DNA of 53,897 bases, from contig JAFVBE010000022.1 in NCBI GenBank assembly GCA_017480195.1, forward strand, positions 1 to 53,897, read 5' to 3'. This document shows positions 1-53,897 of the stretch, piece after piece. The first letter of the stretch is position 1. Each line of letters opens with the position of its first letter. The stretch comes from Lachnospiraceae bacterium (GTDB lineage Bacteria; Bacillota; Clostridia; Lachnospirales; Lachnospiraceae). The notes beneath the pieces were generated by a model. It was not told where the DNA came from, did not search any database, and saw only the letters and a list, made by a program, of their open reading frames with translations. The position numbers and the translations under genes were made by a program.

Positions 1-32
1 TACTTACTTCTTAGAGAAAGCGGGAAATAACA

Positions 33-404
33 TTGGATATAATTATTTCAAATATGGTGGATGAACCTATCTACCTGCAGATTGAAAATCAGATAAAAGC
101 AAAGATAATGAGTGGGGAGCTTGCCGCGGGAGAGGCTCTCCCTTCGATGCGTAATCTTGCCATGCAGCTTCGGATAAGCGTTATCACTACCAAACGCGCC
201 TACGAGGAGCTTGAGCGGGACGGCTTCATAGAGTCCTACACCGGAAGAGGCTGTTTCGTCAAGGCACAAAATGCAAAGCTTCTTCGGGAGGAAACCTTGC
301 GCCAGACGGAAGAACTGCTGTCTAAAGCAGTGGATAAAGCGAAGTTTTCCGGTATAGGGCTGGAGGAGTTAAAGGAATTATTGGAAAAAAATTATAATAA
401 ATAA
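33..404 (+). CDS. GntR-family (YtrA-type) transcriptional regulator
   Basis: This 123-residue protein has an N-terminal winged-helix GntR domain: PIYLQIENQIKAKIMSGEL near residue 12, then ALPSMRNLAMQLRISVITTK as the helix-turn-helix, then the wing segment ESYTGRGCFV. Only about 45 residues follow, which is the short YtrA subfamily lacking a large effector domain. The start is a TTG at 33 preceded by a purine-rich stretch (gaaagcggga). YtrA-type regulators usually sit beside the ABC transporter genes they control, but the next genes here are hipBA, so this copy looks orphaned unless the partner lies before the window. DNA binding is well supported by family; the regulon is unknown. Confidence 0.88.
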   Translation: MDIIISNMVDEPIYLQIENQIKAKIMSGELAAGEALPSMRNLAMQLRISVITTKRAYEELERDGFIESYTGRGCFVKAQNAKLLREETLRQTEELLSKAVDKAKFSGIGLEELKELLEKNYNK

Positions 405-480
405 AATTATGATTAATAAAATGCAATATATTGCTTATTAATGCTTTAAATTATGATTAAAATGCAATATATTGCATTTT
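403..480. promoter_or_regulatory. Twin palindromic operators upstream of hipBA
   Basis: Two copies of an about 33-bp repeat (403-436 and 447-480) share AAATTATGATTAA followed by AATGCAATATATTGC. The second holds the perfect 16-bp palindrome ATGCAATATATTGCAT (462-477); the first holds an imperfect version (421-436). The two centres are 41 bp apart, close to four helical turns. Paired palindromes before hipBA are typical of sites bound by the HipB dimer, so autoregulation is inferred. Confidence 0.65.
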
Positions 481-500
481 ATTTTTTTGTATGTTATTAT
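472..500 (+). promoter_or_regulatory. Probable sigma-A promoter of hipBA
   Basis: A -35 box TTGCAT (472-477) and a -10 box TATTAT (495-500) are separated by 17 bp. The -35 box is the right half of the perfect palindrome at 462-477, so a bound repressor would block RNA polymerase. Transcription would begin about 20 bp before the antitoxin start codon. Confidence 0.55.
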
Positions 501-525
501 TCTGTTATAAGGTAGGTGTTAGAAG

Positions 526-864
526 ATGAATATTAATAATAATGTTGATGTTAAACTTGTTGAAAATGAAATAGCAGAAAGAATAAAACAATATAGAATT
601 GCTTATCCGATGACACAAAAGGAACTTGCAGAAAAGTCCATGGTATCACAAAGGAGTATAAGCAGGTTTGAGAATGGTGAGGATATAACCATGTCAAATT
701 TGATTAAGCTGATGCAGGCACTTGGCATAGGAGGTAATCTTGAGGTTTTAGTGCCTGATTATACAATGCGGCCATCATATTTTATAGAAAATGAAGAAAA
801 GCGAATGAGAGTGGGAAAGAGGAAGACTTCTGATAATACATGGAAGTGGGGAGATGAAATATGA
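526..864 (+). CDS. hipB: HipB-like antitoxin, XRE-family HTH protein
   Basis: A 112-residue protein with a single XRE helix-turn-helix at about residues 18-72 (MTQKELAEKSMVSQRSISRF is the recognition region). The C-terminal tail of about 40 residues is basic then acidic. It overlaps the downstream hipA by 4 bp (ATGA), the usual arrangement for translationally coupled antitoxin-toxin pairs. In the HipBA family this protein neutralises the kinase and represses its own operon. The start at 526 has AGGTGTTAGAAG before it. Assignment rests on the HTH domain and on the adjacent full-length HipA. Confidence 0.85.
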   Translation: MNINNNVDVKLVENEIAERIKQYRIAYPMTQKELAEKSMVSQRSISRFENGEDITMSNLIKLMQALGIGGNLEVLVPDYTMRPSYFIENEEKRMRVGKRKTSDNTWKWGDEI

Positions 865-2159
865 TACAAAATGCAGAGGTTTATCTATGGGGAACCAGAA
901 TAGGTATAGTTCATCAGGATGAAGTAAGTGGAATTATATCATTTGAATATGATAAAGATTTTGTAAGAAGTAATATTCAGGTATCGCCATTTAAGATGCC
1001 GTTATCTAACAGTATATATACATTTCCGGAACTTTCAAATACTTCATTTAAAGGATTACCGGGACTTTTGTCTGATTCACTTCCGGACAAGTTTGGTAAT
1101 GCCGTTATAGATAAATGGCTTATAAGTCAAGGCAGGAATCCGGATTCATTTACTGCGATTGAGCGACTTTGCTATACGGGAAAAAGAGGCATGGGCGCAT
1201 TGGAGTATGTTCCTTCAAATGGTCCTGTTTCAGATAGTGAGCTTTCCATAGATGTAAATGAAATGGTTAAGTTTGCATCAGAAATTCTTTCGGGTAAGGA
1301 AAACCTTAGTTATAACTCAAAGGATATAACTATGCAGCAGATGCTTGAATTTGGTACTTCGGCAGGAGGAGCCAGAGCAAAAGCGGTTATAGCCTGGAAT
1401 AATAAAACAGGAGAAGTTCGCTCAGGTCAGACAGAGAATGACGAAAGCTTTGAACAGTGGATTATCAAGTTTGACGGAGTATCAAATAACGGTGATCATA
1501 ATATTAAGGATAAAAAACAGTATACCTTAGTTGAGTATGCTTATTATCTTATGGCAAAAGATTTCGGAATTGATATGAATGAGTGTAGGATATATAATAA
1601 GGATGGTCTTAATCATTTTATGACAAAACGATTTGATAGAAATAATGGCAATAAAATCCATATGCAGACCTTTTCTGCACTTTGTCATTATGATTATAAT
1701 ATACCTTGCCTTACCGGATATAAGGAACTTGCTGCATATGGAAGAAGACTTGGAATTCTTTCTTACGATGTAGAACAAATATACAGAAGAATGGTCTTTA
1801 ACTGTAAAACATTTAATATGGATGACCATGTGAAAAATGTATCATTTCTTATGGATAAAAAGGGTGTATGGAGTCTTTCACCTGCATATGATTTGACTTA
1901 TGCATATAAACCGGGGAATAAATGGATATCAAAGCATCAGATGACTGTAAACGGCAAAAACGATAATATTACTGATGATGATATTATTACGGTTGGACGG
2001 GATATGGGGCTTTCCGGTCAAAAATGTAAAAAGATATTGGAACAGGCAAATATTGTAGTGCCAATGTGGAAGAATTACGCGGAAAAATGTGGGATAAGTG
2101 AAGAAATTGCTGCTATAATTGATAGTAATATTAATAAATACAATATAAATGATGTATAG
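861..2159 (+). CDS. hipA: HipA-like serine/threonine kinase toxin
   Basis: A 432-residue HipA with both classic parts: an N-terminal HipA-couple domain (about 1-115, including FKGLPGLLSDSLPDKFGN) and a C-terminal kinase-like domain. Visible motifs are SAGGARAK (about 167-174, the region of the regulatory autophosphorylated serine in known HipA proteins), FMTKRFDR (253-260), NMDDHVKN (319-326, catalytic Asp and metal-binding Asn) and SPAYDLT (340-346, metal-binding Asp). E. coli HipA phosphorylates glutamyl-tRNA synthetase and causes growth arrest; the target here is unknown. All key residues appear present and the length is normal, so the toxin should be functional. Confidence 0.9.
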   Translation: MIQNAEVYLWGTRIGIVHQDEVSGIISFEYDKDFVRSNIQVSPFKMPLSNSIYTFPELSNTSFKGLPGLLSDSLPDKFGNAVIDKWLISQGRNPDSFTAIERLCYTGKRGMGALEYVPSNGPVSDSELSIDVNEMVKFASEILSGKENLSYNSKDITMQQMLEFGTSAGGARAKAVIAWNNKTGEVRSGQTENDESFEQWIIKFDGVSNNGDHNIKDKKQYTLVEYAYYLMAKDFGIDMNECRIYNKDGLNHFMTKRFDRNNGNKIHMQTFSALCHYDYNIPCLTGYKELAAYGRRLGILSYDVEQIYRRMVFNCKTFNMDDHVKNVSFLMDKKGVWSLSPAYDLTYAYKPGNKWISKHQMTVNGKNDNITDDDIITVGRDMGLSGQKCKKILEQANIVVPMWKNYAEKCGISEEIAAIIDSNINKYNINDV

Positions 2160-2176
2160 AAAAGGATGAACATAAT

Positions 2177-3286
2177 ATGGAAGCGGAATTGATAAGATAT
2201 GAAAGGAAGAAACCTTCAATAATTATAACAATTATTGCGATTGTAGCAGCTTTTGCCGGTTTTAATTTAAGTACATTTTTCCTGGAAAAAATAATTAATA
2301 ATATAATTGAGGGGATTGCCGGTAGAAATGATTTTACAATATATCACCTGCTTTATGTTATATCAATATTGTTTTTCTTCTTTTCTACATTGGAAGCATT
2401 TGAACTGATTAGGATTTTTTTCATAAAAGAAAAGACGGTAATGATAAGAAAATCAGCACTTGAGAATGAGCAGGCTAAGCTTGAGATAAAAAAAGTAAAA
2501 AGAAATGCCGGATTTTCTAGGATAATAAGTTGCTTTCTTATGGCATTATTTGTAGGACTTGCCGGATTATCTTATGTTAAGACGGGAAATCAACAGACAT
2601 ATGTTTATACCATTTTTATATTAATTTTAATAAACTATTTTAATCCTGTCTGGCTGATTGTATCATCCTTTAACAAACAAACGAATTTCCTGATAGATGA
2701 ATGTGATCCGGCTGCATATATTGATTTCATTGAACTTGCAACTGTTGAGGCTGTTAAGATAAGGAACAAAAAATATATAGGTCTTATTATGATTGGTTCA
2801 TATTATTATCTTGGCAATTATGATGAGATGGAGCGGCTGATAAATATATATGAAAGTAAAAAAATTACTGTCAAGGAAGGAATTCATATTCTTTATTACA
2901 GAGGAGCCGCTTTTATTAATTCAGGTAATGTATCAGGCTTTAACAGTGTTTTAGCAAGGCTTTCGGAGATTGAAAAACATATACGGCTGTCTGATAATGA
3001 AAGAGCACTTGTAAATGATATTAAAAACCGATGGAGAATTATGGAGGAAGCACTCAAAGAGGCTTCACCTGATACAAAAGAACTGATATTACAGCAGATG
3101 AAAAAGGAAAAGGGTAATCTGTTCAGACTTGAATTTACATATTATCTTGCCTTTGTACAGCAAAAAAATAATGATGAAGAGACAGCACTGCTTAATCTTC
3201 GATATGTTGCAAAGAACGGAGGAACAACATTCTTTTGCAGAAATGCAAGAGGAATTCTATGGTCGAGGGGGATAGATTTAGAGTGA
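2177..3286 (+). CDS. Unrecognised four-helix membrane protein with a long cytosolic tail
   Basis: I do not recognise this 369-residue protein. It shows four hydrophobic segments, at roughly residues 13-35, 58-80, 112-132 and 141-163, with a charged helical stretch (83-110) between the second and third. The remaining 200 residues are soluble and helix-rich with TPR-like spacing (GLIMIGSYYYLGNYDEMERL; YYRGAAFINSGN), which might form a protein-binding scaffold. It starts 18 bp after hipA and probably shares a transcript with the next gene, whose likely start lies inside its 3' end. No catalytic motif is visible. Confidence 0.7.
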   Translation: MEAELIRYERKKPSIIITIIAIVAAFAGFNLSTFFLEKIINNIIEGIAGRNDFTIYHLLYVISILFFFFSTLEAFELIRIFFIKEKTVMIRKSALENEQAKLEIKKVKRNAGFSRIISCFLMALFVGLAGLSYVKTGNQQTYVYTIFILILINYFNPVWLIVSSFNKQTNFLIDECDPAAYIDFIELATVEAVKIRNKKYIGLIMIGSYYYLGNYDEMERLINIYESKKITVKEGIHILYYRGAAFINSGNVSGFNSVLARLSEIEKHIRLSDNERALVNDIKNRWRIMEEALKEASPDTKELILQQMKKEKGNLFRLEFTYYLAFVQQKNNDEETALLNLRYVAKNGGTTFFCRNARGILWSRGIDLE

Positions 3287-3819
3287 AAAATATTGATTTA
3301 ATAATTAAGCGTATAAAAAATGAATCTAAAGCTAAGATAATTGGTGGTTTTATAGCTATCGGAATTATATTAATATACTGCTTAAAGGCATATAATGAGG
3401 AGCTTTTAGGTCCATTTGGCATAATAGTTGTCTGTATATTATTGCTACTTTTTATTGTACTTACGATTGATGGATATATGAGATATAAAAATCCTTTGAA
3501 AAAGTATCCCGGTATTGAAAGGATGGCAAGTATTGTTGATGCATCTGCCGGACCAAGATATGAGGACAGCTACATATACATCATAGAAAATATTCTGATA
3601 ATAAAGGCTCGTATATACGATATGACATATCTTGAAGATATTTATGCAATATATCGTGAAAAAATGACCACAAGAGAGATACAAAATATCGTTCTTCGTA
3701 CAAAGTATCGTAAGACAGTCATAAATGTGGCGGGTATGAATAAAGATGAAATTAATAATTATATGGCGGTAATTAAAAGCTTCTGTCCGAATGCAGTGTT
3801 AGGACGCAAAGCAAGATGA
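3259..3819 (+). CDS. Unrecognised small membrane protein
   Basis: About 186 residues with two adjacent hydrophobic segments (about 20-40, AKIIGGFIAIGIILIYCLKA, and 50-70, FGIIVVCILLLLFIVLTI) and a 110-residue soluble C-terminal domain. The start is uncertain. ATG 3259 has AGAGGA five bases before it and is preferred. A GTG at 3283 forms a GTGA overlap with the upstream stop and has GAGGGG before it. An ATG at 3235 is possible but has no good ribosome-binding site. Overlap with the upstream membrane-protein gene suggests coupled translation. Function is unknown. Confidence 0.6.
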   Translation: MVEGDRFRVKNIDLIIKRIKNESKAKIIGGFIAIGIILIYCLKAYNEELLGPFGIIVVCILLLLFIVLTIDGYMRYKNPLKKYPGIERMASIVDASAGPRYEDSYIYIIENILIIKARIYDMTYLEDIYAIYREKMTTREIQNIVLRTKYRKTVINVAGMNKDEINNYMAVIKSFCPNAVLGRKAR

Positions 3820-3898
3820 AATAGTTATGGAAGAAAAACGCGAAAGCAAAGTATAAACGAATACTGTAATCTTTTTATTTTAAATAAGGAATCGGATT

Positions 3899-3967
3899 AT
3901 GGATTTAGGGAATTTATTTTGCGTAATATTGAATATCATATTCTTCATAGGAATATGTATCTCATGA
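3899..3967 (+). CDS. Possible 22-residue hydrophobic microprotein
   Basis: A short ORF encodes MDLGNLFCVILNIIFFIGIC plus two residues: essentially one transmembrane helix. An AAGGA motif lies upstream of the ATG. It sits in a 405-bp stretch (3820-4224) with no larger gene. Many such ORFs occur by chance in AT-rich DNA, so this is only a candidate. Confidence 0.2.
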   Translation: MDLGNLFCVILNIIFFIGICIS

Positions 3968-4058
3968 TGAATATGATTATTACAGATTGTCAAGGCTTTG
4001 CAATGTTATATTAAAGGGAAATAGGTTTTACTGTTTGTACGAATAAAAGGAGATAAAA

Positions 4059-4184
4059 TTGTTTTTTAACAGACGGAACTATCTGAGGGAAAAGGTAAAA
4101 AGAGAATACGGACAGATTTCGCATGATATGGAGCTTATGAGTTATCCAAAGGAGGTTGTGGATAAGGCGAGAGAGATGGTATAA
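4059..4184 (+). CDS. Possible 41-residue protein or gene remnant
   Basis: A TTG-initiated ORF has a strong AAAGGAGAT Shine-Dalgarno sequence just upstream and encodes a charged peptide containing NRRNYLREKVKREYGQ and SYPKEVVDKAREMV. The quality of the ribosome-binding site and the protein-like composition argue against chance, but the peptide is short and stops abruptly. It could be the surviving N-terminus of a truncated gene. The next ORF begins shortly after in another frame. Function is unknown. Confidence 0.35.
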   Translation: MFFNRRNYLREKVKREYGQISHDMELMSYPKEVVDKAREMV

Positions 4185-4224
4185 TGAAAAAGATATAGAT
4201 AATGGTATATTTATGGGGCAAATT

Positions 4225-4710
4225 ATGAATAAGAGTATTTATTATATAATTTTGGATATTGGATTTACATATGAAAAAGGTAACAGCTCAAAAGGAGTAT
4301 GGCATTTTGGAGAAAAGAATAGAATAAATGATGAAATATATTTTTGGAAACAAATTGTTGAAAATATAAAAAAAGAAAACTTGGGCATTGATTGTAGAGA
4401 TAATACATATAAACTTTTGCAAAATATTTCTAAAAAATACAATATACAAAATTATAAAAATATTATATTACATTGGGATGAATTGCAGGTTTGTGATTTT
4501 GTGGTTTCTGATGATATTGAAACATCGATTAATTCATTAATTTTTGACTTCCTTGAAAAGGCAATAAATGAAAATAATAAAGAAAGAAAATATAATTTTA
4601 TTCGAGCATTACATAATCTTCCAAAATGTATGCATGGTTGTAATTGTATTCAATCAGGATTTAAACCTATAAGTTATAAGGATGCTATAAAATATTCGTC
4701 TTGGGTTTAG
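4225..4710 (+). CDS. Unrecognised protein with a Cys/His cluster near its C-terminus
   Basis: I do not recognise this roughly 161-residue protein. It is AT-rich, with Asn, Ile and Lys codons dominating, unlike the metabolic genes that follow. A Cys/His cluster (LPKCMHGCNCIQSG) lies close to the C-terminus and might bind a metal. ATG 4225 is preferred because GGGG lies 7 bases upstream; an ATG at 4213 and an open frame back to 4156 also exist. It is followed after 30 bp by a thioesterase gene. The composition suggests acquired DNA. Confidence 0.5.
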   Translation: MNKSIYYIILDIGFTYEKGNSSKGVWHFGEKNRINDEIYFWKQIVENIKKENLGIDCRDNTYKLLQNISKKYNIQNYKNIILHWDELQVCDFVVSDDIETSINSLIFDFLEKAINENNKERKYNFIRALHNLPKCMHGCNCIQSGFKPISYKDAIKYSSWV

Positions 4711-4740
4711 GAATAAATTATATGAAGTAAAGGTATTAAT

Positions 4741-5151
4741 ATGGAAAAATATAAACACATAGTTCAATATTATGAAACAGACAAAATGGGTATAGTGCAT
4801 CATTCAAATTATATAAGATGGATGGAAGAGGCAAGGGTTGATTTTCTGTCACAGATTGGATGGGATTTTGCCAAGCTTGAAGAGATGGGGATTGCCTCGC
4901 CGGTAACTTCACTTGACTGTAAATATAAGACAAGCTGTACATTTTCTGATGAAGTTTACATAACTGTTAAGATTGAAGAGTTTAAGGGAGTGAGACTTAA
5001 GCTTTATTATGAAATGAAAAATAAAGATGACACGGTCTTGTGTGAGGCGCATTCAGAGCATTGCTTTTTGAATATGGAAGGAAAGCTGTTAAGATTGGAA
5101 AAGGAGTATCCTGATTTTTATAAGGCACTTATGGATTTAATGGAGGAATAA
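4741..5151 (+). CDS. YbgC/FadM-type acyl-CoA thioesterase
   Basis: A 136-residue single hot-dog domain of the 4HBT family. The N-terminal motif YETDKMGIVHHSNYIRWMEE carries the Asp of the YbgC-type active site (D-x-x-G-x-V-x-x-x-x-Y) and the conserved HHSNY segment. Members hydrolyse acyl-CoA thioesters in the cytoplasm, usually as tetramers. Length is typical. The stop is followed one base later by the Nudix gene, so the two are probably co-transcribed. The exact substrate cannot be read from sequence. Confidence 0.88.
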   Translation: MEKYKHIVQYYETDKMGIVHHSNYIRWMEEARVDFLSQIGWDFAKLEEMGIASPVTSLDCKYKTSCTFSDEVYITVKIEEFKGVRLKLYYEMKNKDDTVLCEAHSEHCFLNMEGKLLRLEKEYPDFYKALMDLMEE

Positions 5152-5152
5152 A

Positions 5153-6016
5153 ATGATTCAAGACATACTACCATATAAATTAAATAACAGCTATCAGCCT
5201 GATGCCAAGCCGGATGAGGAAAGTCTTATTGTTGTTTTTAAAGACAACAAGCTTTTGCTTAAGATTGATTCTTTGGGTGGAAATGTAGATTTCCCAAGGT
5301 TAAAGAATTTTAAAGGTGATAGTGTACCCGATTTGACATACATTTTTTCTGTTGATGAGGAGCGGTTCTTCATTGCCGAAGCACTTTGTCATAATAATGA
5401 AGACTTGAACTATGAGATACCTGTCGGATATGAATTTTATAATCTAAGGCGTATCATGGAATATGAGCTTGAGCCAAAGAGATATATGTATGCGGCATTT
5501 ACCGCGTACCATCTGGCTGTGTGGTATAATAATAATTCATTTTGCGGCAGATGCGGAAGTAAGGTTATGAAGGATATGGTTGAAAGGGCAGTTGTCTGTC
5601 CTAAGTGTGGCAACAAGATATATCCGCGTATTAATCCTGCCGTTATAGTTGGAGTTATAAATGGGGACAGAATTCTTCTTACAAAATACAAAACGGGTTT
5701 TGCACATAATGCAATGATTGCAGGCTTTACTGAAATAGGAGAAACTATGGAAGAAACCGTAACAAGAGAGGTTATGGAGGAGACAGGGCTTAGAGTGAAA
5801 AACTTAAGATATTATAAATCGCAGCCTTGGGGAATCGCAGGAGATATACTTATCGGATATTTCTGTGATGTGGATGGAGATGACACGATTAGCATAGATG
5901 AATCAGAACTTAAATATGCGGAGTGGGTTTATCGTGATGATATAGTGCTTCAGCCTTATGATTACAGCCTTACAAATGAGATGATGAAGATGTTCAAAGA
6001 TAAAAAGTATGTATAA
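5153..6016 (+). CDS. NudC-like zinc-ribbon Nudix pyrophosphohydrolase
   Basis: A 287-residue protein with the NudC layout: an N-terminal domain (about 1-120), a four-cysteine zinc ribbon (CGRCG...CPKCG, about 129-150), and a Nudix domain with a complete Nudix box, GFTEIGETMEETVTREVMEE followed by TGL. NudC enzymes cleave NAD(H) and remove NAD caps from RNA. The family signature SQPWPFPxS is only partly kept here as SQPWGIAGD, so the substrate may be NAD(H) or another dinucleotide. The ATG follows GAGGAATAAA, which overlaps the end of the thioesterase gene. Confidence 0.85.
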   Translation: MIQDILPYKLNNSYQPDAKPDEESLIVVFKDNKLLLKIDSLGGNVDFPRLKNFKGDSVPDLTYIFSVDEERFFIAEALCHNNEDLNYEIPVGYEFYNLRRIMEYELEPKRYMYAAFTAYHLAVWYNNNSFCGRCGSKVMKDMVERAVVCPKCGNKIYPRINPAVIVGVINGDRILLTKYKTGFAHNAMIAGFTEIGETMEETVTREVMEETGLRVKNLRYYKSQPWGIAGDILIGYFCDVDGDDTISIDESELKYAEWVYRDDIVLQPYDYSLTNEMMKMFKDKKYV

Positions 6017-6091
6017 TTTATAAGAGCTTTGCTGATTAAAAATTCGTATTTATACGTACAATAATTTTCAAATAAATAAGGAGAACTTGAT

Positions 6092-6457
6092 ATGGAACTA
6101 AAAAAGCTGGAATATGACTTAACCGTATGCAAGGTAGGCTCAGAGAAGGATATAGATTTATCTAAGGAGTTTTACTTCATAGGCAAAACTGACGAAGAAC
6201 TGTCGTTGGTGTGTGCGACTAAGGATACACCGAATAATACAATAGAGCGTGATGATGGCTGGAAGGGCTTTCGCATACAGGGTGTGCTTGACTTTTCTTT
6301 GATAGGAATCCTGTCAAAGATATCGACTATTCTTGCTGATAACAAGATAGGAATATTTGCAGTATCAACCTATAATACTGATTACATACTTGTGAAAGAA
6401 GAAAACTTCGACAGAGCGCTTGAGGCATTGGCGAAGGCAGGATATGAGATTAAATGA
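6092..6457 (+). CDS. ACT domain-containing protein
   Basis: A 121-residue protein whose C-terminal half, GFRIQGVLDFSLIGILSKIS followed by ILADNKIGIFAVSTYNTDYI, matches the ACT fold of the ACT_7/CASTOR-like group. These stand-alone proteins generally sense amino acids or small ligands; no catalytic domain is attached. A ribosome-binding site (AAGGAG) precedes the ATG. Its stop codon overlaps the start of the RNA methyltransferase gene by 4 bp (ATGA), so the two are translated together. The ligand is unknown. Confidence 0.82.
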   Translation: MELKKLEYDLTVCKVGSEKDIDLSKEFYFIGKTDEELSLVCATKDTPNNTIERDDGWKGFRIQGVLDFSLIGILSKISTILADNKIGIFAVSTYNTDYILVKEENFDRALEALAKAGYEIK

Positions 6458-7353
6458 ATCTTATTAAAATTGATAATTTACAAATAGAAGAACTTAATAT
6501 GTATGTCGCTTGTAATGAAAAAGAACTGTTACATTACAATGCACCAAAGGATTATGGTATATTTATAGCTGAGAGTCCAAAGGTGATTGACCGTGCTTTG
6601 GATGTAGGATATGAGCCTATATCATTGCTTGTTGAGACAAGGCAGATTGAGGGAGAGGCAAAAAGTGTGATTGAAAGACTTGGCGATATCCCGATATATA
6701 CAGCGGACTTTGATGTGCTTACAGGTATAACCGGATTTGAACTTACACGAGGAGCCCTATGTGCTATGCGCAGAAAAAAGCTTCCGACGGTGGATGAGAT
6801 TTGCGAGGGAGCAAGCCGTATAGTAGTGCTTGATGGAGTGGTGAATCCGACAAATGTTGGTGCAATAATAAGAAGTGCGGCAGCACTTGGCATAGATTCC
6901 GTACTACTCACACCTGATTGCGCCAATCCACTTTATCGCAGAGCCATAAGGGTAAGTATGGGTACGGTGTTTCAGATAGGATGGAGTATTTTTGATTATT
7001 CATATTATAATGATAAATACATCGACTTTGATACAACTGACACCAAGCCAAAGTTATGTAAACCTAAAGAAGATAATATGTATAAATCAGGATATATAAA
7101 TAAACTGAAAAAAATAGGCTTTACTACAGTTGCAATGGCATTGAAGGATAATTCGATAGGTATTGATGATAAATGCTTATACGGTGCGGACAGGCTTGCT
7201 ATTGTTATGGGAACAGAGGGCGAAGGACTCTCTGATGAGGTAATAAAAGCCTGTGATTATACTGCCATGATTCCTATGTCACATGGTGTTGATTCGTTAA
7301 ATGTTGCGGCGGCAAGCGCTGTTATATTTTGGGAGCTTGGGAAGAGAATATAA
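6454..7353 (+). CDS. TrmH/SpoU-family RNA 2'-O-methyltransferase
   Basis: A 299-residue SPOUT enzyme with an N-terminal substrate-binding domain (about 1-100) and the three SpoU motifs in order: NPTNVGAIIRSAAALGID (about 132), IVMGTEGEGLS (about 250) and IPMSHGVDSLNVAAASAV (about 272). These form the trefoil knot that binds SAM and supply the catalytic Asn and Arg. The family methylates the 2'-hydroxyl of specific rRNA or tRNA nucleotides. Between motifs 1 and 2 there is an insertion rich in Tyr, Lys and Asp (about 188-218). The target nucleotide is not predictable here. Confidence 0.9.
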   Translation: MNLIKIDNLQIEELNMYVACNEKELLHYNAPKDYGIFIAESPKVIDRALDVGYEPISLLVETRQIEGEAKSVIERLGDIPIYTADFDVLTGITGFELTRGALCAMRRKKLPTVDEICEGASRIVVLDGVVNPTNVGAIIRSAAALGIDSVLLTPDCANPLYRRAIRVSMGTVFQIGWSIFDYSYYNDKYIDFDTTDTKPKLCKPKEDNMYKSGYINKLKKIGFTTVAMALKDNSIGIDDKCLYGADRLAIVMGTEGEGLSDEVIKACDYTAMIPMSHGVDSLNVAAASAVIFWELGKRI

Positions 7354-7375
7354 TAAATTTACAGGAGGACTAGTA

Positions 7376-7768
7376 ATGAAAGACATTGAAGAGATAAGAG
7401 AATTTTTCAGCCACGACAGATATGCTGCTGAGACAGGCGCATACATAGAAGAGGTGGGAGATAACTATGCGAAGGTAAGCCTTACCATAAATGAGCATCA
7501 CAAAAACGCCGTAGGCGGTGTGATGGGTGGAGTGTATTTTACACTTGCGGACTTTGCATTTGCAGTCGCATCAAACTGGCAGAAACCCGGAACAGTTTCC
7601 ATCACATCGGATATATCCTTTATCGGCGTACCAAAGAGTGAGAAGGTCATAGCTGAAACTGAGCTTATCAAGAACGGAAGAAGTACCTGCTGTTATAATG
7701 TGCGCGTGACGGATGATTTGGGAACCCCACTGGCAGCAGTTAAGATAGTTGGATTTCATAAGGGATGA
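7376..7768 (+). CDS. PaaI-family hot-dog thioesterase
   Basis: A 130-residue protein of the PaaI/YdiI group. The pattern HHKNAVGGVMGGVYFTLADF is the usual H-x-N-x-x-G-x-x-x-G-G-x-x-x-x-L-x-D motif, with Asn and Asp as active-site residues. The ATG at 7376 is chosen because a perfect AGGAGG site lies upstream; longer upstream starts would run into the methyltransferase gene. Members hydrolyse aromatic or other acyl-CoA esters. It ends the metabolic block; the next gene is an unrelated nuclease. Confidence 0.87.
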   Translation: MKDIEEIREFFSHDRYAAETGAYIEEVGDNYAKVSLTINEHHKNAVGGVMGGVYFTLADFAFAVASNWQKPGTVSITSDISFIGVPKSEKVIAETELIKNGRSTCCYNVRVTDDLGTPLAAVKIVGFHKG

Positions 7769-7792
7769 TTAATATTTTCAGGAGGTAGAATA

Positions 7793-8809
7793 ATGAGTTC
7801 AAATGAATTAATTACTACTGATATGATAAATGAAATAAAAGATATAATAGATAAGGCAAAGAAAAATGTTGCAAAAGAAATTAATATTGAACTTATTAAT
7901 GCATATTGGAATATTGGACGAGTTATTGTAGAACATGAACAAAATAATAATGATAGAGCTGAATATGGAAAACAGACATTAAAAGAATTGTCAAAGAGAT
8001 TGACGAATGAACTAGGGAAAGGTTTTTCAAGATCAAATTTACAAAATATGAGAGCTTTTTATTTGAACTATCCAAAATGCCAGTCACTGACTGGCAAATT
8101 GACATGGACTCATTATTGTGAATTATTGGGTATAGCAGACAAGGATAAAAGAAGTTTTTATGAAAAAGAATGTGAAAAATCAGGATGGTCAGTAAGAGAG
8201 TTAAAAAGACAGATAGATACATCATTGTTTGAACGATTATTGCTATCTGATGGCAGGGCAAATAAAGAAAAGGTTATTTCATTGGCAGAAACAGGCATAG
8301 AACTTAATAAACCGTCAGATATAATAAAGGATCCATATGTGTTTGAATTTTTAGGAGTGCCCGAAGACAAACCGATTATGGAAAGTGATTTGGAAAAAGC
8401 GTTAGTGGCTCATATCGAAAAATTTTTACTGGAGCTTGGCAGAGGCTTTATGTTTGTCGGAACACAGCAGAGAGTTACGATTGATAATGAGCATTACTAT
8501 GTTGATATGGTGTTTTATAATAAAATACTAAGAGCATATGTTTTAATAGAGTTAAAAACAAGGAAGCTTATGGCGGCAGCAGTAGGACAGCTTAATATGT
8601 ATCTTAATTATTATAATGTGGAAGTGAATGACGCCGATGATAATGAACCTATAGGAATAATACTTTGTACAGACAAGGATGATGTAGCAGCAGAGTATGC
8701 ACTTGGTGGAATAAATAATAATATATTTGCATCAAAATATACTTATGTAATACCTGATAAAGAAGAATTGATTGCACAGGTAGAAGAAGTATTGAAAGAA
8801 TTAGAATAA
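7793..8809 (+). CDS. YhcG/DUF1016-type PD-(D/E)XK nuclease
   Basis: A 338-residue protein with the two-part YhcG layout: an N-terminal DUF1016_N region (about 1-170, including INAYWNIGRVIVEHE and LTWTHYCELL) and a C-terminal PD-(D/E)XK nuclease fold. Candidate catalytic residues are the Asp in HYYVDMVFYN and the E-x-K of YVLIELKTRKL. The family is related to restriction endonucleases and often travels with defence genes or mobile elements, though no cellular role is firmly established. It has an excellent AGGAGG ribosome-binding site 24 bp after the thioesterase gene. An IS110 element follows directly. Confidence 0.88.
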   Translation: MSSNELITTDMINEIKDIIDKAKKNVAKEINIELINAYWNIGRVIVEHEQNNNDRAEYGKQTLKELSKRLTNELGKGFSRSNLQNMRAFYLNYPKCQSLTGKLTWTHYCELLGIADKDKRSFYEKECEKSGWSVRELKRQIDTSLFERLLLSDGRANKEKVISLAETGIELNKPSDIIKDPYVFEFLGVPEDKPIMESDLEKALVAHIEKFLLELGRGFMFVGTQQRVTIDNEHYYVDMVFYNKILRAYVLIELKTRKLMAAAVGQLNMYLNYYNVEVNDADDNEPIGIILCTDKDDVAAEYALGGINNNIFASKYTYVIPDKEELIAQVEEVLKELE

Positions 8810-8901
8810 AGACAGGTTTATATAAAAGACTAACTATTAAATGTCAAGAACTAAAATGATATTTTTAAATAAAGTACAGAAATGTATTTTATATATTTTT
8901 T

Positions 8902-8945
8902 GAACTCGATAAGAGTTCTTTGAACCTTGAAAACTGCATGACAAA
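8902..8945 (+). other. rRNA-operon-like leader/spacer fragment next to the IS110 end
   Basis: A 6-bp hairpin GAACTC-GATAA-GAGTTC is followed by TTTGAACCTTGAAAACTGCA. This resembles the boxA/pre-23S spacer found in Firmicute rRNA operons (TTCTTTGAAAACT-like and CCTTGAAAACTGCATA). No 16S, 23S, 5S or tRNA sequence is nearby, so it is a fragment, either carried by the IS or left from a rearrangement. Confidence 0.4.
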
Positions 8946-8967
8946 AAGAGCATCATAAAAGGTGCTC
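8942..8967 (-). terminator. Rho-independent terminator after the IS110 transposase
   Basis: Read on the minus strand, the stem GAGCACC pairs with GATGCTC (one G-T pair) around an 8-base loop and is followed by CTTTTTG. It lies about 27 bp beyond the transposase stop codon. Confidence 0.65.
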
Positions 8968-8993
8968 AAAAGGAGTATTGAAGTTAGAAATGT

Positions 8994-10169
8994 TTAGACT
9001 GCTTTGATGTATTGCTGGTTTGCTTTCTCTAAATGATAAATCACTCGAACCAGTTTTTTGACAGCATGAGATATGGCAACATTATAATGTTTGCCCTCTG
9101 CCCGCTTCTTGGCAAGATATGATGCAAAGGTTGGATCCCAATGACAGACATATTTTGCGGCGTTATATAAAGCGTACCGCAGATAACGGGAACCTCTCTT
9201 TTCCATATGTGCATAAGCACCATCCAGTTGTCCCGATTGATATGTGGATGGTGAGAAACCTGCATATGCAAGGACTTTATCAGGAGAATCAAAACGACTG
9301 AAGTCACCAATTTCGGCAATAATCATAGCACCCATACGATAGTTGATTCCGGGGATACTTAGTATTGGAGAATTGATTTCATCCATAATGATTTTGATTT
9401 CGTTTTCAACCTCATCAATCTCAGAATCAAGTTCCTGAATTAGCTTAATGGTATGTTTTAACTCAAGTGATTTAGCAGGCATATTTGAACCTATAGATTT
9501 TCTTGCTGCGTCTCTAAAGGCAATAGCAGTATCTTTGCCGTATCTGCCCTTAGAAGCTTCTGAGGGAAGATTTGTAAGTCTAGTAAGGTGTGCTTCGGCT
9601 ACCTGCTTAGCACCGGGAAACTCTGTAAGCATTGCATAAACAGATGCCATATGAAGCTGTGGTACTAACTTTTCTAATTCAGGAAATAAGATACAGACAA
9701 GTCTTGAAATGGAAGATTTTAGCTTTGCCCGTTCCTTTACTTTATCAAAACGATAACGAGTTAATGACTTTAGCTCTTCGTTGTGGTAAGATATGTCTGA
9801 GTAGGACTTTAAGTTCACGTCAGACATTAGCATAGAGGCAATCGTGTGGGCATCAACTTTATCCGTTTTCGTCTGTCTAAGGCTTAGACTTTTTCTGTAC
9901 AGATTTGTATGTAACGGATTGATAACATAGGTGGTCAGACCTTTATCAATGAGATATCCTAAAAGATTGTAACTGTAGTGTCCGGTGGCTTCCAGTCCTA
10001 CTTTTACTTTTGTCGCATCTTCCGTAACGGATTCAATCTTTTGATAAAGCCCATTGAAACCATCAAGGCTGTTAGTGATGGTAAAAGCTTTAAATAACGC
10101 TTCTCCATCAGAGTCTGTGATAAAGCAGTCATGCTTATCCTTAGCAACATCAATTCCTACGTAAATCAT
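8994..10169 (-). CDS. IS110-family DEDD transposase
   Basis: A 391-residue recombinase. The N-terminal RuvC-like DEDD domain has D7 (YVGIDVAKDKHD), E60 (GLEATGHYSY), and D103 and D106 (QTKTDKVDAHTIA). The C-terminal Transposase_20 domain has LSIPGINYRMGAMIIAEIGD and STYQSGQLDG, whose S312 is the likely catalytic serine. A coiled-coil linker joins them (about 236-268). All catalytic residues are intact. The start at 10169 is preferred over the longer frame because MIYVGID is the family N-terminus and GGAGATTTATT precedes it. IS110 recombinases are directed by a bridge RNA encoded in the element. Confidence 0.95.
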   Translation of the reverse strand: MIYVGIDVAKDKHDCFITDSDGEALFKAFTITNSLDGFNGLYQKIESVTEDATKVKVGLEATGHYSYNLLGYLIDKGLTTYVINPLHTNLYRKSLSLRQTKTDKVDAHTIASMLMSDVNLKSYSDISYHNEELKSLTRYRFDKVKERAKLKSSISRLVCILFPELEKLVPQLHMASVYAMLTEFPGAKQVAEAHLTRLTNLPSEASKGRYGKDTAIAFRDAARKSIGSNMPAKSLELKHTIKLIQELDSEIDEVENEIKIIMDEINSPILSIPGINYRMGAMIIAEIGDFSRFDSPDKVLAYAGFSPSTYQSGQLDGAYAHMEKRGSRYLRYALYNAAKYVCHWDPTFASYLAKKRAEGKHYNVAISHAVKKLVRVIYHLEKANQQYIKAV

Positions 10170-10290
10170 AATAAATCTCCTTAAAAATGTATTTGATACT
10201 GTTTGGAACCACAGGTACTCCTTGCGATTGTAACCTCGTTCTAAATAAACCGTCATGCGGTATCTAACTGATTAACAAATGAACAAAGAG

Positions 10291-10401
10291 ACTGTGGTTG
10301 GAGCCTTTCTTAAACCATCAAGTGGTAGGAGAACAAAACCAACCCACAGCATCTTATATATCATAGTCGAACCTACAGAAAAGGTAAAGAAAAAGACTAT
10401 G
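10291..10401 (-). ncRNA. Candidate IS110 bridge RNA region
   Basis: The transposase 5' leader contains nested stems. CTGTGGTTGG (10292-10301) pairs with CCAACCCACAG (10339-10349) with one bulge. Inside it ACCA-TCAAG-TGGT forms a small hairpin (10314-10326). CATAGTC and GACTATG form another stem over about 10363-10401. In the IS110 group the bridge RNA is made from exactly this position and carries a target-binding and a donor-binding loop. Which loop is which, and the RNA ends, are not resolved. Confidence 0.45.
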
Positions 10402-10470
10402 ACCTAATAGTTATTAAGACCTTGGAGAGGGTCTATAAACACTACTACTATATAATACGAGGAGAAAATT

Positions 10471-10965
10471 ATGAGCTATAAATCAACAAATGAGATAGAA
10501 AAATTTACATTTGACGATTGTGTTCTCTCAAGCTTTAAAGTAAATGATGCAGGGATAATCCTTGAGCTTGAGGCACTTATTGTGGACAGCAACAATTCAC
10601 AGAATACCAATTATACCGAAAGCTATGCAGATACAACTACTGTAAGGTTTTTGGATGGCAAGATTATATCAGCAAAAAAGGACGGCTACAAGTATTATGA
10701 TGCAAATGAGGTGCTTATGAAAGAGGTGCCGGATGTTGTTTTAAGTGATGAGGAGACTGATAATATAATTAAGACCTGTGTGGGAGCTTATCTATATTAT
10801 ATGGAAAAGGATGCCGACAATGAGTCTTCTGAAAATATATACAACATAGGATTAGAGTTTACAGACGAGGAAGACAATACGGCAGCAGATTCGTACGAGA
10901 TAAAGGTCAGCTTTTCTGATGCAATATTTACTTGGGAAAGATTTCTTAACAGGGTGCAGAGGTAG
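10471..10965 (+). CDS. Unrecognised acidic protein
   Basis: I do not recognise this 164-residue protein. It is acidic, appears mostly beta-stranded at the N-terminus (FTFDDCVLSSFKVNDAGIIL), and has no signal peptide, membrane segment or catalytic motif. The start has GAGGAGAAAATT before it. It ends 10 bp before the NYN-domain gene, whose ribosome-binding site overlaps this gap, so the two are likely co-transcribed. It lies directly downstream of the IS110 5' end, so its native promoter may have been displaced. Confidence 0.6.
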   Translation: MSYKSTNEIEKFTFDDCVLSSFKVNDAGIILELEALIVDSNNSQNTNYTESYADTTTVRFLDGKIISAKKDGYKYYDANEVLMKEVPDVVLSDEETDNIIKTCVGAYLYYMEKDADNESSENIYNIGLEFTDEEDNTAADSYEIKVSFSDAIFTWERFLNRVQR

Positions 10966-10975
10966 GAGGTAAACT

Positions 10976-11992
10976 ATGATTTCTGATAATAAAAATGATG
11001 CAAAAATTGCACTATTAATAGATGCGGATAATGTTGCAGTAAAATACATGGATACAATAATTGACGAGCTCAGTAAATACGGTGACATTATAATACGGCG
11101 CGTGTATGGCAATTGGATGAACAGTTCTATAAAGGGCTGGCTTGAGAATACCAACAAATATGCGCTTAATCTCATTATGCAGGAGAGCAATACATCAGGT
11201 AAAAATGCTACGGATATATGCCTTGTAATAGATGCAATGAAGCTTCTGTATGAGGGCAAGGCAGATATGTTCTGCATAGCCTCAAGCGACGGAGACTTCA
11301 CTAAGCTTGCTAAAGAGATACGAGAGAACGGTATTGATGTCATAGGTATGGGAGAGGATAAAACCCCGCAGTCATTTACAAACGCTTGTAAGAAATTCGT
11401 TGTACTTAATCAGATAATTGATGAGGAAGAAATATCCGATGAAAAAACACAGAATGACGGTAACAATGAAGATAATATTGTAAGAGATAATATTGTTTCA
11501 TATGGTATGGGAGCAAGCTCCGGTAACATATCAGTAAAAACCAACATAACTAAAAAATCCACTATAAAAAAAGCTGTTATAAAAATAATAAACGATAATG
11601 GCAGCAAGAATAAAATAACCGGCTTAGGAGAGGTAGGAAGCAGATTATCAAGGCTGTATCCTGAATTTGATGTTAGAAATTATGGATTCAAAAATTTGAC
11701 GGATTTTGTTGAGAGCATGGATAAAATTAAGGTTGATACATCAGGAAAAACATCAATAGTTAAGCTAAAATCTGATGACAAGATTGGGTTGGAAAAAATG
11801 ATTATTGAAAAACTTAAATCAAATAATAATAAAATGAATTTGGGATTGTTAAAGAAAAAAATCTATGATGATTTTTATGATGTTGAAAATGAAATCAGAA
11901 AATTAGGATACTCCAAATTTTCATCATACATAAAAAGCTTAACAAGTGTTAGATTGGTTGATAATAACAATGCAGTAGAATTGGTGAAGTAA
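10976..11992 (+). CDS. NYN-domain (PIN-like) putative RNase with two LOTUS/OST-HTH domains
   Basis: A 338-residue protein. The N-terminal NYN domain (about 8-145) shows IALLIDADNVAVKY (D16, D18, N19), the acidic NATDICLVIDAM and IASSDGDFTKLAKEI, which together make the metal-binding site of PIN-like ribonucleases. Two winged-helix OST-HTH/LOTUS domains follow (about 198-260 and 272-338), each with a YPEFDVRNYGFKNLTDFVE- or YSKFSSYIKSL-like core; such domains bind RNA. The layout resembles MARF1/LabA-type proteins. AGGAGG precedes the start. It lies only 30 bp upstream of mcrB, so it may belong to the same transcript as the restriction genes. Its RNA substrate is unknown. Confidence 0.85.
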   Translation: MISDNKNDAKIALLIDADNVAVKYMDTIIDELSKYGDIIIRRVYGNWMNSSIKGWLENTNKYALNLIMQESNTSGKNATDICLVIDAMKLLYEGKADMFCIASSDGDFTKLAKEIRENGIDVIGMGEDKTPQSFTNACKKFVVLNQIIDEEEISDEKTQNDGNNEDNIVRDNIVSYGMGASSGNISVKTNITKKSTIKKAVIKIINDNGSKNKITGLGEVGSRLSRLYPEFDVRNYGFKNLTDFVESMDKIKVDTSGKTSIVKLKSDDKIGLEKMIIEKLKSNNNKMNLGLLKKKIYDDFYDVENEIRKLGYSKFSSYIKSLTSVRLVDNNNAVELVK

Positions 11993-12022
11993 GTTGAAAT
12001 TTAACTAAAGAGGTGGTAGATT

Positions 12023-13729
12023 ATGTATTTATGTCCTTTGAATCAATTGAATTCAATAGATAATAATAAATTAGATATTTTAAAAAAAATATTTGGAACT
12101 GATGTGGCAGAGTGGAAAGCTGATCAAAATAATGAATTTTTTCCCAAAAGGATTAATGGAAAAAGGTATCTTTATTTTTTTGTACGTCTTAAGGAAAGAA
12201 CGGTTGAATATTATAATTTGGAACAAAAAGAGGAAGATATATGGAGTATTGAAAATAAGAAATATTTTGAAAATGCAACGGATATAGTTGAGGTATTATT
12301 GTATTTTATATTTGGATGGGGACATGACAAGCAGAAAAACCCCATATCTGAAGAACAAACAAAAGAAATTGCAAAGGAATTGAATGATGGAAAGTCTAAA
12401 TATAAAGTTGAAGGAATAATCAAAGGAAGAGACAAAGCTGGCAGAGATGATAATCAAGCCATTTTCCCGTGTTCGAAGGAAGATCGAAAGGATATAATTG
12501 ATGAAATTTTTAACTTTTTATCTGATGAAATCAAGACTGATTTAAAAGATAGAAATAATTTAGATAATTATGCGCTTGAACCGTGGGGATATTATTTAAA
12601 TGAAAAAAATAATAAAGTCAATGTTGTTAATTTTTTACACAATAAAAGCCAAGATACTGATTTTTATGATAGTGGATATTTATATTATATTGGTTATAAA
12701 GAAGATAAGGAAAATGGAGAGGTAAAAGAAATGACTAACAATAATATCGATAATAAATATGATGTAATTACTATAATAAAGGAATATATTGAGAATGCAG
12801 AGCAGGATAGAAAAACCAAACAATTAATTTTTACAGGTGCACCGGGTACAGGTAAAACATATGGCGTGAGAGAAGCAGTTAAAGAATTATGTAAAGATTG
12901 TAAAGAACAATATAAATTTGTTCAATTTCATCCGTCGTATGATTATTCGGATTTTGTAGAGGGGTTAAGACCGGTTAATTTGAATGGGGCAACTGAACCT
13001 TCATTTGTACGGCTTGATGGAACATTTAAAGCATTTTGTAGAAAGATAGTAGAAGATAATAAGAAATCAGAAAATAATGAGAAAAAAATGTATTATTTTA
13101 TTGTTGATGAAATAAACCGTGCTGATTTATCAAAGGTATTTGGAGAATTGATGTTTGGACTTGAGGAGTCTTATCGAGGGGAAGAGAATAGATTTGATAC
13201 ACAATATATGAATCTAAAGACACATGAGATTGATGAGAATGGTGCTGCTGTACCTATTGAAGATGATTGTTTTAAAAAGGGATTTTATATTCCTCAAAAC
13301 CTTATATTCATAGGAACAATGAATGATATAGATAGAAGTGTGGAATCCTTTGACTTTGCTCTTAGGAGAAGATTTCAATGGATTGAAATTAAAGCAAATG
13401 ATATCATGAATAATTCACTTAAAATGATGCTTAAAAATAATTTAGAAGAAGAAACAATGGATGAAACAATAAAAGAATTAAGCGATAAAGTTATAAATAT
13501 GAATAAAGTTATAAGCGAAGATGGTAAAAAATTTGGATTGTCAGAGGCATTTCATATAGGTCCTGCATATTTTGAATATTATGATGGTAATAATTTGCAA
13601 GAAATATGGGATGATAAATTATTACCAATTCTAAATGAGTATACAAGAGGAAGAAACTCTGATGAAGTTGATAGTTTTAAAAATAAATGTGCTGAAGCAT
13701 TATCAGTAAATTATAAAAGGGATAAATAA
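12023..13729 (+). CDS. mcrB: McrB-type AAA+ GTPase of a modification-dependent restriction system
   Basis: A 568-residue protein. The first 245 residues are an unrecognised domain that probably reads the DNA modification. The AAA+ motor follows with Walker A GAPGTGKT (272-279), Walker B YYFIVDEINRADLSKVFGEL (about 352) and the McrB signature GTMNDIDRSVESFDFALRRR (about 432). In E. coli, McrB hexamers use GTP to translocate DNA and activate the McrC nuclease against methylcytosine DNA. The stop overlaps the mcrC start by one base (TAATG). The gene is very AT-rich, consistent with horizontal transfer. No DNA methylase is nearby, as expected for type IV restriction. Confidence 0.92.
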   Translation: MYLCPLNQLNSIDNNKLDILKKIFGTDVAEWKADQNNEFFPKRINGKRYLYFFVRLKERTVEYYNLEQKEEDIWSIENKKYFENATDIVEVLLYFIFGWGHDKQKNPISEEQTKEIAKELNDGKSKYKVEGIIKGRDKAGRDDNQAIFPCSKEDRKDIIDEIFNFLSDEIKTDLKDRNNLDNYALEPWGYYLNEKNNKVNVVNFLHNKSQDTDFYDSGYLYYIGYKEDKENGEVKEMTNNNIDNKYDVITIIKEYIENAEQDRKTKQLIFTGAPGTGKTYGVREAVKELCKDCKEQYKFVQFHPSYDYSDFVEGLRPVNLNGATEPSFVRLDGTFKAFCRKIVEDNKKSENNEKKMYYFIVDEINRADLSKVFGELMFGLEESYRGEENRFDTQYMNLKTHEIDENGAAVPIEDDCFKKGFYIPQNLIFIGTMNDIDRSVESFDFALRRRFQWIEIKANDIMNNSLKMMLKNNLEEETMDETIKELSDKVINMNKVISEDGKKFGLSEAFHIGPAYFEYYDGNNLQEIWDDKLLPILNEYTRGRNSDEVDSFKNKCAEALSVNYKRDK

Positions 13730-15339
13730 TGGATATTAATAAAGAAATAATTAAAATTAAATATATCGGAATGGACTATACAAAAATTGATTATGCTAAA
13801 TGTGACACTGTTAATGATACTAAAGAGAAACAAGATGATATTTCAAATTTGTTTAATTCGGATAAAAAAGAAAAACAACAAAAACAAATACTCATTAATT
13901 TTTTGAATTATTTAAACAGCAATGCGTCAAGGTATATTGTTAATAAGTCTGACGGAAAAAAATTTGATAATAAAAAACCTGTCTTATATGAAGAGTATAA
14001 TGATAAATTTATGTTTTCAGGTGTTGTGGGCGTGATTTCTGATAAGGATTTTGTTGTGAATAAAAGAGATTTAGATATAGATGAAGATGGAGAATATCAT
14101 TTTGACATTACTTTACAAATTAATTCCAGATTAGATAAGAAAAATAATGAAGAATTATCAGAAAAACCATATTTTCTGTCAACATTGTTGCTGGATTCGG
14201 ATGTGAAACTAAATGACGATAATATTCCGAATAGTTATGATGAGTTATTTGACTACCTCTTACTTATATGGTTTAGAAAGTATCTGCAAGAGGCTAGTAT
14301 AAAAGGATTTTTCAGAACCTATAGGAGATTTGAAAGAAATGATGACAGACCTAAGGGAGTTATGGATGTTACGCGCCATATAAAGCTCAATATGGGCCAG
14401 CAAAATGGTAAGGTTGCATATAGCTATAGGGAGAATTCTGTTGATAATTATCTTAATCATTTAATAGTTGAGGCATATGAGTATTTGAAGAGAAAATATT
14501 ATAATTTTGTGGCAAATAATTTTGATTCTAACTATGAATTAAAATCACTTATTGATAACCTTAAAATTATGATTGGATATCCCCAATTTAGTGTCGGTGA
14601 GTTGATATATAAAAATATTAAACCTATAGCGCATCCGTTTTATCTGGAGTATGAGGAATTGAGACAGATATGTTTGAAAATATTACGAAATGAGGGCGTG
14701 TCTGTTTTTGACGGAAATACAGATAATGAGACCTCAGGAATTCTGTTTTATATGCCTGACTTGTGGGAACAATATTTGGAAAGAAGAGTATTCGATGCAT
14801 TTTCAAGTGATTATGTTGCATCACAGAAAGAAATAGTGGTTTTGAAAGGTCTTAAAGATGAAGGAAATGGTCTAATAACGAGACCTGATTTTATATTTTA
14901 TGATAATGAGGGAAATCCTTTTATGATTTTGGATGCTAAGTTTAAACCTGGTTGGGATGATAATTATAATGTACTTGAAGATTATACAAAATGCATTCGA
15001 GATACTGTAGATATCAATGGAGTAGCAACCGGAGTAATATATCCTAATAATAAAGCTTCCGATACAAAAAATAACGATGCTTCAGAACAGTATATTAAGG
15101 AATTAAAGATTAGTAATTATAATTCATGGATAATGTTTTATGATATCTGCATTGATGTGCCATATCTGAATATAGATTATAATAAATGGAAAAGTGAATT
15201 TAATGCAGGTATAGATAATTGCAGACAAAGTGTGAAAGAAAAAGTTGAGACTAACAAATTGTATTATGAAAAAGTCAAGGATAGTCTCGATTCCCTAAAT
15301 AAAGAAAGAGAAGCTTTTATACATAATTCGTCCAAATAA
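13729..15339 (+). CDS. mcrC: McrC-type nuclease subunit
   Basis: A 536-residue McrC. The middle contains the family segment FRTYRRFERNDDRPKGVMDV and RENSVDNYLNHLIVEAYEYL. The PD-(D/E)XK active site appears as ITRPDFIFYD (about 384) followed by FMILDAKFK (about 398-406), giving the D...D-x-K triad. McrC docks on McrB and cuts modified DNA. The last codons are embedded in a repeat that recurs 1.6 kb downstream, so the C-terminus may have been altered by recombination; the length is within the family range, so function is probably kept. Confidence 0.9.
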   Translation: MDINKEIIKIKYIGMDYTKIDYAKCDTVNDTKEKQDDISNLFNSDKKEKQQKQILINFLNYLNSNASRYIVNKSDGKKFDNKKPVLYEEYNDKFMFSGVVGVISDKDFVVNKRDLDIDEDGEYHFDITLQINSRLDKKNNEELSEKPYFLSTLLLDSDVKLNDDNIPNSYDELFDYLLLIWFRKYLQEASIKGFFRTYRRFERNDDRPKGVMDVTRHIKLNMGQQNGKVAYSYRENSVDNYLNHLIVEAYEYLKRKYYNFVANNFDSNYELKSLIDNLKIMIGYPQFSVGELIYKNIKPIAHPFYLEYEELRQICLKILRNEGVSVFDGNTDNETSGILFYMPDLWEQYLERRVFDAFSSDYVASQKEIVVLKGLKDEGNGLITRPDFIFYDNEGNPFMILDAKFKPGWDDNYNVLEDYTKCIRDTVDINGVATGVIYPNNKASDTKNNDASEQYIKELKISNYNSWIMFYDICIDVPYLNIDYNKWKSEFNAGIDNCRQSVKEKVETNKLYYEKVKDSLDSLNKEREAFIHNSSK

Positions 15340-15432
15340 ACAAAAAATTCCAAACAACATAAGTAAAAATTCACCTATTGCACAAAAGCGTTTCTAAAAC
15401 AAATCCTGATTTTACGAGGCGGGGTTTTTTGG
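15327..15432 (+). repeat. Intergenic repeat copy A (TTCGTCC family)
   Basis: The sequence starts TTCGTCCAAATAAACAAAAA, continues AAACAACATAAG, CACCTATTGCACAAAAGCG, TTTCTAAAACAA, CCTGATTTTA, and ends in a degenerate terminator (GAGGCGGGGTTTTTT). It matches copy B at 16968 over about 88 bp. The first bases encode the end of McrC (asparagine-serine-serine-lysine). Confidence 0.75.
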
Positions 15433-15436
15433 GAAA

Positions 15437-15535
15437 TTCTTTGAATTCGTGGTGATATTACTAAAAAGATTCCTTGATTTCGTGATAATATCGCTTGAAA
15501 GATTTCTTGATTTCGTGTAATATTGATTTGAAATG
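15437..15535 (+). repeat. Three 33-bp tandem repeats before the DUF4143-type ATPase gene
   Basis: Units run 15437-15469, 15470-15502 and 15503-15535. Each contains TTGAWTTCGTG followed by an ATAT-rich stretch and a purine end (AAAAAGA, TGAAAGA, TGAAATG). There is no unique spacer between units, so this is not CRISPR. They may be binding sites for a regulator of the gene at 15594 or a slippage product. Confidence 0.7.
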
Positions 15536-15593
15536 TATATAAATTTACGATTTAGATATCATAAAATATATAATAAAAAGCGGGTGGTATTAT

Positions 15594-16937
15594 ATGGAAT
15601 TAAGAAGGAAAATATATGATAAATTGTGTGAATGGAAACATAAATCAAATGGAAGAAGCGCAATTTTGATTGAGGGAGCAAGACGAGTAGGTAAAAGCTA
15701 TATATCAAAGCAATTCGGAGAAAACGAATATAAATCGTGTATTATTGTAGATTTTTCACTTATCACTGATGATTTGATTGATATATTTGAACATGATATA
15801 AATGACTTTGATTTTTTCTTTAATCGTCTTGCAGCATATTATGGAAAAAGATTGTACGAAAGAGACACATTGATTATTTTTGATGAAGTTCAGCTATATC
15901 CAAAGGCCAGACAGTTAGTTAAGCATTTGATAGCTTATGGCAAATACGATATACTTGAAACCGGTTCTCTTATTACACTCAAAAAAAATATAGAAGATAT
16001 AGTTATTCCCTCGGAGGAAGAACATATTTCCATGTATCCTTTGGATTTTGAGGAGTTTTTGTGGTCGTTTGGTGATGAAAAGGGATATGATTTTGTACGG
16101 ATGTGCTATGAGAAAAAAATACCTTTAGGAGATGCTATTCATAGAAAAATGCTTAGTCGTTTCCGCGAATATCTTCTGGTTGGTGGTATGCCTCAGGCTG
16201 TGACAATGTATATAGAGACAAAGTCATTTGAGGAAACGGACAAAATTAAGCGAAGAATATTAAGATTATATAGAGATGATGTCACAAAATTTGCCCGAGG
16301 ATATGAAAGCAAGGTCTTGTCTGTATTTGATGGAATTCCGTCTCAATTATCAAAGCATGAAAAGAAATATAAACTTTCATCTATTTCTAAGTCGGCAAGA
16401 TTTAGAGAATATGAGGATGCGTTTATATGGTTAGATGAGGCAAAGGTTGTTTTACCGTGCTTTAATTCAAATCATCCTAATATTGGACTTGGTTTAAATG
16501 AAGATGCAACGACCTTAAAATGTTATATGAACGATACAGGACTATTAATAAGCCATACATTTTCTGAAAATGAAATAACAAGTGAAGAGGTAAATAAAGC
16601 ATTTTTGTTTGGAAAACTTAATTTAAATGAGGGAATGTTTTTTGAAAATGTGGTAGCTCAGATGCTTGTATCTACCGGTAGAAAGCTATATTTTTACTCA
16701 AGGAGTGACAGAGATAATTCAGATAATAGAATGGAAGTCGATTTCCTTATACAAAATGAAAAAAAGATTTCTCCGATAGAGGTTAAATCATCGTCATATC
16801 AAAGGCATGCATCACTTGATAAGTTCAAAGATAAGTTTAATAAACGCGTCGGAACAAGATATGTGATATACACAAAGGATTTAAGAATTGAAAATGATAT
16901 AATGTATATGCCTGTCTATATGACGCTTTGTGTTTGA
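15594..16937 (+). CDS. AAA-family ATPase with DUF4143-type C-terminus
   Basis: A 447-residue protein. The N-terminal ATPase has Walker A GARRVGKS (28-35) and Walker B LIIFDEVQLYPKARQ (about 98-112), followed by the family segment DILETGSLITLKK. The C-terminal DUF4143 region ends with a PD-(D/E)XK-like patch, RMEVDFLIQNEKKISPIEVK (about 379-398), where D-x-x-I and E-V-K could be catalytic or relic residues. These ATPases are abundant in gut anaerobes and suspected of defence or DNA-related roles; none is firmly assigned. The gene lies between direct repeats A and B with its own ribosome-binding site (GGGTGG), like a cassette. Confidence 0.85.
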   Translation: MELRRKIYDKLCEWKHKSNGRSAILIEGARRVGKSYISKQFGENEYKSCIIVDFSLITDDLIDIFEHDINDFDFFFNRLAAYYGKRLYERDTLIIFDEVQLYPKARQLVKHLIAYGKYDILETGSLITLKKNIEDIVIPSEEEHISMYPLDFEEFLWSFGDEKGYDFVRMCYEKKIPLGDAIHRKMLSRFREYLLVGGMPQAVTMYIETKSFEETDKIKRRILRLYRDDVTKFARGYESKVLSVFDGIPSQLSKHEKKYKLSSISKSARFREYEDAFIWLDEAKVVLPCFNSNHPNIGLGLNEDATTLKCYMNDTGLLISHTFSENEITSEEVNKAFLFGKLNLNEGMFFENVVAQMLVSTGRKLYFYSRSDRDNSDNRMEVDFLIQNEKKISPIEVKSSSYQRHASLDKFKDKFNKRVGTRYVIYTKDLRIENDIMYMPVYMTLCV

Positions 16938-16967
16938 ATACTTAGATTAAAAATATAATAAAAAACT

Positions 16968-17092
16968 TTCGTCCAAATAAACAAAAAATTTTAAACAACA
17001 TAAGCAAAAATTTACCTATTGCACAAAAGCGTTTCTAAAACAAGCCCTCCTGATTTTAAAAGGAGGGTTTTCTTTCGTCCATATAAACAAAA
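16968..17092 (+). repeat. Intergenic repeat copy B plus a partial third copy (TTCGTCC family)
   Basis: Copy B (16968-17059) is nearly identical to copy A, including AAACAACATAAG and CCTATTGCACAAAAGCGTTT. It contains a perfect terminator, and immediately after it the motif restarts as TTCGTCCATATAAACAAAA (17074-17092). Confidence 0.75.
17044..17073 (+). terminator. Rho-independent terminator within repeat B
   Basis: CCCTCCT and AGGAGGG pair perfectly around GATTTTAAA and are followed by TTTTCTTTC. It lies about 110 bp after the ATPase gene stop codon. Confidence 0.8.
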
Positions 17093-17184
17093 TCGCTTAG
17101 AAAAACATTAGGCTAAAATTTAAAAATTCACAAAATTTTTCCCTGCTGTTTCAATATTTATGAAAATATAATAGAATTGCCCAA

Positions 17185-17250
17185 ATGCTTATTGGAGAAG
17201 ACAGTGATTTAGTTAAAAATTTTATAAGAGGCGATTTGGAATGGGTTTAA
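17185..17250 (+). pseudogene. Possible C-terminal remnant of a lost gene
   Basis: An open segment encodes RIAQ then MLIGEDSDLVKNFIRGDLEW and a final valine, then a stop. It looks protein-like but has no ribosome-binding site, and the frame is closed by a TGA at 17161. It sits just after repeat B, so it may be the 3' end of a gene cut by the repeat-associated rearrangement. The rest of 17093-17287 is AT-rich with nothing else recognisable. Confidence 0.3.
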
Positions 17251-17287
17251 ATATAAATGAGAATATAGGAGGTACAGGAGTTCAATT

Positions 17288-17728
17288 ATGCTGAAGATTT
17301 GGTTTGGAGAATTCAAAAAGGGGTGCATAAAGGTACCCGATTTATATTTTGATTTACATAAGGAAAAAGACTGGTTTAACAGAGACGATGTAAGGAGAAT
17401 TATAAAAGACATTGATGATGTTGAGGTTGTTCAGGATGAATTCCTGATGTCAAAAACAATTGGAGGTATGTCGCCCGAGAGACTGTCTACAGGATGCAAG
17501 ACACTGATACTTATATACATAAATCCGTTATGTAATGTATATGCGAGCCGATGCGGAGATAACTGTGCAGGATACATACTTGATTTGGCTGAAAAGACAG
17601 ATGTGGTTATCACCTTACATCATCTGATGATTTTTCCGAGAGATTTTGATGCTGAAATACTGGATACCGGAGAGATTATACATTCAAGGAAGGAATATGT
17701 GGAATTATTTATTGAATTTTTCAATTAA
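17288..17728 (+). CDS. DUF4869-like protein
   Basis: A 146-residue protein that resembles DUF4869 members of Firmicutes: the opening MLKIWFGEFKKGCIKVPDLY, a central ERLSTGCKTLILIYINPLCN, then SRCGDNCAGYILDLAEKTDV and a C-terminal IIHSRKEYVELFIEFF. The GCKTLI segment recalls the region of ABC-type ATPases just before Walker B, but there is no Walker A here. A good GGAG site precedes the ATG. The next gene, 11 bp away, is a small P-loop protein, and such pairs seem to recur, so the two probably act together. The function is unknown; the family name is from memory of its pattern. Confidence 0.65.
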   Translation: MLKIWFGEFKKGCIKVPDLYFDLHKEKDWFNRDDVRRIIKDIDDVEVVQDEFLMSKTIGGMSPERLSTGCKTLILIYINPLCNVYASRCGDNCAGYILDLAEKTDVVITLHHLMIFPRDFDAEILDTGEIIHSRKEYVELFIEFFN

Positions 17729-17739
17729 AGGTGGTTGTT

Positions 17740-18198
17740 ATGGGAAATAGTGTTTTTATAGCAATAAAATCTAAAAAATATAATGTGATGATACCTTTAG
17801 AAAGAAGAATAACCTTTTTACGAGGGGATAGCGGTGTTGGTAAATCAGCATTTATTGAATATGTTTTGCTGTCAGATAGTGATATGGATATAGAATTATG
17901 TAAACCTGATGGATTTGATGTTGATGTATTGACCTCAACAGATTTAGAGTTTTCTATTCAGGTCAAATGTAAGCGAATAATAATATTGGATAGTCTCATT
18001 TCCTCAGAAACCATAGAGTTTGGTGAGGCGGTGAATGAATATCTGATAAAAAATGATTTATATCTGCTTATTATGAGCAGAGTGGAAATACCTATGTCGA
18101 AAGATAGAGATAACGACCTGTATTACAGGGAGAGAAATGTATTGTATTTGAAGAAGGATGAGAAAGACTTAACTAAGAGGATAGTAATATCAGAATAG
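17740..18198 (+). CDS. Small P-loop NTPase-like protein paired with the DUF4869-like gene
   Basis: A 152-residue protein with a clear Walker A, FLRGDSGVGKSAF (K35, S36), and a Walker B-like CKRIIILDSLIS (about 83-94). It is too short for a full ATPase domain: little follows the Walker B region beyond LLIMSRVEIP and a basic tail, so it may need the upstream DUF4869-like protein to complete a fold. ATG 17740 is chosen because AAAGGTGG lies five bases upstream; the open frame extends to a GTG at 17731. Its role is unknown. Confidence 0.65.
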   Translation: MGNSVFIAIKSKKYNVMIPLERRITFLRGDSGVGKSAFIEYVLLSDSDMDIELCKPDGFDVDVLTSTDLEFSIQVKCKRIIILDSLISSETIEFGEAVNEYLIKNDLYLLIMSRVEIPMSKDRDNDLYYRERNVLYLKKDEKDLTKRIVISE

Positions 18199-18234
18199 GG
18201 TATATGCTAAAATAATGAGGAAGGTGATATTCGC

Positions 18235-19035
18235 TTGGCTACATATGTAATTTCCGATATACATGGCTGCTATACGGCGTTTCAAAGGCTGCTAAAGCAG
18301 ATAGAGTTTGATTACGATAATGACGAGCTGATAATAGCCGGAGATATCGTGGATAGAGGAACTGAAAATCTTGAGATGTTAAAATATCTTGAAAATCATC
18401 CCGATAATGTAACATTTCTTATGGGTAATCATGACTATGATTTTATGGAGTCGTGCAGGGATTTGATTAATGCTTATGAAAGCAAGGAAAATAATTGCAG
18501 TTCTAAAAAAATCTTAAAGGATGAGATAATAAAAGAAAGACTATTATATGATGAATACGGAACATTTAAAAACCTTATAAGCCGTAGTGAACTTGATATT
18601 GATGACTACAGGCGGTGGGCGTCCCTTTTTGCAGATTTGGAATATTATCTCATAAAAGAGATAAACGGTAAAAAATATGTAATAGTTCATGCGGGATATA
18701 TCACAAGGGAGGACTATACAAGGAGTGTCTGTATGGGCGCGATGACAGGCTTTCTGCGAAGTAAGATAGAGAATTTTTATATCTGGGCGAGAGAGGAAGC
18801 ATATAATTTCGGCGGAATGAAGAACGCCACGATTATATTCGGACACACACCAACGGTTGCGGACAGTATGTTTAATAATGACGGAAGAGTCTGGACAGAG
18901 ACAAATAGAAGAAACAGATGCCGGTACATCAACATAGATTGCGGCTATGTATATAAAAAATATTTTCCGAATGCCAATATGGCGATTATAAGGCTTGATG
19001 ATGAGAAAATATTTTATCTTAAGGAGGAGGTTTAA
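18235..19035 (+). CDS. PPP-type metallophosphoesterase (ApaH/PrpE-like)
   Basis: A 266-residue enzyme with the full calcineurin-like signature: DIHGC (D8, H10), AGDIVDRG (D37, D40, R41), MGNHDYDF (N65, H66), VIVHAGY and FGHTP. The GD-x-VDRG and GNHD motifs mark the PPP branch, which includes protein serine/threonine phosphatases and diadenosine-tetraphosphate hydrolases; the substrate is open. The start is a TTG at 18235 with GAGGAAGGTGAT upstream. Only two bases separate it from the next metallophosphoesterase gene, so the two enzymes are co-expressed. Confidence 0.85.
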   Translation: MATYVISDIHGCYTAFQRLLKQIEFDYDNDELIIAGDIVDRGTENLEMLKYLENHPDNVTFLMGNHDYDFMESCRDLINAYESKENNCSSKKILKDEIIKERLLYDEYGTFKNLISRSELDIDDYRRWASLFADLEYYLIKEINGKKYVIVHAGYITREDYTRSVCMGAMTGFLRSKIENFYIWAREEAYNFGGMKNATIIFGHTPTVADSMFNNDGRVWTETNRRNRCRYINIDCGYVYKKYFPNANMAIIRLDDEKIFYLKEEV

Positions 19036-19037
19036 AA

Positions 19038-19586
19038 ATGGGAATTAAACTTTATACGGCGGATTTACATTTTGGACATAGCAATGTGATAAACTTCGAT
19101 AATCGTCCATTTGCTGATATAGATGAGATGGACAGATGTCTTATAGAACTTTGGAACAGCAGGGTCGCACCCGATGATGATGTATATTTAATCGGTGATG
19201 TGTGTTTCAGAAATAATAAGCCAGAGGAATGGTATCTCAGACAGCTAAAGGGGCATAAGCATCTTGTTATAGGCAATCACGACCGTAGGCTGCTAGATAA
19301 TCAAACTGCAATGAGTTGTTTTGAAACGATTGACAAAATGATGCATGTACGGGATGAGGACAAGCACATATGTCTCTGTCATTATCCACTGGCTGAATGG
19401 AATGGGTTTTTCAAAGGTACTTATCACATATATGGACATATTCATAACAGAAAGGATAGTGCTTATATGTATATGAAGAATTTTGAAAATGCATTTAATG
19501 CAGGGTGTATGATAAATAATTATATGCTGGCTTCATTAGATGAGCTGATTAGGAATAATGAGGTGTTTAAGAAAGATGTAAGTTAA
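19038..19586 (+). CDS. Small calcineurin-like phosphoesterase
   Basis: A 182-residue phosphoesterase with TADLHFGHSNVI (D9, H11), LIGDVCF, VIGNHDRR, CHYPLAEW and IYGHIHNR, together all the metal ligands of the fold. The DLHFGH-x-N start is typical of a small, often phage- or plasmid-borne group, distinct from the PPP-type enzyme just upstream. GGAGGAGG precedes the ATG. The substrate, perhaps a nucleotide or nucleic-acid end, is unknown. Confidence 0.85.
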   Translation: MGIKLYTADLHFGHSNVINFDNRPFADIDEMDRCLIELWNSRVAPDDDVYLIGDVCFRNNKPEEWYLRQLKGHKHLVIGNHDRRLLDNQTAMSCFETIDKMMHVRDEDKHICLCHYPLAEWNGFFKGTYHIYGHIHNRKDSAYMYMKNFENAFNAGCMINNYMLASLDELIRNNEVFKKDVS

Positions 19587-19624
19587 AAAGAAAGTATATT
19601 TTTATCTAAAGGAGATTTACATTT

Positions 19625-20317
19625 ATGTATAAAATAACATTATATGATTATGACCTGTGTCCTATATGTGATGGAACTACCTTTTGGTTTGTTGAGGACT
19701 TAAGTGAGTTTGAAGAGAATTGGCTTCCGTTACAATGCAGACATAATATCTCAACAATAGAAAGATATTATAGGTCAAAGCTTGGTGAAATAATTACTGA
19801 TTATTATTCAGACAGTGCTGACCTGAATATAGTTCAGCAAGCAGATTCAAAGATTATCTCGGAAAAAGAGTATACATATACAGATAAAGAAATCGAATTG
19901 ATAAATGCTTATGCATGGGATAGCAAGGTAGAGTTTGATAAGCTTGTAATAAAATTAAGAGTACTTCAGTATGCTGATGAATACTATCTTGTAGGTCAAT
20001 ATATAGGAACGGGCTGTCGTAGAATATCTCCGGGGTGGAATAGATGGTATGACACAGAAACTAAATATGCACAAATGAATTTTTATGGTAACCCTATTGC
20101 GACATATTTGGCACGGGATATAAACTGGGACGACTTTGGTAGTAGTGATCGTTATAAGGATTTTTATACAAATGATAAGGATTTTTATAAGCATGAAAAA
20201 GTAGAAACATTTGTGTGGCTGCCGATTAAAGAGGTTGATGAACAATATAAAATTAAGAGATTAACTAAGAAAGAACTGGCAATATTGATGAGAGACATTG
20301 TTGGAGAAGCGGGTTAG
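19625..20317 (+). CDS. Unrecognised protein
   Basis: I do not recognise this 230-residue protein. The first 20 residues include YDLCPICDGTTFWFVEDL, a C-x-x-C pair that could bind zinc or be redox-active. The rest is rich in Tyr, Trp and Asp, for example GCRRISPGWNRWYDTETKYA. No membrane segment or signal peptide is present. AAGGAG lies before the ATG. It follows the two phosphoesterase genes after 38 bp and may share their transcript. Confidence 0.6.
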   Translation: MYKITLYDYDLCPICDGTTFWFVEDLSEFEENWLPLQCRHNISTIERYYRSKLGEIITDYYSDSADLNIVQQADSKIISEKEYTYTDKEIELINAYAWDSKVEFDKLVIKLRVLQYADEYYLVGQYIGTGCRRISPGWNRWYDTETKYAQMNFYGNPIATYLARDINWDDFGSSDRYKDFYTNDKDFYKHEKVETFVWLPIKEVDEQYKIKRLTKKELAILMRDIVGEAG

Positions 20318-20341
20318 AAATTTTAATAGGAGGTATAAAAT

Positions 20342-20898
20342 ATGAGAGTCTATACAGACGAGCTTTACTGCGCGGTGTCATAAGACCGGAACTGCGTGAT
20401 AGAGTGGAAGACTTAAGGAATTTAATAACAAATAATAAAAAGGATTATATTAATTACATCAGTGATATTCTTGCAAAGGATATAATTATAAATGAATTTT
20501 TTAATAATAATGAAATACCAGCCGTTGTATTCTTAAATTCTAATGAAAGAAATAGTAATATTGAACTCAATGAATTTAACAAGGAAACCGGTATTTTTTC
20601 ATTTGATATAAACCTTAATCTTCATGGTGTGGGGCGCTTCCCCTTTTTCGAAAGCCTTGAGAATATCCTTTTACCATATCTGCTTGAGAGTGTGCAACTA
20701 TATCTTGTGTACAAAGAAGGTTACGAGATTATCCGTACCATAGATGACGCTGAGCAGGTGGTCTGGCTGTGGAGAGATTTGACTGATTTAATCAATAATA
20801 ATATTGAAGCTAAAAGCTGGGAAAAGCTTATATATGATGATTTAAGAGATTTATATTATGTATATATAGAGCTGTTCCCACAAGACAAACAGGGTTAA
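20342..20898 (+). pseudogene. Unrecognised gene with a frame-disrupted start
   Basis: A strong AGGAGG site (20328-20333) precedes ATG 20342, but that frame stops after 13 codons (MRVYTDELYCAVS). An overlapping frame is open from before the ATG and reads YESLYRRALLRGVIRPELRD and on into a 164-residue ORF whose first usable start is GTG 20404, which lacks a good ribosome-binding site. The simplest reading is a one-base change near the start that separates ribosome-binding site and body. The body contains LNLHGVGRFPFFESLENILL and VVWLWRDLTDLI. Translation from GTG 20404, or a sequencing error, remains possible. Function is unknown. Confidence 0.55.
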
Positions 20899-20904
20899 AA
20901 GTAT

Positions 20905-21025
20905 TCGTCACCTTGCACAATTGACTTCTAAAACATACCAACCCAATCTTCCCCAAGAGGTAAATTTCGTCCATATAGACAAAAAGGCATCTTCCCTGGA
21001 TGCCTTTTTTTACCTATTTCACAAA
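20905..21025 (+). repeat. Divergent intergenic repeat copy D (TTCGTCC family)
   Basis: The region has ACCTTGCACAATTGACTTCT and AAAACAT, related to the middle of copies A and B, then TTCGTCCATATAGACAAAAA (20966-20985), a terminator hairpin, and TTTACCTATTTCACAAA. The same blocks occur in a different arrangement around a different hairpin, so the hairpin seems to be the variable part of the family. Confidence 0.6.
20981..21010 (+). terminator. Rho-independent terminator within repeat D
   Basis: GGCATC (20986-20991) pairs with GATGCC (20999-21004) around TTCCCTG, with five A before and seven T after. It would stop transcripts from the 18-21 kb genes and may work in both directions. Confidence 0.85.
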
Positions 21026-21122
21026 CTTTTTCATCAATGTTGTTTTTTAAAAGGTTTTACAGTAAGCTTCAAATCACAAAACAGTTTTTGCAAAAACTCA
21101 CAGCAACAAGGAGGTGTCCCTA

Positions 21123-21182
21123 ATGGACAGAATTTTTATAAATGAAAAGGAGGATGGTTTCTATGCCATTGAAAATCTATAA
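21123..21182 (+). CDS. Possible 19-residue leader peptide
   Basis: A short ORF encodes MDRIFINEKEDGFYAIENL and has a strong AAGGAGGTG site eight bases upstream. It overlaps the start of the next gene in a different frame, and that gene's own ribosome-binding site lies inside this ORF. This arrangement would allow translational coupling. It could instead be a truncated gene start. Confidence 0.35.
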   Translation: MDRIFINEKEDGFYAIENL

Positions 21183-22401
21183 AAGAAATGATGAATATAT
21201 CAACAACCTGCTCAACTCAGGTGATGTGATTGATGAGATTGAGTGTGGAGAGAAGTATTATCCTGTACTGCTTATGTGCAGTCTTGACAGGATTGGCGAT
21301 GCAGTAAAACTTTTGAGAAAGGGCTACAGATGTTTACACTATGATGCTTATGCTGAAGAGTTCATAAATATCTTATACAAGATAACGGATGCATATAGGG
21401 AAGCGGATGAAATCTACAACACCATTATGGAGGATGAAGACAGGCGCGAATTACTTGATTTCCTTGATGCCGAATATGAGGAGCTGACAGTCGAAGAAAG
21501 ATATTTAATTGGAGACTGTCTGGCGCAGAAGCTGTATAAGGCTTCGGATTTAGATGCAACTGCTGTAGCTGTTAATGCTATGAGAAGATATGACGGTGTT
21601 CTGGAAGTGCTTCGTCAGGATTATTATGAGATTTACCTTGAATTATTTGATTCGGAATATATGAACGACCATTCCGTAGAGATGCTTTTGGTTTATGGAA
21701 ATGAAACCTTTGCAGATGATTATGCGTATTACATCTATGAGGGCGAATATGACTATAATATCAGGAGGCAGACGAATATTTTAAATGATATGTATAATGT
21801 ATCAAATGTCGGGAATGTCGTATCGAATAAAATAATTCAAGCAGCATTCTATGGCAAGGATGAAGGCTTTTTCAAGGTGATTGATATATTCAGAGAGTAT
21901 TTTTCAAAGGGATTTATCGACGATAAGATTATTATGGATCTCTTGACATTAAGGCAGATAAATAAGCTCAGAAACCTCGCACACGATGACGATGAAGCCA
22001 TGTTCTATATTGACACGGGGGATTTTATCTGTAATTCCGAAGCAGAAGAGATATTTGATGAAATTAAGGCGGGCATAAAGAAATATTCGATTGACAACTA
22101 TGATTTTATGATGCTTTTTGCATTGCTCATTAAGCTGTGTGATAAGGATGTGTTAAATCTGCTTGGTTTGGACATCACTGATTTGGAATACTATGAGATG
22201 CCTTGTGACTATGAGGTGGAGATATTTGAATGTATAAGAGAAAATGTCGGCAGCATAAGCTTCGATTATGAGGTGATAAGCGATATGCTTAAGTGCTGGA
22301 AGGACGAGCATTATTGCGAGGATATAGAGACTTCAGTGAATATTTATAATACATTTACGGCATTGCTTGACTGGATCAGGGCTTGGATTTATTTGCTTTA
22401 G
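21163..22401 (+). CDS. Unrecognised acidic helical protein
   Basis: A 412-residue protein that I cannot assign. It is strongly acidic, predicted mostly helical and has no membrane segment. ATG 21163 is chosen because GGAGG (21149-21153) lies nine bases upstream; earlier ATGs at 21142 and 21154 have poor or overlapping sites. The next gene, a membrane-anchored putative peptidase, starts 13 bp later, so the two may form a functional pair. Confidence 0.6.
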   Translation: MPLKIYKRNDEYINNLLNSGDVIDEIECGEKYYPVLLMCSLDRIGDAVKLLRKGYRCLHYDAYAEEFINILYKITDAYREADEIYNTIMEDEDRRELLDFLDAEYEELTVEERYLIGDCLAQKLYKASDLDATAVAVNAMRRYDGVLEVLRQDYYEIYLELFDSEYMNDHSVEMLLVYGNETFADDYAYYIYEGEYDYNIRRQTNILNDMYNVSNVGNVVSNKIIQAAFYGKDEGFFKVIDIFREYFSKGFIDDKIIMDLLTLRQINKLRNLAHDDDEAMFYIDTGDFICNSEAEEIFDEIKAGIKKYSIDNYDFMMLFALLIKLCDKDVLNLLGLDITDLEYYEMPCDYEVEIFECIRENVGSISFDYEVISDMLKCWKDEHYCEDIETSVNIYNTFTALLDWIRAWIYLL

Positions 22402-22414
22402 GGAGTTGGAAGAT

Positions 22415-23119
22415 ATGGACTATATGATTTTAAGACAGAAATACAAAAGATTTTTAGGAATAGTATTTTTCATTTTGACTGTATCAGTAGCTACGAACTT
22501 CTTCCTGTATATTAATTATAATTATCTTGAGGAGGTATCCTATAAGGATGCCTCCCTGACGGATAATGAGTTGTATGCATATGAGTATGGAGTGTCTGAT
22601 ATAGAGGATATTATGGATGAATACAGGAATGAGCTTATCTATCTTAAGACAGAGAATTATAAGAAGCTCACGAGAGAGGAACGCCTTGCGTATCTTGATG
22701 TATTACTTGAGTGCAGCCTGAATGCGCTTGGATGCGGTCAGGATATTACACTTATATCAGAAGCTATGGATGATAATATTAATGGATATTTCGACGGCAA
22801 TAATATGCTTATTGCTTTAAATGATGACCGCCTTATGCAGGATAATCCGGCAGAATGTATATGCGCCGTGCTTCATGAGAGCTACCATGCATACCAATAT
22901 GAGTGTGTCAGGTATATGAAGGACAATAATATAAGTGATAATTTGCTTTATTATGAGATAAGACAATGGGATTATGAATTTGTGTACTATAAGGATATCA
23001 ACAGAGGCAGCACAGTTGAGGAATATAAGAAGTACAGAAGTCAATGGTGCGAAAGCTCGGCATTTCATTATGAGTTGCAATGGAGGGATTTTGTGATAGA
23101 ATATATTGAAAAGATATAA
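22415..23119 (+). CDS. Membrane-anchored putative HExxH metallopeptidase
   Basis: A 234-residue protein with one N-terminal transmembrane segment (about 12-33, FLGIVFFILTVSVATNFFLY) and an outside-facing domain by the positive-inside rule. The motif VLHESYHAYQYE holds HExxH (H154, E155, H158), the zinc site of gluzincin-like peptidases; a later Glu in QWCESSAFHYE (about 210) could be the third ligand. Start 22415 has AGGGAGTTGGAAG before it. The family is not one I can name. Peptidase activity is inferred from the motif in a plausible position, followed by helix. Confidence 0.6.
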   Translation: MDYMILRQKYKRFLGIVFFILTVSVATNFFLYINYNYLEEVSYKDASLTDNELYAYEYGVSDIEDIMDEYRNELIYLKTENYKKLTREERLAYLDVLLECSLNALGCGQDITLISEAMDDNINGYFDGNNMLIALNDDRLMQDNPAECICAVLHESYHAYQYECVRYMKDNNISDNLLYYEIRQWDYEFVYYKDINRGSTVEEYKKYRSQWCESSAFHYELQWRDFVIEYIEKI

Positions 23120-23134
23120 AGAGGTTTTTAATAA

Positions 23135-24088
23135 ATGGACAGCTTAATCTACAGTCTTAACGCGACCATACCGATATTTGCGGTTATGGTTGTGGGATAC
23201 ATATTAAAACAGATAAAATTCCTAAGTGAAGAATTCGTATCGGTTGCGAATAAATTTGTATTCAAGGTATGTCTTCCGTGTATGCTATTCTTAGATGTTT
23301 GGAAGACGGATATACTACACAACTTCGACGGTAAGTACATAGGCTTCTGTGCAGTTGTAACCCTTGTAAGCATAGTGGCGATATGGGTGCTATCAAAGCT
23401 ATTGCTCAAGGATAAGACTGAGGTTGGAGCCTTTGTTCAGTGTGCTTACAGGAGCAGTGCAGCCATACTTGGTATAGCCTTTATACAGAATGTATACGGG
23501 AGTTCGGGTATGGGACCGCTTATGATTATAGGCGCGGTACCGCTTTATAATATATTCGCAGTGATAATCCTTACCTTTGAAAGCAATGATGAAGCAACTA
23601 AAAATGATAAGAGCCGTATAAAACATGCCTTTATCAACATACTTAAAAACCCGATTATAATAGGCATATTCCTCGGACTAATAGCATCACTTATCGGCTT
23701 GAAACTTCCGATAATGCTTGAAAAGCCAATACAGTACTTAGGCGGTATGGCATCACCGCTTGCACTTATTGCGATAGGAGCAGGCTTTGAGGGCAGGAAG
23801 GCACTTGCTAAGATAAAGCCGACACTTGCAGCAACCACTATAAAGCTTATATTGCTTGCGGCAATCTTTATACCGATTGCTGTATATGCAGGCTTCCGCG
23901 ACGAGAAGCTGCTTGCTCTCCTTATAATGCTTGCCTCCCCGAGCACTCCGACAGCATACATCATGGCTAAAAATATGCATGGCGACGATGTTCTTACATC
24001 AAGTGTAATCGTCCTTACGACACTACTTTCAGCATTCACACTCACATTGTGGATATTCGTACTCAGATACTTGGGATATCTAATATAA
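23135..24088 (+). CDS. AEC-family transporter
   Basis: A 317-residue integral membrane protein with about ten hydrophobic segments in two halves, as in the auxin efflux carrier/bile-acid fold. Typical features are the opening ATIPIFAVMVVGYILKQIKF, the half-way ILKNPIIIGIFLGLIASLIG, GGMASPLALIAIGAGF, and the last-third PSTPTAYIMAKNM. Members export or import organic acids such as malate; the substrate here is unknown. It follows the HExxH gene after 15 bp, with a weak ribosome-binding site (AGAGG). Confidence 0.88.
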   Translation: MDSLIYSLNATIPIFAVMVVGYILKQIKFLSEEFVSVANKFVFKVCLPCMLFLDVWKTDILHNFDGKYIGFCAVVTLVSIVAIWVLSKLLLKDKTEVGAFVQCAYRSSAAILGIAFIQNVYGSSGMGPLMIIGAVPLYNIFAVIILTFESNDEATKNDKSRIKHAFINILKNPIIIGIFLGLIASLIGLKLPIMLEKPIQYLGGMASPLALIAIGAGFEGRKALAKIKPTLAATTIKLILLAAIFIPIAVYAGFRDEKLLALLIMLASPSTPTAYIMAKNMHGDDVLTSSVIVLTTLLSAFTLTLWIFVLRYLGYLI

Positions 24089-24165
24089 ATTGATGTTACA
24101 TTAATCATTTTTTATAATAATTATATATTAATATACAAATAATACTCCTTAACAAAAAATTTAGC

Positions 24166-24443
24166 GGTTGGATGTATCAGATATGTCTATAAGCAGGTAA
24201 TATGAGCCGTCGGTAGTTAGTACCGTTGCATGCGAATCTTAGCAGTGCATCCGTTTTCAAATACCTGAATTTTTTACGCAGTATAAATTGTCGCTCAGCA
24301 AGGCGCTCCGAATGAGTCGTAGTTGTACTACGGCGAATGAGGACAACGAAGCTGAAGACAATTTAGACAAGTAACAAAATCCACTTATTTGGAGACGGCT
24401 GCACTATGCGTGCCTGCGATAGACATATCTGATACATCCAACC
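24166..24443 (+). ncRNA. Candidate structured RNA or mobile element, copy 1 (upstream of gpr)
   Basis: A perfect 25-bp outer stem joins 24166-24190 to 24419-24443. Inside are AAGCAGGTAATATGAGCCG, the hairpin CGGTA-GTTAG-TACCG (24211-24225), TGCGAATCTTAG, a long variable arm (about 24243-24408, closed by CCGTTTTCAAATA and TATTTGGAGACGG), and GTGCCTGCG, whose CCTGC pairs with the GCAGG near the 5' side. The core matches copy 2 almost base for base, while the outer stems differ yet stay paired. It ends 25 bp before the gpr start. I do not recognise the class. The remaining DNA from 24089 to 24165 is AT-rich with a weak hairpin (TGAT...ATCA, T-run) that may end the AEC transcript. Confidence 0.55.
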
Positions 24444-24468
24444 TTAAAAGAAAAAAGGAGTATTTTTT

Positions 24469-25509
24469 ATGAAGAGATATATTCGTACGGATTTAGCACT
24501 GGAGTTAAAGGAAGACCTTCCCGAGCAGGGACTGATAGATGGCGTAAAGATATTTACTAAGAATTACAAAGACGAGGATATAAAGGAAACCATAATAGAG
24601 GTTGTAAATAAAAACGGAGAAATGCTACTCGGAAAGCCTGTCGGAACCTATGTAACTATCGAGAGCAAGAGTCTGCGTGAGGGAGACGACAGCATCAATA
24701 AATCCTTTATGCAGATACTTCATCACAATCTTGCCAAGATGATAGGTAAGGCAGATAAGATAATGGTTATAGGGCTTGGGAACAGAGCCATTACTCCCGA
24801 TTCTTTAGGACCGCTTGTGATTGACAACCTTTATATAACGAGACATCTGATAAACGAGGGACTTGTAAAGGAGGATAAGGAGCTGTCGGCGCTTGCACCC
24901 GGAGTTATGGCGCAGACCGGCATAGAGACAAGCGTTATCATAAAATCCGTCTGCGACAAGGTTAAGCCTGATGTAGTGATTGCCATAGATGCGCTCGCAG
25001 CAAGAGAGCCTGACAGACTTAATTCGACGATACAGATATGCGATACCGGTATAAATCCCGGAGCCGGAGTGGGGAACAATCGGGCGAAGCTTGACAAGAA
25101 GACGCTTGGTGTAAAGGTTATTGCGATAGGAGTGCCGACCGTTATATCTGTTCCGGCTATTGTATATCAGTCTGTAGAGGGGATGGTTAATGTATTACGA
25201 GGTGAGGTTGGTAAATCAAGCGAAACAAAGGATAACAAAAAAAATAAATCAAAAGAATATAATGGAAGAAATAACAAAAACAACGACAAAACTAAAGATA
25301 CTGATGAAGAAAAAAACAGAGGTACAGATGATGAAGACAGACTTGACCGATTTACCGATGCTGAAAAGTACGAGATAGCCTGCAATCTGCTTGAGCCGGA
25401 TTTGGCAGCAATGTTCGTGACACCGAAAAATATTGATGAAGCAGTTAAGAGGGTTTCTTATACAATTTCGGAAGCCATAAATGGTTTTTTGAATTATAAA
25501 CGGAATTAA
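24469..25509 (+). CDS. gpr: GPR spore endopeptidase
   Basis: A 346-residue germination protease. It begins with the conserved RTDLALEL segment, from which the mature form is cut in known GPRs, and shows VIGLGNRAITPDSLGPLVID, LAPGVMAQTGIET and AIDALAAREPDRLNSTIQIC, followed by INPGAGVGNNRAKL. GPR degrades alpha/beta-type SASPs during germination; one such SASP is encoded at 37285. Residues about 247-297 are a Lys/Asp/Glu/Asn-rich insertion before the C-terminal FTDAEKYEIACNLLEP. AAAGGAG precedes the ATG. spoIIP follows after 15 bp, as in Bacillus and Clostridia. Expression is expected in the forespore. Confidence 0.95.
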   Translation: MKRYIRTDLALELKEDLPEQGLIDGVKIFTKNYKDEDIKETIIEVVNKNGEMLLGKPVGTYVTIESKSLREGDDSINKSFMQILHHNLAKMIGKADKIMVIGLGNRAITPDSLGPLVIDNLYITRHLINEGLVKEDKELSALAPGVMAQTGIETSVIIKSVCDKVKPDVVIAIDALAAREPDRLNSTIQICDTGINPGAGVGNNRAKLDKKTLGVKVIAIGVPTVISVPAIVYQSVEGMVNVLRGEVGKSSETKDNKKNKSKEYNGRNNKNNDKTKDTDEEKNRGTDDEDRLDRFTDAEKYEIACNLLEPDLAAMFVTPKNIDEAVKRVSYTISEAINGFLNYKRN

Positions 25510-25524
25510 AGCATATATTTTACT

Positions 25525-26790
25525 ATGGAAAAATTAAAAAGCTTTATAGAATATTTATATTGTTTCATAGTAATAGGAATAAGCATGTTCATAATTGTCA
25601 AGTCTTCATTGCTGTCAGAAATTTTGCTAAAAAATTTTCGTGATGAAATGATACCTATGTGTGTCCTAAGCGGTCATAACGGGGACGAGTTTCTGTATGA
25701 GCTGATTCCGATACTAACGCTCAATAATGAGAAATATGATGATGGTTATGACTTATCGTATAATGATTTTGATAATTATGATTACATCAAAGCCAATACT
25801 GATATATTGTCAGATGTAAGTGATGATAGAAGAGGAACTGACACATCTGAAAATGCGTATGGTAATAACGATAGTGTATCTTCCGCATCTGATAATTTAA
25901 CGGATAATTCGAACGAAAATATTACCACAACCACTGAGCAGACTACAGAGGAAAATCCGTATGTTGATGACAGTGATTTGTATGTAACGGCTACGGCAGG
26001 AGTCAATCCGTCAGGGATATATTATACTATGGAGCAGCTTCGTGATTATGAATTCATGCTCGAGAACTGCTATGCTGTAGACAGCTCAACAAGTGTGCTT
26101 CCGGAGGAAATAGACCCGGACACACTTCTTAATATGGATATGAGTATAGACCTGTCGGGAGATGACTACAAGGTGCTTATATATCACACACATGGAAGTG
26201 AGGCATTTGCGGACAGCAGAGAGGGTGTGACTGAGGATACAGTTATAGGCGTGGGCGACGAGCTGACTCGAATACTTGAGGAGGACTACGGAATAAAAAC
26301 CTATCACGACAGAAATGTGTATGATATGGTGGACGGCGTACTTGACAGAAGCTATGCATACACACTGTCGGGTGATGCAGTAGACAGAGTATTGGCAGAG
26401 AATCCGTCGATACAGGTCGTGATAGATTTACATAGAGACGGAGTAAGAGAAGACCTTAAGCTTATGCGTGTAATAGATGGCAGACCGACTGCGCAGATAA
26501 TGTTCTTAAACGGCGTTAGCCGACTTAACCTAAATGGTGATATAGACTACCTGTATAATCCCAATAAGATTGATAACTTAGCATTCAGCTTGCAGATGCA
26601 CCTTGCGGGCAAAGCATTATACGGTGACCTGTTAAGAAGAATATATATAAGAGGCTACAGCTTTAATCTTGAGAAGCTGCCTCGTGCCTCACTCGTCGAA
26701 GTCGGTGCCCAGACCAACACGGTCGAGGAAGCCAAGAATGCAATGATACCTCTCGCTCGTATAATTTACACCGTCCTAAGCCCAAACTGA
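25525..26790 (+). CDS. spoIIP: Stage II sporulation protein P
   Basis: A 421-residue SpoIIP with an N-terminal membrane anchor (about 8-28, FIEYLYCFIVIGISMFIIVK), an acidic Ser/Thr/Asn-rich linker (about 75-150) and the amidase/endopeptidase domain. Active-site motifs are LIYHTHGSEAF (about 213), VVIDLHRDG (about 299) and SLVEVGAQTNTVEEA near the end. SpoIIP works with SpoIID and SpoIIM to thin septal peptidoglycan and drive engulfment. It is the partner of gpr in a conserved two-gene order. It has no strong Shine-Dalgarno sequence, so translation may depend on coupling to gpr. Confidence 0.95.
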   Translation: MEKLKSFIEYLYCFIVIGISMFIIVKSSLLSEILLKNFRDEMIPMCVLSGHNGDEFLYELIPILTLNNEKYDDGYDLSYNDFDNYDYIKANTDILSDVSDDRRGTDTSENAYGNNDSVSSASDNLTDNSNENITTTTEQTTEENPYVDDSDLYVTATAGVNPSGIYYTMEQLRDYEFMLENCYAVDSSTSVLPEEIDPDTLLNMDMSIDLSGDDYKVLIYHTHGSEAFADSREGVTEDTVIGVGDELTRILEEDYGIKTYHDRNVYDMVDGVLDRSYAYTLSGDAVDRVLAENPSIQVVIDLHRDGVREDLKLMRVIDGRPTAQIMFLNGVSRLNLNGDIDYLYNPNKIDNLAFSLQMHLAGKALYGDLLRRIYIRGYSFNLEKLPRASLVEVGAQTNTVEEAKNAMIPLARIIYTVLSPN

Positions 26791-26846
26791 CAATACAACA
26801 ATTACACAAATAATGTTCAATACTTAAACCTTAATCAAAAAATAAA

Positions 26847-26876
26847 TTGCTATACCGCACAGATATGTGCTATACT
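26847..26876 (+). promoter_or_regulatory. Probable promoter upstream of structured element copy 2 and lepA
   Basis: TTGCTA (26847-26852) and TATACT (26871-26876) are 18 bp apart. The spacer holds the inverted repeat GCACA-GATA-TGTGC (26857-26870). Transcription from here would include structured element copy 2 in the lepA 5' leader. Confidence 0.5.
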
Positions 26877-26912
26877 TTTCCTCGGAAAATATATAAGTTA
26901 AAAATTCAGCAA

Positions 26913-27100
26913 GGTTACGTATATCAGATGAAGTCACAAGCAGGTAATATGAGCCGCCGGTAGTTAGTGGATTAAGACTGGAAAACATATAACGAGCGAA
27001 TGCGAGTTAATATGTTTTAACAGGATTAAGACGCTTAGTACCGCTGCGTGCGAATCTTAGTGAGAACGTGCCTGCGGTGACTTTATCTGATTATGTAACC
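26913..27100 (+). ncRNA. Candidate structured RNA or mobile element, copy 2 (upstream of lepA)
   Basis: The outer stem joins 26913-26937 (GGTTACGTATATCAGATGAA, then GTCAC) to 27077-27100 with two G-U pairs and one bulge. The core AAGCAGGTAATATGAGCCG, CGGTAGTTAGT, ACCGCTGCGTGCGAATCTTA and GTGCCTGCG matches copy 1. The variable arm of copy 1 is replaced by a few bases (TGAGAAC). Instead, 66 bp are inserted in the hairpin loop (26969-27034), flanked by TTAGT on both sides. The element ends 38 bp before lepA and fills most of the 348-bp gap after spoIIP. Confidence 0.55.
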
Positions 27101-27138
27101 TTATAGTAGTATATAGCTTATTTTAGTGAGGAAAAGAC

Positions 27139-28953
27139 ATGGCACATTTAGACCAAAGCTTAATCAGGAATTTTTGCATAATAGCACATATCGACCACGG
27201 TAAATCAACTCTTGCCGACAGAATAATAGAAAAGACAGGCACCCTTACCAGCCGCGAGATGCAGGAGCAGGTGCTTGATAATATGGATCTTGAGCGTGAG
27301 CGTGGCATTACAATAAAGGCACAGTCGGTGCGTATTATATATAAGGCGAATGACGGTAAGGAATACATCTTTAATCTGATAGATACTCCGGGACATGTGG
27401 ATTTTAATTATGAGGTATCAAGAAGTCTGGCTGCATGCGAGGGAGCCGTACTTGTAGTTGATGCGGCGCAGGGCATAGAGGCACAGACCCTTGCGAATGT
27501 ATATCTTGCAGTGGACCATAACCTTGATGTGATGCCGGTTATCAATAAGATTGACCTCCCATCAGCAGATCCGGAGAGAGTCAAGAACGAGATAGAGGAT
27601 GTAATAGGTATAGAGGCACAGGACGCACCTCTTATCTCTGCAAAGAACGGAATAAATATAGAAGAGGTATTAGAGCAGATAGTTACCAAAATACCTTGTC
27701 CGAACGGTGATGTAGATGCGCCGTTTAAGGCACTTATATTCGACAGTCTATATGATTCCTATAAGGGAGTTATAATATTCTGCCGGGTATTTGACGGCGT
27801 GTGTGCGAAGGGAACAAGGATAAAAATGCTGGCGACAGGAGCAGAGGCAGAGGTCGTGCAGGTAGGAATATTCGGTGCAGGACAGTTCATACCTTGTGAT
27901 GAGCTCAGCGCGGGAATGGTTGGATATATAACCGCAAGTCTTAAGAATGTCAAGGATACAACAGTCGGTGATACAGTAACCGATGCCGACAACCCTTGTG
28001 CAGAGGCGCTTCCGGGATATAAAAAGGCTAATCCGATGGTATACTGCGGACTATATCCGGCAGATGGTGCTAAATATCCTGATTTAAGAGATGCCTTGGA
28101 GAAGCTTCAGTTAAATGATGCGTCACTAAGCTATGAGCCTGAAACCTCGATAGCACTTGGCTTCGGATTTAGATGCGGATTCTTAGGACTGTTACATCTT
28201 GAGATAATACAGGAGCGGCTTGAGAGAGAATATAACCTTGATCTTGTGACGACGGCACCGGGCGTAGTATACAGAGTGCATAAGACTGACGGCGAGGTTA
28301 TAGAACTCACCAATCCGTCTAATCTTCCTGACCCATCTGTTATAGATTATATGGAGGAGCCTTTCGTATCAGCGGAGATAATGGTTACTACAGATTATGT
28401 AGGTGCGATAATGCAGCTATGTCAGGAGAGGCGTGGTGTCTATAAAAGTATGGAATATATGGAGACAACTCGTGCTCTGCTAAAGTATGATTTACCGTTA
28501 AATGAGATAATATATGATTTCTTCGATGCCTTAAAATCAAGGTCGAGGGGCTATGCATCATTTGATTATGAATTCAAGGGCTATGTCAGGTCAGACCTTG
28601 TCAAGCTGGATATACTTATAAATAAAGAAGAGGTGGACGCACTTTCGTTCATACTTCACAAGGATACGGCTTATGAGCGGGGCAGAAAAATGTGTGATAA
28701 GCTTAAGGAAGAGATACCAAGACACTTATTCGAGATTCCTATACAGGCGGCTATCGGAAGCAAGGTAATCGCAAGAGAGACTGTCAAGGCTATGCGTAAG
28801 GATGTATTGGCAAAATGCTACGGCGGCGACATAACCAGAAAACGAAAATTGTTAGAAAAACAAAAAGAGGGCAAGAAGAGGATGCGTCAGGTGGGAAATG
28901 TAGAGATACCACAGAAGGCATTTATGAGTGTTCTTAAATTAGATGAGGAGTAG
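27139..28953 (+). CDS. lepA: Elongation factor 4 (LepA)
   Basis: A 604-residue translational GTPase of normal length. G-motifs are [13 protein letters not shown] (G1), ERERGITIK (G2), DTPGHVDF (G3) and [11 protein letters not shown] (G4). The LepA-specific C-terminal domain is present ([40 protein letters not shown]). EF4 binds ribosomes and affects elongation or back-translocation and ribosome biogenesis under stress. It is followed after 8 bp by hemW, the same order as in Bacillus. A GAGGAAAAG site precedes the ATG. Confidence 0.98.
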
Positions 28954-28961
28954 GTTTACAA

Positions 28962-30158
28962 ATGAGATATGTAAGTCTTTATGTTCATATACCATTTTGC
29001 GCAGTTAAGTGCAAATATTGTGATTTTTTATCCTTTGACGGCGAGAGCTATCAGACCATGCTTCGCTATGTAGATGCTGTATGTCAGGAGATAAAACTCT
29101 ATGAACCGGTATCGGATGAATATATAGTAAGAACCATATTCATAGGAGGCGGAACGCCGTCCATACTTGATGAATCACTTATTACGAATATTATGGCATA
29201 TATAAGGAAGACTTTTAAGGTGGAGAAGGATGCCGAGATAACTATTGAGGCTAATCCTGGTACGCTCCGCCACCAGAAGCTTACCGGATACAAATTAGCC
29301 GGTATAAACCGCATAAGCATAGGGCTTCAATCAGCAGATGATGAGATGCTGAAAAGGCTCGGAAGGCTTCATAACTTCGACCAGTTTGTAGCAAGCTATA
29401 AGGCGGCAAGGCGTGCCGGCTTCGATAATATAAATATAGATGTAATGTCGGGACTTCCGGGACAGAGCATACATTCATATGTAGATACATTGTCTAAGGT
29501 GCTCGAATTCGAGCCTGAGCATATATCCGCTTATTCACTTTCCATAGAAGAGGGAACTCCTTTTGCGAGTGATGAGAGCGTGTTAAACGACCTGCCGCCT
29601 GAGATAATTGACAGGAGAATGTACGAGATAACCAAAAAGCTTTTGTCGGCAAAAAGATATGACAGATATGAGTTTTCAAACTATGCCAAGCCGGGATACG
29701 AGTGCAGACACAATATGGTCTACTGGACAGGCGGAGAATACATCGGCTTTGGACTTGGAGCATCATCGTATTTTCAGGGCAAGCGCTTCAACAACACAAG
29801 GGCGATACGATACTATATAGACACACTTGAGGAGCTCACGGATAAATTCTCAGACGCAGATAATCTCGAGAAGCTGTATAACGATACAACGAAGATGCTA
29901 CGCGAGAACATAACTCCGATATATATAGATTCACGTATGGAGGAATTTATGTTCTTGGGACTTCGTATGACCTGCGGAGTAAGCAGAAGTGACTTTGAAG
30001 AACGCTTCAATAAAGACATATTCGAGGTCTACGGTCCGGTGCTTAACAAGTACATCGGAGATGGCTATATGGCTATGACTGATGACCGCATATATTTAAC
30101 CGACATGGGCATAGATGTAAGCAATGTAATACTAAGTGAATTTTTATTGGACAAATAA
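28962..30158 (+). CDS. hemW: Radical SAM heme chaperone HemW
   Basis: A 398-residue radical SAM protein with the CxxxCxxC cluster site C13, C17, C20 (HIPFCAVKCKYCDF), then the GG-x-P segment IFIGGGTPSIL, and the HemN_C-like domain (FMFLGLRMTCGVSRSDFEER). HemW homologues bind heme and pass it to target proteins; older annotations call them coproporphyrinogen oxidase, but they lack the fourth cysteine of true HemN. The final region is the usual winged-helix tail. It ends the lepA operon. The 440 bp that follow hold a long palindrome and a promoter. Confidence 0.95.
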   Translation: MRYVSLYVHIPFCAVKCKYCDFLSFDGESYQTMLRYVDAVCQEIKLYEPVSDEYIVRTIFIGGGTPSILDESLITNIMAYIRKTFKVEKDAEITIEANPGTLRHQKLTGYKLAGINRISIGLQSADDEMLKRLGRLHNFDQFVASYKAARRAGFDNINIDVMSGLPGQSIHSYVDTLSKVLEFEPEHISAYSLSIEEGTPFASDESVLNDLPPEIIDRRMYEITKKLLSAKRYDRYEFSNYAKPGYECRHNMVYWTGGEYIGFGLGASSYFQGKRFNNTRAIRYYIDTLEELTDKFSDADNLEKLYNDTTKMLRENITPIYIDSRMEEFMFLGLRMTCGVSRSDFEERFNKDIFEVYGPVLNKYIGDGYMAMTDDRIYLTDMGIDVSNVILSEFLLDK

Positions 30159-30226
30159 GGTTGCTTTATTTAGCAAATTAAGCATAATGTTAATTTGTGT
30201 ATATAATAAGGTTGTATTGTTGATGT

Positions 30227-30423
30227 GGTTACGCAGACAGACAGCTATGGTAACATTTTGCACAATTTACGTAAAATCAGAAATGAGTGGTTCGTATGTA
30301 TTCGCTCAGAAATCGTGCTGTCTGAGCAAAGCGAGTTCACGATTTCGTGCGAAGACAAAGAATCCGAGTTTACTGATTTAGTAAATTGATTGCAAGTTAC
30401 CATAGCTGTCTGTCTGCGTAATC
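30227..30423. repeat. Long nested palindromic element after hemW
   Basis: 28-bp arms (30227-30254 and 30396-30423) containing ACGCAGACAGACAGCTATGG are complementary except for one G-U pair. Inside, CAATTTACGTAAAATCAG pairs imperfectly with CTGATTTAGTAAATTG, and GAAATCGTG with CACGATTTC at the tip. Weaker pairing continues outward to about 30194 and 30453. The core differs from the two elements near gpr and lepA. It may be a MITE-like insertion or a structured RNA. The rest of 30159-30598 contains only a promoter. Confidence 0.6.
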
Positions 30424-30519
30424 ATGTTAATAATACGGCCCTTTATATACAATTTGGTTAACATAATTGCACTTGGTTTACATAAAAATGACACGATTTG
30501 TTGCTTTTTGGAAAATCTA

Positions 30520-30548
30520 TTGACATAAAATATCCTATTTTATAATCT
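30520..30548 (+). promoter_or_regulatory. Probable promoter of the gene at 30599
   Basis: TTGACA (30520-30525) is followed 17 bp later by TAATCT (30543-30548), or 15 bp later by TATAAT (30541-30546). It lies about 50 bp before the start codon of the next gene. Confidence 0.5.
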
Positions 30549-30598
30549 ATAAATACTTTAGCATGCAAAGAATTTATGATATGAAATGGGGTATAACG

Positions 30599-30826
30599 AT
30601 GGAAGAGAAAAAAGAATTTGATGAGCAAAAGAAAAAACATGACAATAGAAGAAAGCTTACATATAGTGAATATTACAGCGATATGCTGGTAAAAGAGCAG
30701 CCGTTTTATAGAAAGGGAATGAGTGAGGAAGAAAAAAGTAAGGAAGAGGAATACCTTAATGATAACCTAAAGGATTTTTATGAAGGTAAATACATGCCGT
30801 TATGGAAACAGGACTGGTTCAAATAA
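30599..30826 (+). CDS. Unrecognised small charged protein
   Basis: A 75-residue, highly charged protein rich in Lys and Glu, with the opening MEEKKEFDEQKKKHDNRRKL and the ending YEGKYMPLWKQDWFK. It is probably helical, with no membrane segment. ATG 30599 is preferred because GGGG lies upstream; an ATG at 30563 lacks a site. It has its own likely promoter and stands alone between hemW and the surface-protein gene. Function is unknown. Confidence 0.6.
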   Translation: MEEKKEFDEQKKKHDNRRKLTYSEYYSDMLVKEQPFYRKGMSEEEKSKEEEYLNDNLKDFYEGKYMPLWKQDWFK

Positions 30827-31055
30827 TAAAAATATTCATTTTTTCATAGAATTCTCCGATATAATAAATGAAATAATATGCTCAGAAAAATAAAATACAA
30901 AATAAACTTAAAAAATTACAAAAAATACTATATTTTGTAGATTTTACATAAAAAAGTATTTTATTTTCTGAGAATATGTGTTATACTGTAAAATATTATG
31001 GACATATTATGGCATACGAGACTTTAAAATTAATATAAATTATCGAGGTGGAAAG

Positions 31056-34000
31056 ATGAATATTAAGGACAAATTAATCAGAAAGCTGCTTGATGTCGGT
31101 AAAAAGCATAGGATATTGGTTTATCCTACGCTTATTCTTGTTGCTATTATCAGTGCAATCTCTCATGCTGTATATTGGGGTAGAGGCAATGGAAAGAGAC
31201 TTGTTGCGTCAGTTTCTATAGTTGCGCTCTTGATTACACAATCACTGTTTCTCACTTCATCAGCGTTAGATGATAGTGAAGAACCGAATATAAGCACGGA
31301 GGAAAGTACTGAAGCAAGCATAGAAGAAAGCACTGAAGAGGTAGTTGATACTTCTGATGTGACGGATAATGAAGTTGCTGATGCTGAGGCTGCAGAGTCA
31401 GACGATTCCGTGAATGACGATTCTGATGATACAGATACCGAAGCTGTAACAGAAGCAGATGGCGATGCCACAACGGAAGGTGATATAGCTGATAATGTCC
31501 TTGATGCCTCATCTGAAGAAGAAACCACAGAAACCTTAACTGATAATGTTCTTAATCAAAACCTTGATACTCTTGATAATAATAATTTAAGTGCTGTTGC
31601 AATGGCTGCATTAAATGGTATAGATACGACAGAGTTGGATTTAGTTGGTGCAACAGGTGCTTATTCTGCCAATTATATTGTTGTATATAAAAACAATGCA
31701 ACTGATTATAATGATACTGTTGCCGGCCAGGTCTCAAATGATGATGGCGAAATTACCTCACTTGACATATCTGCTGTAAGAGCAGACTGGAGCAATGGTG
31801 GAGATGCAGGTATTGAAGTAACAGGACCATATACGGATAGTTCATGTACAACCGAAGCTGATATATCAAGTAAAAATCCGGAAGATTGGAACGCAGAGTC
31901 TGACGGTTCGACAATAAATATATATTATAAGGCTATGCGAAAAAGCTATAATGTAAGTATAATAAGTGGTAATGAAACAAAGAATGTAACAGTAACCTTA
32001 GCTGAACCGTCAAATGATATTTCTGCTGCGGCCTCTATGACTGTTGGAAGTGCAACTGATTATGAATTTACAAAATTCGCTTATGATTATCAGGGACTTA
32101 ATTTAGGTGAAACCTTTTATGAAGAAGGAAAAACTATTGATATAACAGGTAATGTTGAATTTACTGCTCAATGGTCACCACAGACCTTCAAGATTTCCTG
32201 TGATGTTAATCCTGATGGTACATATGTTGTTTTAACAGGGGATAATCAGACTATTGATGTTGGTTGTACATATGATGCAACAGTAACACTTCCGGATGCT
32301 GATGCTGTAAGTGCGCTGGCAACAAGTAAGGGCTACAAGCTTAGCCACTGGACAGACGGTACAAATGAATATGCACCCGGAGCAACTCTTACGGTTGAGC
32401 AGGTTAATTCACTTGCCAAAACTGAATCCGGAGATAACTTAGCTGATTATGGTACACCACTCACAGCAGTATGGATATATAAGGATGTTAATATTACTCT
32501 ATCCGGAACAGGTGCAACAATTGATAACGAATATAAAACCGTAACAGCCGAGTATGGTGATACGATTTCAATAAATATAGATACAGTATATTTAGGTGCT
32601 GCATCAAATGAGGATAATTTTACATATACCATAACTGCCGGAGAAGGTGCAATTAATGACCTTGGACTTAGCATAACTCAGACTACAAACGGAGGTAAAC
32701 AGACAGGCTTCGTGGTGTCGGGTCAGCTTACTGATATAAGTGATGTTGATAATGTCAAAGGAGTCATATTAACCATTCAGATAGCTGATGAAAATCAGAA
32801 GGAGAACGAGACACCGGAATCAAGAAGTGTCACATTTTATTCGAAGAAAAAGGAAGTAACCTTAGATAATACTACAGTTAAGGATGGGGCAGGAAAAGAC
32901 TTGTCTAAAACCTATGATGGTGATAGTAAAATTACCACTTCCGGTAAATGTAGTATTGATTCTCCGGTTGTGATTAAGGGGGCAACAGATGATGTTTATG
33001 CTACCTTTAATCAGGTTGCCGATCTTGATGATGCTAATGCCGGTACAAATAAAGGTGCAACCTTATATAATGTAAGTCTTGTCGGAGCTAAAGCGGATAA
33101 ATATATACTTACAGATGTTGACACAAGCGGTAATGCTCATGTGGATAATGTCGCTGAGGTCGAAAGAGTATTAATTCCGGTAGAGATTAAGAAGGTTGAT
33201 GAGAGTGCGTCTGATACAGTTCTCTTCGGAGAAGAAAGACCTCAGTATACTTTGGTTATATCTAATCCTGACAAATTATCATCGTATTCTGCTTCGGATT
33301 CGGTTAAGAGTGACAGGGAATATTATTATAGCATTGCAAATGATGATACGGCGCGTATGAGCTTTATAGAAAGCAAGCTTGGATTTACAGGCTGGGATTG
33401 TGCAAGAACGATATACAGTCCGGTTAATACGAACCCCGGTTATACTATAAAGCCTGTATTTAGCTCTGCAGGCACGAACTATGCAGTAGAAGCACCAAGT
33501 ACAGTATTTTATGTAGACCGTGAAGAAGGAGAAGGCTATTACAAGCTTAGCAAGCAGCCTGTCAACGGTGTATATCCGGGACTTACAATATCTCCTGACA
33601 ATGGATATGATAAAATAAGAGTTGTAGAAGGTGGAGATATAACAGAGTCTATGAGTAAAAGTGCGGCTGAGGCTTTGTTCTCCAACTATGTAACGATAGA
33701 TAACGGTGAGAATCAGACAATAGTTCTGCAGATGCTTAATTCATCAACCGGAGCTATTACCAAGACAGTTACGCTTAATAATATAAATGTCGATGGAAAT
33801 GGACCTGTGTTGCAGAGCTTTACTGTTACACCAAATACCGATTATTTTAACGAGACGGATTTCGGCGCTTACTATCATACACAGACTATAGGCGGTTCCG
33901 CAGTAGAGAGCGTAAGCATTAAATTTATATATAAATCGGTCGGAGGAAGCGCTTGTGATACTCTTTATTACACATTTACCGATGATAAAAATAATGTGCT

Positions 34001-37000
34001 TACTTCAGGAACAGCGAATATGACTAAGGATGACGCAACAGGCAACTACGAAGCGACTGTAAATATTGGTACATCTACATATGGTAAGCTTAAGGTTTAT
34101 GCAACTAATATAGCCGGTAAAACATCTGATGAAAGCTATATTAAGTTAAATGAGGACCTGTTCTCAATGTCTGATTATTATGAATGGATGGTAGAGAACA
34201 GTATAACCGGCTCAGATATAATCGTTACGGATTCAGATGGTAATCCTGCGGCAGAAGGAATCTGGTATAACAGTCTGTCCTATAGTACGACTGCTACGGA
34301 TAATCAGAGTGGATTACAGTATATAATCTGGAATATTACAGACAGTACAGGAGCTGTAAATCCTACTAAGGAGAATGCCGGATACGACCTTACAAATATA
34401 AACTCAGCCACAGATTATAAAAAGATAACAGGATATACTTTCTCAGGTATACTTAATTCGGAGAATATTCCTGCAGGAGAATATAATATTTCAGCGGTAT
34501 TATATGATAATGCGAACAATAGTATAGAATTAGAGAATGCAGGTCCGTATCTTCTTGATTGTATTAAGCCTGCAATAGAGGATAATACAAGCTACTCAGC
34601 AAGTGGATTTGATAATTCAATAGACTTTACATTTACGGCTACAGAGGGCGCGAATGAAAGTGGTATATCATCAGTTAAACTCTATTTTGGTGAGGGCGAG
34701 AACAGAAAAGAGCTTAAGAGCTGGGGCGCAGAGTCAAGCTATACCTATGAGATAACAGAGAATGGTTTATATACTATAGAAGCGACAGATAAGGCGGGAA
34801 ATGTTAATACTTACACAAAGGAAATAACTAATCTCTCTACTGAGGTACCTGCTACTCCTGAAATTAGTGTAGACGGAACTAAGGGTAACGGAAAGTGGTA
34901 TATATCAGAGAGCCCTAAGATAACAATCAAATCACAGCGCGAAACTGCTGATGGAGTTCCTGTAACTACATATTATAACATTATAAATAACTCAGTAGTG
35001 TCTGAAAAAACTGTTACCAGTACAAGTGGAGAATTTAGCTTTGATTTGGCAGAGCGAGGCGAGGTTACAATAGTAGCCTGGAGCGTAAGCTTTTCCGGTG
35101 TGACAAGCGATGAAGCAGAAGTTACATTATTTGTTGATACCAAGAAGCCATCCTTAGAGATTACAGAATCCACTGTTGATGACAATGGAAATATAGTCAT
35201 TAATTTCAAGTCTAAAGATGATATAAGCGGAGTTAATACATCTAAGGTGCTTGTAAATGGCAGTCCTGTAACTGTAACAGATAATGATGGAGTTATAACA
35301 GGAAGCTTCTCGACGGCATCTGCTGAAAACTTCACTATAGTGTCTGAGGATGTTGCAGGAAATGTATCAGATACCATAGACTTTGTACCTATGAGACTTT
35401 CAGTAAATCCGGTAATGGATATACAGGAGACTTCAGCAAATCTTAGTGCTGATATATACAAGGGAACCTATGACATAGATGAATGTTACATACAGTATAA
35501 GAAGTCAACAGACAGTTCATATGATACCTGCCTGTCTAATAAATACGATACATCATATGGTAAGAGTATGGAGTACAACTTTACTAACCTTACTCCGAAT
35601 ACCAAATATGATTATAAGGTATATGCATCGACTAAGACTTCTAAGGAAGTAAAGACCTATGAGGGAAGCTTCAAGACCAGCAGCAGAGAAGCTACAGGTG
35701 TTGTATACGGCTCTGCAAAATATGCAGGAACTCTTGCTGATGATTTGAAGAATTATCCTATATATGTATCCTTGTATGATGGCAATACCTATATTAAGTC
35801 AGTAGGACTTAGCAGTGGTGATGAAGAATTCAAATTCTCAGATATATCGGATGGAACCTACAGAGTAGTAGCTTCAGATGGTTTCCTTACCAAAGAGACA
35901 TCTGTAACTCTTGAGAAAGGTGGAATTGTTTATCCGACAACCTATGCATCCGATGGAGGAATTAATCTTGTCCTTGATGGATTAAGTACGGAGGTTGTCC
36001 TTGAGGATAATGCAGTTGCACTTACTGTAGATGGATTGGATAAGATATACAACACTGCATTATACAATGGTAATGTAAGTGAGGCTGACCTTGCTGTAGT
36101 AGCCAATGGTGGTACGATTAAGATTACTCTTTATGCAAGCTATATGGATGTAAGCAGTATAAGTGATACAACAGAGACGATATTTGAGGATAGACTTGGT
36201 AATACAGCAGTTATTGAAAGATATATCGACCTTGAGATTGTTAAGGAAGTAAGAAATGCAAATGGTGAATTGGTAAATGATACACCTAAGAATATCACAA
36301 GACTTGCCGAGCCTGTTACAGTATCCTTCCCACTTGGAAGTCTCTCGGGTGAGAATATACATGTTGCTTCACTTCATGGTTCAGATACGGATTACTCGTT
36401 TAAGTCCTGGGTAAACGGTTCAGAGGCAGTATTAAGCACGAATTATGTAACCATTACGACTGACAGATTCTCAGTATATGCACTTTACAGATATGTGGAA
36501 AGTGATATAACATATACGGTAAAATGGCTTGACGGAGACGGAAATATAATGAAGACGGAGACGGTGAAGAGCGGTACTGCGGCTACTCCTCCTACAAAGA
36601 CTCCGACGAAGACAGCTACTGCCAAGTATACATATACCTTTGAGGGATGGGATACGGATTATTCGGCTATTACAGGAGATACGATTATTTCAGCGTGGTT
36701 TACAGCTAAGAAGATAAATGAAGATCCGACTACTGAAGATCCGGGTAATAATGATAAGCCGACTACCGAGGCGCCGGGTAATAATGATAAGCCGACTACT
36801 GAAGCACCGGGTAATAACGGTAATTCAGGCAATAACGGTAATGGTGGCAATTCAGGAAACACCGGCAATAACGGAAATCCGGGCAATACCGGTAACACAG
36901 GTAATACCGGAAATACTGCTCCGACGGCAACAGTTACACCTGGCAATTCTACAAGCACACCATCAGGGGCTAATGATATCTCAACTGAACCTGTAAGATA

Positions 37001-37133
37001 TACTTATATGGGTTCTGCAGGTTCACCAAAGACTGGTGATGCAACGCCTATAGCAGTAGCTATGCTTGTTATGATTTCATCATCATTTGGAATTTTAATC
37101 TTAAGAAAAAAGGCTAAAAATGAGCAAAAATAA
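31056..37133 (+). CDS. Giant sortase-anchored multidomain surface protein
   Basis: A 2025-residue cell-wall protein. The N-terminus has two hydrophobic stretches (about 20-40 and 48-68); the second ends in LFLTSSALDD and is the likely signal-peptide core, leaving an unusual long cytosolic leader. Then come an acidic Thr/Ser/Glu linker (70-175), InlB/Flg_new-type beta repeats (VEFTAQWSP near 370; YTFEGWDTDY near 1865), Ig-like modules (TATDNQSGLQYIIWNITDS, TATEGANESGISSVKLYFGE), a fibronectin-like module (FTNLTPNTKYDYKVYAST), and a Pro/Gly/Asn stalk (DKPTTEAPGNN repeats). The C-terminus has SPKTGD (about 1990), a membrane helix and RKKAKNEQK, a sortase sorting signal with SPKTG replacing LPxTG. 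A role in adhesion or matrix formation is inferred. GAGGTGG precedes ATG 31056. Confidence 0.9.
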   Translation: MNIKDKLIRKLLDVGKKHRILVYPTLILVAIISAISHAVYWGRGNGKRLVASVSIVALLITQSLFLTSSALDDSEEPNISTEESTEASIEESTEEVVDTSDVTDNEVADAEAAESDDSVNDDSDDTDTEAVTEADGDATTEGDIADNVLDASSEEETTETLTDNVLNQNLDTLDNNNLSAVAMAALNGIDTTELDLVGATGAYSANYIVVYKNNATDYNDTVAGQVSNDDGEITSLDISAVRADWSNGGDAGIEVTGPYTDSSCTTEADISSKNPEDWNAESDGSTINIYYKAMRKSYNVSIISGNETKNVTVTLAEPSNDISAAASMTVGSATDYEFTKFAYDYQGLNLGETFYEEGKTIDITGNVEFTAQWSPQTFKISCDVNPDGTYVVLTGDNQTIDVGCTYDATVTLPDADAVSALATSKGYKLSHWTDGTNEYAPGATLTVEQVNSLAKTESGDNLADYGTPLTAVWIYKDVNITLSGTGATIDNEYKTVTAEYGDTISINIDTVYLGAASNEDNFTYTITAGEGAINDLGLSITQTTNGGKQTGFVVSGQLTDISDVDNVKGVILTIQIADENQKENETPESRSVTFYSKKKEVTLDNTTVKDGAGKDLSKTYDGDSKITTSGKCSIDSPVVIKGATDDVYATFNQVADLDDANAGTNKGATLYNVSLVGAKADKYILTDVDTSGNAHVDNVAEVERVLIPVEIKKVDESASDTVLFGEERPQYTLVISNPDKLSSYSASDSVKSDREYYYSIANDDTARMSFIESKLGFTGWDCARTIYSPVNTNPGYTIKPVFSSAGTNYAVEAPSTVFYVDREEGEGYYKLSKQPVNGVYPGLTISPDNGYDKIRVVEGGDITESMSKSAAEALFSNYVTIDNGENQTIVLQMLNSSTGAITKTVTLNNINVDGNGPVLQSFTVTPNTDYFNETDFGAYYHTQTIGGSAVESVSIKFIYKSVGGSACDTLYYTFTDDKNNVLTSGTANMTKDDATGNYEATVNIGTSTYGKLKVYATNIAGKTSDESYIKLNEDLFSMSDYYEWMVENSITGSDIIVTDSDGNPAAEGIWYNSLSYSTTATDNQSGLQYIIWNITDSTGAVNPTKENAGYDLTNINSATDYKKITGYTFSGILNSENIPAGEYNISAVLYDNANNSIELENAGPYLLDCIKPAIEDNTSYSASGFDNSIDFTFTATEGANESGISSVKLYFGEGENRKELKSWGAESSYTYEITENGLYTIEATDKAGNVNTYTKEITNLSTEVPATPEISVDGTKGNGKWYISESPKITIKSQRETADGVPVTTYYNIINNSVVSEKTVTSTSGEFSFDLAERGEVTIVAWSVSFSGVTSDEAEVTLFVDTKKPSLEITESTVDDNGNIVINFKSKDDISGVNTSKVLVNGSPVTVTDNDGVITGSFSTASAENFTIVSEDVAGNVSDTIDFVPMRLSVNPVMDIQETSANLSADIYKGTYDIDECYIQYKKSTDSSYDTCLSNKYDTSYGKSMEYNFTNLTPNTKYDYKVYASTKTSKEVKTYEGSFKTSSREATGVVYGSAKYAGTLADDLKNYPIYVSLYDGNTYIKSVGLSSGDEEFKFSDISDGTYRVVASDGFLTKETSVTLEKGGIVYPTTYASDGGINLVLDGLSTEVVLEDNAVALTVDGLDKIYNTALYNGNVSEADLAVVANGGTIKITLYASYMDVSSISDTTETIFEDRLGNTAVIERYIDLEIVKEVRNANGELVNDTPKNITRLAEPVTVSFPLGSLSGENIHVASLHGSDTDYSFKSWVNGSEAVLSTNYVTITTDRFSVYALYRYVESDITYTVKWLDGDGNIMKTETVKSGTAATPPTKTPTKTATAKYTYTFEGWDTDYSAITGDTIISAWFTAKKINEDPTTEDPGNNDKPTTEAPGNNDKPTTEAPGNNGNSGNNGNGGNSGNTGNNGNPGNTGNTGNTGNTAPTATVTPGNSTSTPSGANDISTEPVRYTYMGSAGSPKTGDATPIAVAMLVMISSSFGILILRKKAKNEQK

Positions 37134-37152
37134 AATTAATATTAAGTAAACT

Positions 37153-37193
37153 AAGACCGATTGCCTTTATATAAGGTTAATCGGTCTTTTTTT
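37153..37193 (+). terminator. Rho-independent terminator after the surface-protein gene
   Basis: AAGACCGATT (37153-37162) pairs perfectly with AATCGGTCTT (37179-37188), with an inner CCTT/AAGG helix and a seven-T tail. Confidence 0.92.
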
Positions 37194-37284
37194 GCCAGAA
37201 ATTAACTATAATAATATTTGAAATTGGTGTAATAATATCCCTAAGACAAGAAAATGTCTTTTAAATAAATGGAGGTATGTTATT

Positions 37285-37494
37285 ATGACAAATTCAAATT
37301 CAAACAGCTATGCAAGTGGTGCAGAAGCTAAGGACGCTATGAACAAGTTTAAGATGGAAGTTGCAAGTGAGCTTGGCGTTAATCTTAAGCAGGGTTATAA
37401 CGGAGATTTAACTTCTCGTGAGTCTGGTTCAATCGGTGGCGAGATGGTTAGACAGATGATCAAGAGACAGGAACAGCAGATGTCAGGTAAGTAG
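37285..37494 (+). CDS. Alpha/beta-type small acid-soluble spore protein
   Basis: A 69-residue SASP of typical size. It has both conserved blocks: FKMEVASELGVNL, which contains the GPR cleavage site (expected between Glu and Val), and GYNGDLTSRESGSIGGEMVR followed by QMIKRQ, which contacts DNA. SASPs coat spore DNA, change it to an A-like form and protect it from UV and heat; on germination they are degraded by the protease encoded at 24469. It is a single-gene unit with a strong GGAGG site, flanked by terminators. Forespore sigma-G control is expected from family knowledge, but I could not mark a convincing promoter. Confidence 0.95.
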   Translation: MTNSNSNSYASGAEAKDAMNKFKMEVASELGVNLKQGYNGDLTSRESGSIGGEMVRQMIKRQEQQMSGK

Positions 37495-37555
37495 TATCTG
37501 ATAAGCTTTTTGATAATGCTTTGCTTTATCGGATTTGCTTAGATATGCTTATTAT

Positions 37556-37624
37556 GGGGCTTGTTTTGATGTGTGATAATATATTTTGTTATCGCATATT
37601 ATATAAACAGGCTCCTTTTCTTTG
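37556..37624 (+). terminator. Long hairpin terminator after the SASP gene
   Basis: GGGGCTTGTTT (37556-37566) pairs with AAACAGGCTCC (37605-37615) with two G-U pairs; an inner helix TGTGATAA/TTATCGCA extends it. TTTTCTTTG follows. Confidence 0.75.
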
Positions 37625-37669
37625 TTAAAAAAGTTATTGCATTAGCTCGTCAAATAAGTGCTTTCGCAC

Positions 37670-37698
37670 TTGCTTGACTCGCTTTATTGTGGTATAAT
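37670..37698 (+). promoter_or_regulatory. Probable promoter of the tig-clpP-clpX cluster
   Basis: TTGCTT (37670-37675) and TATAAT (37693-37698) are 17 bp apart, with TGG before the -10 giving an extended -10 element. The hairpin AAGTGC-TTTC-GCACTT (37656-37671) abuts the -35 box. No CtsR or CIRCE operator is apparent. Confidence 0.6.
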
Positions 37699-37741
37699 AC
37701 ATCGGATAGTGCTTATGAAGATAACACAAGGAGGAATAAAA

Positions 37742-39028
37742 ATGAGTTTATCAGTAGAAAAATTAGAAGGAAGTATGGCCAAGCTTACTATAGAGGTACC
37801 GGCTGAGGATTTTGTTAAGGCAACAACTGCCGCATATAATAAGCAGAAAAGTAAATTCTCTGTTCCGGGCTTCAGAAAGGGCAAAGTGCCACAGGCATTT
37901 ATCGAGAAGATGTACGGACCGGAAATTTTTTATGAAGATGCAGCTAATGCGCTTATAAATGAATATTATCCAAAGGAAATAGAGGAATGTGAGGAGGAGA
38001 TTGTATCAAATCCTGAGATAGATGTAGAGCAGATTGAGAAGGGTAAGCCTTTCATCTTCACTGCTGTTGTAGCTATAAAGCCTGAGATTAAATTAGGCGA
38101 ATATAAGGGTATTGAGATTGAGAAGATTGATACTGAGGTTTCCGAAGACGAGGTTATGGCTGAGATACTTAAAGCTCAGAAGGAGAATTCCCGTTCAGTA
38201 CCTGTTGAGGCTAGAGCTGCACAGCTTGATGACGAGGTTACCATTAATTTTGACGGATATGTGAATGAAGAAGCGTTCGAGGGTGGCAAGGGTGAGAATT
38301 ATAAGCTTACTCTTGGTTCACATACATTTATAGATGGATTTGAAGACCAGATAGTTGGCAAGAATATAGGTGACAAGTTTGATGTAAATGTTACTTTCCC
38401 TGAGGATTATCAGGCTGCTAATCTTGCCGGTAAGCCGGCAGTTTTCAAGTGTGAGCTGATAGGCATAAATGCTACTGAGCTTCCTGAGTTAGATGATGAG
38501 TTCGCAGAGGAAGTATCAGAGTTTGATACCTTCGAGGAGTATAAGGAGGATACTAAGAAGCTTCTTGCTGCTAAGAAGGAGAAGAGCGTACAGACAGAGA
38601 AGGAGAACAAGCTTATTGATAAGATTGCTGAGGCTTCAGAGATTGAAATACCTGAGCCTATGATAGAATATAATCAGGAGCAGATGTTCAATGAATTTGC
38701 TAATAGCATGATGTATCAGGGGCTTAATATCGACCAGTATCTTAAGCTCACAGGCTCATCTAAGGAGCAGCTTATGGAGCAGATTAAGCCTGATGCCATA
38801 GCAAGAATCAAATCAGGTCTTGTGCTTGATGCTATAGCCAAGAAGGAGGGTATAACTCCATCAGAGGAGGCTGTAGAGGAAGAACTTAAGACTATGGCTG
38901 AGGCTTATCAGATGGAGGTTGATAAGCTTAAGGATATTATGGGAGACAAGGAGTTAGAATCAATCAAGCGTGATTTGGCTGCCAAGGAAGCATTGAAGCT
39001 TGTTGTGGACAATAGTAAGGAGGTATAA
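37742..39028 (+). CDS. tig: Trigger factor
   Basis: A 428-residue ribosome-bound chaperone of normal length. The N-terminal domain has the ribosome-docking signature [20 protein letters not shown]; the FKBP-type prolyl isomerase domain follows (about 150-245, [20 protein letters not shown]); the C-terminal chaperone arms are helical and Lys/Glu-rich. The ATG at 37742 has AGGAGG before it; upstream starts in the same frame lie in the promoter. It begins the quality-control cluster with clpP and clpX. Confidence 0.97.
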
Positions 39029-39030
39029 AT

Positions 39031-39615
39031 ATGGCATTAGTACCTATGGTCATTGAGCAGACCAGTAAGGGCGAGCGTTCTTATGACATCTACTCAAGAC
39101 TATTAAAGGAAAGAATAATTTTTTTAGGTGACGAGGTTACAGATCAAACTGCAAATCTTGTTATCGCCCAGCTTTTATTCCTTGAGTCAGAAGATGCAAC
39201 AAAGGATATAAGCCTGTATATCAACAGCCCGGGAGGCTCTGTAAGTGCAGGATGGGGTATATATGATACGATGAGATATATCAAATGCGATGTATCTACT
39301 ATATGCGTCGGAATGGCTGCGAGTATGGGTGCATTTTTACTTGCAGGAGGTACAAAGGGTAAGAGATATGCGCTTCCAAATTCAGAGATTATGATACATC
39401 AGCCACTTGGTGGTGCTAAAGGTCAGGCATCAGACATCAAGATAACTGCTGACCACATACTTAAGACTAAGGACAGACTTAACAGAATATTAAGCGAAGC
39501 AACCGGACAGCCGCTTGAGGTTATTGAGAAGGATACAGACAGAGATAACTGGTTATCTGCAGAAGATGCACTTAGTTATGGATTGATAGATCATATAATG
39601 GAAAACAGAGTATAA
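39031..39615 (+). CDS. clpP: ATP-dependent Clp protease proteolytic subunit
   Basis: A 194-residue ClpP with the full triad: S98 ([10 protein letters not shown]), H123 (MIHQPLGG) and D172 (DTDRDNW). The chaperone-docking and oligomer sensor regions look normal. It forms the tetradecameric chamber served by ClpX, encoded next. The start lies two bases after the tig stop, and its AAGGAGGT site is within the end of tig. Confidence 0.98.
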
Positions 39616-39634
39616 TATTTAAGAGGTGTCAAAT

Positions 39635-40930
39635 ATGGCAAATCGTGTAGACGATAGAAAAAAATTAAGATGTTCCTTCTGTAATAAGAGTCAGGAACAG
39701 GTTAGAAAGCTTATCGCCGGACCAAATGTATATATATGTGATGAATGTATAGATATATGTTCGGAGATTATTCAGGATGAGTTCGACAGCGAGATGATGG
39801 ATACAGAAATCAATCTACTGACTCCGAAGGAGATAAATGAATTCCTTGATGATTATGTCATTGGACAGGATGTTGCCAAGAAGGTGCTCTCCGTAGCCGT
39901 GTATAATCATTATAAGAGAATTTTGGCAGAGAAGGATTTCGATGTCGAGCTTCAGAAGAGTAATATTATAATGATTGGACCTACAGGTTCCGGTAAGACA
40001 TACCTTGCACAGACACTTGCTAAGCTTTTAAATGTGCCATTTGCTATAGCAGATGCTACAGCGCTTACAGAGGCAGGTTATGTAGGTGAGGATGTGGAGA
40101 ATATCTTACTTAAGCTTATTCAGGCTGCTGACTATGATATAGACAGGGCAGAATACGGTATTATCTATATTGATGAGATAGACAAGATAACCAAGAAATC
40201 TGAGAATGTCTCCATCACTAGAGATGTATCGGGTGAAGGCGTTCAGCAGGCATTACTTAAGATTATTGAGGGAACAATTGCATCTGTACCTCCACAGGGA
40301 GGCCGCAAGCATCCTCAGCAGGAGTTCATTCAGATTGATACCACTAATATATTATTCATATGCGGTGGTGCATTTGAAGGAATGGATAAGATAATTGAGA
40401 ACAGAATTGGTCAGAAGTCGATAGGATTTAATGCAGATTTAAACCTTAATTATAAGGAAAATCCGGGAGAGATACTTAAGAAGGTGCTTCCTGAGGATTA
40501 TGTAAAATATGGCTTAATCCCGGAGTTCGTAGGTCGTGTACCTGTATCAGTATCACTTGATATGCTTGATGAGGATGCACTTGTTAGAATTCTCTCAGAG
40601 CCGAAGAGTGCAATATGCAAGCAGTATATGAAGTTATTCGAGCTTGATGGTGTTGACCTTGAATTCGAGGAGGATGCATTAAGAGAGATAGCAAAGGAAG
40701 CTATGTCACGTAAGACGGGTGCGAGAGGACTTCGTTCCATTATTGAGAAGGTTGTTATGGACCTTATGTATGAAGTACCATCTAATGAATATATAGAAAA
40801 ATGTGTCATTACAAAAGAGGTTGTTGCTGATGGTGCAGATCCGATTATAACCTATTCGGAGTCTCCGAGAAGCAAAAAGACAACCCTGAAGCGTCATGTA
40901 AGGCACAGCAGCGCAGACAGTATAGCATAA
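39635..40930 (+). CDS. clpX: ATP-dependent Clp protease ATP-binding subunit
   Basis: A 431-residue ClpX. It has the N-terminal four-cysteine zinc-binding domain (CSFCNKSQ...CDECIDIC), Walker A GPTGSGKT, the pore loop in [11 protein letters not shown], Walker [11 protein letters not shown], and the IGF-like ClpP-binding loop ([11 protein letters not shown]). It unfolds tagged substrates for ClpP. Start 39635 is chosen for the AGAGGTG site and the conserved N-terminus; a GTG at 39626 is in frame but lacks a site. No lon gene follows, unlike in Bacillus. Confidence 0.97.
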
Positions 40931-40977
40931 ACATTATAAAATATTATTATATAGTATGTAATAGCACACTAAGGGCG

Positions 40978-41027
40978 AATATAAGCAGGTGTCTGCTTGC
41001 GAGTTGCAGCAGACACCTGCTTATATT
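40978..41027. repeat. Perfect 20-bp-arm hairpin between clpX and engB
   Basis: The arms 40978-40997 (AATATAAGCAGGTGTCTGCT) and 41008-41027 are exact reverse complements with the loop TGCGAGTTGC. Pairing continues imperfectly outward (CACTAAGGGC with GGCCTTAAGTG). No T-run follows either arm, so it is not a standard terminator. It could be a small insertion or an RNA processing or stability element. Confidence 0.7.
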
Positions 41028-41072
41028 TGGCCTTAAGTGCGTTGTGTATATGTTTACAGAGAGGATAAGAAT

Positions 41073-41660
41073 ATGATTATAAGAAGTGCGGAGCTTGAGA
41101 CAGTGTGTGGCATAACAAGTAAATTACCAGAGAATGAATTACCAGAGGTGGTATTTGCAGGAAAGTCTAATGTAGGAAAATCGTCATTGATTAATGGATT
41201 ACTGAATAGGAAATCTCTTGCCAGAACCTCGTCATCTCCGGGCAAAACACAGACGATTAATTTTTATAATATAAATAAGAAATTATATTTTGTAGATTTA
41301 CCGGGCTATGGATATGCAAAGGTTTCTCAGGAGATAAGAAATAAATGGGGTAAGATGATTGAGAGATATCTACATAAATCCGGGCAGATAAAGATTGTGT
41401 TTCTTCTTGTAGATATAAGACATGAGCCCGGTGAAAATGATGTAACAATGTATGATTGGATAGTTAGTAACGGATATGAGCCTGTAGTTATTGCAACAAA
41501 GCTTGATAAAATTAAGAGAAGCCAGCTTTTAAAAAATGTAAAAATTATAAGAGAAACGCTTGGTATGGATAAAGAAGGGGTTATAATTCCTTTTTCTGCG
41601 GTAACTAAGCAGGGAGTAAATGAGATATGGGAGCTTATACAGGATAAGACAGAGGAGTGA
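41073..41660 (+). CDS. engB: Ribosome biogenesis GTPase EngB/YsxC
   Basis: A 195-residue Era-type GTPase. Its motifs are GKSNVGKSSLIN (G1), SSPGKTQTINFY (G2), DLPGYGYAKV (G3), ATKLDKIKRSQ (G4) and FSAVTKQGV (G5). EngB is needed for late assembly of the 50S subunit and is usually essential. Start 41073 has AGAGAGGATAAGAAT upstream. The gene normally follows clpX-lon; here lon is absent and a hairpin occupies the gap. It converges on the DUF4364 gene with only 8 bp between. Confidence 0.96.
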   Translation: MIIRSAELETVCGITSKLPENELPEVVFAGKSNVGKSSLINGLLNRKSLARTSSSPGKTQTINFYNINKKLYFVDLPGYGYAKVSQEIRNKWGKMIERYLHKSGQIKIVFLLVDIRHEPGENDVTMYDWIVSNGYEPVVIATKLDKIKRSQLLKNVKIIRETLGMDKEGVIIPFSAVTKQGVNEIWELIQDKTEE

Positions 41661-41668
41661 TTGTTTCA

Positions 41669-42187
41669 TTATTCGCTTGTCCAGAGTTGACCGATAAGGT
41701 ACTCATATATCTCTGAGCTTTTGGAACGCCAGTTATTACATATGGTTTCAGCCTGTGACTTGGCAGGTACATCGAATTTCAGGTCAATTAAGGTTTCCTT
41801 CCTATCCTTGATTACACATTGGACAGTATACCAGTTAGAACCATTATAAAAATAATCTGCATATATCTCGGATTCATTTTTAACATTGATTTTCTCTGAC
41901 TTAAGGTATTCGAGTATATCCTCCTTGATGGCATACGGAAGTCTGTTCTCGAAATATGATAATGCTTCTTCACCGGAATTGGTGATTTTATAATGTATAG
42001 TGTCGCGTATGGTGTCTGTTGATATAAAACTGCTATCAATCAGCTCACTTAAGGACTCATGAAGATTAAAAACATTTGTATATTCTTTGCCGACTATAAA
42101 ATTAGAAATCAGTGAGTTAGTCATAGTATAGTCGGTTCTGTCCAGCATGAACAATATAATTAATTTGTATAGTAGTAGACCTTCCAT
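41669..42187 (-). CDS. DUF4364 family protein
   Basis: A 172-residue protein matching the DUF4364 pattern of Clostridia: LLLYKLIILFMLDRTDYTMT, then NSLISNFIVGKEYTNVFNLH and SFISTDTIRDTIHYKITNSG. The N-terminal part looks like a PadR-type winged helix, suggesting DNA binding, and the C-terminal half is a mixed domain (WYTVQCVIKDRKETLIDLKF). The start at 42187 is preferred because GAGGA precedes it and the family begins there. It is divergent from rho, with the rho promoter between, so it might regulate that region; this is inference. Confidence 0.8.
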   Translation of the reverse strand: MEGLLLYKLIILFMLDRTDYTMTNSLISNFIVGKEYTNVFNLHESLSELIDSSFISTDTIRDTIHYKITNSGEEALSYFENRLPYAIKEDILEYLKSEKINVKNESEIYADYFYNGSNWYTVQCVIKDRKETLIDLKFDVPAKSQAETICNNWRSKSSEIYEYLIGQLWTSE

Positions 42188-42284
42188 CGTCCAAAATCCT
42201 CTCAAAAACGACAAAATGTAATGTGGGATAAGTAAAATGATACGATAATTATAGTTAAAAATCAAGAAAATTATTATTTTTTTG

Positions 42285-42313
42285 TTTACCTTAATAAAAA
42301 AGTATGATAAAAT
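42285..42313 (+). promoter_or_regulatory. Probable promoter of rho
   Basis: TTTACC (42285-42290) and TAAAAT (42308-42313) are 17 bp apart. The leader to the rho start would be about 85 bp. Confidence 0.5.
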
Positions 42314-42403
42314 AAATATATCTTATTTTAGGATATTCTGGAATGTATTTAGACATCTTTAGATACCCGATGTAAAATTGTTGATTATTTAAAAGGAGAA
42401 AAT

Positions 42404-43969
42404 ATGGACTTTAGAAAAGCATCATTAGCAGAATTAAGGCAGTATGCAAAAGAAAAAGGAATTAGAAATATTTCGACATTGAAGAAGGGGGAACTTGCAC
42501 AGCTTCTTGAAAATGTAGAATTATTAACATCAAAAAAACAGAGTACGGGCAGTGAAGCAGAAAATAAAAAAGAAGAGGCCAAGGATACAAAGGATGTAAA
42601 GAATACAAAGAATACAAAGGGCAGTTCGGTTGATAAAGCAGAGAAAGTGTCAGATACTAAGACAGCAAGAGCTTCTTCGAGGACTACTTCAAGGACAGCT
42701 AAGCCTGTTGCAGAGGATAAAACTAAGCAGGAGGAAAAATCCGAGTCGGAAGCTTCTGAGTCAGATGGAGAGGAGGAAGCTCCTGAGATAGAGGAAAGAA
42801 TTGAGATTTTTGATGGTCAGGAGTATGATGCTAACCTTGATAGTGGTGAGATGGCAGATGGTATTCTTGAGGTAATGAATGAAGGCTATGGATTCATACG
42901 AAGTGACAATTATCTTCCGGGTGACAGAGATATATATGTTTCTCCACAGCAGATTAGAAAATTCGGTCTTAAGAAGGGCGATATAATTGGTGGTCCTATC
43001 AGACTTAAGACTCAGGGAGAGAAGTTCAGTGCACTTCATTATCTCACACATATTAATGGGCTTTTACCTTCTGAGGCTGCGAAGAGAACACCATTTGAGA
43101 ATCTTACACCAATTTTTCCTAATCAGAGAATAAGCTTAGATACACCGGGAGCACCGGTTTCAATTAGGATTGTTGATCTTCTTTCTCCTATAGGAAAAGG
43201 TCAGAGAGGTATGATTGTATCACCTCCTAAGGCTGGTAAGACAACATTACTTAAGGCTATTGCCAAGAGCATAAGCAGGAATAACGAGGATATGCATATG
43301 CTTGTACTTCTTATAGATGAAAGACCTGAAGAGGTTACCGATATAAGGGAGTCTATTGAAGGACCTAATGTAGAGGTTATTTATTCGACCTTTGATGAGC
43401 TTCCTGAGCATCACAAGAGAGTTTCGGAAATGGTTGTTGAAAGAGCTAAGAGACTTGTTGAGCATGGAAAGGATGTCGTTATACTCCTTGACAGTATCAC
43501 AAGGCTTGCGAGAGCCTATAACCTTACCGTACCGCCAAGTGGAAGAACTTTATCGGGAGGTCTTGATCCTGCGGCGCTTCATATGCCTAAGAGATTTTTC
43601 GGTGCTGCAAGAAATATGAGAGAGGGCGGAAGTCTTACTATACTGGCTACAGCACTTATAGAGACAGGAAGCAGGATGGATGATGTAGTGTTTGAGGAGT
43701 TCAAGGGTACAGGTAATATGGAACTTGTACTTGACAGAAAACTTTCTGAAAAGCGTATATTTCCGGCTATTGATATAGCTAAATCCGGTACAAGACGAGA
43801 TGATTTGTTGCTTAATCCTGATGAGCAGGAGGCTGTAAATGGCATACATAAGGCTTTGTCGGGAGCAAGGGCGGAAGAACAGGCAGAGGAGATTTTGAAG
43901 CTCTTCGTACGAACCAAAAATAACAAGGAATTTGTAGAGTATATAAAGAAAACTCTTCTTAGAAGATAG
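42404..43969 (+). CDS. rho: Transcription termination factor Rho
   Basis: A 521-residue Rho, longer than the 420-430 of most, because of a Lys/Glu/Ser/Thr-rich insertion (about 45-135) after the N-terminal Rho_N helices ([20 protein letters not shown]). The cold-shock-like RNA-binding domain ([20 protein letters not shown]), Walker [15 protein letters not shown], Walker [17 protein letters not shown] and the arginine-finger region ([15 protein letters not shown]) are intact. Such polar insertions are common in gut Clostridia and Bacteroidetes, where they can drive phase separation or extend RNA binding. AAGGAG precedes the ATG. Confidence 0.97.
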
Positions 43970-43996
43970 TGTTAGAATAATATTTTAAAAAAGTAC

Positions 43997-44025
43997 TTGA
44001 ATTTAATGTTATGCTATGTTAAAAT
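43997..44025 (+). promoter_or_regulatory. Probable promoter of rpmE
   Basis: TTGAAT (43997-44002) and TAAAAT (44020-44025) are 17 bp apart, with TGT making an extended -10. The leader contains a small GGCGTTTGCC hairpin. Confidence 0.6.
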
Positions 44026-44101
44026 AGCTATCGTTGTGAGTATGAAGAATTAAGGCGTTTGCCTGTTCTCATAGAGATTTTAGTTTAAAGAGGTGAAAAA
44101 C

Positions 44102-44308
44102 ATGAGAGAAGGAATACATCCGGATTATTATCAGGCAAAGGTTGTATGTAACTGTGGTAATGAGTTTGTAACAGGTTCAACAAAGCAGGATATCCATGTA
44201 GAAATCTGTTCGAAGTGCCATTCATTCTACACAGGTCAGCAGAAGGCTGCACAGGCTCGTGGTAGAATTGATAAGTTCAATCGTAAGTATGGTGTTCAGG
44301 CACAGTAG
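44102..44308 (+). CDS. rpmE: 50S ribosomal protein L31 (zinc-binding type)
   Basis: A 68-residue L31. It keeps the cysteines of the zinc-containing C+ form: VVCNCGNEF and [13 protein letters not shown]. The family opening [20 protein letters not shown] confirms the start at 44102, which has AAGAGGTG upstream, over an in-frame ATG at 44093. It sits between rho and a DUF1385 gene in the order common in Clostridia, with its own promoter and terminator. It lies at the subunit bridge of the ribosome and can act as a zinc reserve. Confidence 0.97.
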
Positions 44309-44326
44309 CTATAGACTATTAAAATT

Positions 44327-44366
44327 ATGACTTGTTACATATTATGTGTAGCAGGTCATATTTTTT
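44327..44366 (+). terminator. Rho-independent terminator after rpmE
   Basis: ATGACTTGTTACA pairs with TGTAGCAGGTCAT (two G-U pairs) around TATTATG, followed by six T. Confidence 0.9.
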
Positions 44367-44407
44367 GCTTTATGGGAAATATCCTATAAAATTATTTGAG
44401 GTAAATT

Positions 44408-45370
44408 ATGTCGAAGGTAAGTATAGGCGGACAGGCGGTTATTGAAGGTGTTATGATGAAAAACAAGGACAAATACGCGATAGCTGTTCGTAAACCTGAT
44501 AAGGAAATAGAGGTAAAGTTAGACAGTTATAAGCCGGCGGCTGATAAGGGTTTGTTTTTCAGGCTGCCTATAGTAAGAGGTGTCTTTAATTTTGTTGAGT
44601 CGCTTGTAATAGGCGTCAAAACTCTTACTTATTCTGCATCCTTTTATGATGAGGAGACAGAGAATGTTGATTACTCATCTGCTGAGTCAGATAAAAAAGC
44701 TTCGACCAATGTTAATGCAGACAAAAAGTCCGATACCTCTGATTCAATTATGATGTTCTTTACGGTAGCACTGTCAATAATTCTTGCTATAGGCTTATTT
44801 ATGCTGCTTCCTGCATTTTTGGTATCACTTCTTGATAAATATATCGAAAGTCATGTTCTGCTTGGACTTATAGAGGGTATAATAAGGCTTGCGATATTTT
44901 TATTATATGTATTTCTTATATCAAGGACGGAGGACATCAAGAGAACCTTTATGTATCATGGTGCGGAGCATAAGTCTATAAACTGTCTCGAAGCAGGGAA
45001 TGAGCTTACTGTCGATAATGTCATGAAGGCGACAAGATTTCACAAAAGATGCGGAACGAGCTTTTTATTTATAGTAATGATTGTCAGTATTCTCGTATTT
45101 ATGTGTATCGATTCAAAGACTTTGTGGTTAAGATTATTGCTTCGCGTGCTGCTTGTTCCGGTAATTGCCGGAATATCCTATGAGTTCATAAGATATGCAG
45201 GCAGTCATAATAACACTTGTGCAAATGTCTTAAGTAAGCCCGGACTCTGGGTTCAGAGACTTACGACCATCGAGCCGACACCGGATATGGTTGAGGTGGC
45301 TATCAAGGCTGTCGAGGGAGTGTTTGACTGGAGAGAATATCTTGAAGATATGAAAAAGGAAAATGATTAG
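44408..45370 (+). CDS. DUF1385 membrane protein (YqhQ-like)
   Basis: A 320-residue membrane protein of the YqhQ/DUF1385 family. The signature opening IGGQAVIEGVMMKNKDKYAI is followed by four or so membrane segments (about 115-140, 152-172, 215-237 and 243-262), with the conserved YHGAEHKSINCLEAG and RFHKRCGTSF between them. The His and Cys residues suggest metal binding. Its biochemical role is not established. Residues about 80-110 form a polar linker rich in Ser and Asp. It lies directly upstream of prmC and prfA, a neighbourhood typical for the family. Confidence 0.92.
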   Translation: MSKVSIGGQAVIEGVMMKNKDKYAIAVRKPDKEIEVKLDSYKPAADKGLFFRLPIVRGVFNFVESLVIGVKTLTYSASFYDEETENVDYSSAESDKKASTNVNADKKSDTSDSIMMFFTVALSIILAIGLFMLLPAFLVSLLDKYIESHVLLGLIEGIIRLAIFLLYVFLISRTEDIKRTFMYHGAEHKSINCLEAGNELTVDNVMKATRFHKRCGTSFLFIVMIVSILVFMCIDSKTLWLRLLLRVLLVPVIAGISYEFIRYAGSHNNTCANVLSKPGLWVQRLTTIEPTPDMVEVAIKAVEGVFDWREYLEDMKKEND

Positions 45371-45428
45371 TAACAAAAAAATATGAAGTTATAGATGTTG
45401 ATTAATATTTTAGAAGAGTAAAATCAGT

Positions 45429-46292
45429 ATGACACTTAGAGAATTGATTATATATGGTCAGGATTTGTTGAAAAACTCAGACATTGAAGCTTATGAGAGC
45501 GACACAAGGGTTCTTGCGAGGTTTGCCTTTGATTTAAGCTATACGGACATGTTTATGATGATGTCAGAGGATATGCCGGAAGATCAGATAGAATTTTACA
45601 AGGATTGTCTTAATTTAAGAAGTACACATATGCCATGCCAATATATTACGGGCAGTCAGGAGTTTATGGGTTATGAGTTTATAACTGAGGATGGAGTGCT
45701 CATTCCAAGACAGGAGACGGAAATTCTGGTTGAAAAGGCTCTTGAGCTGACGAGTGATATCAGAGAGTGTAAGGCGCTTGATATGTGTACCGGTTCAGGC
45801 TGTATCGGTATAAGCTACGAGCTTAAGAGGCGTGAGTCAAGATATATAAATGATATTATTCACCTTGCTGATATCTCTAAGGATGCTTTGGCGGTGGCAG
45901 AGAAGAATAAGTTAAAATTAAATTCAGATTGTAAGCTTATTAAGACAGATTTATTTGATAGAATAGTTGACAGGTATGATATAATAATGTCTAATCCGCC
46001 ATATATTAAGACCTCTGATATAGATGAGATTATGGAAGAGGTAAGAGAATATGAGCCGAGGTTGGCTTTAGATGGTGACAGTGACGGATTATCATATTAC
46101 AGAAGGATAGCAGAAGAAGCCGGAAAATATTTGTATAAAAATGGTATACTATTACTTGAGATTGGTTATGAACAGTATAAGGATGTGAGAGAATTGTTAT
46201 TGGAAAATGGTTTTGAGAATGTTAATGTTATTAAGGATTATGCAGGACTTGACAGGGTTGTCATTGCGTATGCAGCAGAGCATGATTATTAG
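45429..46292 (+). CDS. prmC: Release factor glutamine methyltransferase
   Basis: A 287-residue PrmC with an N-terminal helical recognition domain (about 1-85) and a class I SAM methyltransferase domain with ALDMCTGSGCIGIS (motif I) and the catalytic SNPPYI (about 190). PrmC methylates the glutamine of the GGQ motif in release factors RF1 and RF2, boosting termination. Its substrate RF1 is encoded by the next gene. The start is preceded by a weak site (AGAAGAG). Confidence 0.95.
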   Translation: MTLRELIIYGQDLLKNSDIEAYESDTRVLARFAFDLSYTDMFMMMSEDMPEDQIEFYKDCLNLRSTHMPCQYITGSQEFMGYEFITEDGVLIPRQETEILVEKALELTSDIRECKALDMCTGSGCIGISYELKRRESRYINDIIHLADISKDALAVAEKNKLKLNSDCKLIKTDLFDRIVDRYDIIMSNPPYIKTSDIDEIMEEVREYEPRLALDGDSDGLSYYRRIAEEAGKYLYKNGILLLEIGYEQYKDVRELLLENGFENVNVIKDYAGLDRVVIAYAAEHDY

Positions 46293-46406
46293 CCGGATAT
46301 AGTTTTATGTATATAATTATTGTTTGACGAATTATATAATAATTGAAGTGTTAAATAATCTGTTGGTTGATATATAAAAATTATGTTTTATATTCAGGAG
46401 GAAATT

Positions 46407-47486
46407 ATGTTTGATAGATTAGAAGATTTAGTTGCTCGTTTGGATGAGCTGCAAAGTGAGTTAAGTGACCCGTCTGTTGCGTCTAATGCAGAGAGGTTTA
46501 AGAATCTTATGAAGGAGCAAAGCGAGCTTTCGCCTATAGTTGAAAAATATCAGGAATACAAGGGAGCAAAACAGACTATAGAGGACAGTCTTGTTATGCT
46601 TGATGAAGAAAACGACGAGGAGATGCGAGAGCTTGTTAAGGAGGAGTTAAATGAGGCTAAGGTTCAGGTCGAAAAATGCGAGCAGGACCTCAAAATTCTT
46701 CTTTTACCTAAGGACCCTAATGATGATAAGAATGTAATTGTTGAAATAAGGGCTGGTGCAGGCGGAGATGAGGCTGCGCTTTTTGCTGCCGAGATATATC
46801 GTATGTATGTGCACTATGCTGAGAGCAGACGCTGGAAGGTTGAGACTATGGAGGTTGAGGAAATTGGCATAGGCGGTATGAAGTCGGTTACATTTATGGT
46901 TACAGGTAAGGGTGCATATTCCGTACTTAAATACGAGAGCGGAGTACATCGTGTTCAGAGAGTTCCTGAGACTGAATCTGGTGGAAGAATTCATACCTCA
47001 ACTATTACAGTTGCGGTTATGCCTGAGGCAGAAGAGGTGGATATTAAGATAGACGAGAAGGATATCCGTATAGATGTTATGCGTGCTTCGGGTAATGGCG
47101 GTCAGTGTGTCAATACAACCGACTCGGCAGTTCGTCTTACTCACTATCCGACGGGTATTGTAATATACAGTCAGACTGAGAAGTCCCAGCTTCAGAATAA
47201 GGAGAAGGCATTTGCCTTGCTTCGCGCCAAGCTATATGATCTTGAGTGTCAGAAGCAACATGATGCTGAGGCAGAGGCGAGAAGAAGTCAGATAGGTACA
47301 GGTGACCGTTCCGAGAAGATAAGAACCTATAACTTCCCTCAGGGAAGAGTTACCGACCATAGAATAGGTCTTACACTATATAAGCTGGATAAGATTATGG
47401 ATGGAGATATACAGGAGATTATTGATGGCTGTATAGCTGCCGACCAGGCTGCCAAGCTTGCGAAGATGAATGACGCTGTGGCATAA
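46407..47486 (+). CDS. prfA: Peptide chain release factor 1
   Basis: A 359-residue RF1. The stop-codon reading motif is [16 protein letters not shown] in place of the E. coli P-A-T. The catalytic loop is [20 protein letters not shown], with GGQ as the site modified by PrmC. RF1 reads UAA and UAG. Start 46407 is chosen for the CAGGAGG site; an upstream in-frame ATG at 46383 lacks one. It closes the rho-rpmE-DUF1385-prmC-prfA cluster. Confidence 0.97.
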
Positions 47487-47502
47487 ATAATGTATTCTTT
47501 GA

Positions 47503-47531
47503 ATGACAAAAAAAGTATAATGTGTTATAAT
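47503..47531 (+). promoter_or_regulatory. Strong sigma-A-type promoter of the gene at 47619
   Basis: ATGACA (47503-47508) and TATAAT (47526-47531) are 17 bp apart, with an extended TGT-TATAAT. It starts a new transcript after prfA. Confidence 0.7.
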
Positions 47532-47618
47532 AATGCAGTAAGCGATGTTAAGTTAAATTGTTTACTGCATTTTTAGTATATACGCAAGCATAGGTGGAAT
47601 AAAAAAGGGGTGTTATAT

Positions 47619-48440
47619 ATGCTTGGTGAGGATAATACTTCAGATAAATCAAAGATTGATGATACAATATTAAATATTTTAAAGGGTAATGTCAACGCGG
47701 TAGATGCAATCAATGAAGAGGTTGAGAATCAGAGACAGGCAAGCTTCTTTTCCTTTGATGACGACTATGTAGATGATACAGATTATGAGGCAGAATATGA
47801 GGCCTCTCATGCGGACGAGTTAAGAGAATTTGAGAAGAAGCAGGAGAGTGAGAGAAAAGCTGCCGAGAAGGAAGACTATGACAGGCAGGCAGAATATGGA
47901 TTTGACAATCAGGAGTCTAATTATGGCTATCACGGTGAAGCGTTCAAGGTTGATTTGACAAGGGAAGAATTCTCAGAATCTACTTATGATGATGAATATG
48001 ATACGGAAGATGAGACTGAGAAGCCAAGCCTTGGACTTAATATAGATTTTGGCGGTGGATTTTCTGATGGTTTCGACGACGAAAGTTCAAGCTTCAAGAT
48101 TTCTCTTGCGAAGGAGAAGGATTCCACAGGTGGACGAAAGCTTGGTGAGCCTGAGCCGGGGACAGGCGGAAGGCTTGGAAACCAATTGCTTAATGCATGG
48201 GATTATCGTACACTGCCTAACAAGATGCTTGAGCTCGTAAAGAATATGGGCAATATGAAGCAGGAAGGTACGGGATATTTTGCTGATAGTGAGTCGGAGA
48301 TGCTTACTGTGCTGGCATATCTTAATTATGGTGAGACTACCGGTACGACAGAATCTATGCGTGAGCAGATAGACGAAGCATGCAAGAATCTCGAGAATCG
48401 TGTACTTCTTGAGCGTGATGATGCAGATAGATATAAATAA
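47619..48440 (+). CDS. Unrecognised acidic protein
   Basis: I do not recognise this 273-residue, very acidic protein. The first 190 residues are low-complexity Asp, Glu and Tyr (for example ESTYDDEYDTEDETEK) and probably disordered; the last 80 are more regular (NAWDYRTLPNKMLELVKNMG, MREQIDEACKNLENRVLLER). There is no signal peptide or membrane segment. The start at 47619 has AAAGGGGTG upstream. It is followed after 50 bp by a zinc-ribbon membrane protein, possibly in one operon with it and the EAL gene. Confidence 0.6.
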   Translation: MLGEDNTSDKSKIDDTILNILKGNVNAVDAINEEVENQRQASFFSFDDDYVDDTDYEAEYEASHADELREFEKKQESERKAAEKEDYDRQAEYGFDNQESNYGYHGEAFKVDLTREEFSESTYDDEYDTEDETEKPSLGLNIDFGGGFSDGFDDESSSFKISLAKEKDSTGGRKLGEPEPGTGGRLGNQLLNAWDYRTLPNKMLELVKNMGNMKQEGTGYFADSESEMLTVLAYLNYGETTGTTESMREQIDEACKNLENRVLLERDDADRYK

Positions 48441-48490
48441 GATTACAGCATAGATTTGATATATTTATAGATTGTGAGAAGATATAACAA

Positions 48491-48991
48491 ATGTTAAGAT
48501 ATTGTACAAATTGCCAAAAGGAATTTGATTTTAAGATAAAAAGCATGGAGGATATGGATAATCTGATTTGTCCGGAATGTGGCTTGAAGATAGATAAGAA
48601 TAGCAGGAAGCCTGTAGCTACCGGAGCGAACAGTACCGAGAAGGCAGTCACAAATGTTATTGGTGGTTATTTTACAATAAAGTATTATATACATTTTGTG
48701 CTTGCACTTATTGGACTTATTGCATTTTTCCTTGGACATTTCGGTATTTTATACTTCATGGCTTTATTATGTGTTATAACTTATCTTTTACAATTTCTAT
48801 TTGGACGGATAACTTTTTTGAGTGGACTTATCTTTATACCGATTGGCTCGATTGTAGGTGTAATTGTACTTGGCAGGGTGTTAAGAGGCATATGTCTTGG
48901 AATAGTGGTTGTATTTATTATAAGACACCTTATCAGAGGCTTTAATTATTTTATTCTTTCGAAGCTTATACATATGGGAAATACCAAATAA
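48491..48991 (+). CDS. Zinc-ribbon membrane protein of unknown function
   Basis: A 166-residue protein with an N-terminal zinc ribbon (YCTNCQKEF...LICPECGLKI) and three or four hydrophobic segments: about 64-82, 84-100, 104-122 and 124-145. The layout (ribbon plus helices) is common among uncharacterised Firmicute membrane proteins. No enzyme motif is seen. The ribosome-binding site is modest (GAGAAG). Confidence 0.6.
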   Translation: MLRYCTNCQKEFDFKIKSMEDMDNLICPECGLKIDKNSRKPVATGANSTEKAVTNVIGGYFTIKYYIHFVLALIGLIAFFLGHFGILYFMALLCVITYLLQFLFGRITFLSGLIFIPIGSIVGVIVLGRVLRGICLGIVVVFIIRHLIRGFNYFILSKLIHMGNTK

Positions 48992-49036
48992 TTATAATAA
49001 ATGTATATATACTATACTTAATCTGGAGGAAATAAA

Positions 49037-50683
49037 ATGGGGGATTATACAAGCGGATTAGAGAAATTTCTGACTGTGATGAATAAGGCAAATGACAGTC
49101 TGTCAGAGGAAGCTGTTGAGGCTCTTGACGAGGTATGTGAGGCTTTGAAGATTGGTCAGATAAAGATAACTTTTTATGAGTCAGAGGCGTCTGAAAAAGA
49201 TAATGAGGGTAACTCGCTGGTTCTGTATTATTCAGGAGATGTTGATTCTAAGGGAAGTATATCAAGAAAATTCAGAAATAACGCCGGCAATGTGATAATA
49301 TACAATGTCTGGAGATTGTCAGGTGCTGATATCTGGAGTGATGAGGAGCTTTCAAGGATTCTGCTTTTGATAGAAACCCTATATATATACAATGGAAGAA
49401 CCAGACTTCTTAAGATTACAGACAGACTTACATACTGGGATGAAGGTCTTGGTATGTGGAATATGAAGTATTTTATGCGTCATGTAGGAAGAGTTATTGC
49501 AGAAGGAAAGCTTGGAGAATACTTCGGAATTTATTTTAACCTTAAAGGCTTTTCAGTTATCAACCAGCAGTTAGGCAGAGAACAAGGAACAGAGGTTATG
49601 CGTAAATACATTAAGGGCATAATAGAAATGGAAGAGGACGAGGAGATATTATGCCGTATTGGTGGTGATAACTTCGTAGGTATTGCCAAGAAGGAGAGAT
49701 TAGAGAAGACTGAAGGTTACTTAAGTGGCAAGGATGTTCAGGTAGACGATAATTACAGTGTAAATATATCTGCGGTAGCAGGATTTTATGTTGTAAATAA
49801 TGCAGATGATATTAAGTCTCCTGTTGATTTAATGGATAGAATTAGTGCAGCATTTCATATGGCGAGAAGAGGTGTATCGAATTTTGCTTATTTTGACGAG
49901 AAGATAATACAGTATCAGATACATACAAAATGGGTGGAAGCCCAGTTCCCAAATGCAATCAAAAACGAGGAATTCAAGGTGTTCTATCAGCCAAAGATTG
50001 GATTAAAGGATACCAAGCTGGCAGGTGCAGAGGCATTGTGCCGATGGTTCCATGATGGCAATATCATATCTCCGATGGAGTTCATACCGGTGCTTGAGCA
50101 GAGTATTAATATATGCAAGCTTGATTTTTATATGCTTGACCATGTATGTAAGGATATAAGACGTTGGTTGGACGAGGGCAAGAAGGTAGTCAGAGTATCG
50201 GTAAATCTTTCACGCAGACACCTGTCTGATACCAATATTCTTAAAAGAATTGTAGATATAATTGATGGTAATAATGTACCACATGAATATATAGAGATTG
50301 AGCTTACTGAGACAACTACAGATGTCGGGTTCAGAGATTTGAAGGTTCTCGTAAATGGTTTGCAGAGCCTTGGAATATCTACTGCTGTAGATGATTTTGG
50401 AGTAGGTTATTCCTCGCTTAATCTTATAAGAGATATTCCGTGGAATGTAATCAAATTGGACAAGAGCTTCCTGCCTGATATAAACGACGCCAAGGAAGAA
50501 GAAAAAGCTATCATGTTAAAATATGTTATTGCGATGGCTCAGTCACTTGGCTTGGAGTGTATAGTAGAGGGCGTAGAGACCGAGGAGCATGTCGAAATGC
50601 TTAAGGAGAATTGCTGTTACTTGGCACAGGGCTTTTATTTTGATAAGCCACTGCCTAAGGATGTTTTTGAGAAGAAGCTGTAA
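49037..50683 (+). CDS. GGDEF-EAL protein, probable c-di-GMP phosphodiesterase
   Basis: A 548-residue cytosolic protein. The N-terminal 125 residues may sense a signal; a GGDEF-like domain follows (about 130-290) in which the signature is RIGGDNFVG, with GGDNF instead of GGDEF, so cyclase activity is unlikely. The C-terminal EAL domain has AEALCRWF, VNLSRRHL, IELTETT, DDFGVGYSSL, IKLDKSF and VEGVETEEH, which are all the metal and catalytic residues, so it should break down c-di-GMP. The degenerate GGDEF part may bind GTP as a regulator. A GGAGG site precedes the start. It ends at a terminator shared with bioB. Confidence 0.92.
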   Translation: MGDYTSGLEKFLTVMNKANDSLSEEAVEALDEVCEALKIGQIKITFYESEASEKDNEGNSLVLYYSGDVDSKGSISRKFRNNAGNVIIYNVWRLSGADIWSDEELSRILLLIETLYIYNGRTRLLKITDRLTYWDEGLGMWNMKYFMRHVGRVIAEGKLGEYFGIYFNLKGFSVINQQLGREQGTEVMRKYIKGIIEMEEDEEILCRIGGDNFVGIAKKERLEKTEGYLSGKDVQVDDNYSVNISAVAGFYVVNNADDIKSPVDLMDRISAAFHMARRGVSNFAYFDEKIIQYQIHTKWVEAQFPNAIKNEEFKVFYQPKIGLKDTKLAGAEALCRWFHDGNIISPMEFIPVLEQSINICKLDFYMLDHVCKDIRRWLDEGKKVVRVSVNLSRRHLSDTNILKRIVDIIDGNNVPHEYIEIELTETTTDVGFRDLKVLVNGLQSLGISTAVDDFGVGYSSLNLIRDIPWNVIKLDKSFLPDINDAKEEEKAIMLKYVIAMAQSLGLECIVEGVETEEHVEMLKENCCYLAQGFYFDKPLPKDVFEKKL

Positions 50684-50697
50684 CATACATAATGTTG

Positions 50698-50726
50698 AAA
50701 AAGCAGTCGATTATTCGGCTGCTTTT
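50698..50726. terminator. Bidirectional terminator between the EAL gene and bioB
   Basis: AAAAGCAGTCGA and TCGGCTGCTTTT pair around TTAT with A- and T-tracts on both sides, so it can serve both convergent genes. It includes the last codons of bioB. Confidence 0.85.
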
Positions 50727-51703
50727 CTCTTTTGCCAATATGGAGTTATATCTCTGCCTAATTCAGTCAGCATTTCTAAGTCACTTGATATTGTCGAGCC
50801 GGATGTGGTAAGCATATTTCCGGTTATGCTTGCGCTTGCTCCGGAGTTAAAGGCTTCTCGTCCATCATGTTCAATAAGTGCACGTCCTGCGGCAAGTCGG
50901 ATTTCAGCACACGGATTAATATAACGGAAGATAGCAATTGTTCTTAAGATATCATCTTCGCTAAGACTCTCATTTTTCTCAAGAGGAGTTCCGGTAATAG
51001 CCATAAGTGAATTAATCGGTATGGACTTTATATTTAATTCGGACAGGGTAAATGCCATATCTATGCGGTCCTCCCAGTCCTCGCCCATGCCTATGATACC
51101 GCCGGAGCAGACATTAAGTCCTGCTTTTTGTGCCCTTTTTATGTTGGCTATCTTGTCATCAAAGGTATGTGTTGTGCAAATGTATGGAAAATATCTCCTT
51201 GAGGTCTCAATATTGTTATGCACACTGGTTATTCCGACCTCACGGAGTTTCTTAAACTGTTCTTCGGTCAGGAAGCCAAGAGATGTACAAAGGTCTAAGT
51301 TTAATTCCTTATTCATTCTGCTGTAGGTATGTAATATGCGTTCGAAATCCTCATCAGACGGGTGATGTCCCGAGCAGACTATGGCAAATCTGTCAACGCC
51401 CTCAGCTTCGTTAGCTCTGGCGGCAGATATAATTGTCTCTTCATCAAGCAAATCATAGACCTCGCAGGAGGTATTGTGATGTGCGGACTGGGCACAGAAT
51501 TTACAATTCTCACTGCATTTTCCGCTTCGCCCGTTGATTATCGTACACAGGTCAACCTTATCACCGACAAGCGCCTTACGAATCATATCGGCACCCTGTT
51601 TTAATTCGTTAAGATTTGTGGTTATGAATTCATTTATGAATGGCTCGTCCTTCTTGAGTCGTCTTCCGTCAATTATTTCTTCTGCGAGTTTGATTGCGTC
51701 CAT
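50711..51703 (-). CDS. bioB: Biotin synthase
   Basis: A 330-residue radical SAM enzyme. Cluster cysteines C63, C67 and C70 lie in GRSGKCSENCKFCAQSAHHN; the second iron-sulfur site uses cysteines in FAIVCSGHH and DLCTSLGF. It inserts sulfur into dethiobiotin to form biotin. No bioA, bioD or bioF is nearby, so it stands alone in this window and may rely on imported dethiobiotin or genes elsewhere. Upstream lie a perfect sigma-A promoter and a BirA-type operator, so repression by biotin is expected. The start follows AAAGGGAGC. Confidence 0.96.
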   Translation of the reverse strand: MDAIKLAEEIIDGRRLKKDEPFINEFITTNLNELKQGADMIRKALVGDKVDLCTIINGRSGKCSENCKFCAQSAHHNTSCEVYDLLDEETIISAARANEAEGVDRFAIVCSGHHPSDEDFERILHTYSRMNKELNLDLCTSLGFLTEEQFKKLREVGITSVHNNIETSRRYFPYICTTHTFDDKIANIKRAQKAGLNVCSGGIIGMGEDWEDRIDMAFTLSELNIKSIPINSLMAITGTPLEKNESLSEDDILRTIAIFRYINPCAEIRLAAGRALIEHDGREAFNSGASASITGNMLTTSGSTISSDLEMLTELGRDITPYWQKRKAAE

Positions 51704-51770
51704 TGTGATTGCTCCCTTTGTTATTTTTATTTAATAATTAATAATTTTAAGATTTGTTGTAACAGAAATG

Positions 51771-51799
51771 ATTATATATTTTAAATGGAATAATGTCAA
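51771..51799 (-). promoter_or_regulatory. Promoter of bioB
   Basis: On the minus strand, TTGACA (51799-51794) and TATAAT (51776-51771) are 17 bp apart, a perfect consensus. The -35 box lies within one half of the BirA-type operator. Confidence 0.8.
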
Positions 51800-51825
51800 C
51801 ATAAAGCGTTAAAAAGGTTGACAAT
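51792..51825. promoter_or_regulatory. Probable BirA (biotin repressor) operator
   Basis: TGTCAACA (51794-51801) and GGTTGACA (51816-51823) form an inverted repeat with a 14-bp spacer, matching the known Firmicute BirA site architecture (TGTNAACC-N14/15-GGTTNACA). Its position over the bioB -35 box supports biotin-dependent repression. Confidence 0.75.
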
Positions 51826-51846
51826 AGGCTTGAGAAAATTTATATA
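51818..51846 (+). promoter_or_regulatory. Possible divergent promoter facing cysS
   Basis: TTGACA (51818-51823) and TATATA (51841-51846) are 17 bp apart. Its -35 box is the other half of the BirA-type operator, so the operator would cover two back-to-back promoters. Confidence 0.4.
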
Positions 51847-51902
51847 TATCATATAAAACTGAATTTATTGAGGAAATATTTGATTAATTCAAGAATAAAT
51901 TA

Positions 51903-51931
51903 TTTACATAAATCGCGATTTATATTAAAAT
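51903..51931 (+). promoter_or_regulatory. Probable cysS promoter with palindromic spacer
   Basis: TTTACA (51903-51908) and TAAAAT (51926-51931) are 17 bp apart. The spacer is filled by the perfect 16-bp palindrome ATAAATCGCGATTTAT (51908-51923), a candidate repressor site. The remaining leader is about 31 bp, too short for a T-box. Confidence 0.55.
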
Positions 51932-51962
51932 GTCTTTATGTTTTTTATGAGGAGATGACATA

Positions 51963-53369
51963 ATGAAGATTTTTAATACACTTACAAGACATAAGGATGA
52001 ATTTATACCTATCAATGAAGGCAAGGTCGGAATATATGTATGCGGTCCTACCGTATATGATTATATTCATATCGGTAATGCCAGACCTATGATTGTATTT
52101 GATACTTTAAGAAGGTATCTTGAATACAGAGGCTATGATGTGAATTATGTATCGAATTTTACGGATGTCGATGATAAGATAATTAAGAAGGCTAATGAGG
52201 AGGGTGTGCCGGCATCAGTTATATCTGAGAGATTTATAGCAGAGTGTAAGAAGGATATGGAGGGGCTTAATGTAAGAGAGGCCACTACTCATCCAAAGGC
52301 AACCGAAGAAATCGACGATATGATTAAGATGATAGAGACACTTATTTCTAAGGATTATGCTTATGAGGTTGATGGTACGGTTTATTTTAAAACCAGAAAA
52401 TTCAAGGATTATGGAAAACTGTCCAAGAAGAATATAGATGATTTAAGAAGCGGCTTTAGGGATTTGAAGGTATCCGGTGAGGAAGAAAAGGAAGATACGC
52501 TCGACTTTGTACTCTGGAAGCCTAAGAAGGAGGGAGAGCCTTTCTGGGAGTCACCTTGGGGTGAGGGCAGACCCGGCTGGCATTTGGAGTGCTCCGTAAT
52601 GTCCAAGAAATATATCGGTGATGTAATAGATATTCACGCAGGCGGTGAGGACCTTATATTTCCACACCACGAGAATGAGATTGCACAGAGTGAGGCAGCA
52701 AATGACGCTGAGTTTGCAAGATACTGGATGCACAATGGCTTTCTTAAGATAAATAACGAAAAGATGTCTAAGTCATTAGGCAACTTCTTCACTGTAAGAG
52801 AAATCGGAGAGAAGTATGATTTACAGGTTATCAGATTCTTTATGCTCAGTGCTCATTACAGGAGTCCGCTCAACTTCTCAGATGATTTGGTGGAGTCTGC
52901 GAAGAATGCGCTCGAAAGAATAAGAACTGCAACATCAAGACTTGAGGAAATTATTGAAAAGACTCAGAATGAGAATATAACAGATGAAGAAAAGGAAAGA
53001 CTATCTGATATAGACACATTTATTAAGAAGTATGATGACGCTATGGATGATGACCTTAATACTGCTGATGCAATATCGGTTATATTTGAGCTTGTCAAAT
53101 ATTCGAATACTAATGTAAATGAGACTTCAAGCAAGGAATTTGCCACAAAGATTCTTGACACGATAGTAACCTTATGTGATGTGCTTGGCATAAAGGCTAA
53201 GGTTGAAGCTGAGCTTTTGGACGAGGAGATAGAAAAGCTCATTGAGGAAAGACAGGCTGCAAGGAAGAACAAGGATTTTGCAAGGGCTGATGAAATCAGA
53301 AATTCATTGCTTGAGCAGGGTATAATCCTTGAGGATACAAGAGAAGGCGTAAGATGGAAGAGAGCTTAG
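51963..53369 (+). CDS. cysS: Cysteinyl-tRNA synthetase
   Basis: A 468-residue class I synthetase. It has the HIGH-type motif YDYIHIGNARP, the KMSKS motif (EKMSKSLGNFF), and the zinc ligands that discriminate cysteine: the Cys in YVCGPTVYDY, the Cys in HLECSVMSKK, and the His/Glu in PHHENEIAQSE. It charges tRNA-Cys. GAGGAG precedes the start. It overlaps mrnC by 16 bp, and the order cysS-mrnC-cysE resembles the Bacillus cluster. Confidence 0.98.
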   Translation: MKIFNTLTRHKDEFIPINEGKVGIYVCGPTVYDYIHIGNARPMIVFDTLRRYLEYRGYDVNYVSNFTDVDDKIIKKANEEGVPASVISERFIAECKKDMEGLNVREATTHPKATEEIDDMIKMIETLISKDYAYEVDGTVYFKTRKFKDYGKLSKKNIDDLRSGFRDLKVSGEEEKEDTLDFVLWKPKKEGEPFWESPWGEGRPGWHLECSVMSKKYIGDVIDIHAGGEDLIFPHHENEIAQSEAANDAEFARYWMHNGFLKINNEKMSKSLGNFFTVREIGEKYDLQVIRFFMLSAHYRSPLNFSDDLVESAKNALERIRTATSRLEEIIEKTQNENITDEEKERLSDIDTFIKKYDDAMDDDLNTADAISVIFELVKYSNTNVNETSSKEFATKILDTIVTLCDVLGIKAKVEAELLDEEIEKLIEERQAARKNKDFARADEIRNSLLEQGIILEDTREGVRWKRA

Positions 53370-53791
53370 ATAAGAAAAATATAACATTACCTGCCCTTGA
53401 TAAAACTGATATCAATGCATATCAGTATTCTCCACTTACGCTGGCTTATATTGGCGACAGTGTATTAGACCTTATGGTTAAGTCTTATTTCGTAGTTAAT
53501 GTCAATAAGCAGACATATAAATATCACAAAGATGTGACTCATATAGTAAATGCAGTCAATCAGGCTGCATTTGTTGATTTAGTTATGCCTGAATTTACCG
53601 ATGATGAGATGGATATATATAAGAGGGGCCGCAATGCGACTACCCATTCAAAAGCAAAAAATGCAACCATGGGTGAGTACAGAAAGGCGACGGGACTTGA
53701 GGCTTTATTTGGATACTTGTATCTTGAGGGAAAAAATGATAAACTTAAGTCCTATGTGGACAGAATGATAGAGACATATATTAACGGATAG
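53354..53791 (+). CDS. mrnC: Mini-ribonuclease III
   Basis: A 145-residue single RNase III domain without a double-stranded RNA-binding domain, as in Mini-III, which trims the ends of 23S rRNA. The active-site region TLAYIGDSVLDLMV carries the signature Asp, and NATMGEYRKATGLEALFGYL carries the second acidic motif. Its start lies inside the end of cysS with a modest site (AAGG), indicating coupled translation. Length is normal. Confidence 0.93.
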   Translation: MEESLDKKNITLPALDKTDINAYQYSPLTLAYIGDSVLDLMVKSYFVVNVNKQTYKYHKDVTHIVNAVNQAAFVDLVMPEFTDDEMDIYKRGRNATTHSKAKNATMGEYRKATGLEALFGYLYLEGKNDKLKSYVDRMIETYING

Positions 53792-53826
53792 AATATACTA
53801 ATAGAAAATTGTAAAGTGGTGAAATA

Positions 53827-53897
53827 ATGATGTCATGGTTTAAGTATTATAAGGAACAGGTAAAGATAATAAGAGAGAGAGATCCTGCTATAAAGAA
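53827..53897 (+). CDS. cysE: Start of a serine O-acetyltransferase (partial)
   Basis: Only the first 23-24 codons are in the window, encoding MMSWFKYYKEQVKIIRERDP and then AIK. This matches the N-terminus of Clostridia CysE/EpsC proteins, which make O-acetylserine for cysteine synthesis. Either of two adjacent ATGs (53827 or 53830) may be used; GTGGTG lies upstream. The position after cysS and mrnC supports the call. The gene continues beyond the end of the window. Confidence 0.7.
   Translation, partial: MMSWFKYYKEQVKIIRERDPAIK

Follow-up and report, generated by a model that had tools for sequence, protein, structure and literature searches.

The element that precedes gpr and lepA is, with fair probability, a non-autonomous, MITE-like DNA element spread across the Lachnospiraceae, with a conserved structured core that is probably RNA and with a role as mRNA leader in the genus studied here. 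Sequence comparison establishes the structure and the mobility of the element, and that the core works as RNA is the most likely reading of it.

A first-pass annotation of the window, which is the whole stretch of 53,897 nucleotides analysed, had placed two structured elements upstream of gpr and lepA. Both were confirmed in place, with the following features, all on the + strand.

24166..24443 (+): copy 1, whole element, gpr leader
24166..24190 (+): copy 1, 5' arm of the outer stem (25 bp, fully paired)
24419..24443 (+): copy 1, 3' arm of the outer stem
24193..24197 (+): copy 1, P2 5' strand GCAGG, partner at 24413-24417
24211..24225 (+): copy 1, P3 hairpin CGGTA...TACCG in its minimal form, with no module
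24244..24405 (+): copy 1, second palindrome in place of the P4 tetraloop
24142..24464 (+): hairpin formed by ATACTCCTTA (24142-24151) and AAGGAGTAT (24456-24464), which overlaps the ribosome-binding region of gpr
26847..26876 (+): promoter-like site of lepA, TTGCTA-18-TATACT, conserved in relatives whether or not they carry the element
26911..27102 (+): copy 2, whole element, lepA leader
26911..26937 (+): copy 2, 5' arm of the outer stem
27077..27102 (+): copy 2, 3' arm of the outer stem
26940..26944 (+): copy 2, P2 5' strand, partner at 27071-27075
26963..27038 (+): copy 2, exchangeable module in the P3 loop, of the GATTAAGAC...CAGGATTAAGAC type
27059..27068 (+): copy 2, P4 side hairpin with a GAGA tetraloop, closing pair U-A not C-G

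The two copies have in common blocks of 56 nt (79%), 26 nt (92%) and 25 nt (76%). Their outer stems are as had been described: the 25-bp arms of copy 1 are 100% complementary, and the predicted fold of copy 2 contains one bulge and two G-U pairs. Both copies fold far better than shuffled sequences (copies 1 and 2: z = -12.07 and -10.46, with 0/200 shuffles as good in each case), and the U-A pair that closes the tetraloop of copy 2, as opposed to C-G, is a compensated change (alignment columns 86/91). The measured distances from element to ATG, 25 bp at gpr and 38 bp at lepA, agree with the spacing of 25-38 bp reported before; the GPR and LepA identities were confirmed by NCBIfam, and the gene between them is SpoIIP-like (NCBIfam SpoIIP, 117.8 bits; cut-off 123.15). 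The promoter proposed upstream of copy 2 corresponds to the site at 26847-26876, for which conservation in relatives is stronger evidence than the count of promoter-like sites upstream of the copy (2 found, 1.4 expected by chance). Copy 2 lies between this conserved promoter and the start codon and would be in the lepA leader, as had been claimed.

The number of copies had been put at two, and is much larger. The pattern GCAGGTAATATGAGCC, with at most 2 mismatches, occurs at 27 places in the genome and its reversed control at none, and the covariance model R1, which favours relatives because it was built from 27 copies of this genome and of genome G013, gave 32 matches at E <= 0.1, two pairs of which resemble duplicate contigs. 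Removal of 2 duplicate-contig copies and 1 weak match left 29 own copies for analysis. A weak match at window 40969-41040 was judged to be a plain hairpin and rejected. From the outside inwards, the element is laid out as an outer stem of ~25 bp, P2 (GCAGG/CCTGC), a three-way junction bearing the side hairpin P4 (AGC-GNRA-GCG), and the arm P3, which has a two-base bulge, conserved CUUAG-like strands and an end loop that is minimal in some copies and in others holds one of several modules. The 29 own copies span 127-288 nt and fall mainly into size classes of around 149 and 199 nt. The element is short and present in many copies per genome, with no room for a transposase gene, gene calls being made by an ORF heuristic. 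The outer stem is shared by RGIG3763 (G013) at the gpr, amtB-like and flavoredoxin-like loci, the first named by database and the other two by eye, and the modules found there differ.

Within the genus, 21 of the 25 members searched have matches. The covariance-model search of Lachnospiraceae, which are among the commonest gut bacteria, had been proposed as a check; it matched at least 119 of 397 genomes and at least 107 of 334 genera, these counts being minima since at most 8 candidates were scored per genome. By comparison, none of 16 genomes taken from the same order but outside the family had a match, and two exact-pattern scans of viral contigs gave none. The first-pass annotation had matched the element to no RNA class, and the database search agrees: at gathering scores Rfam, including HEARO, raiA and group II fragments, has no match on the element, either in the window or at 20 loci of other genera, where the only 2 matches (TwoAYGGAY and ZTP) both lie beside it. 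Relaxing the search to E values of up to 10 for 24000-27200, and of up to 5 for one copy, yielded only chance matches on the element. HEARO, the IscB omega RNA, is a structured RNA within bacterial mobile elements; cmscan found no match to it in 24000-27200, even at E values of up to 10, and own copies of 127-288 nt are too short to hold the HEARO nuclease gene. A link to retrons through the common string TTAGCGAGAG was dropped as chance. A partial literature search found no description of this element reaching dozens of copies per genome, and the family is apparently undescribed so far.

The first-pass annotation had observed that the outer arms differ between copies yet stay paired by compensating change, and strong covariation in larger alignments substantiates this. 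In a plain MAFFT alignment of 27 genus copies, 91.8% of cells pair and 28 of the 43 pairs change on both sides; the covariation score was 0.458, in contrast to 0.059-0.122 for slid controls, and was attained in 0/500 shuffles. A second alignment, A2, comprises 50 rows, 18 from the window genus and 32 from 23 other genera, all chosen among strong matches; it was fitted to the R1 structure and leans towards it. Here 95.7% of cells pair, 41 of the 43 pairs change on both sides, and the score was 0.866 versus 0.085-0.144 for slid controls. Unpaired bases are also conserved in the core. The P4 tetraloop is GNRA in 48 of the 50 A2 copies, with a purine at position 3 in all 50; among 94 genus copies looked at, the loop was located in 91 and is GNRA in 88 of these. 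The GNRA tetraloop is an RNA signature.

These data have to be weighed against the hypothesis that the element is selfish DNA, the folded single strand or cruciform of which is recognised by a recombinase in the manner of integron attC, its RNA look being a by-product. The constancy of the tetraloop speaks against it. The sense strand is predicted to be more stable than its complement in 23/23 own copies, 60/60 copies from elsewhere in the genus and 29/32 copies from other genera, as compared with 20/27 for TPP controls, but such strand-specific stability would suit a single DNA strand too. The pairing statistics are similarly divided. In the stems of 83 distinct genus copies, G-U pairs outnumber A-C mismatches by 94 to 32 (P = 3e-8), in an alignment that favours neither; strand-biased deamination could confound this genus excess. 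In copies from other genera G-U does not significantly exceed A-C in the stems (27 vs 20, P = 0.38, 32 copies), and the core cells of A2 contain 8 G-U, 849 Watson-Crick and 23 A-C combinations. Predicted folds have 5-8% G-U, as against 12.9% in 27 TPP riboswitches, which is scarce for an RNA, so that selection could be acting on a DNA hairpin. Core changes are moreover almost always complete, columns 69/162 for instance having 26 C-G, 24 U-A and nothing between. The lack of orientation bias outside the genus, the bare hairpins at lepA and one copy inverted at the same ksgA site, all described below, would also suit folded DNA, whereas duplications of 7 and ~11 bp indicate staggered cuts in double-stranded DNA, and the sense bias in the genus of the window sits badly with this hypothesis. 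I regard it as unlikely, although deserving attention, and lean tentatively towards RNA rather than DNA.

Evidence for mobility comes from genomes in which the element has a full outer shell. Genome G206 contains 12 complete copies, measuring 263-264 bp from one inner repeat end to the other (273-274 as printed), which have ends and stems in common and shells with clear terminal inverted repeats; a 7-bp duplication, scored by eye, is perfect in 10, matches at 6/7 positions in 1 and is absent from 1. Shells with clear terminal inverted repeats were also found in G228 and G134. Seven of these have both ends, and in five an 11-base repeat is present with 11, 10, 10, 10 and 9 matches, reached by 0, 1, 0, 3 and 5 of 300 shuffles, respectively; the sixth has 9 matches (17/300 shuffles) and the seventh, L471 of G228, no repeat (170/300). 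A further copy, L402, has 10/11 at its end by eye. The G228/G134 ends differ from those of G206, so one core seems to travel in different shells.

In the genome of the window, the ksgA copy has an outer inverted repeat matching at 21/22 bases. Among 27 own copies tested, a long outer inverted repeat is evident at ksgA and leuC but not in the remaining 25, nor do these 27 copies, for which no null was run, show a consistent target duplication. The ksgA element is inverted at the same site in G013. A search for a transposase with matching ends found none, draft assemblies making such a search weak; the 8 ORFs within two long-spaced end pairs gave no transposase in Pfam (4/8 had no match), and G206 has no exact +/- end pair 1-2 kb apart. 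Full shells nevertheless look like DNA transposons in having inverted repeats and target duplications, which suggests that the element moves as DNA. The earlier proposal of a cis-acting RNA or RNA-based mobile element is correct in part: the element is mobile, by a route that resembles that of DNA transposons.

Comparison of orthologous loci revealed empty sites. At lepA, 13 of the 30 loci fetched could be compared through the same recognisable promoter (own included): 8 leaders are empty, with 34-36 nt from the -10 box to the ATG, 2 contain a bare hairpin (102-106 nt) and 3 the full element (253-262 nt). lepA thus offers a natural experiment, in which one promoter is followed by a full element, a bare hairpin or nothing. 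The gpr site is occupied in G000, G013, G019, G007 and G024, and empty in G023. When orthologues of own loci were called occupied at R1 >= 60 bits, non-matches including partial remnants as well as clean empties, the occupied fraction among loci compared was 15/25 in G013, 12/22 in G019, 5/20 in G007, 2/23 in G024, 4/21 in G023, 2/3 in G022 and 0/3 in G015. The idea that the stem arms are copies of the target was rejected, as empty sites inspected by eye lack the arm sequences.

The first-pass annotation had set compensating change, as expected of RNA, against the conserved ends of a MITE. This opposition fails here, since empty sites exist and the arms covary. A related possibility is that the element is an ordinary decaying MITE, in which the arms stay paired because, at replication, one of them is corrected at the DNA level to match its partner. 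Paired changes clustered at orthologous loci, seen by eye at tex and L102 for example, would fit such correction; at tex, compared in six species, the stem ends are similar and the middles different but complementary. Against this, the core covaries too and in the genus is better conserved than the arms, and the genus stems have the G-U excess reported above, itself open to deamination and absent outside the genus. I find this explanation improbable.

Arms and cores were compared in a gapped alignment of 80 copies from seven species. Core identity was 0.871 between different loci of one genome, 0.825 at the same locus across two clades and 0.794 between different loci across clades, while stem identity was 0.709 at the same locus across clades versus 0.63 between different loci. 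In this pattern stems retain the stronger trace of the locus and cores a somewhat stronger one of the genome, suggesting a modest homogenisation of cores. An ungapped comparison of cores overstates the difference between clades (0.79 vs 0.50, in contrast to 0.87 vs 0.83 when gapped).

In the genome of the window, 25 of the 29 copies lie in sense orientation upstream of a gene start, 3 are antisense and 1 is neither, and in 24 of those 25 the start codon is within 56 nt of the model end. Orientation was called with a start-codon and Shine-Dalgarno heuristic over 110 nt. Other members of the genus gave 15 sense, 1 antisense and 8 neither (n = 24), and other genera 8 sense, 9 antisense and 14 neither (n = 31), that is, no bias. 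Close and consistent placement before start codons, together with the conserved unpaired bases, is what would be expected of a true cis-regulatory RNA class of the genus, a riboswitch or protein-binding leader that has merely been duplicated many times. The genes downstream do not bear this out: apart from gpr and lepA, which are database identifications, translated starts resemble by eye purC, leuB, leuC, queC, proA, gltB, tex, amtB, ksgA and mutS2, among which no common theme or pathway was obvious by eye. As empty sites, MITE shells and free orientation in other genera also argue against it, a cis-regulatory class is a doubtful explanation.

The evidence is best accommodated by the MITE-like element proposed at the outset. 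Its anatomy would comprise an optional outer shell with terminal inverted repeats, a stem of ~25 bp that is free in sequence and stays paired, and a core, probably RNA, made of P2, the GNRA-capped P4 at the three-way junction and the bulged P3 arm ending in exchangeable modules. Host transposases would move the shell in trans. Once in a leader, the element would be transcribed and fold into a closed structure of 130-290 nt that may protect the mRNA 5' end from RNases, RNase III for example, or expose it to them or, alternatively, set the context of the ribosome site. Copies acting usefully or harmlessly would be kept, and in the genus of the window the element may be retained, or targeted, as a leader. 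Gene conversion or replacement may in addition make the cores of different loci partly alike, as the identity values weakly suggest. If the leaders affect expression, mobile insertions rewrite the 5' ends of housekeeping mRNAs.

A more tentative hypothesis gives the core a larger part, as a functional RNA domain, compact, GNRA-docked and probably protein-binding, carried through >100 genera in shells of different transposases and adopted in this genus as a general-purpose mRNA leader of dozens of unrelated genes. Its odds were lowered by the gapped recount, which weakened the homogenisation signal.

The element couples a covarying, GNRA-capped fold with DNA mobility. Correia/NEMIS are defined by their inverted repeats. 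The present element resembles them as a small non-coding element near genes, and differs in that its arms vary but stay paired and that its interior fold is conserved across genera. BOX/RUP/SPRITE repeats have a modular build, a likeness of description, not sequence, that extends to the small modular repeats studied here; a GNRA-capped three-way junction is not known from them. In PMC10969869, PMC2229807 and PMC2649163, Correia/NEMIS of Neisseria are described as small non-coding elements near genes, the transcripts of which are long hairpins cut by RNase III, and PMC10969869 presents BOX/RUP/SPRITE of Streptococcus pneumoniae as small repeats that occur in clusters and have inserted into each other. 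According to PMC11109978, MRSC motifs, MRSC-65-2 among them, are multi-copy, covarying, structured, judged mobile and perhaps active as DNA; MRSC-65-2 consists of one long stem with UYCCGG repeats. The element described here has a branched core, which sets it apart by description from MRSC-65-2, the one motif of those listed in PMC11109978 to which this comparison extends.

Two minor observations concern the gpr leader. A nested palindrome like that of copy 1 is also present in copy L016 of the same genome. The element at gpr sits inside the loop of the hairpin at 24142..24464, and the leaders of relatives look similar by eye.

At the ksgA locus, the element occupies the same site in opposite orientations in the window's genome and in G013 (RGIG3763), a relative in the same genus (loci L127 and L278). 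The element is flanked there on both sides by outer inverted repeats. Copy L027 carries a different long palindrome in place of the core, while retaining the inner stem P2 and portions of the outer arms. In G228, a genome of another genus in which the element resides in shells bounded by terminal inverted repeats, a 263-aa ORF (L467:1118-1909), which may encode a mobility protein, adjoins a shell end; a Pfam scan of this ORF returned no match.

The covariance model built from 27 element copies gave a weak match (E = 5e-4) at 40969-41040 of the window, a hairpin carrying the P2-like string AAGCAGGTGTCTGC directly 5' of a GTPase-like ORF. This hairpin looks like a plain palindrome. Elsewhere in the window, a 2051-aa ORF (30978-37133) has as its sole Pfam match a sub-threshold collagen-repeat hit.

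The leuB leaders of G013 and G019, another relative, are near-identical (L292, L310), whereas the majority of their remaining loci differ, reflecting either transfer or a binning error. Within the window's assembly, whose stated contamination is 5.47%, three locus pairs (L109/L110, L127/L128 and L386/L387) are apparently identical and lie on different contigs, which suggests that the assembly contains redundant contigs.
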